From the NCBI RefSeq assembly GCF_024346585.1, contig NZ_AP024523.1, positions 753,001-817,000 of the forward strand: a stretch of 64,000 bases of DNA, given 5' to 3'. Shown piece by piece: positions 1 through 64,000 of this stretch. The stretch is from Streptococcus toyakuensis (GTDB lineage Bacteria > Bacillota > Bacilli > Lactobacillales > Streptococcaceae). Each line of letters starts with the position of its first letter. Position 1 is the first letter of the stretch. The notes below the pieces were generated by a model that was not told the DNA's origin, searched no databases, and saw nothing but the letters and a program-made list of their open reading frames with translations. The position numbers were made by a program, and so were the translations under genes.

Positions 1-1
1 G

Positions 2-838
2 AGAGAAGGTTGCTTTCGAGCTAAAATATTAGCACCTTTTGCAACCAAATATCAAACTCAACACATTCCTCTGAAAGCAAAGTATCCTGGAGGATTTGAT
101 GCTCTTTTCCTACTTGGCTTTATGAACCAGTTACCCTCAACTCTCTCAGAAAAGGATAGACCAGCTATCGACTCTCTGAGCTCTGATCAACTCTGGCAGG
201 ACTGCCAGGATACCATCAAAAGGAGTATTGGGCTTTTTGAGCAGGCTGGCTATGACTTAGATGTTGAGGATTACCATTTTACTATTTTATTGGGCAATCC
301 AGAAAAACCTATGCTACAGCTCAATAAGGGTTATAGCGGAGATGGCGGAATTCCAGGCTACCTCATGCTTAGTCTGCTACCAAATGACTATACTTTACCA
401 CGTGTGCAGGCTGCGTTGGCTCACGAGTGCAATCACAATGTCCGCTTTCAATTTGTCAAATGGAATCAGCAGACGACACTAGCAGACTGGGTAGTCAGTG
501 AAGGCTTGGCAGAGTCTTTTGCTGCTGAACTCTATGGTAAGGAGCTCATCGGACCTTGGGTCACTTCAACCAGTCCAGAGCAATTAGAGAAGATTAAGCC
601 CATCATCTCAAGTCAGCTTCAGCTAACAGGGATGGCGGAAATGGCTCCTTATCTCTACGGTGATGAAATTGCCGAGATTCAAGGTCAAATACCAGTCGGT
701 ATGCCTTATGCTGCGGGCTATGCTTATGGCTATCATCTGATACAAGCCTATCTGAAAAAGACTGGCAAGAGCATTATTGAAGCGACAGTAACATCGACAG
801 AAGAGATTTTAGAGGCGACAAAAGACTTTTGGCAATGA
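2..838 (+). CDS. DUF2268-type putative Zn-dependent protease, 5' end outside window
   Basis: The reading frame is open from base 2, so the gene starts upstream of the window; the first internal ATG at 122 is probably not the true start because the 40 codons before it read as sensible protein. The motif HECNH (bases 422-436) fits the HEXXH zinc-binding signature, and a downstream Glu-containing helix (EGLAESFAAELYG) fits the third ligand region of DUF2268-like gluzincins. No signal peptide can be judged because the N-terminus is missing. The natural substrate is unknown. The family assignment rests on HEXXH plus overall look. The EXLDI gene follows after a separate promoter. Confidence 0.75.
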   Translation, partial: REGCFRAKILAPFATKYQTQHIPLKAKYPGGFDALFLLGFMNQLPSTLSEKDRPAIDSLSSDQLWQDCQDTIKRSIGLFEQAGYDLDVEDYHFTILLGNPEKPMLQLNKGYSGDGGIPGYLMLSLLPNDYTLPRVQAALAHECNHNVRFQFVKWNQQTTLADWVVSEGLAESFAAELYGKELIGPWVTSTSPEQLEKIKPIISSQLQLTGMAEMAPYLYGDEIAEIQGQIPVGMPYAAGYAYGYHLIQAYLKKTGKSIIEATVTSTEEILEATKDFWQ

Positions 839-849
839 CATATTTTTGC

Positions 850-877
850 TTGCAAATCTGCCAGAGTTTGATATAAT
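850..877 (+). promoter_or_regulatory. Promoter of the EXLDI gene
   Basis: A -35-like TTGCAA (850-855), 16-bp spacer and perfect TATAAT (872-877) lie just after the DUF2268 stop. A strong GGAGGTGA ribosome site (891-898) precedes ATG 903. Confidence 0.6.
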
Positions 878-902
878 GAAAGTAATTTTTGGAGGTGACT
901 AT

Positions 903-1271
903 ATGCACTATAAAAGAGTTGAATTAAAGGTCACAAATCAAGGTATACATGAACGCAAGATCTTTCAAGGTGTTAAGATTTTCAGTCGTAGCAAGTTATC
1001 CAAAGATCAGAAAAGCATTCTAACACAGAAGCTTTACCTGACTCCGAAGCACAACATTGTTTACTATCAACGTACAGACGTCAACTATGACCAGAACTGG
1101 CATCATAATAAGGACTATTACGAATTAGCTTATGGTCAGATGGATAGAGAGACGGTTTTTAAGGTTTGCCAAGAATTTGATGAACTAAGTTCTTTTCTGG
1201 AAAATGAGCTGCTGAAGAAGCTAAAAGAAAAGCTGGTAGCAGGAAAATTTTTTGAAAAATTAGATATATAA
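903..1271 (+). CDS. EXLDI family protein
   Basis: A 122-aa soluble protein that ends exactly in F-E-K-L-D-I, the C-terminal E-x-L-D-I signature after which the family is named. The start at 903 is chosen because GGAGGTGA lies at the right distance; an upstream in-frame ATG at 846 lies before the promoter. The protein is Lys-rich with a Tyr/His-rich centre (DYYELAYGQ) and a helical C-terminus; no membrane segment is seen. The molecular function of EXLDI proteins is not known to me. It is a single-gene unit: its own promoter upstream and a strong hairpin terminator directly at the stop codon. Confidence 0.8.
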   Translation: MHYKRVELKVTNQGIHERKIFQGVKIFSRSKLSKDQKSILTQKLYLTPKHNIVYYQRTDVNYDQNWHHNKDYYELAYGQMDRETVFKVCQEFDELSSFLENELLKKLKEKLVAGKFFEKLDI

Positions 1272-1306
1272 AAATCCGACTGCTTTCATAAGCAGTCGGA
1301 TTTCTT
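1272..1306 (+). terminator. Intrinsic terminator after EXLDI gene
   Basis: Perfect 14-bp stem (1272-1285 with 1290-1303), loop TCAT, T-rich tail. Its other strand is A-rich, so it could also stop leftward transcription. Confidence 0.85.
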
Positions 1307-1323
1307 CTAGTTTGATAGTGCTG

Positions 1324-1420
1324 AAACAATACCTTTACTATCATAGCATTGGCTACATTTTTAAAAGTTGTTTTAGCTGTGTTGAGGATCTTGATTCTGA
1401 TATCCTCGAGACGACCAGAG
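1324..1420 (-). pseudogene. Fossil of the 3' end of gdhA
   Basis: Read on the minus strand this stretch gives SGRLEDIRIKILNTAKTT followed by FKNVANAMI. The C-terminus of the intact gdhA nearby reads [17 protein letters not shown] ... FENVANAMI. The match is clear at both DNA and protein level, with 18 codons (AETYG...NIAA) cleanly missing between TT and F. So this is a diverged, internally deleted copy of the last about 50 codons of glutamate dehydrogenase, separated from the live gene by the GNAT gene. It has no start codon or domain of its own and is not expected to make a functional protein. Confidence 0.8.
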
Positions 1421-1431
1421 TATACTAACAT

Positions 1432-1920
1432 CTATTCATCTGATGAGAGGGATTTTATCATCCAGATATTCATAGCAGGGTGGCCGGCGGCGTTAGAAAG
1501 TGGTTCTTGCAGTAATGTAAAACCGTAGTGTTGATAGATGGCCACGGCCGTAGCCAGTTCAGTAGAGGTTTCTAGATAAAGTTGTTCATAACCTGCTAGG
1601 CGGGCTTCATGGATTATCCGCTTTATCAACCTGCTGGAATAACCTTTGCCACGGCAATTTTTAGTGACATACAGTTTTTGTAATTCAGCAATCTTATCGG
1701 ACACAGGTGCAAAGCCACCACAGCCAACCAGCTGCCCTTCATCTTCCAGAACAAAGTAAGCTGCTCTCTCTTGCTGTTGATAATAGTCGGCCAAATGATC
1801 TAGATGAGAATCAAAGTAGACAGTTCCTGGTTTGTCAAGCCCAAATTCCTCTAAGCTAGCTCGAATGAGCTGCGCTACAGCTGGATTATCTCTTACTTCC
1901 ATTGGCCGTAAGTTCATCAT
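1432..1920 (-). CDS. GNAT family N-acetyltransferase
   Basis: A 162-aa single-domain acetyltransferase. The acetyl-CoA-binding motif A is visible as LYVTKNCRGKGYSSRLI (R-G-K-G-Y), followed by the beta5-alpha4 segment AIYQHYGF typical of GNATs. The start is ATG 1920 with GAGG upstream. The substrate cannot be told from sequence. The gene sits between the gdhA fossil and live gdhA on the same strand, 28 bp downstream of gdhA, so it may be read through from the gdhA promoter. Its placement inside a partial gdhA duplication suggests it arrived with, or caused, that rearrangement. Confidence 0.85.
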   Translation of the reverse strand: MMNLRPMEVRDNPAVAQLIRASLEEFGLDKPGTVYFDSHLDHLADYYQQQERAAYFVLEDEGQLVGCGGFAPVSDKIAELQKLYVTKNCRGKGYSSRLIKRIIHEARLAGYEQLYLETSTELATAVAIYQHYGFTLLQEPLSNAAGHPAMNIWMIKSLSSDE

Positions 1921-1948
1921 TTGTCCTCTGATAGGATGTATCGACTAA

Positions 1949-3379
<1,431 letters not shown>

Positions 3380-3496
3380 CTAAAAATTCTTTCAATTTGA
3401 TTTTTGGGGTTGTTTGAAATTGGAATTTTTTGAAATTGGATAAAAAACGAACGTTTTTCTTATAAATGACTTTCTTAAAGAGAAAAGCTGAAAATA

Positions 3497-3505
3497 TGGT
3501 ATAAT
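3497..3505 (+). promoter_or_regulatory. Extended -10 promoter of pyrD
   Basis: TGG-TATAAT at 3497-3505 with no convincing -35, as often seen in pneumococcal extended -10 promoters. CGGAGGATC ribosome site precedes ATG 3540. Upstream, the unit TTGAAATTGGA is present twice near 3415-3440 and an AAAACG/CGTTTT inverted repeat lies near 3446-3459. Confidence 0.6.
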
Positions 3506-3539
3506 ATTAGAAATAAATGGAATCCGGAGGATCAGAATC

Positions 3540-4475
3540 ATGGTATCAACGAAAACACAAATTGCTGGTTTTGAGTTTGACAATTGTTTGATGAATGCAG
3601 CAGGTGTGGCTTGTATGACGATAGAGGAGCTGGAAGGGGTTAAAAACTCAGCGGCAGGAACTTTTGTGACCAAGACAGCGACCTTGGACTTTCGTCAGGG
3701 AAATCCTGAGCCACGCTACAAAGATGTTCCACTTGGTTCCATTAACTCTATGGGCTTGCCGAATAATGGCTTAGACTACTATCTGGACTATCTTTTGGAC
3801 TTGCAGGAAAAAGAGCCAAACCGAACGTTCTTCCTATCTCTAGTCGGCATGTCTCCAGAAGAAACCCATACTATCTTGAAAAAAGTCCAAGAGAGTGATT
3901 TTCGTGGTCTGACTGAGCTAAACCTTTCCTGTCCAAATGTTCCAGGTAAACCTCAGATTGCCTATGATTTTGAGACAACAGATCGGATTTTGGCAGAGGT
4001 GTTTGCCTACTTCACTAAACCTCTGGGAATTAAATTGCCACCATATTTTGACATTGTTCACTTTGACCAAGCGGCAGCTATTTTCAACAAGTATCCGCTC
4101 AAGTTTGTCAACTGTGTCAACTCTATCGGAAACGGCCTTTATATAGAAGATGAGTCCGTCGTTATTCGTCCTAAAAATGGTTTCGGTGGCATTGGTGGAG
4201 AATATATCAAACCGACTGCGCTAGCCAATGTTCATGCCTTTTATCAACGTTTAAATCCTCAAATCCAAATCATCGGAACAGGTGGCGTTCTGACTGGTCG
4301 TGATGCCTTTGAACATATCCTCTGTGGAGCAAGTATGGTGCAGGTAGGAACAACTCTTCATAAAGAAGGTGTTGGAGCTTTTGAACGCATTACTAATGAA
4401 CTGAAAGCAATCATGGGGGAAAAAGGGTACGAAAGCCTAGAAGATTTCCGTGGGAAATTGCGCTATATTGATTAA
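3540..4475 (+). CDS. pyrDA: Dihydroorotate dehydrogenase A (class 1A)
   Basis: Oxidises dihydroorotate to orotate in pyrimidine synthesis; class 1A enzymes are soluble FMN homodimers that use fumarate. The 311-aa TIM barrel has the catalytic-Cys block [15 protein letters not shown]-phosphate region [11 protein letters not shown], and SMGLPNNG near the substrate pocket. It lacks the N-terminal membrane helix of class 2 enzymes. It is alone on its promoter here; the rest of the pyr pathway is not nearby. holA follows 32 bp downstream with its own ribosome site, so the two may be cotranscribed. Confidence 0.96.
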
Positions 4476-4507
4476 ATTCATAAAAAAATCAGAAGAAAGG
4501 AAAGAAG

Positions 4508-5545
4508 ATGCTAGCCATTGAAGAAAGTCAGAAGTTGACTTTATCAAATTTACCGAGCCTGAGCCTATTTACAGGGACAGATCAGGGTCAGTTTGAAGTT
4601 ATGAAGAGTCAAGTATTGAAACAGATTGGTTATGATTCTGCTGACCTCAACTTTGCCTACTTTGATATGAAAGAAGTAGTATACAAGGATGTGGAACTGG
4701 AGTTGGTCAGCCTTCCTTTCTTTGCGGATGAAAAAATCGTGATATTAGACCATTTTGTCGATATAACGACTGCTAAAAAGCGCTTTTTGACAGATGATGA
4801 GCTCAAGTCATTTGAGGAATACCTTGACAATCCTTCACCAACAACCAAGTTGTTAATCTTTGCAGAAGGAAAGCTGGATAGCAAAAGACGGTTGGTTAAA
4901 TTACTTAAGCGTGATGCCAAGGTTTTTGACGCAGTAGAGGCCAAAGAACAAGAACTGCGCCAGTATTTCCAAAAGTGGAGTCAGAAACAAGGCCTGCAGT
5001 TTGCTAATCATTCTTTTGAAAATCTCCTCATCAAGTCGGGTTTTCAATTTAGCGAAATCCAGAAAAATCTCCTTTTTTTACAATCCTATAAGGAAGACTC
5101 TGTTATAGAGGAAGAGGATATTGTCAACGCTATTCCCAAGACCTTACAGGACAATATTTTTGATTTAACTCAGTTTATTCTGACTAAAAAGATGGACCAG
5201 GCGCGTGATTTGGTTAGAGACTTGACCTTGCAAGGTGAAGATGAAATCAAACTGATTGCAGTCATGCTAGGACAATTTCGGACTTTTACTCAGGTGAAGA
5301 TTTTGGCGGAGTCTGGGCAAACAGAATCGCAGATTGGAAGTAGTTTAGGTAGTTTTCTCGGACGCAATCCTAATCCCTATCAAATCAAGTTTGCGCTGAG
5401 AGATTCAAAAGGACTTTCCTTTAGCTTTTTGAAGCAAGCTATTTCTTATTTGATTGAGACAGACTATCAGATTAAGACTGGTCTTTATGAAAAAGGTTTC
5501 CTTTTTGAAAAGGCACTCCTGCAGATTGCTAGTCAGGTCAATTGA
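4508..5545 (+). CDS. holA: DNA polymerase III subunit delta
   Basis: The clamp-loader wrench subunit that opens the beta sliding clamp. The 345-aa size is normal, with the delta N-terminal fold (LSLFTGTDQGQFEVMKSQVLKQI; VVYKDVELELVSLPFFADEKIVIL) and the C-terminal helical oligomerisation domain (DNIFDLTQFILTKKMDQARDL). Like other delta subunits it lacks a working Walker A motif. The start is ATG 4508 after GAAAGGAAAG. It is probably cotranscribed with pyrDA because only 32 bp lie between them. Confidence 0.95.
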   Translation: MLAIEESQKLTLSNLPSLSLFTGTDQGQFEVMKSQVLKQIGYDSADLNFAYFDMKEVVYKDVELELVSLPFFADEKIVILDHFVDITTAKKRFLTDDELKSFEEYLDNPSPTTKLLIFAEGKLDSKRRLVKLLKRDAKVFDAVEAKEQELRQYFQKWSQKQGLQFANHSFENLLIKSGFQFSEIQKNLLFLQSYKEDSVIEEEDIVNAIPKTLQDNIFDLTQFILTKKMDQARDLVRDLTLQGEDEIKLIAVMLGQFRTFTQVKILAESGQTESQIGSSLGSFLGRNPNPYQIKFALRDSKGLSFSFLKQAISYLIETDYQIKTGLYEKGFLFEKALLQIASQVN

Positions 5546-5560
5546 CATTTTTTGAAACTA

Positions 5561-5598
5561 AAACCCGCGTCAGGATTATCTTGTCGTGGGTTTCTTAG
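5561..5598 (+). terminator. Probable holA terminator
   Basis: AAACCCGCG (5561-5569) pairs with CGTGGGTTT (5585-5593) with one G-U pair. The T tail is short, so it may be weak. Confidence 0.5.
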
Positions 5599-5612
5599 TG
5601 ATTTGCTTATTC

Positions 5613-5710
5613 TATACTCAATGAAAATCAAAGAGCAAACTAGCCGCAGGCTATACTTGAGTACGGCAAGGCGACGTTGACGCGGTTTGAAGAGATTTTC
5701 GAAGAGTATT
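5613..5710 (-). repeat. BOX element, boxA-boxC form
   Basis: It starts TATACTCAATGAAAATCAAA and ends with TTTTCGAAGAGTATT, and holds TACGGCAAGGCGACGTTGACG, matching the core of boxA (the target of the well-known BOX-PCR primer). On the plus strand it reads C then A, so it is inverted; no boxB module is present. About 98 bp, between holA and sodA. Confidence 0.85.
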
Positions 5711-5754
5711 ATTAGAAAGTATTTCAGTGATTTCTTCATCTATAAGCAAAAAAC

Positions 5755-5783
5755 TTGAAAAAAGTGAATGTTTGCGTTATCAT
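5755..5783 (+). promoter_or_regulatory. sodA promoter
   Basis: TTGAAA (5755-5760), 17-bp spacer, TATCAT (5778-5783), followed by AAGAGG ribosome site and ATG 5815. It sits about 45 bp beyond the BOX element. Confidence 0.65.
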
Positions 5784-5814
5784 TTTCATATAGAAAGAAA
5801 AAGAGGTATTACAG

Positions 5815-6420
5815 ATGGCTATTATCTTACCAGATCTTCCATATGCATACGACGCTTTGGAACCATACATCGATGCGGAAACAATGCACTTGCACCATGA
5901 CAAACACCATCAAACTTATGTCAACAATGCTAATGCAGCTCTAGAAAAACACCCTGAAATCGGTGAAGACCTTGAAGCCTTGCTTGCTGATGTAGAATCT
6001 ATTCCAGCTGATATCCGTCAAGCGCTTATCAACAATGGTGGTGGACACTTGAACCACGCTCTTTTCTGGGAATTGATGACTCCTGAGAAAACAGCTCCAT
6101 CAGCAGAACTTGCAGCAGCAATCGATGCAACATTTGGTTCATTTGAAGAATTCCAAGCAGCCTTCACTGCAGCAGCAACAACTCGTTTTGGTTCAGGATG
6201 GGCATGGTTGGTTGTCAACAAAGAAGGGAAACTTGAAGTGACTTCAACAGCAAACCAGGACACACCAATCTCAGAAGGCAAAAAACCAATCTTGGGCTTG
6301 GACGTTTGGGAACATGCTTACTATGTGAAATACCGCAACGTGCGTCCTGACTACATCAAAGCTTTCTTCTCAGTGATCAACTGGAACAAAGTAGATGAAC
6401 TGTACGCAGCTGCTAAATAA
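5815..6420 (+). CDS. sodA: Superoxide dismutase, Mn type
   Basis: Converts superoxide to peroxide and oxygen. The 201-aa protein has all four metal ligands in the usual contexts: His in [14 protein letters not shown], His in [13 protein letters not shown], and Asp and His in [12 protein letters not shown]. The GSGWAWLV segment is normal for Fe/Mn SODs, and single-SOD streptococci use a Mn form. Single-gene unit with promoter at 5755 and terminator at 6473. In this catalase-negative genus it is the main superoxide defence. Confidence 0.97.
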
Positions 6421-6472
6421 TGATAGTTGGAGGGAAGAATTGTTCTTCTCTTTTTAAGGTTATATTATTTTG

Positions 6473-6498
6473 GTCTGACAAAATCGTCAGACTTTTTT
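6473..6498 (+). terminator. sodA terminator
   Basis: GTCTGAC (6473-6479) and GTCAGAC (6486-6492) form a stem followed by six T. A weaker GAAGAA/TTCTTC hairpin lies just upstream at 6434-6448. Confidence 0.8.
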
Positions 6499-6576
6499 CA
6501 TTTTTATGAGAAACGTGCTAACTGCTAGAAATTATGGTAGAATAAAGTATTAAGTAATCGTGGAAAAAGGATATCT

Positions 6577-7107
6577 ATGCGAAAAGAAATTGCACCTGAA
6601 TTATACAACTATAACAAGTTTCCTGGTCCTGAGTTTCATTTACACGGGGACAAGGTCGAAACGGAAGGGATAGCTTTTTCCTTGGTGGAAAATAGCAAAG
6701 ATGCCTTTGATGTGACGGCTTTTAATCAGCGTTTTTCAGAAGTCTTAACCAAGTTTGATTATATCGTGGGAGACTGGAGCAATGAACAGCTTCGCCTACG
6801 AGGGTTTTACAAGGATGACCGAACAGATGAAAAACTTGAAAAAATCAGTCGTTTACAAGACTACCTTTTAGAGTATTGTAGTTATGGTTGTGCCTATTTT
6901 GTCTTAGAAAATGAAGCCCCTAAGCGAGCGTCATTTGACAAGAAAATGCGTAAGAAGGAAGAAGAACAGCCTTCTAGAAAAGGAAAGAAACCGGCTCAAA
7001 CTAAACGAAAACCGAATGCAGATAAGAAAAATAGACGTCGTCAGAAAGATCAGCATTCTCAGAAAGAGGACAAGGGACAACGTCATTTTGTCATTCGTCA
7101 GAAGTGA
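6577..7107 (+). CDS. yutD: YutD family protein (DUF1027)
   Basis: The N-terminal 110 residues are a YutD-like domain (FDVTAFNQRFSEVLTKFDYIVGDWSNEQLRLRGF; YCSYGCAYFVLEN). The last about 65 residues are a very basic tail rich in K/R (SRKGKKPAQTKRKPNADKKN), probably disordered and nucleic-acid binding. Function is unknown; in Firmicutes the gene is a recurrent neighbour of RNA-modifying genes, as here with rlmN 20 bp downstream. Its TAGAAT -10 lies near 6537. The tail length varies among streptococci, which fits a linker-like role (inference). Confidence 0.85.
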   Translation: MRKEIAPELYNYNKFPGPEFHLHGDKVETEGIAFSLVENSKDAFDVTAFNQRFSEVLTKFDYIVGDWSNEQLRLRGFYKDDRTDEKLEKISRLQDYLLEYCSYGCAYFVLENEAPKRASFDKKMRKKEEEQPSRKGKKPAQTKRKPNADKKNRRRQKDQHSQKEDKGQRHFVIRQK

Positions 7108-7127
7108 GTAGAGAATAAGGAGAAGAA

Positions 7128-8213
7128 ATGAAACCGTCAATTTATAGTTTAACACGTCAAACCATGCAGGAATGGGTTTTGGAGCAGGGAGAAAAGAAAT
7201 TCCGTGCAGATCAAATCTGGGAATGGCTCTACCGTAAACGTGTCCAGTCATTTGAAGAAATGACCAACCTTTCCAAGGATTTGATTGCTAAGCTTAATGA
7301 CCAGTTTGTGGTTAATCCATTGAAACAGCGAATCGTGCAAGAATCTGCTGATGGGACAGTTAAATATCTTTTTGAATTGCCAGATGGAATGCTGATTGAG
7401 ACAGTACTCATGCGTCAACACTACGGTTTATCTGTCTGTGTGACCACTCAGGTCGGCTGTAATATCGGTTGTACCTTCTGTGCCTCTGGTTTGATTAAGA
7501 AACAACGTGACCTCAATAATGGGGAAATCGTAGCGCAAATCATGCTGGTTCAGAAATACTTTGATGAGCGTGGTCAGGATGAGCGTGTCAGTCATATCGT
7601 TGTCATGGGAATTGGTGAACCATTTGATAATTACAACAATGTCTTGAATTTCGTTCGTACTATCAATGATGACAAGGGAATGGCCATCGGTGCTCGTCAC
7701 ATTACGGTTTCAACCTCAGGTTTGGCCCATAAAATTCGTGATTTTGCTAATGAAGGTGTTCAGGTCAATCTTGCCGTTTCCCTTCACGCACCTAATAATG
7801 AACTGCGCTCAAGCATCATGAAGATTAACCGTGCCTTTCCGATTGAAAAACTCTTTGCTGCTATTGAGTACTATATCGAAACAACCAATCGTCGTGTAAC
7901 CTTTGAGTATATCATGCTCAATGAAGTAAATGACGGTGTAGAACAAGCCTTAGAATTGGCTGAATTGCTCAAGAACATCAAGAAATTGTCTTATGTCAAC
8001 TTGATTCCTTATAACCCAGTTAGTGAGCATGACCAATATAGCCGTAGTCCTAAAGAGCGCGTCCTGGCCTTCTATGATACGCTTAAGAAAAAAGGGGTCA
8101 ACTGTGTTGTTCGTCAAGAGCATGGTACAGATATTGATGCAGCTTGTGGACAATTGCGCTCTAACACAATGAAACGTGACCGCCAGAAAGCAGTCGCAGC
8201 AGTCAATCCTTAA
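7128..8213 (+). CDS. rlmN: Dual-specificity 23S rRNA A2503 / tRNA A37 C2-methyltransferase
   Basis: A radical-SAM enzyme that methylates C2 of A2503 in 23S rRNA and A37 in some tRNAs. The 361-aa length is typical. The cluster-binding motif C-x3-C-x2-C is seen in [13 protein letters not shown], the SAM region in [15 protein letters not shown], and the second conserved Cys that takes part in the reaction in DAACGQL near the C-terminus. Start 7128 has AAGGAGAAG. Its stop overlaps the VanZ gene start, so yutD-rlmN-vanZ-ABCF look like one operon. Confidence 0.97.
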
Positions 8214-8695
8214 TGATGAAGAAAACTTATAATCATATTTTGGTTTGGGGAGTCATTTTCTATAGCATTTGTATCGTCTATTTTTGCTTTACTCCTCAAG
8301 AACATTCTCCCGTGGGAGTGGAAACTCCAGGTATTCAGCATCTTGGACGCCTGGTTTTTCTTTTGACTCCTTTCAATTCTCTCTGGAAACTGGGCGAAGT
8401 GAGTGATGTAGGACAATTATTTTGGATTTTTTTACAAAATATCCTCAATGTCTTCTTGCTTTTTCCTCTTGTTTTCCAACTCCTTTATCTCCTTCCAAAC
8501 TTGCGGAAAACAAAAAAGGTGCTACTTTTTAGCTTTCTAGTGAGTCTTGGAATTGAGTGTACGCAGTTAGTCTTGGACTTTGTCTTTGATTTTAATCGCG
8601 TCTTTGAGATTGATGATTTGTGGACTAATACCTTGGGTGGCTATTTGGCTTGGTTCCTCTATAAACAATTACATAAAAACAAGATAAGGAATTAA
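8213..8695 (+). CDS. VanZ-like family membrane protein
   Basis: 160 aa with four predicted membrane segments (from ILVWGVIFYSICIVYFCF to WFLYKQLH) and the family block LGIECTQLVLDFVFDFNRVFEIDDLWTNTLGGYLAW, in which the acidic D/E and N residues are conserved. VanZ homologues are linked with teicoplanin tolerance, but most chromosomal members have no assigned function, so glycopeptide resistance should not be inferred. The ATG overlaps the rlmN stop by one base (TAATG), a sign of translational coupling; a second ATG follows at 8216. Confidence 0.85.
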   Translation: MMKKTYNHILVWGVIFYSICIVYFCFTPQEHSPVGVETPGIQHLGRLVFLLTPFNSLWKLGEVSDVGQLFWIFLQNILNVFLLFPLVFQLLYLLPNLRKTKKVLLFSFLVSLGIECTQLVLDFVFDFNRVFEIDDLWTNTLGGYLAWFLYKQLHKNKIRN

Positions 8696-8696
8696 A

Positions 8697-10238
8697 ATGA
8701 GTATTTTAGAAGTTAAAAATCTGAGTCATGGTTTTGGTGACCGTGCAATTTTTGAAGATGTGTCCTTCCGTCTCCTCAAGGGAGAACATATCGGCCTGGT
8801 CGGTGCCAATGGTGAAGGGAAATCAACCTTTATGAGTATTGTGACTGGTAAGATGCTGCCAGATGAAGGGAAGGTTGAGTGGTCTAAATATGTGACTGCT
8901 GGTTACTTAGACCAACACTCTGTCCTTGCTGAAGGGCAGTCGGTACGTGATGTTCTCCGTACAGCCTTTGATGAGCTTTTCAAAGCAGAAGCCCGTATCA
9001 ATGACCTTTATATGGAAATGGCTGAAGACGGAGCGGATGTTGATGCTCTCATGGAAGAAGTGGGCGAACTCCAAGACCGTTTGGAGAGTCGTGATTTTTA
9101 TACCTTGGATGCAAAGATTGACGAAGTAGCGCGTGCCCTTGGTGTTATGGATTTTGGTATGGATACGGATGTAACCTCTTTATCAGGTGGACAAAGAACC
9201 AAGGTTCTTTTGGCTAAACTCCTCCTTGAAAAGCCCGATATCTTGCTTCTGGACGAGCCGACCAACTACTTGGATGCTGAGCATATTGATTGGCTTAAGC
9301 GCTATCTCCAAAACTATGAAAATGCATTTGTCCTTATTTCACATGATATCCCATTCCTGAACGATGTGATTAATATTGTCTACCATGTGGAAAATCAACA
9401 GTTGACACGATACTCTGGTGACTACTACCAGTTCCAAGAAGTCTATGCTATGAAGAAATCTCAGCTAGAGGCTGCCTACGAACGTCAGCAGAAAGAGATT
9501 GCGGACCTCAAGGACTTCGTGGCTCGAAACAAAGCGCGTGTTGCAACACGAAATATGGCCATGTCTCGTCAGAAGAAATTGGATAAGATGGATATTATCG
9601 AACTCCAAAGTGAGAAACCAAAACCATCCTTTGATTTCAAACCGGCTCGTACGCCAGGGCGCTTTATCTTCCAAGCCAAGGATTTGCAAATTGGTTATGA
9701 CCGTCCTCTTACTAAGCCTTTGAATCTTACCTTTGAACGCAATCAAAAGGTTGCTATTATCGGTGCCAACGGTATCGGGAAAACAACTCTCTTGAAGTCT
9801 CTCTTGGGGATTATTCCGCCAATTGCTGGGGAAGTTGAACGCGGTGATTATCTAGAACTTGGTTATTTTGAACAGGAAGTAGAAGGCGGTAATCGCCAAA
9901 CACCACTAGAGGCTGTCTGGAATGCCTTTCCTGCCCTTAACCAAGCAGAAGTCCGTGCAGCCCTTGCTCGTTGCGGTTTGACAACCAAGCATATTGAAAG
10001 CCAAATTCAGGTCTTGTCAGGTGGGGAACAAGCCAAGGTTCGTTTTTGTCTCTTGATGAATCGTGAAAACAATGTTTTAGTGTTGGACGAGCCAACCAAC
10101 CACTTGGATGTGGATGCCAAGGATGAACTCAAACGCGCTCTAAAAGAATACAAGGGATCGATTCTTATGGTCTGTCACGAACCAGACTTCTATGAAGGCT
10201 GGATGGACCAAATCTGGGATTTTAACAATCTAACTTAA
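8697..10238 (+). CDS. ABC-F family ATPase (YkpA/YbiT-like)
   Basis: 513 aa with two ATPase domains and no membrane segment. Domain 1: Walker A GANGEGKST, signature LSGGQ, Walker B LLLDEPTNYLD. Domain 2: GANGIGKTT, LSGGEQ, LVLDEPTNHLD. Between them lies a charged linker (RQQKEIADLKDFVARNKARVATRNMAMSRQKKLDKMD), the ribosome-reaching P-site interaction motif of ABC-F proteins. So it acts on ribosomes rather than as a transporter. Whether it gives antibiotic protection cannot be told; YkpA/YbiT members are generally housekeeping factors. It ends with a strong terminator. Confidence 0.9.
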   Translation: MSILEVKNLSHGFGDRAIFEDVSFRLLKGEHIGLVGANGEGKSTFMSIVTGKMLPDEGKVEWSKYVTAGYLDQHSVLAEGQSVRDVLRTAFDELFKAEARINDLYMEMAEDGADVDALMEEVGELQDRLESRDFYTLDAKIDEVARALGVMDFGMDTDVTSLSGGQRTKVLLAKLLLEKPDILLLDEPTNYLDAEHIDWLKRYLQNYENAFVLISHDIPFLNDVINIVYHVENQQLTRYSGDYYQFQEVYAMKKSQLEAAYERQQKEIADLKDFVARNKARVATRNMAMSRQKKLDKMDIIELQSEKPKPSFDFKPARTPGRFIFQAKDLQIGYDRPLTKPLNLTFERNQKVAIIGANGIGKTTLLKSLLGIIPPIAGEVERGDYLELGYFEQEVEGGNRQTPLEAVWNAFPALNQAEVRAALARCGLTTKHIESQIQVLSGGEQAKVRFCLLMNRENNVLVLDEPTNHLDVDAKDELKRALKEYKGSILMVCHEPDFYEGWMDQIWDFNNLT

Positions 10239-10253
10239 AAATGAAGATAAAAG

Positions 10254-10288
10254 AAATACAGTACCGAATGTGGATACTGTATTTTTTT
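10254..10288 (+). terminator. Terminator of the yutD-ABCF operon
   Basis: Perfect 10-bp stem AAATACAGTA (10254-10263) / TACTGTATTT (10275-10284) with T run. Lies between convergent ABC-F and slrA genes and may serve both. Confidence 0.85.
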
Positions 10289-10293
10289 GGTTT

Positions 10294-11097
10294 TTAAGAT
10301 TTAAAATCGTAGTCTTTCACCACTTCGATGCTATCGATAGTAATAGCAGTCGTTGGCTTTTCTTTTTCATCTTTTTCGGCTTTAGCAATCTTATCTACAA
10401 CATCCATACCGTCAATCACTTGACCAAAGACTGGGTGTTTACCATCTAGACTAGGATTTCCCCCTTCTTTGTAGGCTTCGATGATTTTCTTTGGATACTT
10501 GCTTGTAGGGAGCTTAGCAGAGGTATCAGTAGAGTTTTGGTTGATAAAGAACTGGCTGCCGTTGGTGTTTGGTTGACCAGTATTAGCCATAGCAAGAGCA
10601 CCACGGATGTTATAGAGATAAGGAGTAATCTCGTTCTTGAAACCAGTTCCCTTGTCTTTGGTTTTATCCTTGTCATGCCAGATAGATTGACCACCTGTAC
10701 CGTCCCCTTTTGGATCTCCAGTTTGGACCATAAAGCCATCGATGACACGGTGGAAGGTAATACCGTTATAGTAGCCTTCTTTGGCATGAGTGAGGAAGTT
10801 TTCAACCGCTAGAGGAGCGAGTTTAGGGAAGAGTTTAATACGGATATCCCCTTGACTTGTGTGGAGAATTACTTCAGCCTCGTCTACAGCAACTTCTTTA
10901 GATAGTTGTGGGAAATTTGCATTTTCGTTTGTCAAAGCATCGTTTAACTCCTTGGCAGATTGGGCTGCTGCTTTGGAACTTTCTTCAGCAGCCAAGCTAG
11001 AATCTACATAGTCATCGCCACGCAAACTACGTTGGATGTTGCTACATCCAGCTAGGGCTACAGTGGATAGTAAAAGAAGGGTTGCTAGTTTTTTCAT
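10294..11097 (-). CDS. slrA: Streptococcal lipoprotein rotamase A (cyclophilin-type PPIase)
   Basis: A 267-aa surface lipoprotein that speeds prolyl cis-trans isomerisation and helps secreted protein folding. The N-terminus has a lipoprotein signal peptide with lipobox VALAGC, so Cys at about residue 17 is lipidated. The cyclophilin domain (about 78-262) shows FHRVIDGFMVQTGDP (catalytic Arg), GSQFFI and the AMAN substrate groove. A short Ala/Ser/Glu-rich linker joins the anchor to the domain. Its downstream neighbour in relatives is the rpsP region; here the integrated island lies upstream of the gene, starting about 160 bp past its start codon. Confidence 0.95.
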   Translation of the reverse strand: MKKLATLLLLSTVALAGCSNIQRSLRGDDYVDSSLAAEESSKAAAQSAKELNDALTNENANFPQLSKEVAVDEAEVILHTSQGDIRIKLFPKLAPLAVENFLTHAKEGYYNGITFHRVIDGFMVQTGDPKGDGTGGQSIWHDKDKTKDKGTGFKNEITPYLYNIRGALAMANTGQPNTNGSQFFINQNSTDTSAKLPTSKYPKKIIEAYKEGGNPSLDGKHPVFGQVIDGMDVVDKIAKAEKDEKEKPTTAITIDSIEVVKDYDFKS

Positions 11098-11247
11098 TCT
11101 ATTCCTCTCAAAAATTCATTTCTACCATTGTACCCTAAAAGGAAGTGGATTTCAAATGTTAGTGACAAGACAGTTTAAGAGGAAGTCAACCTGAAGGTCG
11201 CTTGTTTAGAGGTATCAATACCATAAGTGTACTCGAAGTATTTAGGA

Positions 11248-11297
11248 AACCAGGTCTTAAGAAAGCTCGTAAAGCTTCACAATTCTCAAAACGTTAA
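11248..11297 (+). pseudogene. rpsI 3'-end fragment (left attachment region)
   Basis: Reads K-P-G-L-K-K-A-R-K-A-S-Q-F-S-K-R-stop, the C-terminus of ribosomal protein S9. Nothing upstream of it matches S9, so it is a tail without a gene. The 28 bases 11257-11284 recur at 21972-21999. Confidence 0.8.
11257..11284 (+). repeat. Putative attL core (direct repeat with 21972-21999)
   Basis: 28 bp, one mismatch to the right copy, in the same orientation and 10,715 bp apart. It lies beside the integrase gene as expected for a site-specific element. Confidence 0.75.
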
Positions 11298-11382
11298 TCA
11301 ATACGATACTATCAACGTTTCAAAGCACTCAAGAGTTTACCTCATGGGTGCTTTTTTTATGTTTTTTGAAAAAGTTCACCTC

Positions 11383-11399
11383 AAAGTTTACCTTATTTT
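11383..11399 (+). repeat. Candidate integrase arm site, left
   Basis: AAAGTTTACCTTATTTT, identical over 17 bases to 21846-21862 in the same orientation. Related shorter copies (AGTTTACCT, AAGTTCACCT) lie at about 11333 and 11373, between att and int. Confidence 0.5.
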
Positions 11400-11403
11400 C
11401 ACC

Positions 11404-12621
11404 TTATTGTTTTAGAGACCTTAAGGCAAATTCACCGACTGCCATAGGGACTACATTAGAAGTATTGACATAAATCTGTGTTGTACCTGTGTCGCTATGT
11501 GTTAGAGCTTCGGAAATGGCTTCTAAGCTCATTCCAGCCTGTTTAGCGAGCGTTGCTCCTGTATGTCGCAGTTTATGTGGTGTAGCGTGTGCTAGTTCTT
11601 TATGTCGCTTTCTAATACTTTTCATTTTATTGTTCAGATAGTCAGCATGTAAAGGCTTGTTGATGTTTCCTTTTGTGTCGATATATGTAAAAACAAATTG
11701 TTCTGGATTACTGATGATGCCGAACTTTGCTAATTCATATCTTTGTTGTTCTTTCCAATTTTTGAGCAATTGGAGTAAGTCACCTGAAACAGAAAAGACA
11801 GTTTTCTTGTTGCTTTTTGTTGATTTTACTTCTCCATATCTATCTAATGCTTGGAGTAATTGAATTTGCGATTTATCAAAGTCGATATGTTTCCATTGAA
11901 GAGCATAGGTTTCAGATTTTCTATCGCCTAAGAAAAAAGTAAGATAAAATAGGACATAATCTTTAAGGGTTATTTTATCATTGTCTAAATCTTCTTGAAA
12001 TGCTGAGAACCATTCTTGGAGTTGTTCATGAGTTAGATATAAATCTTCCTCTCTCTTGGACTCTGCAAGTTGAATCTTTTTAGTGGCCTTTATTCTTCTT
12101 AATATTTTTGCAACTTTATTAGCTTCTATATATTCAAGTTCTTCTGCCCAATCAAAAATGGAAATCACATAGCTACGTAAAGATTTGAAGTTCGCATATT
12201 CATCAGCTTTAGATGTCATTAGATTTAGGATAACTTGCTTATTTTGATTTAGAAACTGTATCGTATAGTTTCCAAGAAGTGGTAGTATATGTTTTTCAAA
12301 ACAGGTTTTGGTATTTGCAACTGTTGACCTGCTTGGTGGCTTAGAAGTAGATGTAGTTTGTCCTGCTTTATAAGAGTCCCACCAGATATTGTTATAGAAG
12401 TCTGAGAAAAGAATATCTCCTTTTGCAAGTCCTGAAAATTCATTATCTTCTATTTGATTTAACTTGGTAAGCAAGTCTATCTCAGCTTGTCTTGCCTCCT
12501 TTCTAGTTTTAAATCGCTTATCGTAATAGTTGCTATTGACAATTCCAAGTGGCATTCGTGCTTCAATTGGGATATAGATTTTTAAGCGATAAGTTCCGTT
12601 TTTTGTTTTAGTGATAGTCAT
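11404..12621 (-). CDS. int: Tyrosine integrase of the IME
   Basis: 405 aa, Tn916/ICESt-like architecture: N-terminal arm-binding domain (MTITKTKNGTYRLKIYIP), a SAM-like core-binding domain, and a C-terminal catalytic domain. Catalytic residues are visible: Arg in LGDRKSETYALQW, Lys in the beta-hairpin KSTKSNKKTVFSV, HKLRHTGATL (H-x-x-R), His in SEALTHSDTGTTQIY and the nucleophile Tyr in the same block. Start 12621 is chosen for its AAGGAGAATATC site rather than an ATG 12 codons upstream. Recombines the att repeats. The stop codon lies next to the candidate arm site and about 120 bp from attL. Confidence 0.93.
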   Translation of the reverse strand: MTITKTKNGTYRLKIYIPIEARMPLGIVNSNYYDKRFKTRKEARQAEIDLLTKLNQIEDNEFSGLAKGDILFSDFYNNIWWDSYKAGQTTSTSKPPSRSTVANTKTCFEKHILPLLGNYTIQFLNQNKQVILNLMTSKADEYANFKSLRSYVISIFDWAEELEYIEANKVAKILRRIKATKKIQLAESKREEDLYLTHEQLQEWFSAFQEDLDNDKITLKDYVLFYLTFFLGDRKSETYALQWKHIDFDKSQIQLLQALDRYGEVKSTKSNKKTVFSVSGDLLQLLKNWKEQQRYELAKFGIISNPEQFVFTYIDTKGNINKPLHADYLNNKMKSIRKRHKELAHATPHKLRHTGATLAKQAGMSLEAISEALTHSDTGTTQIYVNTSNVVPMAVGEFALRSLKQ

Positions 12622-12687
12622 GATATTCTCCTTGTGTATCGAACCAGAAAATATCATGACTATTATAAAACAAAAATCTTGATATTT

Positions 12688-12951
12688 CTAGTTATGTAAG
12701 TTTAGCCATTGATCGATAGCGTCTTTATGGAATCGAATCGTTTTACCGATTTTGATTTTGGGTAAGCCTTTTACAATCCAAGAATCCAGTGTATTATTTG
12801 ATATACCTAAATAGTTACAAGCTTGTTGTTTGTTCAAATAGGGACTATCGATACCGCTCTTGTCTAATTGCTCTCTGATTTCTTTCTTTATAAGATTAGA
12901 GAGTAAAAGTTGAATTTGATGAATTTGTTCATCTGGTAAGATTACTTGCAT
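12688..12951 (-). CDS. xis: Excisionase-like helix-turn-helix protein
   Basis: 87 aa. The C-terminal half (YLNKQQACNYLGISNNTLDSWIVKGLPKIKIGKTIRFHKDAIDQWL) is a MerR-type winged HTH (HTH_17) as found in excisionases and directionality factors. The N-terminal half is helical. It lies 66 bp upstream of int in the same direction and is preceded by rep, the usual place for a recombination directionality factor. It may also regulate int. Confidence 0.85.
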   Translation of the reverse strand: MQVILPDEQIHQIQLLLSNLIKKEIREQLDKSGIDSPYLNKQQACNYLGISNNTLDSWIVKGLPKIKIGKTIRFHKDAIDQWLNLHN

Positions 12952-12964
12952 AGCTTTTCCTCCG

Positions 12965-13618
12965 TTATACTTCTATTAAAGTAGAGTCTGATATGATGTC
13001 TCTAGTTTTATTAGGAGTATTCGTCAAGGGAGCTTTTGATGAAGTTATTTTGCTTTTATCTGTACTATACCTTCGTGAATCTAAATACTTGGCAAAAAAG
13101 TAAGTTTTATCTACGATAAGTCTTAATAAGGTCGGATTTTCTTCTCTCGCATACCTAACCAGATGATTAAATTCAGTGAAATTATTCTTGTCTATCACGT
13201 CAATAATAGTTGATAGAAAATCATCGTTGTTATGGTTTATGAGGAATTTATCCAATTCAAATCCGCATCCAATTTCTATATCTTTGATATCGTACGGACT
13301 TTTCTCAGGATTCTCCGCATGGACAAAGTAGTCATACATCCCTTTTGGAGACATAATAGGTTCTACATGAGCAGGTCCCTTTAATTTATCCTTGATGAGT
13401 TCAGATACTTGAGAATAACTTTTGAGTGAATCGAAGAAAAAGGCGCCATGCTTATGAGCTTTTTTAAGTTCCCCTGTTCTTCTATTAACGTCTTTATCGT
13501 GCCAAGGGGATAAGATAAAGGGAATATGAAGGTCTTCAAGGATTTCTAAATAGTTTTCTGGGGCGCTCTCTCTGTAGAAAAGAAAAGCCCACTTGTTGGA
13601 ACGTTGTTCTTTTGACAT
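12965..13618 (-). CDS. Rep_2-type HUH replication initiator / probable relaxase
   Basis: 217 aa from ATG 13618 (GAGG at good spacing; an ATG three codons upstream is too close to it). Similar in layout to RepB of pMV158: metal-ligand region SPWHDKD near residues 37-43, HUH motif H-K-H at residues 55-57 (LKKAHKHGAFFF), and the nucleophile Tyr region MYDYFVHAENPEKSPYD with Tyr 95/97. These positions nearly equal the known RepB residues (His55, His57, Tyr99). It should nick DNA at the hairpin 13729-13760 just upstream. In IMEs such proteins are thought to serve as relaxase and for rolling-circle maintenance of the excised circle. Confidence 0.87.
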   Translation of the reverse strand: MSKEQRSNKWAFLFYRESAPENYLEILEDLHIPFILSPWHDKDVNRRTGELKKAHKHGAFFFDSLKSYSQVSELIKDKLKGPAHVEPIMSPKGMYDYFVHAENPEKSPYDIKDIEIGCGFELDKFLINHNNDDFLSTIIDVIDKNNFTEFNHLVRYAREENPTLLRLIVDKTYFFAKYLDSRRYSTDKSKITSSKAPLTNTPNKTRDIISDSTLIEV

Positions 13619-13728
13619 ATACAACATACCTCGCTTTCAAATTGTATTTCTATCTATAAGGAGATTTAGAAGGGTTCTTTCGGAAGGTGGAAGACGCTTT
13701 TTTGATATTTCTGTGATTATTGATTATT

Positions 13729-13760
13729 GGACTAACGGGGTCGTAGTAACCCGTTAGTCC
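13729..13760 (-). other. Double-strand origin / oriT nick hairpin of the Rep_2 protein
   Basis: A perfect 11-bp stem (13729-13739 / 13750-13760) exposes a 10-nt loop that reads TTACTACGAC on the minus strand, followed by CCCC. The pMV158-family nick site is TACTACG/AC. Predicted cut is between minus-strand bases 13742 and 13741, in the rep leader, exactly where a dso lies in these replicons. Confidence 0.85.
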
Positions 13761-13772
13761 ATATACCAAGCA

Positions 13773-13817
13773 GACGGGCGCTAGGTGGCGCTTACTTCGT
13801 GCGCCATAGCGCCCGTC
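13773..13817. other. Nested long hairpin beside the origin
   Basis: Outer stem of 11 bp (13773-13783 / 13807-13817) and inner stem GGCGC/GCGCC (13787-13791 / 13801-13805) around a 9-nt loop. GC-rich in an AT-rich region and without a T tract on the minus strand, so it is probably part of the origin (Rep binding, or transfer structure) and not a plain terminator of the upstream gene. Confidence 0.6.
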
Positions 13818-13820
13818 CTA

Positions 13821-14420
13821 TTATTTACGTCTTGTTCCGATAAAGTAGAAGTCCATGCCCTTTCTTTCAGGTCTTGAAAAATAATAGTCAGGATTGCGAC
13901 TAGAAATTTCTTCACTGATGATTGTTTCCAAATCTTTTAGAATTCTAATGGCTTGTTGCGATTTGGGGACAGGAATAATCAATGTTGTGCTTTCCTCTCG
14001 TATATCTACAAGCACTTTCTGAATCGCTTTATTGAACTGTTTGTTGATAGGGTTGTATCTCTTTGTGTTTCCTTGCTCGCTTGTGCTTACAGTTTCTGAG
14101 TACTCTCTTTGAATCAGAAATAGACGAAGAGAAAAGGTCTGTGTAATGGACTTAAAGAGGTTTGATATTTTATCTTCTCTGTGGCGTATCTTAATTTCAT
14201 AGCCAACTAATCCAAGTAATAAGAGAAGGGACAATAAAGAAATAGATGAGCTGATAAAGTGAAGCAAGCGCAGGAAATCAAACAGAGATGTGAAATAGAT
14301 ACTGTTTTCCAAGGGATTCATTCCAAGCCTCAATAAGATTGAAATAAACATAGATAGGATTCCCATTATAAAAAAGGTAGTTGCTGGATGAATGGTTTTT
14401 TGAAAATTCGTTTTTCTCAT
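13821..14420 (-). CDS. IME membrane protein of unknown function
   Basis: 199 aa with two N-terminal membrane segments (FIMGILSMFISILLRLG; LHFISSSISLLSLLLLLGLVGY) and a cytoplasmic C-terminal half of mixed alpha/beta look that ends in a basic segment (RPERKGMDFYFIGTRRK). I do not recognise a family. It lies 3 bp downstream of the FtsK-like gene in the same operon, and such a membrane partner next to a coupling protein suggests a role in mobilization, for example docking to the helper conjugation pore (inference). Confidence 0.7.
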   Translation of the reverse strand: MRKTNFQKTIHPATTFFIMGILSMFISILLRLGMNPLENSIYFTSLFDFLRLLHFISSSISLLSLLLLLGLVGYEIKIRHREDKISNLFKSITQTFSLRLFLIQREYSETVSTSEQGNTKRYNPINKQFNKAIQKVLVDIREESTTLIIPVPKSQQAIRILKDLETIISEEISSRNPDYYFSRPERKGMDFYFIGTRRK

Positions 14421-14423
14421 AGT

Positions 14424-15512
14424 CTATAAAATTCCTTTCTTGGTGTAATAGGTGGGACAGAGGAGGGGGAAAACTTGATAAGGATGTTCGTTATCAATAA
14501 TCTGTATAAGTCCTGTTCCTTTGCCTATCGGAATAACGATGCCCTCAGGGTCGAGGTCGGGAAACAAAAACTGTGTGGTCTTTTTATTAATGTTTCCAAT
14601 CTGTATCAGAACATTCAATTGTTCCCGAACGGATACGGGGATAGTTGTATGGTCAAAGCGTTGACTGACTAGAAGTAAATGAACACGTGTAGCTCGTCCC
14701 AGTAGTGCGATTTGAGACAATAAAGAGAAGAAAGAATCTTTGATGGTTCTGTTGACTCCTTCTGACAAGGCTAGTACTTCATCAATAACAATGGTTAGAT
14801 GTTTAAATTCATGACGTGGATTTTCAAACAAGATGGCTTGCCTTTTATGAATGATGGTCATACACTTGCTCAGGTTTTCATTAATTTCTGAAACAAAATC
14901 AGATTTAGAGCGGTTTTCATGGGGGTGAATAACGGGAGTTTGGTGTTCTCTTGCCCAGCGTGATGGTGTATCAAACTTAGGGTCAATAATAATTAGGTCA
15001 GAAATGTTTTTCAGGACACTAAGTAGATAAGTCAAAGCGTAACTTTTCCCACTACCGGAATTACCAGCAATAGCCAAAGAAGTTACCTTATCATAGTTAA
15101 TGGCTAGATTTTTCATGATAGGAATATTATTACCCTTTAGAGACGAGGTAAATATCTCAAGGTCTGGAATGACCAAGCGCTCCGAAACTCCTTTTTTCCA
15201 TGGAAAGAATAAGCCACGCTGAACATGAATATCCTCTGACTTTAAGGCGATAAAGTAAGCAGAGTTTTGTTTCAATAGCGTATATTGAGGATAGAGGGAG
15301 GCGTTTGCGATTAGAAAAATCTTCTGATACAAGTCATCATCAATGATAAAGCCACATGGTAGACGAGGGACAAAGATAAAGCCGTCTTCTCGGACAAGAA
15401 TGTTAAAAGAGTTGGTGTAGGATGTTTCACCCTGTAATACAGAGCCCAAACCCATATTTAGGCTCTGTAACAGGTATTGTTCCAACTCTCTTTGTGTGAG
15501 AGTTGAAACCAT
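14424..15512 (-). CDS. FtsK/SpoIIIE-type ATPase, TcpA-like coupling protein
   Basis: 362 aa. Walker A is GNSGSGKS (about residues 155-162), Walker B LTIVIDEV (about 241-248), followed by RATRVHLLLVSQR, the FtsK-HerA core. It has no clear N-terminal membrane helices, so it is shorter than Tn916 Orf21-type proteins; the neighbouring two-TM protein may supply the membrane link. Expected role: bring the relaxase-DNA complex to a conjugation channel encoded by a helper element. The start overlaps the stop of the small upstream gene by one base. Confidence 0.88.
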   Translation of the reverse strand: MVSTLTQRELEQYLLQSLNMGLGSVLQGETSYTNSFNILVREDGFIFVPRLPCGFIIDDDLYQKIFLIANASLYPQYTLLKQNSAYFIALKSEDIHVQRGLFFPWKKGVSERLVIPDLEIFTSSLKGNNIPIMKNLAINYDKVTSLAIAGNSGSGKSYALTYLLSVLKNISDLIIIDPKFDTPSRWAREHQTPVIHPHENRSKSDFVSEINENLSKCMTIIHKRQAILFENPRHEFKHLTIVIDEVLALSEGVNRTIKDSFFSLLSQIALLGRATRVHLLLVSQRFDHTTIPVSVREQLNVLIQIGNINKKTTQFLFPDLDPEGIVIPIGKGTGLIQIIDNEHPYQVFPLLCPTYYTKKGIL

Positions 15513-15832
15513 TAGTTCACCTCTTTCAATCCGTCAGCTTTGAAGTAGACATTGTAGTTAACTTCGCATGCCATTAGACCTTCAAATGAAACCAGAGATA
15601 GGTAGTCTGGCAGTTCAGGTGCTTCTGTAAATTTCACTTGAAAAGGCGGAAGTCCTTTTTGTCCGAACCAAGGCTTATAAGCGACAATTTCCCCTGTTGG
15701 TTTGTTGTTTTCGTACTTTTGTTGGGGTTCGAGTTCGTCACTCAGTAAGTAGATAGGAGCGTTGAGGTCAACGTATTGTTGAGCGATATGGTTTGAGTAA
15801 CCGCCTTTTCGGTGTTGTGGTTTGATTTTCAT
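15512..15832 (-). CDS. Small IME protein, possibly DUF961-like
   Basis: 106 aa from ATG 15832, which has AAAGG upstream; the longer frame to 15895 runs through a likely 5' leader. The C-terminal part (PFQVKFTEAPELPDYLSLVSFEGLMACEVNYNVYFKADGLKEV) loosely resembles the C-terminus of the DUF961 proteins (Tn916 Orf22/23) that sit at the start of transfer operons. The resemblance is by eye and weak. No membrane segments. It precedes the FtsK-like gene with a one-base overlap, so the two are translationally linked. Confidence 0.65.
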   Translation of the reverse strand: MKIKPQHRKGGYSNHIAQQYVDLNAPIYLLSDELEPQQKYENNKPTGEIVAYKPWFGQKGLPPFQVKFTEAPELPDYLSLVSFEGLMACEVNYNVYFKADGLKEVN

Positions 15833-15989
15833 ATGGATATACCTTTCTATATGAAGCTTAAAAACTAAGAAGAGACAAGCTCGGTTTGAGGTCATGAGCT
15901 GGACTTTTAAAACTACCTCCTAATTAATGGACAAAATTAAGGGTAGTTGAACCATTTTTGAGCAAAAAAGGCCTAATTTTTTTGTTCAA

Positions 15990-16508
15990 TTATTCTGTGA
16001 GTCTTTCTTTTATATAAGACATTATTTTCGGTATCTTACGTTGGATTTTACGATAGTCCTCATTTAATCTTCTACCCATTTCTCTGAAAGAAAGTTTCTT
16101 GTAGTTTATATAGGTTTCCCCCCTATACGTATATTCATATTCTTCAAATGAATGGCAAAGTAAGATAATGTCTCTGTCAAGTTCATCTAATTCAGATAGA
16201 ACCTTTTTTAATCTTGGCAATTGAGCTAAGGTAAATTCTTCATCTTCTGTCTGAATGAGAAAGTCAAGAGGATTAGGGGAATCATCTATAAACAAGTCAA
16301 GTGGAGTTGTTTCGTTATTTGTTCTTCCATTGTTTATTTTGGAGTTTAGACTTATTTCTTTACGACGACATTGGCGAGCATAACTATTTTCATGTCTATC
16401 ACTCTCATTTAGCCATTCAAGCCAGAAAGATTGCTCTTCTGGAGTTAGAGATTTAACGAGTTTTTCATTTAATTTCTTTTTAGAAATTTCTTCATATATA
16501 TTATTCAT
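15990..16508 (-). CDS. Sigma-70 region-4-like regulator of the IME
   Basis: 172 aa. The C-terminal half (VLSELDELDRDIILLCHSFEE ... LSFREMGRRLNEDYRKIQRKIPKI) resembles sigma region 4 with a HTH, as found in small regulators of Tn916-like and related elements. The N-terminal half is charged and lacks sigma region 2, so it is more likely a regulator than a full sigma factor. It is the first gene of the leftward operon. Its upstream region (16510-16700) carries a long inverted repeat and a palindrome that may be its operators. Confidence 0.7.
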   Translation of the reverse strand: MNNIYEEISKKKLNEKLVKSLTPEEQSFWLEWLNESDRHENSYARQCRRKEISLNSKINNGRTNNETTPLDLFIDDSPNPLDFLIQTEDEEFTLAQLPRLKKVLSELDELDRDIILLCHSFEEYEYTYRGETYINYKKLSFREMGRRLNEDYRKIQRKIPKIMSYIKERLTE

Positions 16509-16529
16509 GTTGGTTCCTTTCTGTCCTTA

Positions 16530-16664
16530 GGACGGAAAGAAACTTCAATGAGCCATACTGAATACCGATAGATGTGAAAAGGGCACACCAAATAAACGGA
16601 TAAACAGATATATGCAGAACTCGACCGTTATCGTCTGAGTTTTCATATTCGTTTCAATCCGTCC
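16530..16664. promoter_or_regulatory. Widely spaced 14-bp inverted repeat upstream of the sigma-like gene
   Basis: GGACGGAAAGAAAC (16530-16543) and GTTTCAATCCGTCC (16651-16664) are inverted copies with 12 of 14 positions matching, about 107 bp apart. They frame the likely leftward promoter region of the IME operon. Confidence 0.45.
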
Positions 16665-16666
16665 AT

Positions 16667-16680
16667 TTGATGGCCATCAA
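16667..16680. promoter_or_regulatory. 14-bp perfect palindrome, candidate operator
   Basis: TTGATGGCCATCAA is its own reverse complement and lies between the divergent sigma-like gene and the plus-strand module. Confidence 0.45.
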
Positions 16681-16723
16681 TTAGGACTAATATTATTATT
16701 CTGAAGAAAACGCTTGTGAAATT

Positions 16724-16732
16724 TGATATAAT
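16724..16732 (+). promoter_or_regulatory. Extended -10 promoter of the two-gene module
   Basis: TGA-TATAAT at 16724-16732, followed by about 115 nt of leader with repeated GTAGATAAA units (around 16798-16818) and an AGAGGAG ribosome site before ATG 16847. Confidence 0.6.
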
Positions 16733-16846
16733 AGAATCAAATATACATTTGCCTTATCTTCAAACTTTATTATGAAGTAGATGGAGTTACTTGTAAATGT
16801 AGATAAAGTAGATAAAGTTACCAAATAAAGTAAGAGGAGTTAAAAA

Positions 16847-17737
16847 ATGTCATCTAACGTTCCACGCCTAACAGGAGGGATACTCTTTGGGCTTATTCTT
16901 GAAGCTAGAAATACTAGAAGAAGAGTACGTAGTACAAGAGTACGTGGTGTTGTAACTGATAAAAGTGATGGTTTAAATGAAGATGATATGATGTTATCGT
17001 TCATCGAGAACTTTACAGGGGAATCCCTTTTAAAAGTTAAAGGGACATCATTTAAAAAGAATGTGTCTGAATATAAAAAATGTGTGATATCTGCTACATC
17101 ATATTTGATCTTTGACGACCAAACTTTTATTGATTCTTTTGAAACCTCAGTTAAGCAAAATAAAAAAGACACACTTGAGAGTATGTCTGCTTTTATAAGT
17201 AATAAGTTTTCAGAGCAAAAATTGGAATGGTTTGCTTCTGCTATTATAGAAACAATCTGTAATGATGAAACAATTGATATTTCGGAACGATTTAAGATTT
17301 CTGTTAATAATACTGTATCTAAGTCAGAATTATTAAGTATTACAACAGTAGAAATTGAGCCATTCTTGTTAGATGTGATGAGATATATATTTGTAAATAA
17401 AATTGATAATACACTCGGTAAAGAAACATTTGAGGAATGGTATTCTCAAAATGGAGAAAATACGCCATGGAAATTCAGAAACTCAGAACTGGGAAAGTCT
17501 TTGCCTAATTTAGAAATAACTCGTTATAACCCAAGTGTGGAAGAGTTGAATGAACAAACTGCTGGAATAGTGGAACAAGAGCATGTTGAAGAATCAGATA
17601 CTGAGAACGAAGAAGAGAAAAAATTTAATACTGAAGGTGAAGAATCTATGAAACAACAAGTATTGAATAATCCAAAAATCATAACTCAGTATGCTAACAA
17701 AATTTATAACATAGAACATGTAGAAAATTTAAATTAA
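16847..17737 (+). CDS. Unknown protein A of a two-gene accessory module
   Basis: 296 aa, soluble, AT-rich codons. Three parts can be seen: an N-terminal block beginning NVPRLTGGILFGLILEAR followed by SDGLNEDDMM and SFKKNVSEYKKC, which look like conserved motifs of a compact helical domain; a middle helical region; and a very acidic linker (about 240-270, EQEHVEESDTENEEEKK). The last 16 residues (QYANKIYNIEHVENLN) match the N-terminal region of the next protein (QNADRIYNIEQANSVN). I do not recognise a named family. Inference: a sensor or adaptor that binds its partner through this shared strand-like motif. Start supported by AGAGGAG. Confidence 0.75.
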   Translation: MSSNVPRLTGGILFGLILEARNTRRRVRSTRVRGVVTDKSDGLNEDDMMLSFIENFTGESLLKVKGTSFKKNVSEYKKCVISATSYLIFDDQTFIDSFETSVKQNKKDTLESMSAFISNKFSEQKLEWFASAIIETICNDETIDISERFKISVNNTVSKSELLSITTVEIEPFLLDVMRYIFVNKIDNTLGKETFEEWYSQNGENTPWKFRNSELGKSLPNLEITRYNPSVEELNEQTAGIVEQEHVEESDTENEEEKKFNTEGEESMKQQVLNNPKIITQYANKIYNIEHVENLN

Positions 17738-17747
17738 GGAGAATACA

Positions 17748-18323
17748 TTGACAAACTCACTAAAAAGGCAGGATAATTTGCCCTCAGAATTTCCCCAACA
17801 ACCACTACAACAAAATGCGGACAGAATTTATAATATTGAGCAAGCAAACAGTGTAAATCATATCGTTAATGTTACACCTATACGGCAGATACTCTCTTCC
17901 AATGAATATTATAACCTATTTATAATTTACAATGAGAAGTATGAAGAGAACTCGTTTAGTTTAAACAATGATAGGGTTTTTCAATACACAAATTCAGCAA
18001 TTAGTCAAAAGTTCAATCAATTCACTTTAGAAGATATTGATGAAATAATGAGTTTGCCAGCTTTATTCCTTCCAGAATATAGTGAGGCGAAACAAGAGAT
18101 AAAAACTGGATTTTTTGGAAAATTAGTAGATATAGATAAAAGAGCTGGATATATAAAATTTGATTTTCAGAAAGAATGTGAAATTGATTTAAATCTGATC
18201 GAACTTCATCAATCAGAATTAAAAATAGAAGATTGGGAATTAAGTAGGACTCACTGGGCAATTAAAAGAGCCAATTTAAAGAACATTTTAAAAGGCTTTG
18301 GTAATGGCAACGAAACAGAGTAA
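17748..18323 (+). CDS. Unknown protein B of a two-gene accessory module
   Basis: 191 aa, starting at TTG 17748 with AAGGAG seven bases before it. Residues 22-37 (QNADRIYNIEQANSVN) match the C-terminal tail of protein A. After a proline/glutamine-rich lead comes a helical domain (IRQILSSNEYYNLFIIYNEKYE) and a C-terminal block with TGFFGKLVDIDKRAGYIKFDF and LSRTHWAIKRANLKNIL, which look like conserved family motifs. No membrane segment, nuclease or ATPase motif is visible. The 10-bp gap and shared motif indicate that A and B form one complex. Function is unknown; a conflict or stress role is inference from its cargo position. Confidence 0.75.
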   Translation: MTNSLKRQDNLPSEFPQQPLQQNADRIYNIEQANSVNHIVNVTPIRQILSSNEYYNLFIIYNEKYEENSFSLNNDRVFQYTNSAISQKFNQFTLEDIDEIMSLPALFLPEYSEAKQEIKTGFFGKLVDIDKRAGYIKFDFQKECEIDLNLIELHQSELKIEDWELSRTHWAIKRANLKNILKGFGNGNETE

Positions 18324-18540
18324 AGAAGTAAAAATTCAACGTGAAGTTGAAGAGTGGCAACGTCTTACGGCATGGAGTTTGTGACACAAAATGAAAGTGT
18401 CAATCCAAAGATTGACAAAGCCTTATCAAAAGCTAGAACGAACTTATAAGATGTCAATAATGCGGTAGGACGTTATGAAGAGGTCGTCAATCTCGTCAAA
18501 TTTGGTAAAGACGAAATGAAATTAGATGGATTATTTATTG
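18304..18540 (+). pseudogene. Decayed coding remnant after protein B
   Basis: ATG 18304, inside the end of protein B, begins a 26-codon frame (MATKQSKEVKIQREVEEWQR...) ending at TGA 18382. The next frame continues with coding-like text (EFVTQNESVNPKIDKALSKA, then stop, then VGRYEEVVNLVKFGKDEMKLDG). Frameshift plus stop imply a broken gene; the style recalls small phage proteins but I cannot name it. Confidence 0.5.
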
Positions 18541-18562
18541 AGGTAATAGCGATACCTGCATT

Positions 18563-18670
18563 TAACATCATAGAAGCGTGTGTGTGGCGGAATAAGTGAA
18601 AACTATAGTCTGGTAGTCCTAAAGCAGATAGACGCTTTTTAAGAGTTGCTCTTTCATTTCTATCGCACAT
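18563..18670 (-). pseudogene. Fragment of a second tyrosine recombinase
   Basis: On the minus strand: RATLKKRLSALGLPDYSFHLF then RHTHASMMLNAGI, the H-x-x-R box of phage-type tyrosine recombinases. Both the catalytic Arg I region and the terminal Tyr are missing. It differs from the intact integrase (which has HKLRHTGATL), so it comes from another element. Confidence 0.8.
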
Positions 18671-18924
18671 ATAATTCCCGTATATGGTTGGGAATATGAG
18701 TGAAGATTTTCTGTTTCGTTCGCTTTTTTGTCTAATCTATCGATTTTAAAAATTTATAATAAAGAATTACTGAAATCAAAATCTTTTTGTCCCAGTCTCT
18801 TATGTTGTTTAATAGAGTTGCTATTGCATCAATTATATCTGTTTTTTGTGGTTCTGGTATTTGTTCAAGTTGAGTGATAATATAGCGAATTGAATTTCGA
18901 GAGTTTTTACTCAGTTAATTTTTC
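18671..18924. other. AT-rich stretch without an intact gene
   Basis: On the minus strand about 60 codons are open without an ATG (about 18735-18910; contains YIITQLEQIPEPQKTD and RDWDKKILISVILYYK), which reads like the C-terminal remnant of a protein. Otherwise I see nothing up to the pcpA promoter. Confidence 0.35.
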
Positions 18925-18952
18925 TTGACTTAAAATTTAAAAATGATATACT
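18925..18952 (+). promoter_or_regulatory. pcpA promoter with AT-rich inverted repeat
   Basis: TTGACT (18925-18930), 16-bp spacer, extended TGA-TATACT (18944-18952). The spacer overlaps the inverted repeat TTAAAATTTAA (18930-18940). In pneumococcus pcpA is repressed by the Mn-responsive regulator PsaR; this repeat over the promoter is a plausible PsaR site (inference). The 5' leader is about 130 nt. Confidence 0.65.
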
Positions 18953-20440
18953 ATGTTTATGGAGAGATAACAATTTATAAAATGTACTACTCTATTCTAC
19001 TAGATAATGCTTGAATAAAACTTTTTATAACAACGGCTAGCAAAGTTATAGTTTTATATCTATTAGAAAATAAATATGTAAGGAAATTTATATGAAAAAA
19101 GAACAGTATTATCATTAACTACAGCTGCGGTTATATTAGCAGCATATGTCCCTAATGAACCAATTCTAGCAAATACACCTAGTTCGGAAGTGATCAAAGA
19201 GACTAAAGTTGGAAGTATTATTAAACAAAATAATATCAAATATAAGGTTCTAACTGTAGAAGGCAACATAGGAACTGTTCAAGTGGGTAATGGAGTGACT
19301 CCTGTACAGTTTGAAGCTGGTCAAGATGGAAAATCATTCACGATTCCTACAAAAATCACAGTAGGTGATAAAGTATTTACCGTTACTGAAGTAGCTAGTG
19401 AAGCTTTTAGTTATTATCCAGATGAAACAGGTAGAATTATCTACTATCCTAGCTCTATTACTATTCCATCAAGCATAAAAAAAATACAAAAAAACGGCTT
19501 CCTTGGAAGTAAAGCTAAAACTATTATTTTTGAGAATGGCAGTCAGCTGGAGAAAATTGAAGATAAAGCTTTTAATTTTTCTGAATTAGAAGAGATTGAA
19601 TTGCCTGCATCTCTAGAATATATTGGGACAAGTGCATTTTCTTTTAGTCAAAAATTGAAAAAGCTAACCTTTTCCTCAAGTTCAAAATTAGAATTAATAT
19701 CACATGAGGCTTTTGCTAATTTATCAAATTTAGAGAAACTAACATTACCAAAATCGGTTAAAACATTAGGAAGTAATCTATTTAAAAATACTACTAGCTT
19801 AAAACATGTTGATGTTGAAGAAGGAAATGAATCGTTTGCCTCAATTGATGGTGTTTTGTTTTCAAAAGATAAAACCAAATTAATTTGTTATCCAAGTAAA
19901 AAAAATGACGAAAGTTATAAAACACCTAAGGAGACAAAAGAACTTACATCATATTCGTTTGATAAAAATTCTTATTTGAAAAGACTCGAATTGAACGATG
20001 GTTTAGAAAAAATCGGTACTTTTGCATTTGAAGATGCGATTAAACTTGAAGAAATTAGCTTACCAAATAGTTTAGAAACTATTGAACGTTTAGCATTTTA
20101 TCGTAATTTAGAATTAAAAGAACTTATATTACCAGATAATGTTAAAAATTTTGGTAAACATGTCATGAACGGTTTACCAAAATTAAAAAGATTAACAATT
20201 GGTAATAATATCAACTCATTGCCGTCCTTCTTCCTAAGTGGCAGCTTAGATTCATTAAAGGAAATTCATATTAAGAATAAAAGTACAGAGTTTTCTGTGA
20301 AAAAAGATACATTTGCAATTCCTGAAACTGTTAAGTTCTATGTAACATCAGAACATATAAAAGATGTTCTTAAATCAAATTTATCTACTAGTAATGATAT
20401 CATCGTTGAAAAAGTAGATAATATAAAACAAGAAACTAAC

Positions 20441-20776
20441 GTAGATAAACCTAAAGAAGGAACAGGTAAAACTGAAACTGACGTAGCTAAACCTAAAGAA
20501 GGAACAGGTAAAACTGAAACTGATGTAGCTAAACCTAAAGAAGGAACAGGTAAAACTGAAACTGATGTAGCTAAACCTAAAGAAGGGACAGATAAAACTG
20601 AAACTGACGTAGCTAAACCTAAAGAAGGGACAGGTAAAACTGAAACTGACGTAGCTAAACCTAAAGAAGGAACAGATAAAACTGAAACTGACGTAGCTAA
20701 ACCTAAAGAAGGGACAGGTAAAACTGAAACTGATGTAGCTAAACCTAAAGAAGGAACAGGTAAAACTGAAACTGAT
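20441..20776 (+). repeat. 42-bp tandem repeat in pcpA, 8 copies
   Basis: Encodes V-(D/A)-K-P-K-E-G-T-(G/D)-K-T-E-T-D eight times with few silent or single-base differences; a ninth partial unit begins at 20777 (VAKPKKNSNQG). It lengthens the wall-spanning linker before the choline-binding modules. Confidence 0.95.
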
Positions 20777-20815
20777 GTAGCTAAACCTAAAAAGAATTCT
20801 AATCAGGGAGTAGTT

Positions 20816-21292
20816 GGTTGGGTTAAAGACAAAGGCTTATGGTATTATTTAAACGAATCAGGTTCAATGGCTACTGGTTGGGTTAAAGATAAAGGCTTAT
20901 GGTATTACTTAAACGAATCAGGTTCAATGGCTACTGGTTGGGTTAAAGATAAAGGCTTATGGTATTACTTAAACGAATCAGGTTCAATGGCTACTGGTTG
21001 GGTTAAAGATAAAGGATTATGGTATTACTTAAACGAATCAGGTTCAATGGCTACTGGTTGGGTTAAAGACAAAGGCTTATGGTATTACTTAAACGAATCA
21101 GGTTCAATGGCTACTGGTTGGGTTAAAGACAAAGGATCATGGTATTATCTTGATACTGCTGGAGCTATGAAGACAGGTTGGTTTACAGTTTCTGGTAAAT
21201 GGTACTATACCTATAATTCAGGAGATTTATTAGTAAACACCACTACACCCGATGGCTATCGAGTCAATGCTAACGGTGAGTGGGTAGGATAG
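20816..21292 (+). repeat. 60-bp choline-binding repeats of pcpA
   Basis: Five almost identical 60-bp units (GWVKDKGLWYYLNESGSMAT), one divergent unit (GSWYYLDTAGAMKT) and the terminal unit (GWFTVSGKWYYTYNSGDLL...). Aromatic residues form the choline sites that anchor the protein on teichoic acids. Starts at 20816, 20876, 20936, 20996, 21056, 21116 and 21176. Confidence 0.93.
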
Positions 21293-21324
21293 GTATCCAT
21301 TAGCTAAATCTAATCATTCTGAAC

Positions 21325-21360
21325 TAAAAAATCTTCTTACATATGTAGGAAGATTTTTTA
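21325..21360 (+). terminator. pcpA terminator
   Basis: TCTTCTTAC / GTAGGAAGA stem with one wobble pair around ATAT, A-rich before and T-rich after; works in both directions. Confidence 0.75.
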
Positions 21361-21361
21361 G

Positions 21362-21412
21362 ATTCTCAAAACTAGTTTAAAAGACTACGCTATTTAAACC
21401 AATTTTGAGAAT
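21362..21412. repeat. Long inverted repeat beyond pcpA
   Basis: ATTCTCAAAACTAGTTTAAA pairs with TTTAAACCAATTTTGAGAAT (18 of 20 exact, the rest wobble) around an 11-nt loop. No T tail. Could be a small mobile repeat or a 3' RNA stabiliser. Confidence 0.5.
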
Positions 21413-21970
21413 GGATATATAAGGATATTCAGAAATCTAGTTGGTCAACTTTTGTATTTTGAATATACCTTAGATGGTGACGATGTCTTGGTATATCTGA
21501 TACTCACTTACATATTCTAACTTATTTTAACTAAGATAAAACTGTAGTGGTGAATTTGCTACAAATAGTGTAGAGGCGTTATTTGAAAAATATACAAAAA
21601 AGGAACTCCAATTTACATTTGAGTTCCTCTTACTTTTAATTGTCCGAATCAATATTCTTATTTCAAAAAAAGGTAGTGATTCGGCTGATTTTTATTGCAA
21701 TGTAGTGAAATTTGAAATTTCAAGAATCGCTTTAAATCAAGGTTTCTACCGTATATTGACGTGTAGTGAATCCCTATTTCACTTCTGTAAAACTAAATAA
21801 GGGAAACTTTTGATATTCTGGTTCGATTTTTGCTTATTTTTTATGAAAGTTTACCTTATTTTGATGAAATTGATTAAAATTAGTTGAAATTTTATGTTTT
21901 GAAAACTTATGAAAACGTTGATTTTAAAGCACTTTGAAATTAGATGAAATAAGTGGTGCCCCAACCAGAT
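21413..21970. other. Non-coding right end of the island
   Basis: No credible gene. It holds a bidirectional hairpin with AGGAACTC/GAGTTCCT (21601-21628; better T run on the minus strand), GTAGTGA repeats at 21673, 21702 and 21763, the arm-site copy at 21846-21862 and then the right att core. This looks like the recombination-protein binding end of an integrative element. Confidence 0.55.
21846..21862 (+). repeat. Candidate integrase arm site, right
   Basis: AAAGTTTACCTTATTTT, identical and co-directional to 11383-11399 beside the integrase gene. Confidence 0.5.
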
Positions 21971-21971
21971 T

Positions 21972-21999
21972 TTAAGAAAGCTCGTAAAGCATCACAATT
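21972..21999 (+). repeat. Putative attR core
   Basis: 28-bp copy of 11257-11284 with one T/A difference. In frame it reads KKARKASQ but then LVNVN instead of FSKR-stop, so this side is a degenerate copy of the S9 tail. Confidence 0.75.
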
Positions 22000-22117
22000 A
22001 GTAAACGTTAATTCGAAAGAATTACTATATTTTAAAAGAGCACATTTTCAAAGAATTTTTTCTTTTGGATTCAATTCCTAATTAATCAATGAACTTAATA
22101 CTAGGTCTCGAAAAGAA

Positions 22118-22342
22118 TTATGCTTCCTCTTTCTGTCTGAGTTCAAAGAGGTCTTCTACTTTCAGATTAAAAACTTGAGCAATTTTAAGAGCCATTTCCA
22201 GCGAAGGGTTGTAACGATTATTTTCCAAGTGCAGAATTGTCTCGCGTCGCATGCCGATGAGGTCGGCTAACTCCTGCTGGGTCATGCCTGTGGACTCACG
22301 AACAGATTTGAGATTAGTAATAATCTTGCTTTCTTTGGCCAT
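22118..22342 (-). CDS. XRE-family HTH regulator
   Basis: 74 aa from ATG 22342 (GGAGAGGATAAGC upstream). Almost the whole protein is a Cro/C1 HTH (LKSVRESTGMTQQELADLIGMRRETILHLENNRYNPSLEMALKIAQVFNLKVEDLFEL). It follows the membrane gene by 2 bp in the same direction, a common pair in Firmicutes in which the small regulator controls its own operon. The likely operator is the 29-bp tandem repeat at 22941-22998. It lies just outside the right att core. Confidence 0.9.
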   Translation of the reverse strand: MAKESKIITNLKSVRESTGMTQQELADLIGMRRETILHLENNRYNPSLEMALKIAQVFNLKVEDLFELRQKEEA

Positions 22343-22344
22343 GC

Positions 22345-22923
22345 TTATCCTCTCCGTTCCAAGATAAAATAGACAACCGCAAAGATGCAAATCAAGACAG
22401 CTATGCTAAAAAATATCTGTCCCATGTAAAGAGTGAGAGACCCCATATACCCAATGATAACTGCTAGGATCATCAGTGCACCTAGTATAAAAACAAACAT
22501 CAAGCTAGCTGCCTTTGCTAAATTAGCATAAAAGCGTTCGTCCGGAGTTTCCTTGACATTTTTCAAACAGAAAAAACCAAATACAATCACTTCAATAACG
22601 ATGCCAATTCCCAAAATCCATTCTTTAATACCAGAACTTTCGCTAGGGGTCGCAACCCAAATTCCTACTGTATAAAAAATGCTTGCTGCAAACACAAGTA
22701 TCGTGTAAAGCTTAGCAGACAAGTCAAAAATAATCTTTCCCTTACCTTTCTGACTCTTATGTAGCCAGCTCCAAATAGCTACAATTTGACCTGACACTGA
22801 AATACCAGTAATAACTAACTTGGGTTCCCAACTAAGATTAGAACCAAATAAAACAATAAAATCAATAAAGAGAGCTACGGCAATCATTGCAATGAGGCCA
22901 CGCATTTTTTGACTTTTTTTCAT
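22345..22923 (-). CDS. Polytopic membrane protein paired with XRE regulator
   Basis: 192 aa from ATG 22923 with GGAGG upstream. About six membrane segments (GLIAMIAVALFIDFIVLFG; LVITGISVSGQIVAIWSWL; LYTILVFAASIFYTVGIWV; ILGIGIVIEVIVFGFFCL; SLMFVFILGALMILAVIIG; IFFSIAVLICIFAVVYFIL). No transport or enzyme motif is visible and I cannot assign a family with confidence. Operon with the HTH gene suggests that its level is set by that regulator. Confidence 0.75.
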   Translation of the reverse strand: MKKSQKMRGLIAMIAVALFIDFIVLFGSNLSWEPKLVITGISVSGQIVAIWSWLHKSQKGKGKIIFDLSAKLYTILVFAASIFYTVGIWVATPSESSGIKEWILGIGIVIEVIVFGFFCLKNVKETPDERFYANLAKAASLMFVFILGALMILAVIIGYMGSLTLYMGQIFFSIAVLICIFAVVYFILERRG

Positions 22924-22940
22924 GATAGCCTCCTTTTTTG

Positions 22941-22998
22941 TGTTATAAATATATAACACTTAAATTTTATGTTATAAATATATCACATTTAAATTTAG
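22941..22998. promoter_or_regulatory. Two 29-bp tandem repeats, each with a palindrome
   Basis: TGTTATAAATATATAACACTTAAATTTTA at 22941-22969 recurs as a near copy at 22970-22998. The first unit contains GTTATA-AATA-TATAAC; the second has one change in the right arm. They lie directly upstream of the ribosome site of the membrane gene and include its likely -10. Confidence 0.7.
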
Positions 22999-23431
22999 AA
23001 AGCAAGAATTTATGTGCCAAGGTGGCAATTATTTGAAAAATTTTTTTAATAAAAGCCCTCGATAGTCAAACAACTAAAGAATTCTTTGAAGCAATGCATC
23101 GGATTTGGTTTGGATAGTTTCGTTAATAATATTTGATGATAAAGAATTTTTGAAAAACCTAGATACTGTATGAATCTCTACTTTTTTTCTTAGACTGTTA
23201 TAAAGTCTGTCAGAATAAGCTTTGTAGGTGTAGAAGTTAATTTTTACAGAACTAAATTATTCCCCTATTTAGAATCTATTAATTCATATTTTATAAATTA
23301 ATTAGTAGATATCATTCTTAAAATCCTTGATATTTCGTTTGGGAACGGGCTTGGAATTTAGAAGCCAAGCATCCAAATCACGTTCAGGAGAGATGAAGGG
23401 TTTGAGTTGATGGTCTTTATAAAATGTTTCT
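22999..23431. other. Intergenic, no gene seen
   Basis: About 430 bp of AT-rich DNA with no frame of conviction and no strong hairpin. It ends at a BOX element. Confidence 0.5.
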
Positions 23432-23538
23432 AATACTCTTCGAAAATCAAATTCAAACTACGTCAGCTTTGCCTTGCCGTACTCCAGTACAGCCTGCGGC
23501 TAGCTTCCTAGTTTGCTCTTTGATTTTCATTGAGTATA
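23432..23538 (+). repeat. BOX element, boxA-boxC form
   Basis: Starts TACTCTTCGAAAATCAAATT, contains the GTCAGC...GCCTTGCCGTA boxA core and ends in CTCTTTGATTTTCATTGAGTA (boxC). No boxB. It lies about 100 bp before the rpsP promoter. Confidence 0.85.
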
Positions 23539-23636
23539 AAATAGTATTCACGGCTAGCTTCTTTCAAACATTTATTTCCTACTTCTAACAAATTTCTAAA
23601 TGGTTTAAAAATTTTATAGTCTGTCAAGTTTTTTTC

Positions 23637-23664
23637 TTGACACCTGCTAGAAATCTGCTATAAT
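23637..23664 (+). promoter_or_regulatory. rpsP promoter
   Basis: Consensus TTGACA (23637-23642), 16-bp spacer, extended TGC-TATAAT (23656-23664). The leader holds a hairpin AAATAGC-TCA-GCTATTT (23677-23693) that could be a 5' stabiliser or regulatory site. Confidence 0.85.
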
Positions 23665-23729
23665 AGAACATGTGCTAAATAGCTCAGCTATTTCACCGAA
23701 ATAAAAAAATAAGAAAAGAGAATTTAAAA

Positions 23730-24002
23730 ATGGCAGTTAAAATCCGTTTGACTCGTATGGGTTCTAAGAAAAAACCTTTCTACCGTATCAACGTAGCAGA
23801 TTCACGTTCACCACGTGACGGACGTTTCATCGAAACAGTTGGAACTTACAACCCACTTGTTGCTGAAAACCAAGTAACTTTGAAAGAAGACCGCGTTCTT
23901 GCATGGTTGGCTGATGGAGCTCAACCTTCAGATACAGTTCGCAACATCCTTTCAAAAGAAGGTGTATTGAAGAAATTCCACGATTCTAAATTCTCAAAAT
24001 AA
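23730..24002 (+). CDS. rpsP: 30S ribosomal protein S16
   Basis: Assembly protein of the small subunit 5' domain. The 90-aa sequence [35 protein letters not shown] is diagnostic. It has the strongest promoter in the region and codon use typical of highly expressed genes. khpA follows after 19 bp, and rimM and trmD lie about 3.3 kb further on; in many bacteria these genes are adjacent, so the EamA and hydrolase genes here split an ancestral cluster. Confidence 0.98.
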
Positions 24003-24021
24003 GTTTAAAGTAGGTTGACAG

Positions 24022-24261
24022 ATGGATACGATTGAAAATCTCATTATTGCGATTGTGAAACCCTTGATTTCACAACCAGATGCCTTAACTATCAAGATTG
24101 AAGATACACCAGAGTTTTTGGAATATCATTTGGATCTTGATCAAAGTGATGTGGGTCGTGTAATCGGTCGTAAGGGTCGCACTATTTCTGCGATAAGAAC
24201 GATTGTCTACTCTGTCCCAACTGAAGACAAAAAAGTAAGAATCGTTATTGACGAAAAATAA
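24022..24261 (+). CDS. khpA: KH-domain RNA-binding protein KhpA
   Basis: 79 aa consisting of one KH domain with the GxxG loop ([16 protein letters not shown]). In pneumococcus KhpA pairs with KhpB/EloR at the division site and binds many RNAs, and its loss affects cell elongation. It is cotranscribed with rpsP and ends at a clear terminator (24265-24291). Confidence 0.95.
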
Positions 24262-24264
24262 GAA

Positions 24265-24291
24265 GAGCGGGACGAATGTCTCGCTTTTTTT
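24265..24291 (+). terminator. rpsP-khpA terminator
   Basis: AGCGGGAC / GTCTCGCT stem with a GAAT loop and seven T. Confidence 0.85.
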
Positions 24292-24353
24292 GTGTGGAGA
24301 AGTGTAAAATAGCATCCATCAAGTAACAGCATAATCGGGATTTGAAGGATTTT

Positions 24354-24569
24354 TGAAGGAGGACATCTAAGACGATAAGAAATCAATTTTTTACTAATAA
24401 AGAAGATATTAGTAAATATAAGAAAGATAAAGCAAGGAAACTGGCAGTTTATATTATCAAAGTAAGGAATCTCCAAGAGGCAGACAAGTTAGAACTTGTG
24501 AGACAAGAACGAGAAAGGCAGACTAGACTCGTAGAGTCCTTTTTAGTTAATGAACTAGATAAAGGGTGA
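24354..24569 (+). pseudogene. Possible small coding remnant without start codon
   Basis: About 70 open codons after GGAGG-like sequence, reading ...TNKEDISKYKKDKARKLAVY and VRNLQEADKLELVRQERERQ up to TGA 24567. The amino acid pattern is coding-like and helical, but no ATG, GTG or TTG lies near the start. Either a decayed gene or chance. Confidence 0.3.
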
Positions 24570-24604
24570 TAGCAGGTATAAAATACTAATCCTAGAAATA
24601 GCAT

Positions 24605-24653
24605 CTAGAATTCTACTATGCTACAATGGAAAGATAGTCTCAAAGAATTCTAG
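24605..24653. promoter_or_regulatory. Inverted repeat around the promoter of the EamA gene
   Basis: CTAGAATTCT (24605-24614) and AGAATTCTAG (24644-24653) are perfect inverted copies that straddle an extended -10 (TGC-TACAAT, TACAAT at 24622-24627). Candidate operator pair. Confidence 0.5.
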
Positions 24654-24698
24654 TTGATCTATCTTGAGAATAGCTACTTTTAAAGGGAGTAACAATCT

Positions 24699-25613
24699 AT
24701 GAAAGAGAAAACAAAAGCTTACCTAGCAGCCTTATCCTTTTCAGCAATCATTGGATTTTCTTTTTTATTTACTAAGATTGCTTTAGGCTATGCCAGTCCT
24801 CTTACAAACTTAGCGCATCGCTATACAATCGCATCTTTAGTAATGGTCGTTCTTCATCAAACCAAACTTATCAAAGTGAGTTTAAGTAGAAAAGATATTC
24901 TTTCTATTCTTCCTATGAGTCTTTTCTATCCGCTTTTCTTTTTTATTTTTCAATCCTTTGCTTTACAGTATATATCGTCTTCTGAAGCTGGAATTTTACA
25001 GGCTCTTGTCCCGATTTTTACGCTCCTTTTAGCATCGGCCTTTCTCAAGGAAAAGACAAGCTTGCTTCAAAAGTTCTTTTTATTTTTATCCGTAGCAGGA
25101 GTAGTTTTCATCTTCCTTAGTAAAGGAGCTAACTTTGGTACTGAGACTGCTAGCTTGGGCTTTCTCTTGATGTTGGGATCTGTTCTCGCCAATGCAATAA
25201 ACAATATACTCAGCAAGTCCAAAGGAGGACGCTATCGGGCTATGGATATGACAGCTGTTGTGATATTTGTTGGCTTCGTCGCCTTTAATACGCTGAGTCT
25301 GACCTCGCACTATCTAGAGGGGAACATATTAGCTTACTTTGCACCGCTCGGACAGCTTCCTTATCTGCTTTCAATTCTCTATTTGGGAATTTTAGCCTCT
25401 ATCGTTACTGGTAGTCTCTCTATCTATGCTATTGTTTGACTTGGAGCATCAACCGTCAGTGTCTTTGGTAATCTTGGAACAGTTTTGACTATTCTAGCCG
25501 GAGCCCTTATCCTCCGCGAACCAATTTATAGCTACCATGTAATCGGAGCAACTTTGATTATTGCTGGAATTTTAGGCATGAATCTGATGAGAAAAAAAGT
25601 AAAGATTGCTTAG
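24699..25613 (+). pseudogene. EamA/DMT-family transporter with in-frame TGA
   Basis: The frame runs 246 codons to TGA at 25437-25439, then continues in the same frame for 58 more sensible codons (LGASTVSVFGNLGTVLTILA ... IAGILGMNLMRKKVKIA) to TAG 25611. The joined 304-aa product has the ten-helix, two-EamA-domain layout of drug/metabolite exporters. The stop falls in the second EamA repeat (AIV-stop-LGAS), where an Arg (CGA) or Trp (TGG) codon would need one change. So it is a recent single-base knock-out or a sequencing error. Ribosome site AAAGGGAG. The hairpin AAAGATTGC/GCAGTCTTT overlaps the final stop. Confidence 0.85.
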
Positions 25614-25751
25614 CAGTCTTTTTCTTAATCCAAATGATACAGAAAATTCAAAATTTTTAATGGACTTAAGTTTAGAAAATGATGATTTTAATATGGCATG
25701 ATAAAATAGATAAAAAGAATAATACTAGGATAAAGAAGAGAGAGTGTAGTA

Positions 25752-26609
25752 ATGAAGCAAAATGATGTAGCTGAAGCTATTGCTTTTTATAACAGAAAAC
25801 CTGAGACTTTGGTACGTCACATTATACCAGTCTTAGATTGTGATTTGGTTGTTTATCATCGTCCTAGCAACACAAATAAAGGCCACATTATTTTTTATCA
25901 TGGAGCTTGTGGACGTAGTCAGATGTGGGCCTACCAGTATGATGCCTTTGAAGGATTTGACCTCTACTTTGTCAATGTTAGAGGACAGGGTGAATCACCT
26001 ATGAAAGTTGGCTTACCCGACTTAGAAGGCGCTGTTCAAGATGTAGATGCTATTTTGTCCTATTTCCAGTTGGATAAGGTGATATTGGTCGGACATTCTT
26101 GGGGAGGAAATCCACTTCAAGAGTACACCTATCGCCATCCAGAAAGAGTTCTAGCCTTGGTCATGGTAGATAGTTGGGGACAGCATCGTTATCTATCAGA
26201 TAAAGAGAGAAATCGCATAAAATATAGTTCTCTTATGTATAAAGCGATTCCTTGGAAGGTGATTGCAGATAAGAACTCAAAAATGTGTACAGACAATCCT
26301 ATCACAAGAGAATTAGTCAAGACGGCCATTATAGAAACTGGGCGAGATGTTTTTTTGAACCTTGGAATCACAGGTTTTTTGGCTGTCCATGAGATAGAAG
26401 GTTATCATGGAAATCCTCCTATGCTATTAATAAGGGGCGAAAACGATTTTCCCAAACACCTAAAAATGATCTACGATGGTATCATTGCCTTAAATCCCAA
26501 TGCGCGTCAAGTAACGATTTCAGATAGCAAACACCAACCTATGAATGACCATCCTGAAGAGTTTAATCAGATAATTGGTGAATTCTTTGAAGAAGTAGTA
26601 GCTCTGTAA
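25752..26609 (+). CDS. Alpha/beta hydrolase
   Basis: 285 aa, soluble. The nucleophile elbow is GHSWGG (about residues 117-122), an oxyanion-region HGACGRS follows strand 3, and the catalytic His is in SKHQPMNDHP near the C-terminus. The acid is probably Asp in LLIRGENDFPKH. Substrate unknown. It lies 139 bp after the broken EamA gene and is followed by a second, unrelated-in-detail hydrolase; the two are not close paralogues. Its -10 candidate is in the TAAAATAGATAAAAAG region upstream. Start ATG 25752. Confidence 0.85.
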   Translation: MKQNDVAEAIAFYNRKPETLVRHIIPVLDCDLVVYHRPSNTNKGHIIFYHGACGRSQMWAYQYDAFEGFDLYFVNVRGQGESPMKVGLPDLEGAVQDVDAILSYFQLDKVILVGHSWGGNPLQEYTYRHPERVLALVMVDSWGQHRYLSDKERNRIKYSSLMYKAIPWKVIADKNSKMCTDNPITRELVKTAIIETGRDVFLNLGITGFLAVHEIEGYHGNPPMLLIRGENDFPKHLKMIYDGIIALNPNARQVTISDSKHQPMNDHPEEFNQIIGEFFEEVVAL

Positions 26610-26706
26610 GATGAGATTTCTCCAACTTGAGAAAATCCTTGGAACGTGATAAAATAAAGGATAAGGATTTTTTATAATTCATTATACAGAATGAGTGGAT
26701 TTCTTT

Positions 26707-27495
26707 ATGAAGAGGATTGAAGTATCTACAGAAATTGGTTGTCTCTCTGTTACTTATCAAAAGCAAAAGAAAATGCTAGTTTGTTTAAGTGGTGCAGGTT
26801 TGCTACCAAGTTATGAAAATTTTTCACTTATACTCGAAAAACTTCCTCCCACAATTGGTTATTTGACAATTGATTTTCCAAACACAGGTAGAAGTCCGAT
26901 TCATGACCAAGCTGGAAAAAATCTGGATAATCTTGCAGATGCGGTTTATGAAGTACTTGAAGAATTGGCGATTTCTGAATATATACTTTGTGCACATAGT
27001 TTGAGTGGAATTTTAGCTTGCAAGTTGCTCAAGAAACCAATTAAGTGTCAGGCTTTAGTAGCAATTGAACCGACAACTAAAAACGTCATGTTTGCTGATT
27101 TTTCAGAAAATCCTTATCCAGAAATGGAAGAGCAGATGAGGCTGATTGAGGAGTGTGGTCCTGAACTTTATTTTAAGAACTTAACTCAAGCCACATTTAG
27201 CCCTGAAATTAATAAAGAAATTTGGGAAATAATGCAAGAAAAAGGCTTAGAGTTGGAAAATCAAGATCCAGAATTTCAGATATCTGGAGAGATTACTGAG
27301 GAAGATTTTGAGAATGTCTCGATAGAATCTCAAGTCCCTGTATTTATTTTTTGTCAGCCTTATAGAGAAAAAGAGTACAGAGAATCAGAATATTGGACTT
27401 CCAATACTAAACTCATTTTAGGAGGGAATCACCATTATTTACAATGGTCAGAATCAGAAAAAATTGTGACTATTATTCGAGAATTGTCCGAATAA
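26707..27495 (+). CDS. Alpha/beta hydrolase, second gene
   Basis: 262 aa from ATG 26707; a GTG four codons earlier is an alternative. Nucleophile elbow AHSLSG (about residues 98-103), PNTGRSP after strand 4, and His in GGNHHYLQWSE as likely catalytic His. The Gly-x-Ser-x-Gly pattern is loosened to A-H-S-L-S-G. Substrate unknown. It precedes rimM by 30 bp and so may feed transcription into rimM-trmD. Confidence 0.8.
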   Translation: MKRIEVSTEIGCLSVTYQKQKKMLVCLSGAGLLPSYENFSLILEKLPPTIGYLTIDFPNTGRSPIHDQAGKNLDNLADAVYEVLEELAISEYILCAHSLSGILACKLLKKPIKCQALVAIEPTTKNVMFADFSENPYPEMEEQMRLIEECGPELYFKNLTQATFSPEINKEIWEIMQEKGLELENQDPEFQISGEITEEDFENVSIESQVPVFIFCQPYREKEYRESEYWTSNTKLILGGNHHYLQWSESEKIVTIIRELSE

Positions 27496-27525
27496 GATGG
27501 AAAGAAATAGACTACAGGAGACAAG

Positions 27526-28044
27526 ATGAACTACTTTAATGTTGGGAAAATCGTCAATACGCAGGGGTTACAGGGTGAGATGCGAGTTTTGTCTGTGACG
27601 GATTTTGCAGAAGAACGGTTTAAAAAAGGGGCTGAGCTGGCCTTGTTTGATGAAAAAGATCAGTTTGTTCAAACAGTGATCATCGCTAGCCACCGTAAAC
27701 AGAAGAACTTTGACATTATTAAATTCAAAGATATGTACCATATCAACGCTATCGAAAAGTACAAAGGATACAGTCTCAAGGTTGCTGAGGAAGATTTGGA
27801 CGATCTAGATGATGGTGAATTCTACTATCACGAGATTATCGGTTTGGAAGTCTACGAGGGTGATAACTTGGTCGGAACCATCAAGGAAATCCTGCAACCA
27901 GGCGCCAACGATGTCTGGGTGGTCAAGCGAAAAGGCAAACGTGATTTGCTTTTACCATATATCCCACCAGTGGTTCTCAATGTTGATATTCCAAATAACC
28001 GCGTCGATGTGGAAGTCTTAGAAGGGTTAGACGATGAAGATTGA
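27526..28044 (+). CDS. rimM: Ribosome maturation factor RimM
   Basis: 172 aa, 16S rRNA processing and 30S head assembly factor that binds S19. The N-terminal RimM domain is [21 protein letters not shown] and the C-terminal PRC-barrel is ...[20 protein letters not shown] with [19 protein letters not shown]. Ribosome site AGGAGACAAG. The stop overlaps the trmD start by 11 bp, so the two are translationally coupled. Confidence 0.97.
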
Positions 28045-28753
28045 TATTTTAACCCTCTTTCCAGAGATGTTCTCTCCACTGGAGCACTCAATTGTTGGAA
28101 AGGCTCGTGAAAAAGGGCTCTTGGATATCCAGTATCATAATTTTCGAGAATATGCTGAAAAGGCCCGTCACGTCGATGATGAACCATATGGAGGCGGTCA
28201 GGGGATGCTGCTCCGAGCCCAACCCATTTTCGATGCCTTTGATGCTATTGAAAAGAAAAATCCGCGCGTGATTCTCCTTGATCCAGCTGGAAAGCAGTTT
28301 GATCAGGCTTATGCTGAGGATTTGGCTCAAGAGGAAGAGTTAATCTTTATCTGTGGCCACTATGAGGGTTATGATGAGCGGATTAAGACCTTGGTGACAG
28401 ATGAGATTTCTCTAGGTGATTATGTCTTAACTGGAGGAGAATTGGCGGCCATGACTATGATTGATGCTACAGTACGCCTGATTCCAGAAGTGATTGGCAA
28501 GGAGTCTAGCCACCAAGATGATAGTTTTTCTTCTGGCCTTCTTGAATATCCTCAGTACACACGTCCCTATGATTATCGAGGCATGGTTGTCCCAGATGTT
28601 CTGATGAGCGGGCACCATGAAAAGATTCGTCAGTGGCGCCTGTATGAGAGTTTAAAGAAAACCTACGAGCGCAGACCGGATTTGCTTGAACATTATCAAC
28701 TGACAGCAGAAGAAGAAAAAATTCTGGCAGAAATCAAAGAAAACAAAGAATAA
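28034..28753 (+). CDS. trmD: tRNA (guanine37-N1)-methyltransferase
   Basis: 239 aa SPOUT methyltransferase that makes m1G37 and prevents +1 frameshifting. The N-terminus [20 protein letters not shown], the region [13 protein letters not shown] and the SAM-binding trefoil knot ([23 protein letters not shown]) are diagnostic. It overlaps rimM by 11 bp. An ATP-cone gene follows 11 bp after its stop. Confidence 0.98.
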
Positions 28754-28764
28754 AGGAGAAACCT

Positions 28765-29103
28765 ATGCAAGTAATCAAACGTGATGGAGAAATTGCTGAA
28801 TTTAATCCAGATAAGATTTACCAAGCTATCTTAAAGGCAGCCCAGACTGTCTATGTATTGACAGATGATTTGCGTCAAAACCTTGCAAAAGTCACTAAGA
28901 AAGTTGTTTTGGATTTGGAAGAAGCAAAAGTAGAACGTGCTACCATCAGCATGATTCAGTCTATGGTTGAGCATCGTTTACTGGGTGCAGGTTACATTAC
29001 TATTGCAGAACACTACATTTCCTATCGTTTACAACGTGACTTGGAAAGAAGTGGTTATGGGGATCATATCGCGGTTCATTTACATTTTGAACAAATTCGC
29101 TAA
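28765..29103 (+). CDS. Stand-alone ATP-cone domain protein
   Basis: 112 aa. Nearly all of it is an ATP-cone, the nucleotide-sensing module seen in ribonucleotide reductases and NrdR (VIKRDGEIAEFNPDKIYQAI ... VERATISMIQSMVEHRLLGAGYITIAEHYISYR). It lacks the zinc ribbon of NrdR and any reductase domain, so it is an orphan sensor. Function unknown; a regulatory partner role toward ribonucleotide reductase or another enzyme is inference. Operon with rimM-trmD; a terminator follows at once. Confidence 0.85.
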   Translation: MQVIKRDGEIAEFNPDKIYQAILKAAQTVYVLTDDLRQNLAKVTKKVVLDLEEAKVERATISMIQSMVEHRLLGAGYITIAEHYISYRLQRDLERSGYGDHIAVHLHFEQIR

Positions 29104-29106
29104 GAA

Positions 29107-29144
29107 AAAAGAGTGGGATGAAGCAACTACATCTCACTCTTTCT
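29107..29144 (+). terminator. rimM-trmD operon terminator
   Basis: AAAGAGTGGGATG / CATCTCACTCTTT with one wobble pair; runs into the 3' end of the convergent gene. Confidence 0.8.
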
Positions 29145-29454
29145 TAAATCTATTTTTTTGGGCTGTTTGGACGGTTGAAGGGACAAATCGCAGGCGTTGA
29201 ATATCGCTTATACGGATAATACGGGTCACATTTTTGGCAAAATTTTTCACGATAATTTGCTGGCGTTGCTGATCGTATTTGATGATGTCACCTGTAAAGC
29301 TTGTCTCAGACAAGATAAGGTGAACAGCGGTTTGTTTCTGGATAGCCTCTTCAATAGTGGCTGTAAGGGAGTTGCTTTCAGTCTGGTCAGGTTGGTCATG
29401 TCCATTTAAAAAGTCATGTATTTTATCTAAAACTTGCTGGAATTTATGTCTCAT
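29134..29454 (-). CDS. Hypothetical protein, possible YolD-like/Sm-like beta barrel
   Basis: 106 aa. The N-terminal 45 residues are charged and helical; the C-terminal part (AVHLILSETSFTGDIIKYDQQRQQIIVKN ... RIIRISDIQRLRFV) alternates strands in a pattern like small YolD or Sm barrels. That link is by eye only. No membrane segment. Convergent with the ATP-cone gene and overlapping its terminator; GGGAGG lies before ATG 29454. Function unknown. Confidence 0.6.
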   Translation of the reverse strand: MRHKFQQVLDKIHDFLNGHDQPDQTESNSLTATIEEAIQKQTAVHLILSETSFTGDIIKYDQQRQQIIVKNFAKNVTRIIRISDIQRLRFVPSTVQTAQKNRFKKE

Positions 29455-29552
29455 ATTGGCCTCCCTTCTTTTATATCAATATTATATAAAATTTTCCTAA
29501 AATCTACAAGATTTTACGAATAAACTAATGAAAGCTAAAAAAGGAGAAGAAA

Positions 29553-29768
29553 ATGGCAGAATTTACATTTGAAATCGAAGAGCACTTGTTGACTCTTTCT
29601 GAAAACGAAAAAGGTTGGACCAAGGAAATCAACCGTGTGAGCTTTAATGGTGCTCCTGCAAAGTTTGATATTCGTGCTTGGAGCCCAGATCATACTAAAA
29701 TGGGCAAAGGAATTACTCTCTCAAATGAAGAATTTCAAACAATGGTGGATGCCTTAAAAATCAACTAA
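29553..29768 (+). CDS. ydbC: PC4/YdbC family ssDNA-binding protein
   Basis: 71 aa matching the bacterial homologue of the eukaryotic coactivator PC4 (YdbC): MAEFTFEIEEHLLTLSENEK ... WTKEINRVSFNGAPAKFDIRAWSPDHTKMGKGITLSNEEF. YdbC dimers bind single-stranded DNA and RNA without sequence preference; a role in transcription or repair is supposed. Ribosome site AAGGAGAAG. A bidirectional terminator (29785-29821) separates it from bioY. Confidence 0.9.
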   Translation: MAEFTFEIEEHLLTLSENEKGWTKEINRVSFNGAPAKFDIRAWSPDHTKMGKGITLSNEEFQTMVDALKIN

Positions 29769-29784
29769 GTTTTCAAAATGAAAG

Positions 29785-29825
29785 AAAAGGATACTGAGTC
29801 ATGACAACTCGATATCCTTTTTTAG
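29785..29825. terminator. Bidirectional terminator between ydbC and bioY
   Basis: AAAAGGATA / TATCCTTTT outer stem with inner GAGT/ACTC stem, symmetric A and T tracts. Confidence 0.85.
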
Positions 29826-30358
29826 TTAGCAAAGTAAGACTGATTTTTAAGGCGTTGAAGTAGCGGACGGCTAATAAAACTAATAGCCAGAAGTTTACCA
29901 AGGTCTGGAATGATAAAGGGAATGACCCCCACAACAAGAGCTTTTTCAAATGCCATTCCAGCAAGAAAATGTAAACTGAGAATCCCACCGACAAAAACAA
30001 GGGCATCACCCAAGAGGTTTGCAAGAAAAATATTGACAATCCCACTCTTGCTGTTGGTTAGAGAGGAAGTAAGTCCAGAGTAAACGAGATAAAACCAAAG
30101 ATAGCCTGCAGTGGGGCCAACTAAAGCCTGAAAACCAGCTCCACCTCCTGCAAAGACAGGAAGACCGATAGCACCTAGAAGAAGATAGAGTCCGACAGAA
30201 AGTACAGCCTCTCTCGGTCTAAAGACAGTAGCAATCAAGCCGATTGCAAAGTTCTGCAGAGTGAAGGGGACAGGCCCAATTGGAAGGCTGATTTGTGCCA
30301 ATACCGCAATAAGAGCAGCCCCAATAGCAGGGATAGCATAAACGTGAGCTTTTTTCAA
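29822..30358 (-). CDS. bioY: Biotin ECF transporter substrate-binding subunit
   Basis: 178-aa S component that binds biotin in the membrane and works with the shared EcfAAT module encoded elsewhere. About six membrane helices and the BioY pattern PIGPVPFTLQNFAIGLIATVF ... GLPVFAGGGAGFQALVGPTAGYLWF are clear. The start codon is TTG at 30358 with AGAGG upstream (the leader of the gene reads TTG-AAA-AAA-GCT). Its promoter is at 30392-30419 on the minus strand. Streptococci of this group are biotin auxotrophs, so this is likely the main uptake route. Confidence 0.93.
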   Translation of the reverse strand: MKKAHVYAIPAIGAALIAVLAQISLPIGPVPFTLQNFAIGLIATVFRPREAVLSVGLYLLLGAIGLPVFAGGGAGFQALVGPTAGYLWFYLVYSGLTSSLTNSKSGIVNIFLANLLGDALVFVGGILSLHFLAGMAFEKALVVGVIPFIIPDLGKLLAISFISRPLLQRLKNQSYFAN

Positions 30359-30391
30359 AATAGTTAACCTCTTTTCTAATGTATAGTAACA

Positions 30392-30419
30392 ATTATACTC
30401 GTAGGAGAAATATTGTCAA
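30392..30419 (-). promoter_or_regulatory. bioY promoter
   Basis: Minus strand TTGACA (30414-30419), 16-bp spacer, TATAAT (30392-30397): both hexamers are consensus. I looked for a BirA operator; no convincing paired site was found. Confidence 0.75.
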
Positions 30420-30563
30420 CCGATTTTTAAGAACAAGGTAACAAATACTGTAACAGCCGATTTGATTGACAAGAGAAATTTGATAATTGTTTTTTATCGA
30501 TTTGTAAATCAGTTTTATATATAGATAATCCCATTTTATACATAAAAAATATACTATAAATAC

Positions 30564-30592
30564 TTGACAAACTAAAAAATAAGTGCTACATT
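30564..30592 (+). promoter_or_regulatory. Bacteriocin operon promoter
   Basis: TTGACA (30564-30569), 17-bp spacer, extended TGC-TACATT (30584-30592). An inverted repeat ATAAATGTA (30594-30602) / TACATTTAT (30609-30617) covers the expected start of transcription and is a candidate repressor site. Confidence 0.75.
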
Positions 30593-30647
30593 AATAAATG
30601 TAAACGGATACATTTATATGTGTTCAATTTTAAAAGGAGGGGTAGTT

Positions 30648-30689
30648 ATGAGATATTTTAACGACTCTAGATACCATAACGGTGATTAA
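30648..30689 (+). CDS. 13-aa leader peptide ORF of the bacteriocin operon
   Basis: ATG 30648 follows a very strong AAAAGGAGGGG site and encodes MRYFNDSRYHNGD then TAA. It lies between the promoter (30564) and the bacteriocin gene (30791). It has no signal sequence, so a translated leader (attenuation or coupling) or a tiny peptide are both possible. Support is only the ribosome site and position. Confidence 0.45.
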   Translation: MRYFNDSRYHNGD

Positions 30690-30790
30690 AAACCTAAATA
30701 TAATCAATTCATATTAAAGTAATATGGATGGACTAAAAAGGGGACTGTTGCTTATTCTTTATCAAATATTTTAATTAAAGGAGAAGTAAA

Positions 30791-31129
30791 ATGAAAAAAA
30801 GAATTAACAAGAAAGCATCTGTTTTTCTAGTCGCAAGTGTTTTAAGTTTTAGCTTTGCTACTGTAGCTAGTATTGTTAGTGCAACTACAGCACACCCTGC
30901 TCCAAGTCCCATTATTGATGTATGGGAATATGGTGTAAATGATAACTCTGGTTATTCGAATTACTTTGTTAGTTCTCCAGATAATATTGGTTCAAAATCT
31001 TCAGTAACGAATTTTTGGGGAACAGTTAAAGCTCAGGATAAACAAGATTATGGATGGGCATATTCAAGTGCTACAAAATCTTGGAGCGATGTTCGATTAA
31101 ATGCATATTGGGATTATTATAGATTTTAA
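30791..31129 (+). CDS. Lactococcin 972-family bacteriocin
   Basis: 112-aa precursor. A Sec signal peptide (MKKRINKKASVFLVASVLSF ... ASIVSA) is followed by a mature part rich in W, Y, S and G (WEYGVNDNSGYSNYFVSSPD, WGTVKAQDKQDYGWAYS, YWDYY), the pattern of lactococcin 972, which binds lipid II and blocks septum formation in relatives. Ribosome site AAAGGAGAAG. A perfect terminator-like hairpin follows, so the toxin is expressed more than the downstream genes. Such clusters are called streptococcins in pneumococci. Confidence 0.9.
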   Translation: MKKRINKKASVFLVASVLSFSFATVASIVSATTAHPAPSPIIDVWEYGVNDNSGYSNYFVSSPDNIGSKSSVTNFWGTVKAQDKQDYGWAYSSATKSWSDVRLNAYWDYYRF

Positions 31130-31144
31130 AAATAATTTATGAAA

Positions 31145-31182
31145 ACAAGAGACCCAATTATAAAATAGGGTCTCTTGTAATA
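31145..31182 (+). terminator. Hairpin between bacteriocin and immunity/export genes
   Basis: Perfect 11-bp stem ACAAGAGACCC (31145-31155) / GGGTCTCTTGT (31168-31178). The T tail is short, so read-through is likely. Confidence 0.7.
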
Positions 31183-31194
31183 TGGTAATTGCTT

Positions 31195-33177
31195 ATGAAA
31201 TTAAAATTATGTATCATTGGATTCTTCTTCTGTTTGATTGCTGCAATTGGTTGGGTCACTATTAGCGATACAGAAATGCCCATACCTTTACCAATTGATG
31301 GTGCTTTTTCTATTCAAGGAAAAAGCAATCTTTCAAATAACGAAATATACGAAATGGTTCGTGATTTATCAAAATCGGAAAAGGTTACCATTTACAAGCC
31401 CATCGTTCAGAGTTCGGGTCAGTTGAGGTATGTAAATTTTGATGATGTAAATAATGAACAATTAAAGTCAACACCAATAATAGGGATGTATTACACCCTT
31501 GGGAAAATGGATATAGATAGTTTGAAACCACTTACGATGACGGGGTTGCAAACAGTATATATGGCTTATCCTTGGTATATAGGAGGAATCTTACAATTTA
31601 CTGGAACTTTAAGAATACTGTTAATGGGTTCAATTTACTTAACTTTATTAGTTGTGTTATTTGTTGTTAGAACGAAGCAGATTAAAGAAGGAGTGATACG
31701 ACGTTCTTTGGGATTGCCTGTATACGATCTAAGAAGAGATTATGGTATTTCTCTTATTTTTGAACTGATTATGATGGCTTTATTGATGATTTCTTACAGT
31801 TCTTTTTTGGGTAATGGTTTCTTCACCTATAGTTCTAAGTTATTTTTCTCTCTGATTTTAACGAATTTTATACTATTTCAAATCATTGATCTCATCACCT
31901 TTGTTTTATTTTGGTTGACGATTCAGGTTGAAAAGCCTATTGAAATTATTAAAAACAAGGCAAAAAATAAACTTATTTTTGTCGTATGGCTTGCCATTAT
32001 TTCGATTATTATCCTTATCTCAGGAGTTTTTTTACAAGAAACAAAGAGTAGTCAATCCAGTATTAACATTCAGATACAGAATTTAGTACCATGGGACACA
32101 GTAAAAGACTGGAGAAGGATTGAGTTCCTTGGAATTGAAAGTAACTCTACTAAAAATGGAGAAGTTAATGATTCGGATGGTCAGTATCTACAGATAGCTG
32201 CTTCCTTAAAAAACTTAGATTATTTATATATAGATCGATCCTCAGCATATGTTCCAGATTTCATGAAAACTTCACATGTTATGGAAAATTTTTCTAAACA
32301 ATTAGAAAATGACGGAATAACGAATCCAGAAATAAATAAAGAGTTGATTTATATCAATCAAACAGGTGCTAACCTACAAAATAAAGTGAATGGAACAAAC
32401 TATCATCTTTTAGATAATAAGATAGCAACCATTTATATTCCTGAGAAACGGAAAGAAAATCAGAAATCTATTGAGAATACAGTTGTAGCAGAACAATTTA
32501 TTGGAACAAACTATACAAAAGAAGAAATTGCAGTACAAATAATTCCTGATGGTGATAAAATTTTTTATTTCAATGAAGATGCTGATGATAATCATAAAAT
32601 GAAAGAGCTTTTACCAATGGCAAGTGTAGCAGATAGCACAGATAACATTGTTGTTGTGTTAGATACGGACAAAATGATTGAAAACAACAAGTTTTCTTTG
32701 GCTAGTAATATAACAACTAAGTCTCTTTTTAGTCCTGAGGCGGTAAATAAAATAAATGAAATGGCTACCCAGTTGAATGTTTCAATGAATCCAGTAGATG
32801 TTTACCAAATTGTGAAATTAAAGATCCAGTCCTTAGAGCACCAAATTCTACTTTCACAAATTTTGCAGAAGATAATTTACAGTATTGTCTTTATACTCAT
32901 TTATCAATATGTCCAACTTTATATTACCCTAAAACAGAATGAATATGTGAAGAAAATCATTTTAGGTCTGTCAAAAACATATATAGCAATTTCAAGTCTC
33001 AAGTATTTTATGATGACTATTACAATCGTTATCCTATTTACATTTCTTATGACAGGTCAAATAGAGTTGCTATATATTGGTCTTGCTTCTCTGCTCGTTT
33101 TGATGTTGTCAATAATCATGAGTTTTAGAAAATTATCTGAAAGCTACACTAAAATTTTAAAAGGAGATGAAACATGA
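31195..33177 (+). CDS. Bacteriocin-associated integral membrane protein (7TM, DUF1430-like)
   Basis: 660 aa from ATG 31195; a TTG two codons upstream is possible and no strong ribosome site is seen. One N-terminal helix, a 100-residue extracytoplasmic loop, a cluster of helices (about 130-290), a second large outer loop (about 290-545) and C-terminal helices: the layout of the bacteriocin-immunity 7TM family that goes with lactococcin 972. With the ABC ATPase it likely forms an FtsX-like complex for immunity or export. The stop overlaps the ATPase start (ATGA). Confidence 0.87.
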   Translation: MKLKLCIIGFFFCLIAAIGWVTISDTEMPIPLPIDGAFSIQGKSNLSNNEIYEMVRDLSKSEKVTIYKPIVQSSGQLRYVNFDDVNNEQLKSTPIIGMYYTLGKMDIDSLKPLTMTGLQTVYMAYPWYIGGILQFTGTLRILLMGSIYLTLLVVLFVVRTKQIKEGVIRRSLGLPVYDLRRDYGISLIFELIMMALLMISYSSFLGNGFFTYSSKLFFSLILTNFILFQIIDLITFVLFWLTIQVEKPIEIIKNKAKNKLIFVVWLAIISIIILISGVFLQETKSSQSSINIQIQNLVPWDTVKDWRRIEFLGIESNSTKNGEVNDSDGQYLQIAASLKNLDYLYIDRSSAYVPDFMKTSHVMENFSKQLENDGITNPEINKELIYINQTGANLQNKVNGTNYHLLDNKIATIYIPEKRKENQKSIENTVVAEQFIGTNYTKEEIAVQIIPDGDKIFYFNEDADDNHKMKELLPMASVADSTDNIVVVLDTDKMIENNKFSLASNITTKSLFSPEAVNKINEMATQLNVSMNPVDVYQIVKLKIQSLEHQILLSQILQKIIYSIVFILIYQYVQLYITLKQNEYVKKIILGLSKTYIAISSLKYFMMTITIVILFTFLMTGQIELLYIGLASLLVLMLSIIMSFRKLSESYTKILKGDET

Positions 33178-33797
33178 CAATTGACCTTTTGAACGTTTCA
33201 AAAAGTTTCGGCTCAAAAAAGATCTTTACAGACTTAAATTTAAAATTTGAATCTGGAAAAAGTTATGCATTGATTGGAGGTTCTGGCTCTGGTAAAAGTA
33301 CCCTTCTTAATATTATAGGAAGATTAGAAAAAATTGACAGTGGGAATGTTTTAGTTGATAAACAAGATATTTGGAAGATAAAAGAAAGAACTTTTTTTAA
33401 AAATACTGTTGGATATGTATTTCAGAATTATTCTTTAATAGATAACAAAACAGTATATGATAATTTGAAACTTATCACTAAAGACAAAAAAACAATAACT
33501 GATGTACTTGAAAAAGTAGGACTGTCAAGTGACTATTTACATCAAAAAATATATGAATTGTCTGGAGGGCAGGCTCAACGTGTAGCTATTGCCAGAATGT
33601 TAATGAAACCACGTAAAATTATCTTAGCAGATGAGCCTACAGGAGCTTTAGATGGTGAGATTGGAAAAGAAATTATTCGTTTATTATTGAATGAAAGAGA
33701 TGAAGATAAATATGTCATTATAGCGACGCATGATCCAGCTGTCTATAACGAAGTTGATGTGATCATTGATATGAAAGATATAGGGGATAATGTATGA
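33174..33797 (+). CDS. Lactococcin 972-group ABC transporter ATPase
   Basis: 207 aa: Walker A GGSGSGKST, Q-loop YVFQNYSLID, signature LSGGQ, Walker B IILADEPTGALD, and H-loop ATHDP, as in the MacB/LolD subfamily. It overlaps the membrane protein gene (ATGA) and the next gene (ATGA at 33794), so the four genes are one translationally coupled unit. Probable partner of the 7TM protein. Confidence 0.93.
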   Translation: MTIDLLNVSKSFGSKKIFTDLNLKFESGKSYALIGGSGSGKSTLLNIIGRLEKIDSGNVLVDKQDIWKIKERTFFKNTVGYVFQNYSLIDNKTVYDNLKLITKDKKTITDVLEKVGLSSDYLHQKIYELSGGQAQRVAIARMLMKPRKIILADEPTGALDGEIGKEIIRLLLNERDEDKYVIIATHDPAVYNEVDVIIDMKDIGDNV

Positions 33798-34294
33798 AAA
33801 AGATAATTTATATTGCTTTGATCTTTGTAGCTGGAATGCTTGCCATTTTCTTCTTTGGAAAACAAATGATTACAAAAGAAAATACCAATAAACCAACACT
33901 GGAGTTAATAGTCTATACGCTTTCTTCTAGTGATACAGAAAAATGGAATAAAGTGAGACAAGTAGAAACGGAAGAAGCTATATACTTCATAACTGTGAAA
34001 GAATTAGCATCTTCAGAAGAAGTATTTTCAAACATCATTGCAAATGGAGCTGCTGCGGGGGTCGGAGTTCGTGAAGAAGAAGTGAAGAAATTCAATAATG
34101 GTTTAGGAGACACTATAGAGGACTCTAAGCATAATAAACTCATTGGAATAGAATTTTTTACTTTTTCTAATGCTGACGAGGGATTTGTAGTAGCAAATTT
34201 TGACTACGGTAACGAAGAGTTGAATTCTAAGAAAAAAGAGATAAAAGACTTATATAAAAAAATATATGAATCTTTTAAAGAAAAGAATAAGTGA
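33794..34294 (+). CDS. Membrane-anchored protein of the bacteriocin cluster
   Basis: 166 aa with one N-terminal membrane helix (IIYIALIFVAGMLAIFFFG) and an extracytoplasmic domain (LELIVYTLSSSDTEKWNKVR ... IEFFTFSNADEGFVVANFDY). There is no lipobox Cys. It overlaps the ATPase gene start-to-stop and is the last gene before the terminator at 34385. I do not recognise a family; placement suggests an immunity or accessory factor. Confidence 0.75.
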   Translation: MKKIIYIALIFVAGMLAIFFFGKQMITKENTNKPTLELIVYTLSSSDTEKWNKVRQVETEEAIYFITVKELASSEEVFSNIIANGAAAGVGVREEEVKKFNNGLGDTIEDSKHNKLIGIEFFTFSNADEGFVVANFDYGNEELNSKKKEIKDLYKKIYESFKEKNK

Positions 34295-34384
34295 TTGTAT
34301 TATAATCCTTGTATTTTGCTATGGTTTGTTAATTGATTTTTGCATATCTTATTTCAACATACTATAAAATAAAACATAAGAAAA

Positions 34385-34418
34385 CGAGTATCTCCAACTA
34401 CGGCAATACTCGCTTTTT
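34385..34418 (+). terminator. Bacteriocin cluster terminator
   Basis: CGAGTAT (34385-34391) / ATACTCG (34406-34412) and T run; sits between the convergent cluster and gor. Confidence 0.8.
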
Positions 34419-34459
34419 GATATTTAGAAGTGTTTTTTGCTCTGCTTCTTTTGTTTTGA

Positions 34460-35806
34460 TTAACGCATGGTTACAAATTCTTCAGATGCAGTTGGGTGAA
34501 TTGCCACAGTTGCATCAAAGTCTGCCTTGGTTGCTCCCATTTTGATAGCAACGGCAAATCCTTGAATCATTTCATCAACGCCGTAACCAATTCCATGAAG
34601 TCCGACAACTTTTTCTTCTGAACCAGCTGTGATCAATTTGAAACGTGTTTCTTGACGGTTGCAAGTGCAAGCAGAGTACATAGACGTAAAGCTTGATTTA
34701 TAAACCTTGATTTGGTCTTGGCCGTATTCTTTAATAGCTTGCTCTTCTGTCAGCCCAACAGTTCCGATAGCAGGGTGTGAAAAGACAACAGTTGGAATAG
34801 TTGAGTAGTCCATTTTTGCAGTAGTTTTTTCGTTAAAGAGGCGTTCAGATAGGGTACGTCCTGCCTTGATAGCAACTGGAGTTAGTTCTTTTTCACCTGT
34901 TACATCACCTAGAGCATAGATTCCCTCAACAACCGTATTTTGGTATTCATCTACTTGGATAAAGCCACGTTCGTTCAGAGTAACACCAGCTTTTTCAAGT
35001 TGCAAGCCCTTAACGTTTGGACGGCGACCTGTAGCCCAGATAACTTGGCTAGCTGTGTGACTAGTACCATCTTCGAAATGAATGGTAATGCCTTCAGCAG
35101 TTTTTTCTAACTTGGCAGGAACTTTGTGAGTATGAAGCGGCAAGTTTGTTCTTTCCATTTCCTTGACTAAACCTTCAACGATGTAAGAATCAAAACCACG
35201 TAAAGGACGATCGCGACGAACAAAGAGGTCTGTCTTGACACCAAAAGTGTGGAGTACTCCAGCCAATTCAACGGCAATATAACCAGCACCTAGAATGGCA
35301 ACTGACTCTGGCAATTCTTCCCAAGCAAATACATCATCAGAAGAGCCACCTAGTTCTGCACCAGGAATATTAGGAATACTTGGATGGGCACCAGTAGCAA
35401 TCACGATATGTTTAGCACGAATGAGTTCACCATTTACGCTGACAGTATGAGAATCTACAAATTCAGCATGTCCTTCAATCAAGTCTACACCGTTGCGTTT
35501 AAAACTGCCATCATAAGAAGAACGAGCGCGATCAATGTAAGCTTCACGATTGCGACGTAGGGTTGCAAAGTCAAAGTTAAGATCAGTAGTTTTAAAACCG
35601 TAGTCTTCTCCAAATTGATGGAAAGTCTCAGCAATTTGTGCTCCGTACCACATGATTTTCTTAGGAACACAACCGACGTTGACACAGGTTCCACCTAATT
35701 TCTTTTCCTCAATAACGGCAGCTTTGGCTCCATGTTCACCAGCACGATTCATGGTAGCAATTCCTCCGCTACCTCCACCGATAGCAATGATATCATATTC
35801 TCTCAT
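34460..35806 (-). CDS. gor: Glutathione-disulfide reductase
   Basis: 448 aa FAD/NADPH flavoenzyme. The FAD-binding GGGSGG is at the N-terminus, the redox pair is in [13 protein letters not shown], the NADPH domain has [11 protein letters not shown], and the C-terminal HPTASEE carries the catalytic His. The second FAD block is YALGDVTG. Keeps imported glutathione reduced, which in pneumococci supports oxidative and metal stress resistance. Ribosome site AAAGGAG. Monocistronic here. Confidence 0.95.
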
Positions 35807-36033
35807 TGAAAACTCCTTTGTACTCTTTTAAATAGTAGAGTGTCATTTTTTGATAGTCATATTCTATCTTTTTTTTGATGTGATTGCAAAAATCTGCTAC
35901 GTTCAAAAAAATTTAAAGAAAAGGCTTGCAAAAAGGAAAAATAAAGTGTATTATATAACTAGTACAATGACAAAAAATAAAATCCGAACAATAATTAAAT
36001 CCTGAAATGTCATTATTTCGTTCTGAACTGTTA

Positions 36034-36062
36034 TTGTTTTAAATTGATAATTTTTGTATAAT
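36034..36062 (+). promoter_or_regulatory. Promoter of the MacAB-like exporter operon
   Basis: TTGTTT (36034-36039), 17-bp spacer, TATAAT (36057-36062), about 30 nt before the AAGGAG site at ATG 36099. Confidence 0.6.
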
Positions 36063-36098
36063 ATTGTTAAGAACTTTAAATCAAAAAGGAGTTTCATT

Positions 36099-37304
36099 AT
36101 GAAGAAGAATGGTAAAGCTAAAAAGTGGCAATTGTATGCAGCAATCGGTGCTGCCAGTGTAGTTGTATTAGGTGCTGGGGGGATTTTGCTCTTTAGACAA
36201 CCATCTCAGACCGCGGTAAAAGATGAGCCTACTCATCTTGTTGTTGCCAAGGAAGGAAGCGTGGCGTCCTCTGTTTTATTATCAGGGACAGTAACAGCAA
36301 AAAATGAACAATATGTTTATTTTGATGCTAGTAAGGGAGATTTAGATGAAATCCTTGTTTCTGTGGGTGATAAGGTTAGTGAAGGACAGGCTTTAGTCAA
36401 GTACAGTAGTTCAGAAGCCCAGGCGGCCTATGATTCAGCTAGCCGAGCAGTAGCTAAGGCAGATCGTCATATCAATGAACTCAATCAAGCACGAAATGAA
36501 GCCGCTTCAGCTCCGGCTCCACAGTTACCAGCACCAGCAGGAGGCGAAGGAGCTGCAGGGCAAACTCCAGCTCCAGTCTCAGGAAATGCAGTTTCCTCTA
36601 TTGATGCTCAATTGGGTGATGCCCGTGATGCTCGTGCAGATGCAGAAGCGCAATTAAGTAAGGCTCAAAGTCAGTTGGATGCCACGACGGTTCTCAGTAC
36701 CCTGGAGGGAACTGTGGTTGAAGTCAACCACAATGTTTCTAAATCTCCAACAGGAGCTAGTCAAGTAGTCGTTCATGTCGTAAGTAATGAAAACTTGCAA
36801 GTTAAGGGTGAACTATCTGAATATAACCTTGCCAACCTCTCTGTAGGACAAGAAGTAACCTTTACTTCTAAAGTTTACCAAGATAAGAGCTGGACAGGTA
36901 AGATTAGCTATATCTCTGACTATCCTAAAACTAGTGGTGAAGCGGCAAGTGCAGCTACTGCCGCAACAGGTGGTAATTCTGGTTCTAAATATCCATATAC
37001 CATCGATGTTACAAGTGAAATCGGTGATTTGAAACAAGGATTCTCAGTAAGTGTTGAGGTTAAGAATAAGAGTAAAGCCATTTTGGTTCCTCTAACAAGT
37101 GTTGTGACTGAAAATGATAAGAACTATGTCTGGGTGCTTGACGAGCAGAAAAAGGCCAAGAAAGTGGAAGTTGGTTTGGGCAATGCTGATGCAGACAACC
37201 AAGAAATCACTTCAGGTCTGACAAATGGAGTCAAGGTCATCAGTAATCCAACGTCTTCTCTAGAGGAAGGAAAAGAGGTGAAGGCTGATGAAGCAACTAA
37301 TTAG
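36099..37304 (+). CDS. Membrane fusion protein of a MacA-like efflux pump
   Basis: 401 aa from ATG 36099 (AAAGGAG; an ATG 15 codons upstream lies at the -10 box). One N-terminal helix (LYAAIGAASVVVLGAGGILLF), a lipoyl-like half-motif (VSVGDKVSEGQALVKYSS), a coiled coil interrupted by an Ala/Pro-rich insert (APAPQLPAPAGGEGAAGQTP), and beta-barrel domains. With the two following genes it matches the structurally studied pneumococcal MacAB-like pump (Spr0693-0695), linked to antimicrobial peptide and antibiotic efflux. The stop overlaps the ATPase start by 17 bp. Confidence 0.92.
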   Translation: MKKNGKAKKWQLYAAIGAASVVVLGAGGILLFRQPSQTAVKDEPTHLVVAKEGSVASSVLLSGTVTAKNEQYVYFDASKGDLDEILVSVGDKVSEGQALVKYSSSEAQAAYDSASRAVAKADRHINELNQARNEAASAPAPQLPAPAGGEGAAGQTPAPVSGNAVSSIDAQLGDARDARADAEAQLSKAQSQLDATTVLSTLEGTVVEVNHNVSKSPTGASQVVVHVVSNENLQVKGELSEYNLANLSVGQEVTFTSKVYQDKSWTGKISYISDYPKTSGEAASAATAATGGNSGSKYPYTIDVTSEIGDLKQGFSVSVEVKNKSKAILVPLTSVVTENDKNYVWVLDEQKKAKKVEVGLGNADADNQEITSGLTNGVKVISNPTSSLEEGKEVKADEATN

Positions 37305-37989
37305 TCTAAAAAATATCTGCAGAAGTTACCGTAACGGTGACCAAGAACTGCAGGTTCTCAAAAATATCAACCTAGAAGTGAATGAGGGTGAGTTTGTTGC
37401 CATTATGGGACCATCCGGTTCTGGTAAGTCTACTCTCATGAATACGATTGGGATGTTGGATACACCAAGTAGTGGAGAGTATTATCTTGAAGGTCAAGAA
37501 GTGGCTGGATTGGGTGAAAAACAACTAGCTAAGGTTCGCAACCAACAAATCGGTTTTGTCTTTCAGCAGTTCTTTCTTCTATCCAAACTCAATGCTCTGC
37601 AAAATGTAGAATTGCCCTTGATTTACGCAGGAGTTTCGGCTTCAAAACGTCGCAAGTTGGCTGAGGAGTATTTAGACAAGGTTGAATTGACTGAGCGTAG
37701 TCACCATTTGCCTTCGGAATTATCTGGTGGTCAAAAACAACGTGTGGCTATTGCGCGTGCCTTGGTAAACAATCCTTCTATTATCCTAGCAGACGAACCG
37801 ACAGGAGCCTTGGATACCAAAACAGGGAATCAAATTATGCAACTATTGGTTGACTTGAACAAAGAAGGAAAAACCATTATCATGGTAACGCATGAGCCTG
37901 AAATAGCTGCTTATGCCAAACGCCAGATTGTCATTCGAGATGGAGTTATTTCATCTGATAGTGCGCAGTTAGAAAAGGAGGAAAACTAA
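37288..37989 (+). CDS. MacB-like ABC transporter ATPase
   Basis: 233 aa with Walker A GPSGSGKST, Q-loop FVFQQFFLL, signature LSGGQ, Walker B ILADEPTGALD and H-loop TH. It belongs to the MacB/LolD group that couples to FtsX-like permeases by a long-range mechanotransmission. In Gram-negatives ATPase and permease are fused; here they are separate genes, spaced one base apart. Confidence 0.95.
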   Translation: MKQLISLKNICRSYRNGDQELQVLKNINLEVNEGEFVAIMGPSGSGKSTLMNTIGMLDTPSSGEYYLEGQEVAGLGEKQLAKVRNQQIGFVFQQFFLLSKLNALQNVELPLIYAGVSASKRRKLAEEYLDKVELTERSHHLPSELSGGQKQRVAIARALVNNPSIILADEPTGALDTKTGNQIMQLLVDLNKEGKTIIMVTHEPEIAAYAKRQIVIRDGVISSDSAQLEKEEN

Positions 37990-37990
37990 G

Positions 37991-39250
37991 ATGCAGAATC
38001 TGAAATTTGCCTTTTCATCTATCATGGCACATAAGATGCGCTCTTTTCTTACTATGATTGGGATTATCATTGGTGTTTCATCAGTTGTTGTGATTATGGC
38101 TCTGGGGGATTCCATGTCTCGTCAGGTCAATAAAAACATGACCAAGTCACAGAAGAATATTCATGTCTTTTTCTCGCCTATTAAAAGTAAAGACGGTTCT
38201 TTTACCCAAAAACAATCGGCTTTGACAGTTTCTGGGAAAGAAGAGGAAGTTCCTGTTGAACCACCAAAACCACAAGAGTCTTGGGTCAGGGAGGCGGCTA
38301 AACTGAAGGGGGTAGATAGTTACTATGTAACCAACTCAACGAATACCACCTTATCTTATAAAGATAAAAAAGTGGAGCGCGCTAGCTTGACGGGTGGGAA
38401 TATTACCTATATGAAGGCGGTTGAAAATGAAATTGTTGCAGGCCGAAGTCTTATAGCTCAGGATTATAAAGATGTGGCCAGTGTCATTTTACTAGACCAA
38501 GAACTTGCTAATAGTCTGTTTGGATCTGCTCAAGAAGCTGTTAACCAGGTTATAGATGTTGGTGGCTTTAGCTATCGTGTCATTGGTGTCTATACCAGCG
38601 ATGAGGCCAAGACTGCCAAGACTTTTGGTATTGGTGGACTTCCGATTACGACTAATATTTCTCTTGCCAACAACTTCAATATGGATGAGATTTCTGATAT
38701 TGTCTTCCGGGTTAATGATACCAGTTTGACACCAACTGTGGGACCAGAATTAGCTAGAAAATTGACCGAAATTGCTGGTCTTCAGCAAGGGGAGTATCAG
38801 GTGGCAGATGCGACTGCAGCCTTCCAAGAAGTACAACAATTGTTCGGCTTTATAACTACGATTATTAGTGCCATTGCAGGTATTTCCCTCTTTGTTGGAG
38901 GGACTGGTGTTATGAATATCATGCTGGTTTCGGTGACAGAGCGTACCCGTGAGATTGGTCTCCGTAAGGCTTTGGGTGCAACTCGTGCCAATATTTTAAT
39001 CCAGTTTTTGATTGAATCCATGATTTTGACCTTGCTTGGTGGAGTTATTGGTCTAACCATTGCGACAGGCTTAACCGCTATAGCTGGTCTACTTTTACAA
39101 GGTTTGATTGCGGGTATAGAAGTTGGAGTATCAATCCCAGTTGCCCTATTTAGTCTTGCAGTTTCGGCTAGTGTGGGTATGATTTTTGGAGTCTTGCCAG
39201 CCAACAAGGCATCGAAACTTGATCCAATTGAAGCCCTTCGTTATGAATAA
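37991..39250 (+). CDS. MacB-like ABC transporter permease
   Basis: 419 aa with four membrane helices: one at the N-terminus (FLTMIGIIIGVSSVVVIMAL) and three at the C-terminus, around a large extracytoplasmic MacB_PCD domain (about 50-270). The FtsX core has GGTGVMNIMLVSVTERTREIG and GLRKALGATRANIL. Acts with the membrane fusion protein and ATPase upstream. No outer-membrane channel is needed in a monoderm, so the MFP may guide substrate through the wall (inference). Confidence 0.95.
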   Translation: MQNLKFAFSSIMAHKMRSFLTMIGIIIGVSSVVVIMALGDSMSRQVNKNMTKSQKNIHVFFSPIKSKDGSFTQKQSALTVSGKEEEVPVEPPKPQESWVREAAKLKGVDSYYVTNSTNTTLSYKDKKVERASLTGGNITYMKAVENEIVAGRSLIAQDYKDVASVILLDQELANSLFGSAQEAVNQVIDVGGFSYRVIGVYTSDEAKTAKTFGIGGLPITTNISLANNFNMDEISDIVFRVNDTSLTPTVGPELARKLTEIAGLQQGEYQVADATAAFQEVQQLFGFITTIISAIAGISLFVGGTGVMNIMLVSVTERTREIGLRKALGATRANILIQFLIESMILTLLGGVIGLTIATGLTAIAGLLLQGLIAGIEVGVSIPVALFSLAVSASVGMIFGVLPANKASKLDPIEALRYE

Positions 39251-39373
39251 GATTAACAAGATGGACGCTTGTCTATCTTGTTTTTGTATGGATTTCCCTA
39301 TCGAAAATCCTTAAAAATGTGATATAATGAAGTGTTAGAAAAACAGGTTTCATTTGCCTGGAAAGGAAAAATT

Positions 39374-41371
39374 ATGTCTGAAAAGAATTTTTATATTACA
39401 ACGCCGATTTACTATCCATCTGGGAAACTTCATATCGGATCTGCCTACACAACCATTGCTTGTGATGTCCTAGCACGTTACAAACGCCTGATGGGCTACG
39501 ATGTCTTTTATTTGACAGGTCTTGATGAGCATGGTCAAAAGATTCAACAAAAAGCAGAAGAAGCTGGAATCACCCCTCAAGCCTATGTTGATGGGATGGC
39601 AGTTGGAGTCAAAGAACTCTGGCAATTACTAGATATCTCATACGATAAATTTATCCGTACAACGGATAACTACCATGAAAAAGTAGTGGCTCAAGTCTTT
39701 GAGCGCTTGCTTGCTCAAGATGATATTTACTTGGGTGAATACTCTGGTTGGTATTCAGTTTCAGATGAGGAATTCTTTACAGAAAGCCAGCTTGCGGAAG
39801 TGTTCCGTGATGAAGCTGGAAATGTGACTGGCGGTATTGCTCCATCAGGTCACGAGGTTGAATGGGTATCTGAAGAATCATATTTCCTTCGCCTTAGCAA
39901 ATACCAAGATCGTTTGGTCGAATTTTTCAAGTCCCATCCTGAATTTATCACTCCAGATGGTCGTCTGAATGAAATGCTTCGCAACTTCATCGAGCCAGGT
40001 TTGGAAGATTTGGCTGTTTCTCGTACAACCTTTACATGGGGTGTGCCAGTGCCATCTAATCCAAAACACGTTGTCTATGTTTGGATTGATGCCCTTCTTA
40101 ACTATGCGACAGCTCTTGGCTACGGTCAAGATGAACATGGTAACTTTGACAAATTCTGGAATGGAACAGTCTTCCACATGGTAGGAAAAGACATCCTTCG
40201 TTTCCACTCAATCTACTGGCCAATCCTTCTTATGATGTTGGATATCAAATTGCCAGATCGTTTGATTGCTCACGGTTGGTTCGTCATGAAAGACGGCAAA
40301 ATGTCTAAATCTAAAGGGAATGTCGTTTACCCTGAAATGTTGGTAGAACGTTATGGTCTAGATCCACTTCGTTACTACCTCATGCGTAGCCTTCCAGTTG
40401 GTTCAGACGGAACCTTCACTCCTGAAGACTATGTAGGCCGTATCAACTACGAATTGGCCAATGACCTTGGAAACCTCCTCAACCGTACGGTTTCTATGAT
40501 TAATAAGTACTTTGACGGGCAAGTCCCTGCCTATGTAGAAGGTGTAACAGAGTTTGACCATGCTCTTGCTGACGTTGCAGAACAATCAATCGCTGACTAC
40601 CACACCTACATGGAAGCAGTTGACTACCCACGTGCACTTGAAGCAGTCTGGACCCTTATCTCTCGTACTAACAAATACATAGACGAGACAGCTCCATGGG
40701 TATTGGCAAAGGATGAAGCACTACGCGATCAATTGGCAAGTGTTATGAGTCACTTGGCAGCTAGCCTTCGTGTCGTAGCTCACTTGATTGAACCATTTAT
40801 GATGGAAACCAGTCGTGCAGTTTTGACTCAACTTGGTTTAGCAGAAGTTGCTAGCCTTGAGAACTTGAACTTGGCTGACTTCCCAGCAGATGTGACTGTA
40901 GTTGCCAAAGGAACACCAATCTTCCCACGTCTGGATATGGAAGAAGAAATCGCCTATATCAAGGAACAAATGGAAGGCAATAAACCAGCAGTCGAAAAAG
41001 AGTGGAATCCAGACGAAGTTGAACTCAAACTAAACAAGGAAGAAATCAAGTTTGAAGACTTTGACAAGGTCGAAATCCGTGTCGCAGAAGTCAAAGAAGT
41101 GTCTAAAGTAGAAGGTTCAGATAAGTTGCTTCAATTCCGCTTGGATGCTGGTGATGGTGAAGATCGTCAAATCCTCTCAGGAATTGCAAAATACTATCCA
41201 AACGAACAAGAATTGGTCGGCAAGAAAGTTCAAATCGTTGCCAACCTCAAACCACGCAAGATGATGAAGAAATATGTCAGCCAAGGGATGATTCTCTCAG
41301 CTGAACATGATGGACAATTAACCCTTCTTACAGTTGATCCAGCTGTACCAAACGGTAGTGTGATTGGATAA
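39374..41371 (+). CDS. metG: Methionyl-tRNA synthetase
   Basis: 665 aa from ATG 39374 (GGAAAGG upstream; the longer frame starts before the promoter-proximal TATAAT at 39323). Class I signatures: KLHIGSAYT (HIGH box) and [10 protein letters not shown] (KMSKS). The C-terminal about 105 residues ([20 protein letters not shown] onward) are a Trbp111/EMAP-like tRNA-binding domain used for dimerisation. The metal-binding Cys knot is reduced, as in other streptococcal MetG. No T-box leader is seen. Confidence 0.97.
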
Positions 41372-41377
41372 AAAGAG

Positions 41378-41410
41378 ACAGAACTAGTTCAGGCTAGTTC
41401 TGTTTTTTTA
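41378..41410 (+). terminator. metG terminator
   Basis: Perfect stem ACAGAACTAG / CTAGTTCTGT with seven T. Confidence 0.9.
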
Positions 41411-41503
41411 TTTAACTATTATGCTTTACAAACTAGTGTGGAAGTGGTATATTATAGATGAAGCTACTAGTAGGTATTACAAAATAGATAGAAGGGGGAA
41501 AGG

Positions 41504-41824
41504 ATGAAGGAAACTCAACTATTAAAAGGTGTTCTTGAAGGTTGTGTCTTGGATATGATTGGTCAAAAAGAGCGATATGGTTATGAGTTGGTTCAGACTT
41601 TACGAGAGGCTGGATTTGACACTATCGTTCCAGGAACTATTTATCCTTTGTTGCAAAAGTTAGAAAAAAATCAATGGATTAGAGGCGACATGCGTCCGTC
41701 GCCAGATGGTCCAGATCGGAAGTATTTTTCGTTAACCAAAGAAGGAGAAGAGCGTGTCTCGGTCTTTTGGCAACAATGGGACGATTTGAGTCAAAAAGTA
41801 GAAGGGATTAAGAATGGGGGTTAA
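41504..41824 (+). CDS. PadR-family transcriptional regulator
   Basis: 106 aa winged-helix protein: LLKGVLEGCVLDMIGQKERYGYELVQTLREAGF and GTIYPLLQKLEKNQWIRG are the classic PadR N-terminal motifs. PadR proteins often repress a nearby membrane-protein gene when no ligand is bound; the next gene (3 bp away) is such a gene. Ribosome site GAAGGGGGAAAGG. Ligand unknown. Confidence 0.93.
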   Translation: MKETQLLKGVLEGCVLDMIGQKERYGYELVQTLREAGFDTIVPGTIYPLLQKLEKNQWIRGDMRPSPDGPDRKYFSLTKEGEERVSVFWQQWDDLSQKVEGIKNGG

Positions 41825-41827
41825 ACC

Positions 41828-42643
41828 ATGAAGAAAATGAAGTATTATGAAGAAACAAGCGCTTTGCTACATGAGTTTTCTGAGGAGAATCAGCAGTATT
41901 TTGAGGAACTGTGGGATAGTTTTAATCTTGCTGGATTTCTCTATGATGAGGACTATCTCAGAGAGCAGATTTATTTGATGATGTTAGATTTCTCAGAAGC
42001 AGAACGAGATGGCATGAGTGCAGAAGATTATCTAGGTAAGAATCCTAAAAAAATAATGAAAGAGATGCTTAAGGAAGCACCACACAGTTCTATCAAGGAG
42101 TCCCTTTTGACGCCAATTCTTGTCCTAGCGGTATTACGTTATTATCAACTACTAAGTGATTTTTCTAAAGGTCCTCTCTTAACAGTCAATTTGCTTACTT
42201 TTTTAGGGCAACTTCTTCTTTTTCTGATTGGATTTGTTCTTGTGGCCACAATCTTACGTTGGGACTTAGTCCAAGATTCTCCTAAAATGAAAATTGGCAC
42301 CTATATTGTTGTTGGGATTCTTGTTCTGCTAGTTGTTCTGGGATATGTAGGAATAGGAAGTTTTGTACAAGAAGGAGCATTTTATCTTCCTGCTCCCTGG
42401 GATAGTTTGTCTGTCTTTACGATTTCCCTGATCATCAGTATTTGGAATTGGAAAGAACCGATTTTTCGTCCCTTTAACAGTATGATTATTGCCCATTTTA
42501 TTGTAGGTTCTCTGCTCCGTTACTATGAGTGGATGGGCATTTCAAATGTTTTTCTTACAAAAGCTATTCCTTTAGCTGTCCTCTTTATTGGAATCTTTGT
42601 CTTGTTCCGTGGGTTTAAGAAGATAAAATGGAATGAAATATAG
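41828..42643 (+). CDS. Membrane protein paired with PadR regulator (DUF1129-like)
   Basis: 271 aa. A soluble helical N-terminus (about 1-90; EENQQYFEELWDSFNLAGFLYDEDYLREQIY ... AEDYLGKNPKKIMKEML) precedes six membrane segments. The layout of a helical cytosolic module plus membrane bundle next to PadR matches DUF1048/DUF1129/DUF1700-type proteins; I cannot decide which. Function is unknown; envelope stress or drug sensing is a common guess for such pairs. Confidence 0.75.
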   Translation: MKKMKYYEETSALLHEFSEENQQYFEELWDSFNLAGFLYDEDYLREQIYLMMLDFSEAERDGMSAEDYLGKNPKKIMKEMLKEAPHSSIKESLLTPILVLAVLRYYQLLSDFSKGPLLTVNLLTFLGQLLLFLIGFVLVATILRWDLVQDSPKMKIGTYIVVGILVLLVVLGYVGIGSFVQEGAFYLPAPWDSLSVFTISLIISIWNWKEPIFRPFNSMIIAHFIVGSLLRYYEWMGISNVFLTKAIPLAVLFIGIFVLFRGFKKIKWNEI

Positions 42644-42644
42644 T

Positions 42645-42679
42645 CAAAAAGCCGTTGAAAAGCGGTTTTTTGTTATAAT
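42645..42679 (+). terminator. Terminator fused to an extended -10 promoter
   Basis: AAAAGCCG / CGGTTTTTT hairpin followed within a few bases by TGT-TATAAT (42671-42679) for the aldo/keto reductase gene. The same composite occurs at 43670-43707. Confidence 0.7.
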
Positions 42680-42715
42680 TAAATGAAGAATGTAGAATCA
42701 AAGGAGAAAAATTTG

Positions 42716-43642
42716 ATGAGATACATAACTCTTGGTCAAGATGACAAAGAATTATCAGAAATTGTTCTCGGAATGATGAGAATAAAAGATAAGTCTGTAA
42801 AAGAAGTTGAAGAGCTTGTAGAAACAGCACTTTCTGTTGGAATCAATGCTTTTGACTTGGCTGATATTTATGGTCGTGGTCGTTGTGAAGAACTGTTAGG
42901 TCTTATCCTAAAAAATCGTCCAGATTTAAGAGAAAAGATGTGGATTCAGTCCAAATGTGGCATTCGCATTGAAGAATTTACCTATTTTGATTTTTCTAAG
43001 GACTATATTATAAAATCAGTAGACGGAATTTTGCAAAGATTGAAGATTGATCATCTAGATAGCTTGCTTCTTCATCGACCAGATGCTTTGATGGAATCTG
43101 ACCAAGTAGCAGAAGCCTTTGATCTCCTTTATAAACAAGGTAAAGTTCGAGATTTTGGAGTTTCTAATCAAAATCCTATGATGATGGAGTTGCTTAAAAA
43201 AGATGTCAAGCAGCCGTTAGCTGTTAATCAGCTACAATTGAGTGCGGCTTTTACTCCAGGATTCGAATCAGGTTTTCATGTTAATATGGAAGATAGTCAA
43301 GCAGCTATGCGAGATGGCAGCATTTTTGAATATTGCAAATTACATGATGTGGTCATTCAAGCATGGTCTGTCTTACAATTCGGGTATTTTAAAGGGAACT
43401 TTGTTGGAAATGAGAAATTTCTAGCTTTGAACCAAGTACTTGATCGTTTAGCTTTTAAATATGGAGTAACCTCTTCAACTATTGCCATTTCTTGGGTATT
43501 GCGTTATCCAGCAAAAATGCAGGCAGTTGTAGGTACCACAAATCCTAATCACTTGAGAGAAGTTAGCCAAGCGACAAACTTTAGCTTAACAAGAAAAGAA
43601 TGGTATGAAATTTATCTTGCAGCAGGGAATAATTTACCGTAA
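42716..43642 (+). CDS. Aldo/keto reductase
   Basis: 308 aa (beta/alpha)8 oxidoreductase, YdhF-like. The catalytic tetrad is visible: Asp and Tyr in FDLADIYGRG, Lys in IQSKCGI, His in LLLHRPDAL. The NADP region is VVGTTNPNHLREV. Start 42716 has AAAGGAG; an ATG 11 codons earlier lies too close to the -10 box. Substrate unknown. Between two nearly identical terminator-promoter modules. Confidence 0.92.
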   Translation: MRYITLGQDDKELSEIVLGMMRIKDKSVKEVEELVETALSVGINAFDLADIYGRGRCEELLGLILKNRPDLREKMWIQSKCGIRIEEFTYFDFSKDYIIKSVDGILQRLKIDHLDSLLLHRPDALMESDQVAEAFDLLYKQGKVRDFGVSNQNPMMMELLKKDVKQPLAVNQLQLSAAFTPGFESGFHVNMEDSQAAMRDGSIFEYCKLHDVVIQAWSVLQFGYFKGNFVGNEKFLALNQVLDRLAFKYGVTSSTIAISWVLRYPAKMQAVVGTTNPNHLREVSQATNFSLTRKEWYEIYLAAGNNLP

Positions 43643-43669
43643 GTAGAAGCAGATGTAAATAAATCACAG

Positions 43670-43707
43670 TCAAAAAGCCGTTTCAAAGCGGTTTTTTTGT
43701 TATAATG
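43670..43707 (+). terminator. Terminator fused to an extended -10 promoter, second copy
   Basis: Nearly the same sequence as 42645-42679: AAAAAGCCG ... CGGTTTTTTT then TGTTATAAT for the DUF2829 gene. Confidence 0.7.
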
Positions 43708-43741
43708 AAGGGGAGAATTATTGATATTAAAGGAGAAAAGC

Positions 43742-43978
43742 ATGACATTTGAAGAAATTCTACCTGGGTTAAAGGCTAAGAAAAAATATGTACGAACTGG
43801 TTGGGGAGGTGCTGAAAACTATGTCCAACTTTTTGACACCATTGAACAAAACGGGGTTGCACTTGAAGTGACACCTTATTTCCTGATCAACGTTTCCGGG
43901 GAGGGAGAAGGTTTTTCCATGTGGAGCCCGACACCTTGTGATGTTTTGGCGACGGATTGGGTAGAAGTGCATGACTAA
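43742..43978 (+). CDS. DUF2829 family protein
   Basis: 78 aa from ATG 43742 (AAAGGAG). The pattern MTFEEILPGLKAKKKYVRTGWGG ... PYFLINVSGEGEGFSMWSPTPCDVLATDWVEV is typical of DUF2829, a small domain frequent in phages and Firmicutes, with the W-x-P-x-x-x-D-x-x-x-x-D-W end. Function unknown. Its stop overlaps the next gene by 8 bp. Confidence 0.85.
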   Translation: MTFEEILPGLKAKKKYVRTGWGGAENYVQLFDTIEQNGVALEVTPYFLINVSGEGEGFSMWSPTPCDVLATDWVEVHD

Positions 43979-44669
43979 ACGTGTACTCATTACAGGAGTG
44001 AGTTCAGGAATTGGCCTGGCTCAGGCTCGTCTTTTTTTAGAGAAGGATTATCAAGTTTATGGAGTTGACCAAGGTGAAGATCCACTCTTAGAGGGTGATT
44101 TCCACTTTTTACAGAGAGATTTGACCTTGGACTTAGAGCCTATTTTTGACTGGTGTCCTCAGGTGGATGTTTTGTGCAATACTGCGGGAATTTTGGACGA
44201 TTATAAACCACTTTTGGAACAGACAGCGCAGGACATTCAAGAGATTTTTGAAATTAACTACGTGACTCCTGTTGAGTTGACTCGCTATTATTTGACTCAA
44301 ATGTTGGAGAATAAAAAAGGGATTATTACCAACATGTGCTCTATTGCTTCGAGCCTGGCAGGTGGTGGTGGTCATGCCTATACTTCTTCGAAGCACGCCT
44401 TGGCTGGATTTACCAAGCAGTTGGCTCTAGACTATGCTGGAGCTGGGATTCAGATCTTTGGTATCGCTCCAGGAGCAGTCAAGACAGCTATGACTGCTGC
44501 GGACTTTGAGCCAGGTGGTTTAGCGGACTGGGTGGCTAGTGAAACACCAATCAAGCGCTGGATCGAACCAGAGGAAATAGCAGAGATTAGCCTTTTCTTA
44601 GCAAGTGGAAAAGCAAGCGTCATGCAAGGACAAATCTTGACAATAGATGGTGGCTGGTCTTTGAAGTAG
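43971..44669 (+). CDS. Short-chain dehydrogenase/reductase (FabG-like)
   Basis: 232 aa Rossmann enzyme. NAD(P)-binding GVSSGIG at the N-terminus, NTAG as the NNAG-type motif, catalytic Ser in MCSIASSLAGGGG and Tyr-x3-Lys in YTSSKHAL. The C-terminal ISLFLASGKASVMQGQILTIDGGWSL is the usual SDR end. Annotated in relatives as 3-oxoacyl-ACP reductase, but fatty-acid synthesis genes are not nearby, so the true substrate is open. Overlaps DUF2829 by 8 bp. Confidence 0.9.
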   Translation: MTKRVLITGVSSGIGLAQARLFLEKDYQVYGVDQGEDPLLEGDFHFLQRDLTLDLEPIFDWCPQVDVLCNTAGILDDYKPLLEQTAQDIQEIFEINYVTPVELTRYYLTQMLENKKGIITNMCSIASSLAGGGGHAYTSSKHALAGFTKQLALDYAGAGIQIFGIAPGAVKTAMTAADFEPGGLADWVASETPIKRWIEPEEIAEISLFLASGKASVMQGQILTIDGGWSLK

Positions 44670-44679
44670 GAGGAGTTGG

Positions 44680-44820
44680 ATGGATATTCAAGAGATCACA
44701 GAAGAAAATGCATCGCCACTAGTCTTGAAGGTCAAAGCAGAGTTATTAGTATTTCCAGAACTGGGCAATACTTTTTACATGAATTGGAAGGTGAATGATG
44801 AGAAACCAACTAGCTCTTAG
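44680..44820 (+). CDS. 46-aa small protein or truncated gene
   Basis: ATG 44680 follows AGGAG and encodes MDIQEITEENASPLVLKVKA ... FPELGNTFYMNWKVNDEKPTSS. It begins 11 bases after the SDR stop and overlaps the start of the next gene by 26 bp in another frame. Acidic, no signal peptide. It may be the N-terminus of a longer protein that lost its end. Not recognised. Confidence 0.5.
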   Translation: MDIQEITEENASPLVLKVKAELLVFPELGNTFYMNWKVNDEKPTSS

Positions 44821-45667
44821 TGGCGAAAAAATTATTGAAAAAGTTTATCCTCAAGTATTTCACCACATTGGAATGATTCGTGGGGAATATTTGTTGAGAG
44901 AGCTTAATCAAAACATCATATTAGCAAGTTGTCAGCAATTTGTAAAAGATTATCTAGACACCATTTGCTCCTTGTATTCAGATGAAGAAGTCTGGTATCG
45001 TTTTTCAGAATTAACGAATACAGAAGCCAATTGTCTAAAGGGGACTAAAGAGTATTTTGATGAAAATCATCCCTTATTTGGATATAGAGGAACTAGGCGT
45101 TTGCTGGCGTGTCCGGATGAATTTCAGGCTGAAGCACATGTCGTTACAGAAGTTTATCAAAACAATCCCAATCTATCTGCTATCTTTCCTTTTGTCAATG
45201 ATGCTGAGCAGTTAAAGCAAGCTATCACAGTATTGCGTCAGCAGGGTTTCACTGGAAAAATTGGAACGATGATTGAATTACCGTCAGCGTATTTTGACTT
45301 ATCTAGTATACTGGAAACGGGCATTTCAAAGATTGTAGTTGGAATGAATGATTTGACTTCTTTTATTTTTGCCACTGTGAGAAACAGTCAATGGCATGAT
45401 ATGGAAAATCCAATAATGTTAGATATGCTAAGACAGATGCAGGATAAAGCAAGGATGAAAAAGATTGACTTTGCTGTAGCAGGCTATCTGAATGATTCTT
45501 TCATACAAAAAATGAATCAGTTGAGTATCAAGTGCATTATTCACTACAGTTCTATTCTAGAGATTTTTGATTTAGAAATTGACCATCCAGATCATCTTAA
45601 ACACATAAAAGAAGAAAGTAAAAAATTACAAAGGAGCACCCATGACACCGCAAGAAATGTGGAATGA
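44795..45667 (+). CDS. Stand-alone PEP-utilizing-enzyme C-terminal (TIM-barrel) protein
   Basis: 290 aa that correspond only to the PEP/pyruvate-binding barrel of PEP synthase and pyruvate-phosphate dikinase: IGMIRGEYLLRE, FGYRGTRRLLACPDEFQAEA, IFPFVNDAEQL, GTMIELPSAYFDL, VVGMNDLTSF. The phosphohistidine swivel and ATP-grasp domains are absent, and the conserved C-terminal catalytic Cys motif is not seen, so full dikinase action is impossible alone. Start ATG 44795 (or 44798). It overlaps the ASCH gene by 26 bp. Possible roles: sensor or lyase-like enzyme; unknown. Confidence 0.8.
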   Translation: MMRNQLALSGEKIIEKVYPQVFHHIGMIRGEYLLRELNQNIILASCQQFVKDYLDTICSLYSDEEVWYRFSELTNTEANCLKGTKEYFDENHPLFGYRGTRRLLACPDEFQAEAHVVTEVYQNNPNLSAIFPFVNDAEQLKQAITVLRQQGFTGKIGTMIELPSAYFDLSSILETGISKIVVGMNDLTSFIFATVRNSQWHDMENPIMLDMLRQMQDKARMKKIDFAVAGYLNDSFIQKMNQLSIKCIIHYSSILEIFDLEIDHPDHLKHIKEESKKLQRSTHDTARNVE

Positions 45668-46082
45668 CTACAAGAAAATTAACCCCTCTATAGGAGATGA
45701 AATCGATGCTTGGGCTTTTGGAGTGGAACCAGATCTTTTAGCAGATTTGGTTTTAAAAGGCGAAAAGACTGCAACAGCCTCAACCTACGACCTCTATGCA
45801 CTAGAAGCCGAGTCTCTTCCTCAAGAAGGGACCTTTGATGTCATTTTAGACAGTCAAAATCAGGCTGTCTGTATTGTCAAAATTATAAAGGTTTCTGTCC
45901 AGCCCTACAATCAAGTTTCTGCTGACCATGCCTTTAAGGAAGGGGAAGGTGACAAATCCCTAGCCTATTGGCGTCAGGTTCATGAGGATTGTTTCGCCGA
46001 GTGGCTGAGAGAAGCAGGACTGATTTTTACACCTGAAAGCAAGGTTGTTCTAGAAGAATTTCACAAGGTCTACCCACTGTAG
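45642..46082 (+). CDS. ASCH domain protein
   Basis: 146 aa. The ASCH fold signature is present: FGVEPDLLADLVLKGEKTATAS (G-x-K-x-x-T-x-S), DSQNQAVCIVKIIKVSVQP and EGEGDKSLAYWRQVHEDCFAEW. ASCH domains are thought to bind RNA or modified nucleosides; related E. coli YqfB is an N4-acetylcytidine amidohydrolase. Ribosome site AAAGGAG inside the previous gene, with 26 bp overlap. Confidence 0.88.
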   Translation: MTPQEMWNDYKKINPSIGDEIDAWAFGVEPDLLADLVLKGEKTATASTYDLYALEAESLPQEGTFDVILDSQNQAVCIVKIIKVSVQPYNQVSADHAFKEGEGDKSLAYWRQVHEDCFAEWLREAGLIFTPESKVVLEEFHKVYPL

Positions 46083-46143
46083 ACTGTTAGACGGAAGAAA
46101 GTTTTGGAAATCACCGTCCAATCCTTTTTTCTCAAGCAAAACA

Positions 46144-46181
46144 TGATATAATAAGTTTGTTTGAAGAAGAGCTCTAGCTCT
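46144..46181 (+). promoter_or_regulatory. pepN promoter and leader hairpin
   Basis: Extended TGA-TATAAT (46144-46152) followed by a 5'-leader inverted repeat AAGAGCT/AGCTCTT near 46166-46181. Confidence 0.6.
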
Positions 46182-46203
46182 TAAACTTAGATAGGAGAAA
46201 ACT

Positions 46204-48750
46204 ATGCAAGCAGTTGAACATTTTATTAAGCAATTTGTTCCTGAACATTATGATTTATTTTTAGATTTGAGTCGTGAGACTAAGACGTTTTCAGGGAAAG
46301 TGACCATCACTGGTCAAGCACAGAGTGACCGTATTTCCCTCCACCAAAAAGACTTGGAAATCGCCACTGTAGAAGTTGCAGGTCAAGCTCGCCCATTTAC
46401 AGTTGACCATGACAATGAAGCCCTTCATATTGAACTTGCTGAAGCAGGTCAAGTTGAAGTGGTTATCGCTTTCTCAGGAAGAATTACAGACAACATGACA
46501 GGGATTTACCCATCTTACTACACAGTTGATGGAGTCAAGAAGGAAGTATTGTCTACTCAGTTCGAGAGCCATTTTGCGCGCGAAGCCTTCCCATGTGTGG
46601 ATGAGCCAGAAGCCAAAGCAACTTTTGACCTCTCTCTACGTTTTGACCAAGCAGAAGGTGAATTGGCCTTGTCTAATATGCCAGAAATCGAAGTTGAAAA
46701 CCGTAAGGAAACAGGTATCTGGAAGTTTGAGACAACACCTCGCATGTCTTCTTACTTGTTAGCCTTTGTTGCGGGTGATTTGCAAGGTGTGACGGCTAAA
46801 ACTAAAAACGGTACTCTCGTAGGTGTCTACTCAACCAAAGCTCATCCACTATCTAACCTTGATTTCTCACTCGACATCGCCGTTCGCTCAATCGAGTTTT
46901 ATGAAGATTACTACGGAGTTAAGTACCCAATTCCTCAATCTCTCCACATCGCCCTTCCTGACTTCTCAGCTGGAGCTATGGAAAACTGGGGTCTTGTGAC
47001 CTACCGTGAAGTTTACTTGGTTGTGGATGAGAACTCTACCTTTGCCAGCCGTCAACAAGTTGCCCTTGTTGTGGCCCATGAATTGGCTCACCAATGGTTT
47101 GGTAACCTCGTAACTATGAAATGGTGGGATGACCTTTGGCTCAATGAAAGCTTTGCTAACATGATGGAGTACGTCTGTGTGGATGCTATTGAACCAAGCT
47201 GGAATATCTTTGAAGATTTCCAAACAGGTGGTGTTCCGTCTGCCTTGAAACGTGATGCGACTGATGGTGTTCAGTCTGTTCACGTCGAAGTGAAACATCC
47301 AGATGAAATCAATACGCTCTTTGACGGAGCTATCGTCTATGCCAAAGGAAGTCGCCTCATGCATATGCTTCGCCGTTGGCTAGGTGATGCCGATTTTGCC
47401 AAAGGTTTACATGCCTACTTTGAAAAACATCAATACAGCAATACAATTGGTCGTGACCTTTGGGATGCTCTTGGTCAAGCGTCTGGACGTGATGTCGCAG
47501 CCTTCATGGATTCTTGGTTGGAACAACCTGGTTATCCAGTTCTCACTGTCAAAGTTGAAAATGATGTCTTGAAGATTTCACAAAAACAATTCTTCATCGG
47601 TGAGCACGAAGATAAGAATCGCCTCTGGGTTGTACCACTCAACAGCAACTGGAAAGGCTTGCCAGATACACTTGAAACTGAAAGTATCGAAATCCCTGGC
47701 TACGCAGCTCTTCTTGCTGAAAACAAAGGAGCTCTTCGTCTCAACACTGAAAATACAGCCCACTACATTACCGACTATCAAGGAGACTTGTTGGATGCAG
47801 TTCTTGCTGACCTAGTTGAGCTTGATAACACAAGCAAACTGCAAATCGTCCAAGAACGTCGCTTGCTTGCTGAAGCAGGGCACATTTCTTATGCTGACTT
47901 GCTCCCAGTCCTTGATAAACTTGCTAAGGAAGAGTCTTACCTTGTGGTTTCAGCTGTTTCTCAAGTGATTTCTGCCCTTGAGCGCTTTATCGACGAAGAA
48001 ACAGAAGCTGAAAAAGCATTCAAAGCACTAGTTGCTAAATTGGCTCGTCACAACTATGATCGTCTTGGTTTCGAAGCTAAAGAAGGGGAATCAGATGAGG
48101 ATGAATTGGTTCGTCAGTTGGCCGTTTCTATGATGATTCGCTCAAATGATGCAGCAGCTAGTCAAGTCGCTAGCCAAATCTTCGCAGCTCACAAGGAGAA
48201 TCTTGCAGGACTTCCAGCAGCCATTCGTTCACAAGTTCTGATCAATGAGATGAAACATCATGAAACTAAAGACTTGTTAGCAGTTTATCTTGATACTTAT
48301 ACGCACGCAACAGATGCGGTCTTTAAACGTCAGTTGGCAGCAGCTCTTGCATACAGTACAGATGCGGATAATATCCAAAACTTGATTACTTCTTGGAAGG
48401 ACAAATTTGTAGTTAAACCACAGGATTTGTCTGCTTGGTACTTCCAGTTCTTAAGCCATCAGGCAACTCAGGAAACAGCATGGTCTTGGGCTCGTGAAAA
48501 TTGGGCTTGGATTAAGGCAGCTCTTGGTGGAGATATGAGCTTTGATAGCTTTGTTATCCTTCCTGCTCACGTGTTTAAGACTCAGCAACTCTTGGCAGAG
48601 TACAAGGAATTCTTTGAACCGCAACTTTCTGACCTTGCTCTTAGCCGTAACATCGGTATGGGAATCAAGGAAATTGCAGCGCGTGTTGACTTGATTAACC
48701 GTGAAAAAGCTGCAGTGGAAGCAGTTGTTCTTCAGTATGGAACTAAATAA
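46204..48750 (+). CDS. pepN: Aminopeptidase N
   Basis: 848-aa M1 zinc aminopeptidase that trims N-terminal residues from peptides in the cytosol. The exopeptidase motif GAMEN is in SAGAMENWGLVTYRE; zinc ligands are HELAHQW and the Glu in WLNESFANMMEYV. The C-terminal helical domain (from about 520) closes the active site. No signal peptide. Supports use of imported peptides in this amino-acid-requiring genus. Its terminator (48768-48812) precedes ciaR. Confidence 0.97.
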   Translation: MQAVEHFIKQFVPEHYDLFLDLSRETKTFSGKVTITGQAQSDRISLHQKDLEIATVEVAGQARPFTVDHDNEALHIELAEAGQVEVVIAFSGRITDNMTGIYPSYYTVDGVKKEVLSTQFESHFAREAFPCVDEPEAKATFDLSLRFDQAEGELALSNMPEIEVENRKETGIWKFETTPRMSSYLLAFVAGDLQGVTAKTKNGTLVGVYSTKAHPLSNLDFSLDIAVRSIEFYEDYYGVKYPIPQSLHIALPDFSAGAMENWGLVTYREVYLVVDENSTFASRQQVALVVAHELAHQWFGNLVTMKWWDDLWLNESFANMMEYVCVDAIEPSWNIFEDFQTGGVPSALKRDATDGVQSVHVEVKHPDEINTLFDGAIVYAKGSRLMHMLRRWLGDADFAKGLHAYFEKHQYSNTIGRDLWDALGQASGRDVAAFMDSWLEQPGYPVLTVKVENDVLKISQKQFFIGEHEDKNRLWVVPLNSNWKGLPDTLETESIEIPGYAALLAENKGALRLNTENTAHYITDYQGDLLDAVLADLVELDNTSKLQIVQERRLLAEAGHISYADLLPVLDKLAKEESYLVVSAVSQVISALERFIDEETEAEKAFKALVAKLARHNYDRLGFEAKEGESDEDELVRQLAVSMMIRSNDAAASQVASQIFAAHKENLAGLPAAIRSQVLINEMKHHETKDLLAVYLDTYTHATDAVFKRQLAAALAYSTDADNIQNLITSWKDKFVVKPQDLSAWYFQFLSHQATQETAWSWARENWAWIKAALGGDMSFDSFVILPAHVFKTQQLLAEYKEFFEPQLSDLALSRNIGMGIKEIAARVDLINREKAAVEAVVLQYGTK

Positions 48751-48767
48751 TCAAGACTAAATAAAAG

Positions 48768-48812
48768 AAAACTCAGCTATCTCATGTAAAATGCAGAGAG
48801 TTGAGTTTTTTT
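48768..48812 (+). terminator. pepN terminator
   Basis: AAAACTCA (48767-48774) / TGAGTTTT (48802-48809) outer stem with T run, inner CTC/GAG pairing. Confidence 0.7.
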
Positions 48813-48822
48813 AAGGCAAATT

Positions 48823-48831
48823 TGGTATAAT
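48823..48831 (+). promoter_or_regulatory. ciaR promoter
   Basis: Extended TGG-TATAAT (48823-48831). Immediately upstream, TTTAAG-GCAAA-TTTGGT resembles a half-degenerate CiaR box (TTTAAG-N5-TTTAAG), which would allow autoregulation; only the first half is exact. Confidence 0.55.
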
Positions 48832-48855
48832 GGTTTTAATAAGGAGGAGTTTCTC

Positions 48856-49530
48856 ATGATAAAAATCTTATTAGTTGAGGATGACCTAGGCCTGTCAAAT
48901 TCAGTATTTGACTTTTTAGACGATTTTGCGGATGTCATGCAGGTATTTGATGGAGAAGAAGGTCTCTACGAAGCTGAGAGTGGCGTCTATGACTTGATTT
49001 TGCTCGATTTGATGTTGCCAGAAAAAAATGGTTTCCAAGTCTTGAAAGAATTGCGTGAAAAGGGAATTACGACCCCGGTTCTGATCATGACTGCCAAGGA
49101 AAGTTTGGATGACAAGGGACATGGATTTGAACTAGGAGCGGATGATTATCTGACCAAACCTTTCTACCTAGAAGAACTCAAAATGCGGATTCAGGCCCTT
49201 CTCAAACGTTCAGGTAAGTTTAATGAGAACACCTTAACTTATGGAAATATTGTGGTTAATCTGTCTACAAATACCGTTAAAGTCGAAGATACTCCTGTCG
49301 AATTGCTGGGGAAAGAATTTGATTTACTAGTTTATTTCCTTCAAAATCAAAATGTTATTTTGCCGAAGACTCAGATTTTTGATCGTTTATGGGGATTTGA
49401 TAGTGATACAACGATTTCGGTTGTTGAAGTCTATGTTTCAAAAGTCCGTAAGAAATTAAAAGGAACCACTTTTGCAGAGAATTTGCAAACCTTGCGCAGT
49501 GTTGGGTATATTTTAAAAGATGTTCAGTAA
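48856..49530 (+). CDS. ciaR: Response regulator CiaR
   Basis: 224-aa OmpR/PhoB-type regulator. The receiver domain has the acidic pocket (LVEDD), phospho-acceptor in [14 protein letters not shown] and the switch Lys in LTKPF. The C-terminal winged helix ends TLRSVGYIL. CiaR controls competence, beta-lactam tolerance and virulence genes via TTTAAG direct repeats and small RNAs in pneumococci. Ribosome site AAGGAGGAG. Its stop overlaps ciaH by 11 bp. Confidence 0.97.
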
Positions 49531-50854
49531 ACTAAAAAAAACATGGTATGCGGATGACTTTAGTTACTTTATCCGCAACTTTGGTGTCTTTACCCTGATT
49601 TTCTCTACCATGACCTTGATTATTTTGCAGGTCATGCACTCGAGCCTTTATACTTCGGTGGATGATACACTCCATGGCTTGAGTAACAATCCTCAGGCAG
49701 TTATTCAGCTTGCGGTAAATAGGGCAACAGAAGAGATTAAAGATTTAGAGAATGCCGCTACAGATGCTAGCAAGACGGAGATAAAACCCAATGTTAGTTC
49801 AAATACAGAGGTCATTCTCTTTGATAAGAATTTTACCCAACTCCTTTCTGGAAACCGATTTTTGGGCTTGGATAAGATTAAGTTAGAGAAAAAAGAACTA
49901 GGCCATATCTATCAGATTCAGGTTTTTAATAGCTATGGACAGGAAGAAATCTATCGCATGATCTTGATGGAAACGAATATTAGTTCGGTTTCAACCAATA
50001 TCAAGTATGCGGCTGTCTTGATTAATACCAGTCAGTTGGAGCAGGCCAGTCAAAAGCATGAGCAATTGATTGTGATTGTGATGGCAAGTTTCTGGATTTT
50101 GTCTTTACTTGCCAGTCTCTATCTAGCTAGGGTCAGTGTTAGGCCCCTGCTTGAGAGCATGCAGAAACAACAGTCCTTTGTGGAAAATGCTAGTCATGAG
50201 TTACGAACTCCACTTGCTGTTTTACAAAATCGTTTAGAGACCCTTTTCCGTAAGCCAGAAGCTACCATTATGGATGTGAGTGAAAGCATTGCATCGAGTT
50301 TGGAAGAGGTTCGAAATATGCGGTTTTTGACGACAAACTTGCTGAACTTAGCTCGGAGAGATGATGGTATTAAGCCGGAATTTGCTGAAGTTCCTACTAG
50401 CTTTTTTAACACGACTTTCACAAACTATGAGATGATTGCTTCTGAAAATGACCGTGTCTTCCGTTTTGAAAATCGCATCCATCGAACGATTGTCACAGAT
50501 CAGCTTCTCTTGAAACAATTGATGACCATCCTATTTGATAATGCTATCAAATACACTGAGGAGGATGGTGAAATTGATTTTATGATTTCAGCGACTGATC
50601 GTAATCTTTATTTGCTAGTTTCCGATAATGGAGTCGGTATCTCAGCAGAAGATAAGAAGAAAATTTTTGATCGTTTTTATCGAGTGGATAAGGCTAGAAC
50701 CCGTCAAAAAGGTGGTTTTGGTTTAGGATTATCCCTAGCCAAGCAAATTGTAGATGCCCTAAAAGGAACCATTACTGTTAAAGATAATAAACCAAAGGGA
50801 ACAATTTTTGAAGTGAAGATTGCCATCCACACACCATCTAAAAAGAAAAAATAA
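49520..50854 (+). CDS. ciaH: Sensor histidine kinase CiaH
   Basis: 444 aa. Two membrane helices (about 20-42 and 188-208) flank an extracytoplasmic sensor domain of about 145 residues. H-box [15 protein letters not shown] (phospho-His), N-box [13 protein letters not shown]1 DNGVGIS, G2 [11 protein letters not shown]. Mutations in this protein cause cefotaxime resistance in laboratory pneumococci; I see no way to judge that here. Translationally coupled to ciaR. Confidence 0.97.
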
Positions 50855-50886
50855 AAATATCGCTCCGGATGGGGCGATATTTTGGA
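50854..50886. terminator. Bidirectional terminator between ciaH and DUF3270
   Basis: Perfect AAAATATCGC / GCGATATTTT stem (50854-50863 / 50874-50883). Confidence 0.85.
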
Positions 50887-50887
50887 T

Positions 50888-51175
50888 TTATCTTCTACGT
50901 TTTCGTTTGATAATAGACCGTTGAATTTTTAAAACAAGTAAGCTGGATCCGATTGCTGCGGCAAAGGCAAAAGCAGTTGATAATTTTAATGCTAAAAATA
51001 TAAAACTAAAGATAGCAATACAGATACAAAAAACAGCGATATTAACAAAAAATAGGATTTCCTTGAGATTGGCATCAGATTGCGCTTCAGGTGTATAATC
51101 TTGATATCGAGGAACCTGTTGGCTTAATTCTTCTTGATAGTCTACCTCATAGGACTGTAATTTTCTTACGGGCAT
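50888..51175 (-). CDS. DUF3270 membrane protein
   Basis: 95 aa, streptococcal family. A cytosolic N-terminus with Q/E/Y-rich sequence (LQSYEVDYQEELSQQVPRYQ) precedes two adjacent membrane helices (ILFFVNIAVFCICIAIFSFIFL; STAFAFAAAIGSSLLVL) and a very basic tail (QRSIIKRKRRR). Function unknown. Convergent with ciaH and sharing its terminator. GGAGA ribosome site before ATG 51175. Confidence 0.82.
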   Translation of the reverse strand: MPVRKLQSYEVDYQEELSQQVPRYQDYTPEAQSDANLKEILFFVNIAVFCICIAIFSFIFLALKLSTAFAFAAAIGSSLLVLKIQRSIIKRKRRR

Positions 51176-51298
51176 TATTCTCTCCTTAACAGTACATACC
51201 TATTTTATCATTTTTTCAGCAGAGAATTATTACAGAAAGGTTACAATAAGAATAAAGTCCCTTTTCATTTTTAAAGAATGGCTGATTTTCCAGAAATG

Positions 51299-51315
51299 TG
51301 GTATAATTTTTCTTA
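51299..51315 (+). promoter_or_regulatory. Promoter giving a predicted leaderless mRNA (U32 gene)
   Basis: TGG-TATAAT (TATAAT 51302-51307) ends 8 nt before the A of ATG 51315, which is where transcription should begin. No ribosome site can fit. Confidence 0.6.
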
Positions 51316-52244
51316 TGGAAAAGATTATCATTACAGCAACTGCTGAAAGTATTGAACAAGTTAAACAACTGCTCGAAGCTGGCGTAGACCGTATCTATGT
51401 CGGTGAGAAAGATTTTGGCCTTCGTCTGCCGACAACCTTTAGTCATGACCAATTGCGTGAAATTGCTAAGCTGGTTCATGATGATGGTAAAGAATTGATC
51501 GTTGCGGTTAACGCCCTCATGCACCAAGATATGATGGATCGTATCAAGCCTTTCTTAGACTTTTTGGAAGAAATCAAGACAGACTACATTACGATTGGGG
51601 ATGCAGGTGTCTTTTACGTAGTCAACCGCGATGGTTATTCCTTTAAGACCATCTACGATGCTTCAACCATGGTAACTAGCAGTCGCCAGATTAACTTCTG
51701 GGGACAAAAGGCTGGCGCATCTGAGGCTGTTTTGGCGCGTGAAATTCCATCTGCTGAACTCTTCAAAATGCCAGAGATTTTGGAAATTCCTGCTGAAGTT
51801 TTGGTTTACGGAGCTAGCGTTATTCACCATTCTAAGCGTCCTCTCTTACAAAACTATTATAACTTTACACATATCGATGACGAAAAGACTCGCAAGCGTG
51901 ACCTCTTCTTGGCTGAGCCAAGTGACCCAGAGAGCCACTATTCCATTTTTGAAGACAATCATGGTACCCATATCTTTGCCAATAACGACCTTGATTTGAT
52001 GACAAAATTGACAGAATTGGTAGAGCATGGTTTCACTCACTGGAAACTAGAAGGGCTCTACACTCCTGGTCAGAACTTTGTTGAGATTGCAAAACTCTTT
52101 ATTCAAGCGCGTAGCTTGATTCAAGAGGGTAACTTTAGCCATGACCAAGCCTTCTTGCTGGATGAAGAAGTGCGTAAACTTCACCCTAAAAACCGTTTCC
52201 TTGATACAGGATTTTATGACTACGATCCTGACATGGTTAAATAA
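51315..52244 (+). CDS. Peptidase U32 family protein (first of the usual pair)
   Basis: 309 aa TIM-barrel-like protein, short U32 form. It begins MEKIIITATAESIEQVKQLLEAGVDRIYVGEKDFGLRLP and has TYDAS-like IYDASTMVTSSRQI and KLEGLYTPGQNF, U32 motifs. Long U32 members act in tRNA ho5U modification or as collagenase-like proteases; this short form usually has a longer partner elsewhere. No partner gene is adjacent here. Its mRNA is predicted to be leaderless. Terminator at 52258-52299. Confidence 0.85.
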   Translation: MEKIIITATAESIEQVKQLLEAGVDRIYVGEKDFGLRLPTTFSHDQLREIAKLVHDDGKELIVAVNALMHQDMMDRIKPFLDFLEEIKTDYITIGDAGVFYVVNRDGYSFKTIYDASTMVTSSRQINFWGQKAGASEAVLAREIPSAELFKMPEILEIPAEVLVYGASVIHHSKRPLLQNYYNFTHIDDEKTRKRDLFLAEPSDPESHYSIFEDNHGTHIFANNDLDLMTKLTELVEHGFTHWKLEGLYTPGQNFVEIAKLFIQARSLIQEGNFSHDQAFLLDEEVRKLHPKNRFLDTGFYDYDPDMVK

Positions 52245-52257
52245 AGTAAATGGATAG

Positions 52258-52299
52258 TTGAGAGAAGGAAGATGCAAACATTTCTTCTCTCAATTTTTC
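52258..52299 (+). terminator. U32 gene terminator
   Basis: TTGAGAGAAG / CTTCTCTCAA perfect 10-bp stem with T run. Confidence 0.9.
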
Positions 52300-52426
52300 T
52301 TATTTCTTCACTATTTTCAAAAAATTAGCAGGCTGGGATAATCTATTTGCTGGGATTTTTAAGAAAAGTGACCTTCTTGTGTTTGAAAATTATCCCATGT
52401 TTGCAGGTGCCAAATGGCCCTTTTTT

Positions 52427-52444
52427 TGGTATAATTTTTTATAA
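52427..52444 (+). promoter_or_regulatory. Promoter giving a predicted leaderless mRNA (dinG-like gene)
   Basis: TGG-TATAAT (TATAAT 52430-52435) ends 9 nt before the A of ATG 52444. Only T and A lie between. Confidence 0.6.
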
Positions 52445-54894
52445 TGAAAACGATTGGTAATCGCTATGTTGTGGTGGATTTAGAGGCAACTAGCACAGGT
52501 AGTAAGGCTAAAATTATCCAAGTGGGAATTGTTGTGATTGAGGATGGAAAAATCGTCGATCACTATACGACGGATGTCAATCCACATGAACCCTTGGATG
52601 CTCATATAAAAGAACTGACAGGATTGACAGACCAACGTCTGGCGCAAGCACCTGATTTTTCGCAAGTTGCTAGAAAAATCTTTGACTTGGTGGAGGATGG
52701 GATTTTTGTAGCCCATAATGTTCAGTTTGATGCCAATCTCTTGGCGGAAAATTTATTTTTTGAAGGCTATGAACTAAGAAATCCTCGTGTTGACACGGTC
52801 GAATTGGCTCAGGTCTTTTTCCCAGAACTGGAAAAATATAGTTTGCCGATATTGTGTCGAGAATTAGGAATTCCTCTTAAGCACGCTCACACAGCCCTTT
52901 CAGATGCACACGCTACCGCGGAATTACTCTTATTTCTACGGAAAAAGATGGCCCAGCTTCCTAAAGGACTCTTGGAACGCTTGCTGGAAATGGCTGACGC
53001 CCTCTTATATGAGTCCTACCTGGTTATTGAAGAAATTTATCGCGGCCAATCTATCCTTAGTTCTCCAGACTTGGTCGAAGTTCAAGGACTGTATTTCAAG
53101 AAAACTGGAGCTCCCCTGGAGCCACGAAAACTATCCCAAGATTTTTCTAAAAACATTTCTCTATTGAACCTTGAAGTGAGGGAGGAACAAGAAAGTTTTG
53201 CTAAAGAGGTTGGCTTGCTATTGAAAGATGAGCCTGTCTCTCTGATTCAAGCACCGACAGGGATTGGGAAAACCTATGGATATCTCTTACCTGCTTTGTC
53301 CCAAGTGGAAAATCGTCAGATTGTCCTTAGCGTTCCGACAAAGATTCTTCAAAATCAAATCATGGAAGAAGAAGGTAAACGTCTCAAGGAAGTGTTCCAT
53401 ATAGATATTCATAGTTTAAAGGGACCACAAAATTATCTGAAGCTGGATGCCTTTTATCGTTCCTTACAGGAAAATGGTGAAAATCGCTTATTTAGACGCT
53501 TTAAGATGCAACTCTTGGTCTGGCTGACAGAGACAGAAACAGGAGATCTGGATGAAATCGGGCAACTTTACCGTTACCAACATTTTCTAAGAGACCTTCG
53601 TCATGATGGGAATTTATCATCCCAGAGCTTATTTGTGACGGAAGATTTCTGGAAACGTAGTCAAGAAAGAGCACAAACATGCAAGCTTTTAGTGACCAAT
53701 CATGCCTATCTTGTAACCAGACTTGAAGATAATCCTGAATTTGTCAGTGACCGTTTACTGATTATTGATGAAGTCCAAAAAGTTTTGTTGGCCCTAGAAA
53801 ATCTGCTTCAAGAGACCCATGATATCCAGTCTATTATCGATTTGCTTGATAAGGCTTTACTGGACGAGCAAAATAAGGTCCAGCAACGAATACTAGAAAG
53901 TATTCGCTTTGAGTGTCTCTACTTGATCGAACAATTTCAGTCTGGAAAATCTAGGAAAAATATCTTAGATTCTCTTGCCAATCTATACCAGTATTTTTCA
54001 GAATTAGAAGTAGGAGGCTTTGGAGAGCTGGTTCGCTATTTTACAGCTGAAGGTGATTATTGGCTTGAAGCAACTGAAACGAGTCAAAAGAAAATTCAGA
54101 TTTCTTCTACGAAATCTGGCCGTATTCTTCTGTCCTCTTTAATACCTGAGAGTTGCCAAGTCTTGGGAGTATCGGCTACTCTTGAGATTAGTCAGAGAGT
54201 TTCTTTGGCCGACCTTTTAGGCTATCCTGAAGCCAAATTTGTCAAGATTGAAGCTCGTAGAAAACAGGACCAAGAAGTGGTTTTGGTCAAAGATTTCCCT
54301 CTGGTGACAGAAACTTCCTTAGAAGTCTATGCCATAGAAGTAGCTGATTTACTAGTGGAAATTCAAGCTTTCCAGCAACCGATTTTGGTTCTCTTTACTG
54401 CTAAAGACATGCTTCTAGCAGTATCTGATTTACTTCCAGTTAGTCATTTGGCTCAGTATAAAAATGGGGATGTTCATCAGCTTAAGAAGCGCTTCGAAAA
54501 AGGTGAACAAAAAATCCTGCTTGGTGCAGCAAGTTTCTGGGAGGGAGTGGATTTTTCAAGCCATCCTTTTGTAATTCAAGTTGTACCAAAGCTTCCTTTC
54601 CAAAATCCTCAAGAGCCCTTGACGAAAAAGATTAATCAAGAACTGAATCAAGAAGGAAAAAATGCCTTTTATGATTATCAGTTGCCAATGGCTATTATTC
54701 GTTTAAAACAGGCTTTGGGAAGAAGTATGAGACGCGAACACCAACGTTCCTTAACTCTTATTTTGGATAGGAGAATTGTCGGAAAGAGATATGGCAAACA
54801 AATAGTTGCATCTCTAGCAAAAGAAGCTACTGTTAAAACCCTCTCTCGGTCTGAAGTTAATGAAGCTATTGATAAATTTTTAAATGAGCTTTGA
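52444..54894 (+). CDS. dinG: DnaQ-type 3'-5' exonuclease fused to DinG-family helicase
   Basis: 816 aa. Residues about 1-170 form a DEDDh exonuclease (DLEATSTG, FVAHNVQFDANLL, HAHTALSDAHATAEL). The rest is an XPD/DinG-like superfamily 2 helicase: Walker A PTGIGKTYGYL, motif II DEVQ instead of DEAH, and motif VI QALGRSMRRE. Only one clear Cys (QTCKLLV) is seen where DinG of E. coli has its four-Cys iron-sulfur cluster, so it lacks the cluster like other Gram-positive forms; in S. aureus the homologue acts mainly as a nuclease. Likely role: repair or processing of DNA or RNA ends. No upstream ribosome site. Confidence 0.9.
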   Translation: MKTIGNRYVVVDLEATSTGSKAKIIQVGIVVIEDGKIVDHYTTDVNPHEPLDAHIKELTGLTDQRLAQAPDFSQVARKIFDLVEDGIFVAHNVQFDANLLAENLFFEGYELRNPRVDTVELAQVFFPELEKYSLPILCRELGIPLKHAHTALSDAHATAELLLFLRKKMAQLPKGLLERLLEMADALLYESYLVIEEIYRGQSILSSPDLVEVQGLYFKKTGAPLEPRKLSQDFSKNISLLNLEVREEQESFAKEVGLLLKDEPVSLIQAPTGIGKTYGYLLPALSQVENRQIVLSVPTKILQNQIMEEEGKRLKEVFHIDIHSLKGPQNYLKLDAFYRSLQENGENRLFRRFKMQLLVWLTETETGDLDEIGQLYRYQHFLRDLRHDGNLSSQSLFVTEDFWKRSQERAQTCKLLVTNHAYLVTRLEDNPEFVSDRLLIIDEVQKVLLALENLLQETHDIQSIIDLLDKALLDEQNKVQQRILESIRFECLYLIEQFQSGKSRKNILDSLANLYQYFSELEVGGFGELVRYFTAEGDYWLEATETSQKKIQISSTKSGRILLSSLIPESCQVLGVSATLEISQRVSLADLLGYPEAKFVKIEARRKQDQEVVLVKDFPLVTETSLEVYAIEVADLLVEIQAFQQPILVLFTAKDMLLAVSDLLPVSHLAQYKNGDVHQLKKRFEKGEQKILLGAASFWEGVDFSSHPFVIQVVPKLPFQNPQEPLTKKINQELNQEGKNAFYDYQLPMAIIRLKQALGRSMRREHQRSLTLILDRRIVGKRYGKQIVASLAKEATVKTLSRSEVNEAIDKFLNEL

Positions 54895-54930
54895 TAAATA
54901 GTATAGTATGAAAGTATAAGGTTAGTATAT

Positions 54931-56154
54931 ATGAAACGTTCTCTCGACTCTAGAGTCGATTATAGTTTGCTCTTGCCAGTATTTTTTCTACTGGTTATTG
55001 GCGTGGTGGCTATCTATATAGCTGTTAGTCATGATTATCCAAACAATATTCTGCCCATTTTAGGGCAGCAGGTCGCCTGGATCGCCTTGGGGCTTGTGAT
55101 TGGTTTTATCGTCATGCTCTTTAATACAGAATTTCTTTGGAAAATGACCCCCTTTCTATATATTTTAGGCTTGGGACTTATGGTTTTGCCGATTGTCTTT
55201 TATAATCCAAGTTTAGTTGCATCCACGGGTGCCAAAAACTGGGTATCGGTAAATGGTATCACCTTGTTCCAGCCGTCAGAATTTATGAAGATATCCTATA
55301 TCCTCATGTTGGCCCGTGTCATTGTCCAGTTCACAAAAAAACATAAGGAATGGAGACGCACAGTTCCACTGGACTTTTTATTAATTTTTTGGATGATTCT
55401 CTTTACCATTCCAGTCCTAGTTCTTTTGGCACTTCAAAGTGACTTGGGGACTGCCTTGGTTTTTGTGGCTATTTTCTCAGGAATCGTTTTATTATCAGGG
55501 GTTTCTTGGAAAATTATTATCCCAGTATTTGTGACTGCTGTAACAGGAATTGCTGGTTTTCTAGCCATCTTTATCAGTAAGGACGGTCGTGCTTTTCTTC
55601 ATCAACTGGGAATGCCGACCTATCAAATCAACCGTATTTTGGCTTGGCTTAATCCATTTGACTTTGCCCAAACAACCACTTACCAGCAGGCTCAAGGGCA
55701 AATCGCGATTGGGAGTGGTGGCTTATTTGGTCAAGGGTTTAATGCTTCTAATTTGCTTATTCCAGTTAGAGAGTCGGATATGATTTTCACGGTCATTGCA
55801 GAAGATTTTGGCTTTATTGGCTCTGTTCTTGTTATTGCCCTTTATCTCATGCTGATTTACCGTATGTTGAAGATTACTCTTAAATCAAATAACCAGTTCT
55901 ATACCTATATTTCCACAGGTTTGATTATGATGTTGCTCTTCCATATCTTTGAGAATATCGGTGCTGTTACTGGCTTGCTTCCCTTGACTGGGATTCCTTT
56001 GCCTTTCATTTCCCAAGGGGGATCAGCTATTATCAGTAATCTAATTGGTGTAGGCTTGCTTTTATCGATGAGTTACCAGACCAATCTAGCTGAAGAAAAG
56101 AGTGGAAAAGTCCGATTCAAGCGGAAAAAGGTTGTATTAAAACGAATCAAATAA
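54931..56154 (+). CDS. rodA: SEDS-family peptidoglycan polymerase, RodA/FtsW
   Basis: 407 aa with ten predicted membrane helices. SEDS signatures: FQPSEFMKISYI, QSDLGTALVF (catalytic Asp region), GQIAIGSGGLFGQGF and the C-terminal GIPLPFISQGGSAI. In pneumococci this locus (next to the DJ-1 protein and gyrB) is annotated RodA, the peripheral wall polymerase working with PBP2b. FtsW cannot be excluded by sequence alone, but the gene length and context favour RodA. Confidence 0.9.
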   Translation: MKRSLDSRVDYSLLLPVFFLLVIGVVAIYIAVSHDYPNNILPILGQQVAWIALGLVIGFIVMLFNTEFLWKMTPFLYILGLGLMVLPIVFYNPSLVASTGAKNWVSVNGITLFQPSEFMKISYILMLARVIVQFTKKHKEWRRTVPLDFLLIFWMILFTIPVLVLLALQSDLGTALVFVAIFSGIVLLSGVSWKIIIPVFVTAVTGIAGFLAIFISKDGRAFLHQLGMPTYQINRILAWLNPFDFAQTTTYQQAQGQIAIGSGGLFGQGFNASNLLIPVRESDMIFTVIAEDFGFIGSVLVIALYLMLIYRMLKITLKSNNQFYTYISTGLIMMLLFHIFENIGAVTGLLPLTGIPLPFISQGGSAIISNLIGVGLLLSMSYQTNLAEEKSGKVRFKRKKVVLKRIK

Positions 56155-56164
56155 GGAGAAAATC

Positions 56165-56719
56165 ATGATTAAAGTAGCAGTTATATTGGCTCAGGGCTTT
56201 GAAGAAATTGAAGCTTTGACAGTTGTAGATGTCTTACGTCGTGCTAATATCACTTGTGATATGGTTGGTTTTGAAGAGCAAGTGACGGGTTCGCATGCTA
56301 TCCAAGTAAGAGCAGATCGTGTCTTTGATGGTGATTTATCAGACTATGATATGATTGTCCTTCCTGGCGGGATGCCTGGTTCTGCACATTTGCGCGATAA
56401 TCAGGCCTTGATTCAAGAGTTGCAAAGTTTCGAGCAAGAAGGGAAGAAATTAGCAGCCATTTGTGCGGCACCAATTGCCCTCAATCAAGCAGGAGTTCTG
56501 AAAAATAAGCAGTACACTTGCTATGATGGCGTTCAAGAGCAAATCCTTGATGGTCAATATGTCAAGGAAACAGTAGTGGTAGATGGACATTTGACAACCA
56601 GTCGAGGCCCCTCAACAGCCCTTGCCTTTGCCTACGAATTGGTGGAGCAATTAGGAGGAGACGCAGAGACTTTACGAACAGGAATGCTCTATCGAGATGT
56701 CTTTGGTAACAATCAGTAA
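56165..56719 (+). CDS. DJ-1/PfpI family protein
   Basis: 184 aa of the DJ-1/YajL type. Reactive Cys is in AAICAAPIALNQAG, the partner Glu near GFEEIEALT, and the N-terminal strand is KVAVILAQGFEEIE. Family members act as glyoxalases, deglycases or chaperones under carbonyl and oxidative stress; the exact role is debated. It follows rodA by 10 bp with AAGGAG and ends with its own terminator (56721-56747). Confidence 0.9.
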   Translation: MIKVAVILAQGFEEIEALTVVDVLRRANITCDMVGFEEQVTGSHAIQVRADRVFDGDLSDYDMIVLPGGMPGSAHLRDNQALIQELQSFEQEGKKLAAICAAPIALNQAGVLKNKQYTCYDGVQEQILDGQYVKETVVVDGHLTTSRGPSTALAFAYELVEQLGGDAETLRTGMLYRDVFGNNQ

Positions 56720-56720
56720 A

Positions 56721-56747
56721 ACGGGAGTCAAACTCTCGTTTTTTTAT
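56721..56747 (+). terminator. rodA-DJ-1 terminator
   Basis: AACGGGAG / CTCTCGTT stem with TCAAA loop and seven T. Confidence 0.85.
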
Positions 56748-56788
56748 GTGGAAAACTCAGGGAAATCATCGCTTTTTTAAGGAAAAAA

Positions 56789-56804
56789 TGGTATAATGAA
56801 AGCT

Positions 56805-56805
<1 letters not shown>
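56789..56805 (+). promoter_or_regulatory. Promoter giving a predicted leaderless mRNA (HAD gene)
   Basis: TGG-TATAAT (TATAAT 56792-56797) ends 8 nt before the A of ATG 56805. The same geometry is seen before 51315 and 52444. Confidence 0.6.
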
Positions 56806-59329
<2,524 letters not shown>

Positions 59330-59366
59330 AAAATCGGGAGAAGTAGTTCCCTTGGTCTAAAAAATA

Positions 59367-59375
59367 TGATATAAT
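59367..59375 (+). promoter_or_regulatory. ezrA promoter
   Basis: Extended TGA-TATAAT (59367-59375), with AAAAAGGAG ribosome site before ATG 59411. Confidence 0.6.
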
Positions 59376-59410
59376 CATTACGATTGTTTCAAGTAAAAAA
59401 GGAGTTTGAT

Positions 59411-61138
59411 ATGTCTAATGGACAACTAATTTATTTAATGGTTGCAATTGCAGTCATTTTAGTTCTGGCTTATGTAGTGGCAATCTTTCTACGTAAGCGA
59501 AACGAGGGAAGATTAGAAGCGCTAGAAGAAAGAAAAGAAGAACTATACAATCTTCCAGTAAATGATGAAGTAGAAGCTGTAAAAAATATGCACTTGATTG
59601 GACAAAGTCAAGTGGCTTTCCGTGAATGGAATCAAAAATGGGTCGATTTATCTCTCAACTCTTTTGCCGATATTGAAAATAATCTTTTTGAAGCAGAAGG
59701 CTATAACCATTCATTTCGTTTTCTCAAGGCCAGTCATCAAATTGACCAAATTGAGAGTCAAATTACTTTGATTGAAGAAGATATTGCTGAAATTCGCAAT
59801 GCTTTGGCAGACTTAGAGAAGCAAGAATCTAAAAATAGTGGTCGTGTTCTTCATGCTTTGGATTTATTTGAGGAACTTCAGCATAGAGTTGCTGAAAATT
59901 CAGAACAGTATGGTCAAGCCTTGGATGAAATTGAAAAACAATTAGAAAATATCCAATCTGAATTTTCACAATTTGTAACCTTGAATTCATCGGGTGACCC
60001 GGTAGAAGCTGCTGTGATTTTGGATAATGCTGAAAATCATATCTTGGCTTTGACACATATTGTTGATCGTATACCAGCAATTGTAACAACATTATCTAAA
60101 GAGCTACCAGATCAACTAGAAGATTTAGAAGATGGTTATCGTAAACTAATTGATGCTAATTATCATTTTGTTGAAACGGATATTGAAGCACGTTTCCACT
60201 TGCTTTATGAAGCATTCAAGAAAAACCAAGAGAATATTCGCCAGTTGGAATTGGATAATGCCGAATATGAGAATGGACAGGCACAAGAGGAAATCAATGC
60301 CTTGTATGATATTTTTACTCGAGAAATTGCTGCTCAGAAAGTAGTGGAAAATTTACTTGCAACTCTTCCAACTTACCTTCAACATATGAAAGAGAATAAT
60401 ACTTTATTGGGAGAAGATATTGCACGTTTGAGCAAGACCTATTTACTTCCTGAGACAGCTGCAAGCCATGTTCGTCGTATTCAGACAGAATTAGAGAGTT
60501 TTGAGGCAGCTATTGCTGAGGTAACTTCAAATCAAGAAGAACCAACCCAAGCTTATTCAGTTCTTGAAGAAAATCTTGAGGATTTACAAACTCAACTAAA
60601 AGATATTGAAGATGAGCAAATTTCAGTTAGTGAGCGCCTGACACAGATTGAGAAAGATGATATCAATGCACGTCAAAAGGCCAATGTTTATGTCAATCGT
60701 CTCCATACTATCAAGCGATACATGGAAAAACGCAATCTGCCAGGTATTCCACAAGCTTTCTTGAAGTTATTCTTTACGGCAAGCAATAATACCGAGGATT
60801 TAATGGTTGAGTTAGAACAAAAAATGATTAACATTGAATCTGTTACCAGAGTTCTTGAAATTGCAACGAATGATATGGAAGCTTTAGAAACGGAAACTTA
60901 TAATATTGTGCAGTATGCAACCTTGACAGAGCAACTATTGCAATATTCTAACCGCTACCGCTCATTTGATGAACGTATTCAAGAAGCATTTAACGAAGCT
61001 TTAGATATTTTTGAAAAAGAATTTGATTATCACGCTTCATTTGACAAGATTTCTCAAGCATTGGAAGTGGCAGAGCCTGGTGTAACCAACCGCTTTGTTA
61101 CCTCATATGAAAAAACACGTGAAACGATTCGTTTCTAA
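59411..61138 (+). CDS. ezrA: Septation ring formation regulator EzrA
   Basis: 575 aa from ATG 59411. One N-terminal membrane helix (LIYLMVAIAVILVLAYVVAIFL), then a long series of coiled-coil spectrin-like repeats through the C-terminus. EzrA binds FtsZ and helps place and regulate the Z ring and wall synthesis; it is essential or nearly so in pneumococci. The longer frame to 59384 lacks a ribosome site. Ends at a strong terminator (61151-61186). Confidence 0.96.
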   Translation: MSNGQLIYLMVAIAVILVLAYVVAIFLRKRNEGRLEALEERKEELYNLPVNDEVEAVKNMHLIGQSQVAFREWNQKWVDLSLNSFADIENNLFEAEGYNHSFRFLKASHQIDQIESQITLIEEDIAEIRNALADLEKQESKNSGRVLHALDLFEELQHRVAENSEQYGQALDEIEKQLENIQSEFSQFVTLNSSGDPVEAAVILDNAENHILALTHIVDRIPAIVTTLSKELPDQLEDLEDGYRKLIDANYHFVETDIEARFHLLYEAFKKNQENIRQLELDNAEYENGQAQEEINALYDIFTREIAAQKVVENLLATLPTYLQHMKENNTLLGEDIARLSKTYLLPETAASHVRRIQTELESFEAAIAEVTSNQEEPTQAYSVLEENLEDLQTQLKDIEDEQISVSERLTQIEKDDINARQKANVYVNRLHTIKRYMEKRNLPGIPQAFLKLFFTASNNTEDLMVELEQKMINIESVTRVLEIATNDMEALETETYNIVQYATLTEQLLQYSNRYRSFDERIQEAFNEALDIFEKEFDYHASFDKISQALEVAEPGVTNRFVTSYEKTRETIRF

Positions 61139-61144
61139 AATAAT

Positions 61145-61190
61145 AAAAAAGATTTGATTGTGTGAGAAGCAGAATCAAATCTTTTTTATT
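61145..61190 (+). terminator. ezrA terminator
   Basis: GATTTGATT (61151-61159) / AATCAAATC (61173-61181) with A run before and T run after. Confidence 0.85.
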
Positions 61191-61233
61191 ATTTGTCTAT
61201 AAAATCTTGTATGATGAGATCTCAAGATAAAAA

Positions 61234-61308
61234 ATTGGAGACGATTTAAAAAGCAAGTCAGAACCTATGTTTGGTCTAGAAGGTTCAATAGCTTTCTAAT
61301 CTCTCCAA
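61234..61308 (-). terminator. Nested three-helix structure 3' of the DUF1827 gene
   Basis: Pairs TTGGAGA/TCTCCAA (61235-61241 / 61302-61308), AAAGC/GCTTT (61250-61254 / 61291-61295) and GAACC/GGTTC (61261-61265 / 61282-61286) are nested. On the minus strand the structure ends in TCTCCAATTTTTT, so it may act as a long terminator or structured 3' RNA. Confidence 0.5.
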
Positions 61309-61312
61309 AATT

Positions 61313-61612
61313 TTATTTGATTGGAATCGAAATTCCAATCAATTTCTCTGAGTAGAGTGTCTTGATATTGGCTTCATCAATAGAGTCCTTATCAATTTTA
61401 CGTTTCAAGAAAAATTCTTGAATGGTTTCGATTTCAGGCTCACGAATAGCACGGTGTTTGTTTGAGATGAGGATTTCATAGTGAAGCGGCGCTTGGGTAA
61501 AAATAACATCTGTATTCCCCGCAGAATAAACCTCAACAAGGGTTGCATCGGTACTTTCTAGCTGACTTTTTACAAGTTGCGAGTGTGAGTTTGTCGTATT
61601 GATAAGCTTCAT
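61313..61612 (-). CDS. DUF1827 family protein
   Basis: 99 aa, streptococcal/lactococcal family of unknown function: MKLINTTNSHSQLVKSQLES ... GNTDVIFTQAPLHYEILISNKHRAI. Mixed alpha/beta, soluble, no signal peptide. Ribosome site GGAGG before ATG 61612. Downstream is the nested hairpin at 61234-61308; upstream is the BOX element. Confidence 0.82.
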   Translation of the reverse strand: MKLINTTNSHSQLVKSQLESTDATLVEVYSAGNTDVIFTQAPLHYEILISNKHRAIREPEIETIQEFFLKRKIDKDSIDEANIKTLYSEKLIGISIPIK

Positions 61613-61671
61613 AATATTTCCTCCGATTTTCTAATTCTATTATAGCACTTTTTGAATAAAGTCGCTTGATT

Positions 61672-61826
61672 TATACTCAATGAAAATCAAAGAGCAAACT
61701 AGGAAGCTAGCCGCAGGTTGCTCAAAACACAGTTTTGAGGTTGTAGATAAGACTGACAAAGTCAGTGACCATATCTACGGTAAGGCGATGCTGACGTGGT
61801 TTGAATTTTATTTTCGAAGAGTATTA
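61672..61826 (-). repeat. BOX element, boxA-boxB-boxC form
   Basis: Starts TATACTCAATGAAAATCAAA, includes the boxB-like module with AACACAGTTTTGAGG and GACTGACAAAGTCAGTGACC, then TACGGTAAGGCGATGCTGACG (boxA) and ends TTTTCGAAGAGTATTA. Longer than the other two copies by about 55 bp. Its last bases supply the stop codon of the Nudix gene. Confidence 0.85.
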
Positions 61827-62276
61827 GTCAATCTTATGCTGCTTTTTCCAAGATTGGATGGCCCATTTATGGCTACCACGTTTGAGATTTTCAATAGCTT
61901 CATCAATAGGGAACCAGGCAATATGATTAAAGTCTTCTAGTGGCTTTTGCACTTCTTTGAAAGAAGTTGCTTCATAGAGGTAGGCAGGATTGTAGTAGTA
62001 GGTGTCACGATGACGAGAGTAGAAATATTCGTCAGCTTGTCCGTAATAGGCACCAATTTCAGCTGTGAAGCCAAGCTCTTCAATCAATTCACGTTTTAGG
62101 GCTTCCTGATGGTTCTCACCAGCTTCAATTTCGCCACCTGGTAGGAACCAAGCGCCATTGGGTGCTTGAACAAGAACAATTTGTTTTTGTTCAGCATCAG
62201 GTATAACTGCATATACGCCATAGCGTGAAACATAGTCTGTATTCGCTTTTTTTTCTCCGAAAGTTGGGTTTGCCAT
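61824..62276 (-). CDS. Nudix hydrolase (MutT-like)
   Basis: 150 aa from ATG 62276 (GAGGAAAATGCA upstream; the longer frame lacks a ribosome site). The Nudix box is GGEIEAGENHQEALKRELIEELGF, complete with R-E-x-x-E-E. Before it lies ALPNG-like APNGAWFLP. Hydrolyses nucleoside diphosphate derivatives; the substrate is unknown. Its stop codon lies in the terminal bases of a BOX element, so the original 3' end may have been altered by insertion. Confidence 0.9.
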   Translation of the reverse strand: MANPTFGEKKANTDYVSRYGVYAVIPDAEQKQIVLVQAPNGAWFLPGGEIEAGENHQEALKRELIEELGFTAEIGAYYGQADEYFYSRHRDTYYYNPAYLYEATSFKEVQKPLEDFNHIAWFPIDEAIENLKRGSHKWAIQSWKKQHKID

Positions 62277-62360
62277 TGCATTTTCCTCATTATCTATTAT
62301 CTTTATTATTATCTTAATGGACAAAGGCCTAGCTGTCAAGAATTTATAGTTATTTTAGTA

Positions 62361-62400
62361 AAAAGGAGCAGAAAATTTTCATTTTCTACTCCTTTTCTAT
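62361..62400 (-). terminator. clpE terminator
   Basis: AAAAGGAGCAGAAAAT / ATTTTCTACTCCTTTT with one mismatch and a TTTC loop; symmetric A/T tracts allow action in both directions. Confidence 0.85.
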
Positions 62401-62405
62401 AGGAT

Positions 62406-64000
62406 TTATACTTCTTTTTCAGAAGTCTTTACTTCAGCTTTTTTGGCAGATTTGATTTGAATGTTACCCTTGCTGGTCATCACTGCCTTGAGGTCTTTTT
62501 CGATTGGATTTTCAAGGTAGTAGTCAGTGATTGCGTCCTCAATATAGTCTTGAATAGTACGACGAAGTGGGCGTGCTCCCATTTTTGGATCATAACCAAG
62601 GTCAACCAATTTTTCCTTGACCTTGTCGGTTACATCCAAATGAATGTTGTTGCTAGAAAGACGTTTGTTAACATCTGCAAGCATAAGCTCGACAATCTGA
62701 AGGAGGTTATCTTTGCTGAGAGCCTTAAATTCGATAATACCATCAAAACGGTTCATAAACTCTGGGCTAAAGAAGTTACCGAGTTCACCAAGAACAGAGT
62801 TGGTACGTCCTTCTCTAGCAGCACCAAATCCAACGCTAGCTTCTGCCTTACCTGTACCTGCATTTGAAGTCATGATGATGATGGCGTCCTTGAAGCTAAC
62901 GGTACGTCCTTGTCCATCTGTTAAACGACCATCGTCCAAGACCTGGAGGAACATATGCATGACATCTGGATGGGCTTTCTCTACTTCATCCAAGAGAATA
63001 AGAGAGTAGGGATTGCGGCGGACTTTTTCAGTTAATTGCCCAGCCTCGTCATAGCCGACATAACCTGGAGGGGCACCGACTAATTTCGCCACACTGTGTT
63101 TTTCCATATATTCACTCATATCAAAGCGAATCATGCTGTCAGCAGAACCAAAAAGTTCAATGGCTAGTTGTTTGGAAAGTTCTGTCTTACCGACACCAGT
63201 TGGTCCGACAAAGAGGAAGCTTCCAATTGGGCGGTTAGGGGTACCAAGTCCGACACGATTCCGGCGAATAGCCTTGGCAATCTTATCGACTGCATCATCC
63301 TGCCCAATAACATGAGACTTGAGATCTTCGGCTAGATGGATGAGTTGAGATTGTTCTTTCTCTTTCAAATCGCCAACAGGGATATTGGTTTTCTGCTCGA
63401 TAATGTGCTCAATGGTTTTCTCACTGATGATAGGAGTATCCTGGTCTGTGACCTTTTTCTTTTGCATTTCCTTATATTTGGCAATCTGGTCGCGGAAGTA
63501 GGCAGCCTTTTCAAAATCTTCTTCTCGTGTAGCTTGAGACTTGAGATTTTCAGCCTCAATCAAGCGTTGATCAATCACTTTAGGATCGACAAAATTCAAG
63601 GTCAAGTTCATCTTAGAACCAGCTTCATCTAGGAGGTCAATGGCCTTGTCAGGCAAGAAGCGATCTTGGATGTAGCGATTGGAAAGAGTTGCAGCTGCTT
63701 CAATTGCAGCATCGGTATACTGAACGTGGTGGTAGTCTTCGTATTTCTTTTGAATCCCTTTGAGGATAGTGATTGTTTCTTCTACTGTTGGTTCATCGAC
63801 CTTAACTGGTTGCATACGGCGCTCTAGGGCAGCATCTTTTTCAATGATACGGTATTCATTGAGGGTAGTGGCACCGACCAGTTGCAGTTCCCCACGAGCA
63901 AGGGCTGGCTTGAGGATATTTCCTGCATCCATATTGCCATCGCCCGCAGAACCAGCACCGACAATTTCATGGATTTCATCGATAAAGAGGATGATGTCCT
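62406..64000 (-). CDS. clpE: Clp protease ATPase subunit ClpE, N-terminal part outside window
   Basis: The frame continues past base 64000; Walker B of the first AAA domain ([13 protein letters not shown]) is at the very edge. Visible: end of D1, a central UVR motif ([21 protein letters not shown]), and all of D2 with Walker [10 protein letters not shown], Walker [12 protein letters not shown], pore loop [10 protein letters not shown] and sensor 2 GARPLRR. The UVR placement and neighbours point to ClpE over ClpC, but the diagnostic zinc-finger N-terminus is not in view. Heat- and protein-stress unfoldase for ClpP, normally under CtsR; its promoter is outside the window. Confidence 0.9.

Follow-up and report, generated by a model that had tools for sequence, protein, structure and literature searches.

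Matched terminal motifs in two neighbouring genes of a streptococcal mobile element suggest a split, BASS-like immune-type switch

Introduction

Two small, adjacent genes carried on a mobile element of Streptococcus toyakuensis, here termed A and B, raise the question of why the C-terminus of one protein should resemble the N-terminus of the next and what the two products might do together. The genes lie in a window of 64,000 nucleotides, by which we mean the whole stretch of DNA analysed. On the basis of the letters alone, a first-pass annotation had concluded that A and B bind each other or a common partner and had proposed a role in conflict, either in phage defence or in element exclusion. 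Arrangements of this kind have a precedent in the gene pairs with bacterial amyloid signalling sequences (BASS), whose discovery relied on motifs in the C-termini of Bell proteins and the N-termini of neighbouring NLR proteins (PMC8086366; PMC12261475). Here, we follow the A-B pair through its relatives, partner proteins and gene neighbourhoods.

Results

An intact gene pair next to a restriction gene remnant

Gene A (16847-17737, plus strand) has an ATG start and encodes 296 amino acids; after a spacing of 10 bp, gene B (17748-18323, plus strand) has a TTG start and encodes 191. Both appear in the ORF list exactly where they had been placed before, and both have good ribosome-binding sites (GAGGAG ahead of A, AAGGAG ahead of B). 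The extended -10 element previously proposed to drive the pair is present as an exact match, TGATATAAT (16724-16732, plus strand), 114 bp upstream of A, and is promoter-like in sequence, in a window that contains 16 occurrences of this pattern versus 3.2 expected. A two-hexamer promoter scan of positions 16500-18900 returned 12 sites versus 11.5 expected and thus, being at chance level, contributes nothing to the case for a promoter.

A consists of a mostly helical domain (approximately residues 1-236), an acidic disordered linker and a C-terminal motif, QYANKIYNIEHVENLN (17687-17734, plus strand; residues 281-296), that is conserved in its homologues. B carries its motif, QNADRIYNIEQANSVN (17811-17858, plus strand; residues 22-37), close to the N-terminus, followed by a core domain (17892-18308, plus strand; approximately residues 49-187) that contains WELSRTHWAIKRANL near its end and shows homology with TIR and FRG proteins. 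The AlphaFold2 model of A (mcb0e52f9c90d) has a mean pLDDT of 79.2, with values below 50 from residue 237 onward, save residue 281, and that of B (mcac22894b524) has a mean of 68.4, with order mostly from about residue 45; both motifs fall in low-confidence regions of the single-chain models. Pfam, NCBIfam and PADLOC yielded no credible family for either protein: the lone NCBIfam match to A (E 0.012) scored 15.7 bits against a cut-off of 121, the defence proteins listed in PADLOC provided no family for A or B at E values up to 1, and B of the window contains no Pfam domain and hence no NACHT or NB-ARC domain. Likewise, a fold comparison with A returned no match, and no housekeeping annotation was found for A or B. 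A gene-by-gene search recovered a single copy of each in the genome that contains the window.

As the first-pass annotation had noted, the pair is divergent from the genes of an integrative mobilizable element (IME), whose backbone (11404-16508, minus strand), recognized from the ORF list, Pfam and NCBIfam, encodes an integrase, an HTH_17 excisionase-like protein, a RepB-type Rep protein, an unnamed 199-aa protein, an FtsK-like protein, an unnamed 127-aa protein and a sigma-factor-like protein of 172 aa. The latter (15990-16508, minus strand) matches TIGR02937 at an E value of 4e-4, under the cut-off of this model, and its gene and A are transcribed apart, with a gap of 338 bp between them. 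Across 7680 bp, records from Streptococcus pseudopneumoniae and S. mitis contain copies that share 98.2-98.3% identity with this element. With the S. mitis record (L005), the alignment extends over window positions 11243-22047, from the 3' end of a gene that we take to be rpsI, judging from the gene sizes in L003-L006, across the element itself to the gene of a choline-binding-like repeat protein. Since the same segment sits between other genes in the window, joint movement of the element with its flanking DNA seems likely. The large repeat protein (19190-21292), which directly adjoins the element, has 700 aa compared to 753 aa for its L005 counterpart and by eye combines a leucine-rich-like N-terminus with KPKEGTGKTETDVA repeats and choline-binding-type WVKDKGLWYYLNESGSMATG repeats.

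Overlapping the end of B, a tblastn comparison revealed the remnant of a type IIG restriction-methylation gene (18304-18524, plus strand), a feature absent from the first-pass annotation. It matches residues 1-46 and 592-624 of an intact 690-aa relative (L006; PADLOC type IIG, E 2.5e-213), with its pieces in more than one frame, an in-frame stop and the middle gone. The window thus holds an A-B pair without its former neighbour. The pair itself could then be all that is left, no longer functional, of a restriction module that has disappeared, an idea in keeping with the degraded type IIG gene and with the finding that three close relatives (98% identity over 7.7 kb) align across the same remnant. 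However, both ORFs are intact and retain their ribosome-binding sites and the upstream -10 element, and the A protein is 100% identical in L003-L005, which leaves this as a minority view, albeit one that carries some weight.

The pair recurs in streptococci, other Bacillota and their phages

We collected 82 homologues of A and 54 of B. Distant A-B pairs occur in phages, a plasmid, viral contigs and genomes, and the hosts of the named records are streptococci, other Bacillota and their phages. A search with B alone led to 30 viral loci, 24 of which have A nearby (in one case, L061, with one gene between), showing that homologues of the two proteins do co-occur. The other loci comprise a distant A-B fusion (L068), an interrupted A (L073), a B with a different partner (L064) and three cases in which B is found with an effector-type protein (L076, L078 and, putatively, L077, with 433 aa); in L076, B goes with a TIR domain, and in L078 the TIR domain is encoded in the next, overlapping ORF. 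The interruption in L073 was attributed to an IS3-type element by its likeness to L009 (10621-12250), where an IS3-type transposase gene pair interrupts A and leaves B and the AAA_13 gene intact.

In genome sets that overlap and include the window's own genome where it belongs, A was rare, being present in 8/398 genomes of the phylum, three of these being weak A-like matches, in 5/197 of the genus, in 2/54 and 2/63 around G134, in 1/4 around G133 and in 3/19 and 3/97 around G210; SNaCT14, a domain discussed below, was present in 2/398 genomes of the phylum. Two further proteins contain parts of A. One, of 518 aa in total (L041, 8391-9947), joins the A domain to a C-terminal half without a Pfam match. 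In the other (P0070), the N-terminus of A adjoins a stretch that, by eye, is also present in the specificity protein of L006, possibly reflecting a recombination junction or an assembly artefact.

Tails of A match the heads of their own partners

For the window pair (L001), the local BLOSUM62 score between the A tail and the B head is 45, a value reached by none of 500 composition shuffles of the A tail, which bears out the matching motif initially noticed in the letters. The same comparison was extended to 31 non-redundant A-B pairs with adjacent and intact genes, a sample outside which stand the loci with a broken A (L007), an interrupted A (L009, L073), an intervening gene (L061) or another domain in place of A (L064). 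By eye, the motifs fall into several types, among them YNIE (as in the window), PNYGT, a QIGS type, NNNSFYNHV with GNTLIAHA, TNIG..TYNI, and VNIGQATNV with TNIGLAQNV. The mean cognate tail-head score of the 31 pairs is 57.9, versus 21.1 for the tail against the best-scoring segment of the B core, and in 28 of them at most 5 of 500 shuffles reach the cognate score; the weak pairs are L060 (40/500) as well as L055 and L028 (6/500 each). The A tails of these three loci and of L062 contain QIG, extended to IQIG in L028 and L055, a sequence that resembles the core of the RHIM motif.

When the pairs were clustered, cognate scores exceeded non-cognate ones at each level: with means of 57.1 versus 32.0 for 25 clusters represented by one pair each, 55.6 versus 30.7 for 14 clusters (60%) and 63.0 versus 27.9 for the coarsest division into 6 clusters, the observed mean being reached by 0, 0 and 34 of 20,000 permutations, respectively. 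The cognate head ranked first in 9/25, 8/14 and 6/6 clusters; as it did so in just 9/25 and 8/14 at the finer levels, specificity lies between motif types and not between close relatives. As far as the sequences tell, the similarity of motifs within pairs is a family trait that is specific at the level of the motif type.

The match withstands changes in gene context. In L061, the A tail still matches the B head across the intervening gene (score 49; 0/2000 shuffles). This gene (7540-7989) is NUDIX-like as judged by eye. In L064, a motif swap pairs B with another domain that carries a matching motif (score 58; 0/5000 shuffles). This domain is not A (-0.7 bits with the A profile) and is weakly similar to the N-terminus of the NACHT protein in L114 (about 19 bits over residues 11-140; E 2e-4 in a larger set).

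Separate and fused proteins differ in this respect. When scored against heads from other loci, the tails of 30 of 35 separately encoded A proteins outdid every one of 60 shuffles, the counts for the remaining five being 1, 1, 3, 3 and 5 of 60, whereas none of 13 fused linkers (12 A-NACHT proteins and the A-B fusion of L068) did so, the nearest being L100 with 2/60; this contrast is somewhat flattered, because the bank of heads includes relatives of the tested tails, favouring clades with many members, and contains no relatives of the fused proteins. A further 11 A-B fusions of streptococcal type, found among the 82 A homologues and joined at the motif, stand outside this test. By eye, most of them retain one motif-like stretch, and P0040 retains two, indicating that fusion is not always accompanied by loss of the motif. 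In the simplest view, the motif may couple A to its partner when the two are encoded apart and was lost from the older fusions.

Alternatively, the motif could be a generic low-complexity oligomerization segment of conflict proteins that is uninformative as to the pairing of A with B. Similar Q-x-G-x-N stretches do occur in several motif types, and close relatives cross-match freely. Nevertheless, the excess of cognate over non-cognate likeness at all three clustering levels, the failure to detect the motif in any of the 13 older fusions and its retention upon exchange of the partner domain in L064 make this alternative quite improbable. Since the motif is conserved, its type is specific to the pair and natural fusions exist, the earlier proposal that A and B bind each other or enter one assembly appears well grounded on sequence evidence.

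A is linked to NLR-like proteins

The fusion of A to a NACHT protein was first found in L008. The presence of NACHT and SNaCT14 was checked with Pfam in L008, L043, L046, L095 and L109. In L043, the gene following A encodes a NACHT-SNaCT14 protein instead of B, and the head of this protein matches the A tail (score 46; 7/5000 shuffles). The DUF6650 protein encoded after it starts with the motif as well (score 61; 0/5000 shuffles), as does its counterpart in L093, so that DUF6650 proteins may be a third type of partner. Matches between the A tail and the NACHT head were also obtained for L093, L089 and L090 (0, 1 and 0 of 2000 shuffles), which share one motif type with L043 and are therefore not independent cases. 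A search with the NACHT protein of L043, which itself lacks an A domain, identified 29 viral loci; a strong A domain is fused N-terminally in 11 of them, a separate A gene with a shared motif immediately precedes the NACHT gene in 2, a weak A-like N-terminus is present in 9, and in 7 none was detected. One locus (L117, 7185-11100) contains an A-NACHT fusion followed by a second, separate A gene with a motif-bearing tail, whose partner was not found within the stretch.

These partnerships bear on the possibility that A and B work in the manner of a toxin and its antitoxin, with one of them keeping the other inactive and the motif serving as an inhibitory contact. Such a pair would indeed be expected to look like two small, adjacent and co-directional genes on a mobile element, and fused forms exist. 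However, the domains of A and B are each also fused to other domains, a motif at the same place links A to a NACHT protein, and no toxin or antitoxin family was matched in Pfam, NCBIfam or PADLOC; we consider this explanation highly improbable.

A may also have a role other than that of an effector. A CTD11 protein of the ABC-3C type (L047) has an A-like N-terminus, and the A-like domain matches the first part of a HamA model. Given this position ahead of CTD11 and the match to the start of HamA, A could, by sequence, be an adaptor rather than an effector.

The core of B is shared with TIR and FRG proteins

The core of B corresponds to the N-terminal domain of CAP12/PCTIR-type TIR, TIR_2 and FRG proteins. 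TIR and FRG domains occur in known effectors. A profile built from pair-B proteins alone matched 120/120 of the TIR/FRG proteins examined, these being the best 120 of 7039 from a search whose query included effector rows and in which the 8000 candidates sharing most words with it were scored. Among the starts listed for these proteins, the matches begin at residues from 2 up to 24 and 33, and three second matches start at residue 217. The predicted fold of the B core shows a tentative resemblance to the PUA/EVE/YTH group of modified-base readers, and the EVE sequence profile (PF01878) does not match B.

Relatives of the pair neighbour restriction and ATPase genes

The survey of neighbourhoods for recurring pairs that had been suggested at the outset yielded 38 A-B records, with loci on one contig counted once and two couples of records (L011/L016 and L042/L054) that may represent identical DNA. 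In 25 of them, the pair is followed by an AAA_13 ATPase gene, separated from it by a small HTH gene in 17 of the 25. Seven records (the window, L003-L007 and L019) form a close group from streptococci, Veillonella and Lactococcus, five (L042, L044, L045, L054 and L055) encode a protein of 1076-1077 aa after the HTH gene, and in one (L065) the HTH gene is present and no AAA_13 gene was found. The AAA_13 protein of L012 matches the PADLOC candidate PDC-S06 (E 4e-207), that of L018 is annotated as RloC by its depositors, and the small HTH protein of many relatives, one of which was scanned, resembles MAD1 of methylation-associated defence.

Restriction-type genes are the other neighbours of the pair. 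Downstream of B, L006 encodes a type IIG restriction-methylation protein together with a specificity protein, L007 a type II restriction enzyme and a methyltransferase, and L042, the one locus scanned among the five with the 1076-1077-aa protein, an SNF2-type helicase, a DUF4391 protein, a Schlafen-AlbA protein and a methyltransferase of type III-like character. In L019, a 63-aa gene after B looks by eye like the start of the L007 restriction enzyme. The two AAA_13 records scanned further contain a type II restriction enzyme (L018) and a ResIII/SNF2-type helicase (L049).

This setting suggests another reading, in which the motif is a docking tag only and a stable A-B complex controls or helps the restriction system next to it, for example in expression or assembly, and neither signals nor kills. 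It would explain why the pair directly precedes restriction genes in L006, L007 and L042, why many relatives include a small HTH protein that, in the one scanned, is MAD1-like, and why both AAA_13 loci scanned further have a restriction-type gene downstream. By contrast, it sits poorly with the AAA_13 ATPase in 25/38 records, with TIR and FRG domains, known from effectors, as the other partners of the B core and with the fusion of A to NACHT proteins. We thus regard a pure docking function as unlikely.

Discussion

Our results point to a split receptor/effector immune-type switch, probably formed by A and B and coupled in trans by their matched motifs in a BASS-like manner. We infer that such a switch would involve physical assembly of the two proteins, possibly with a cross-beta (amyloid) structure, an effector half, a trigger and a function in defence. 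In the proposed mechanism, the short N/Q-rich motifs, one at the C-terminus of A past a flexible acidic linker and the other at the N-terminus of B, would join the proteins in the cell. B would be the receptor-like half, with a core that TIR and FRG proteins carry as their N-terminal domain, and A would occupy the slot of the effector domain in NLR-like proteins, as it does at the N-terminus of NACHT-SNaCT14 proteins. The most likely trigger would be altered nucleic acid or an altered state of an adjacent restriction system, upon which B may cluster and its motif may nucleate an assembly of A motifs, setting off the action of A.

The first-pass interpretation is partly upheld: restriction-modification, AAA_13 and NACHT/NLR-like company and the fusion of the B core to TIR and FRG domains speak for a role in conflict, whereas element exclusion found no support of its own. 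The links to NACHT/NLR and TIR/FRG proteins, like the restriction-gene remnant, go beyond what the first-pass annotation had recognized.

The closest parallel is with BASS. In both cases, one protein carries a short motif C-terminally and the product of the neighbouring gene carries a matching one N-terminally, and some relatives, with A ahead of a NACHT-SNaCT14 gene, have an NLR-type partner. However, the receptor side of the window pair is not an NLR, such partners being confined to relatives such as L043, L089, L090 and L093. Moreover, the protein on the effector side is A, for which Pfam and fold comparison gave no Bell match and whose usual partner is B, not an NLR. The likeness concerns the arrangement, and membership in BASS1-10 or amyloid formation would be a further step.

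A second parallel is provided by the bNACHT proteins, which have their effector at the N-terminus and their sensor at the C-terminus (PMC12169576). The members of clade 14 are described there as all having SNaCT domains and no effector domain that can readily be recognized, although two of them conferred robust phage defence (PMC12169576). Provided that SNaCT14 stands for clade 14, as its name implies, A is found as the N-terminal domain of, or in the gene adjoining, proteins with NACHT and SNaCT14 modules, although the window proteins themselves contain neither a NACHT module nor a SNaCT domain.

Other known systems bear on single features of the pair. The CAP12/PCTIR-type TIR, TIR_2 and FRG proteins have the B core as their N-terminal domain, but their effector-type domain is part of one polypeptide with it, and most of them begin directly with the core and lack a head that bears a motif, whereas B has the motif and no effector-type domain. 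The EVE/YTH/ASCH modified-base readers of the PUA superfamily may resemble B in predicted fold, and the EVE sequence profile does not match B. PrrC/RloC and PDC-S06 have putative counterparts in the AAA_13 proteins that follow relatives of the pair (L012, L018), but no AAA_13 gene follows the pair in the window. ABC-3C systems differ in that neither A nor B matches a CTD or a middle component. Within the titles and abstract openings searched, a scope that excludes most subscription journals, we found neither a description of the A-B pair nor one of A as the effector-slot domain of SNaCT-type bNACHTs. The logic of the pairing is thus known, and what is new lies in A and B as domains, in a receptor that is not an NLR and in the restriction context.

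It is tempting to go further and to picture an alarm for the state of methylation, although we give this version a small chance. Next to a restriction system, an EVE/YTH-like B would sense nucleic acid that is foreign or bears the wrong modification and, through templated, amyloid-like assembly of the motifs, signal to A, a new effector domain that would represent the missing effector of SNaCT-type bacterial NLRs. The motif would render receptors and effectors interchangeable, with A or other domains on one side and B, NACHT or DUF6650 proteins on the other.

If the split-switch reading is true, effector/receptor pairs with matched terminal motifs would not be limited to NLR-Bell combinations, and a receptor other than an NLR would work in this position. 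A would become a candidate, amenable to testing, for the effector reportedly missing from SNaCT-type bacterial NLRs, and a common domain would tie TIR and FRG proteins to the A-B module. The distinct motif pairs of the family could also be used directly in tests of specificity. For streptococci and other Bacillota, it would mean that such split pairs spread on small mobile elements and phages.
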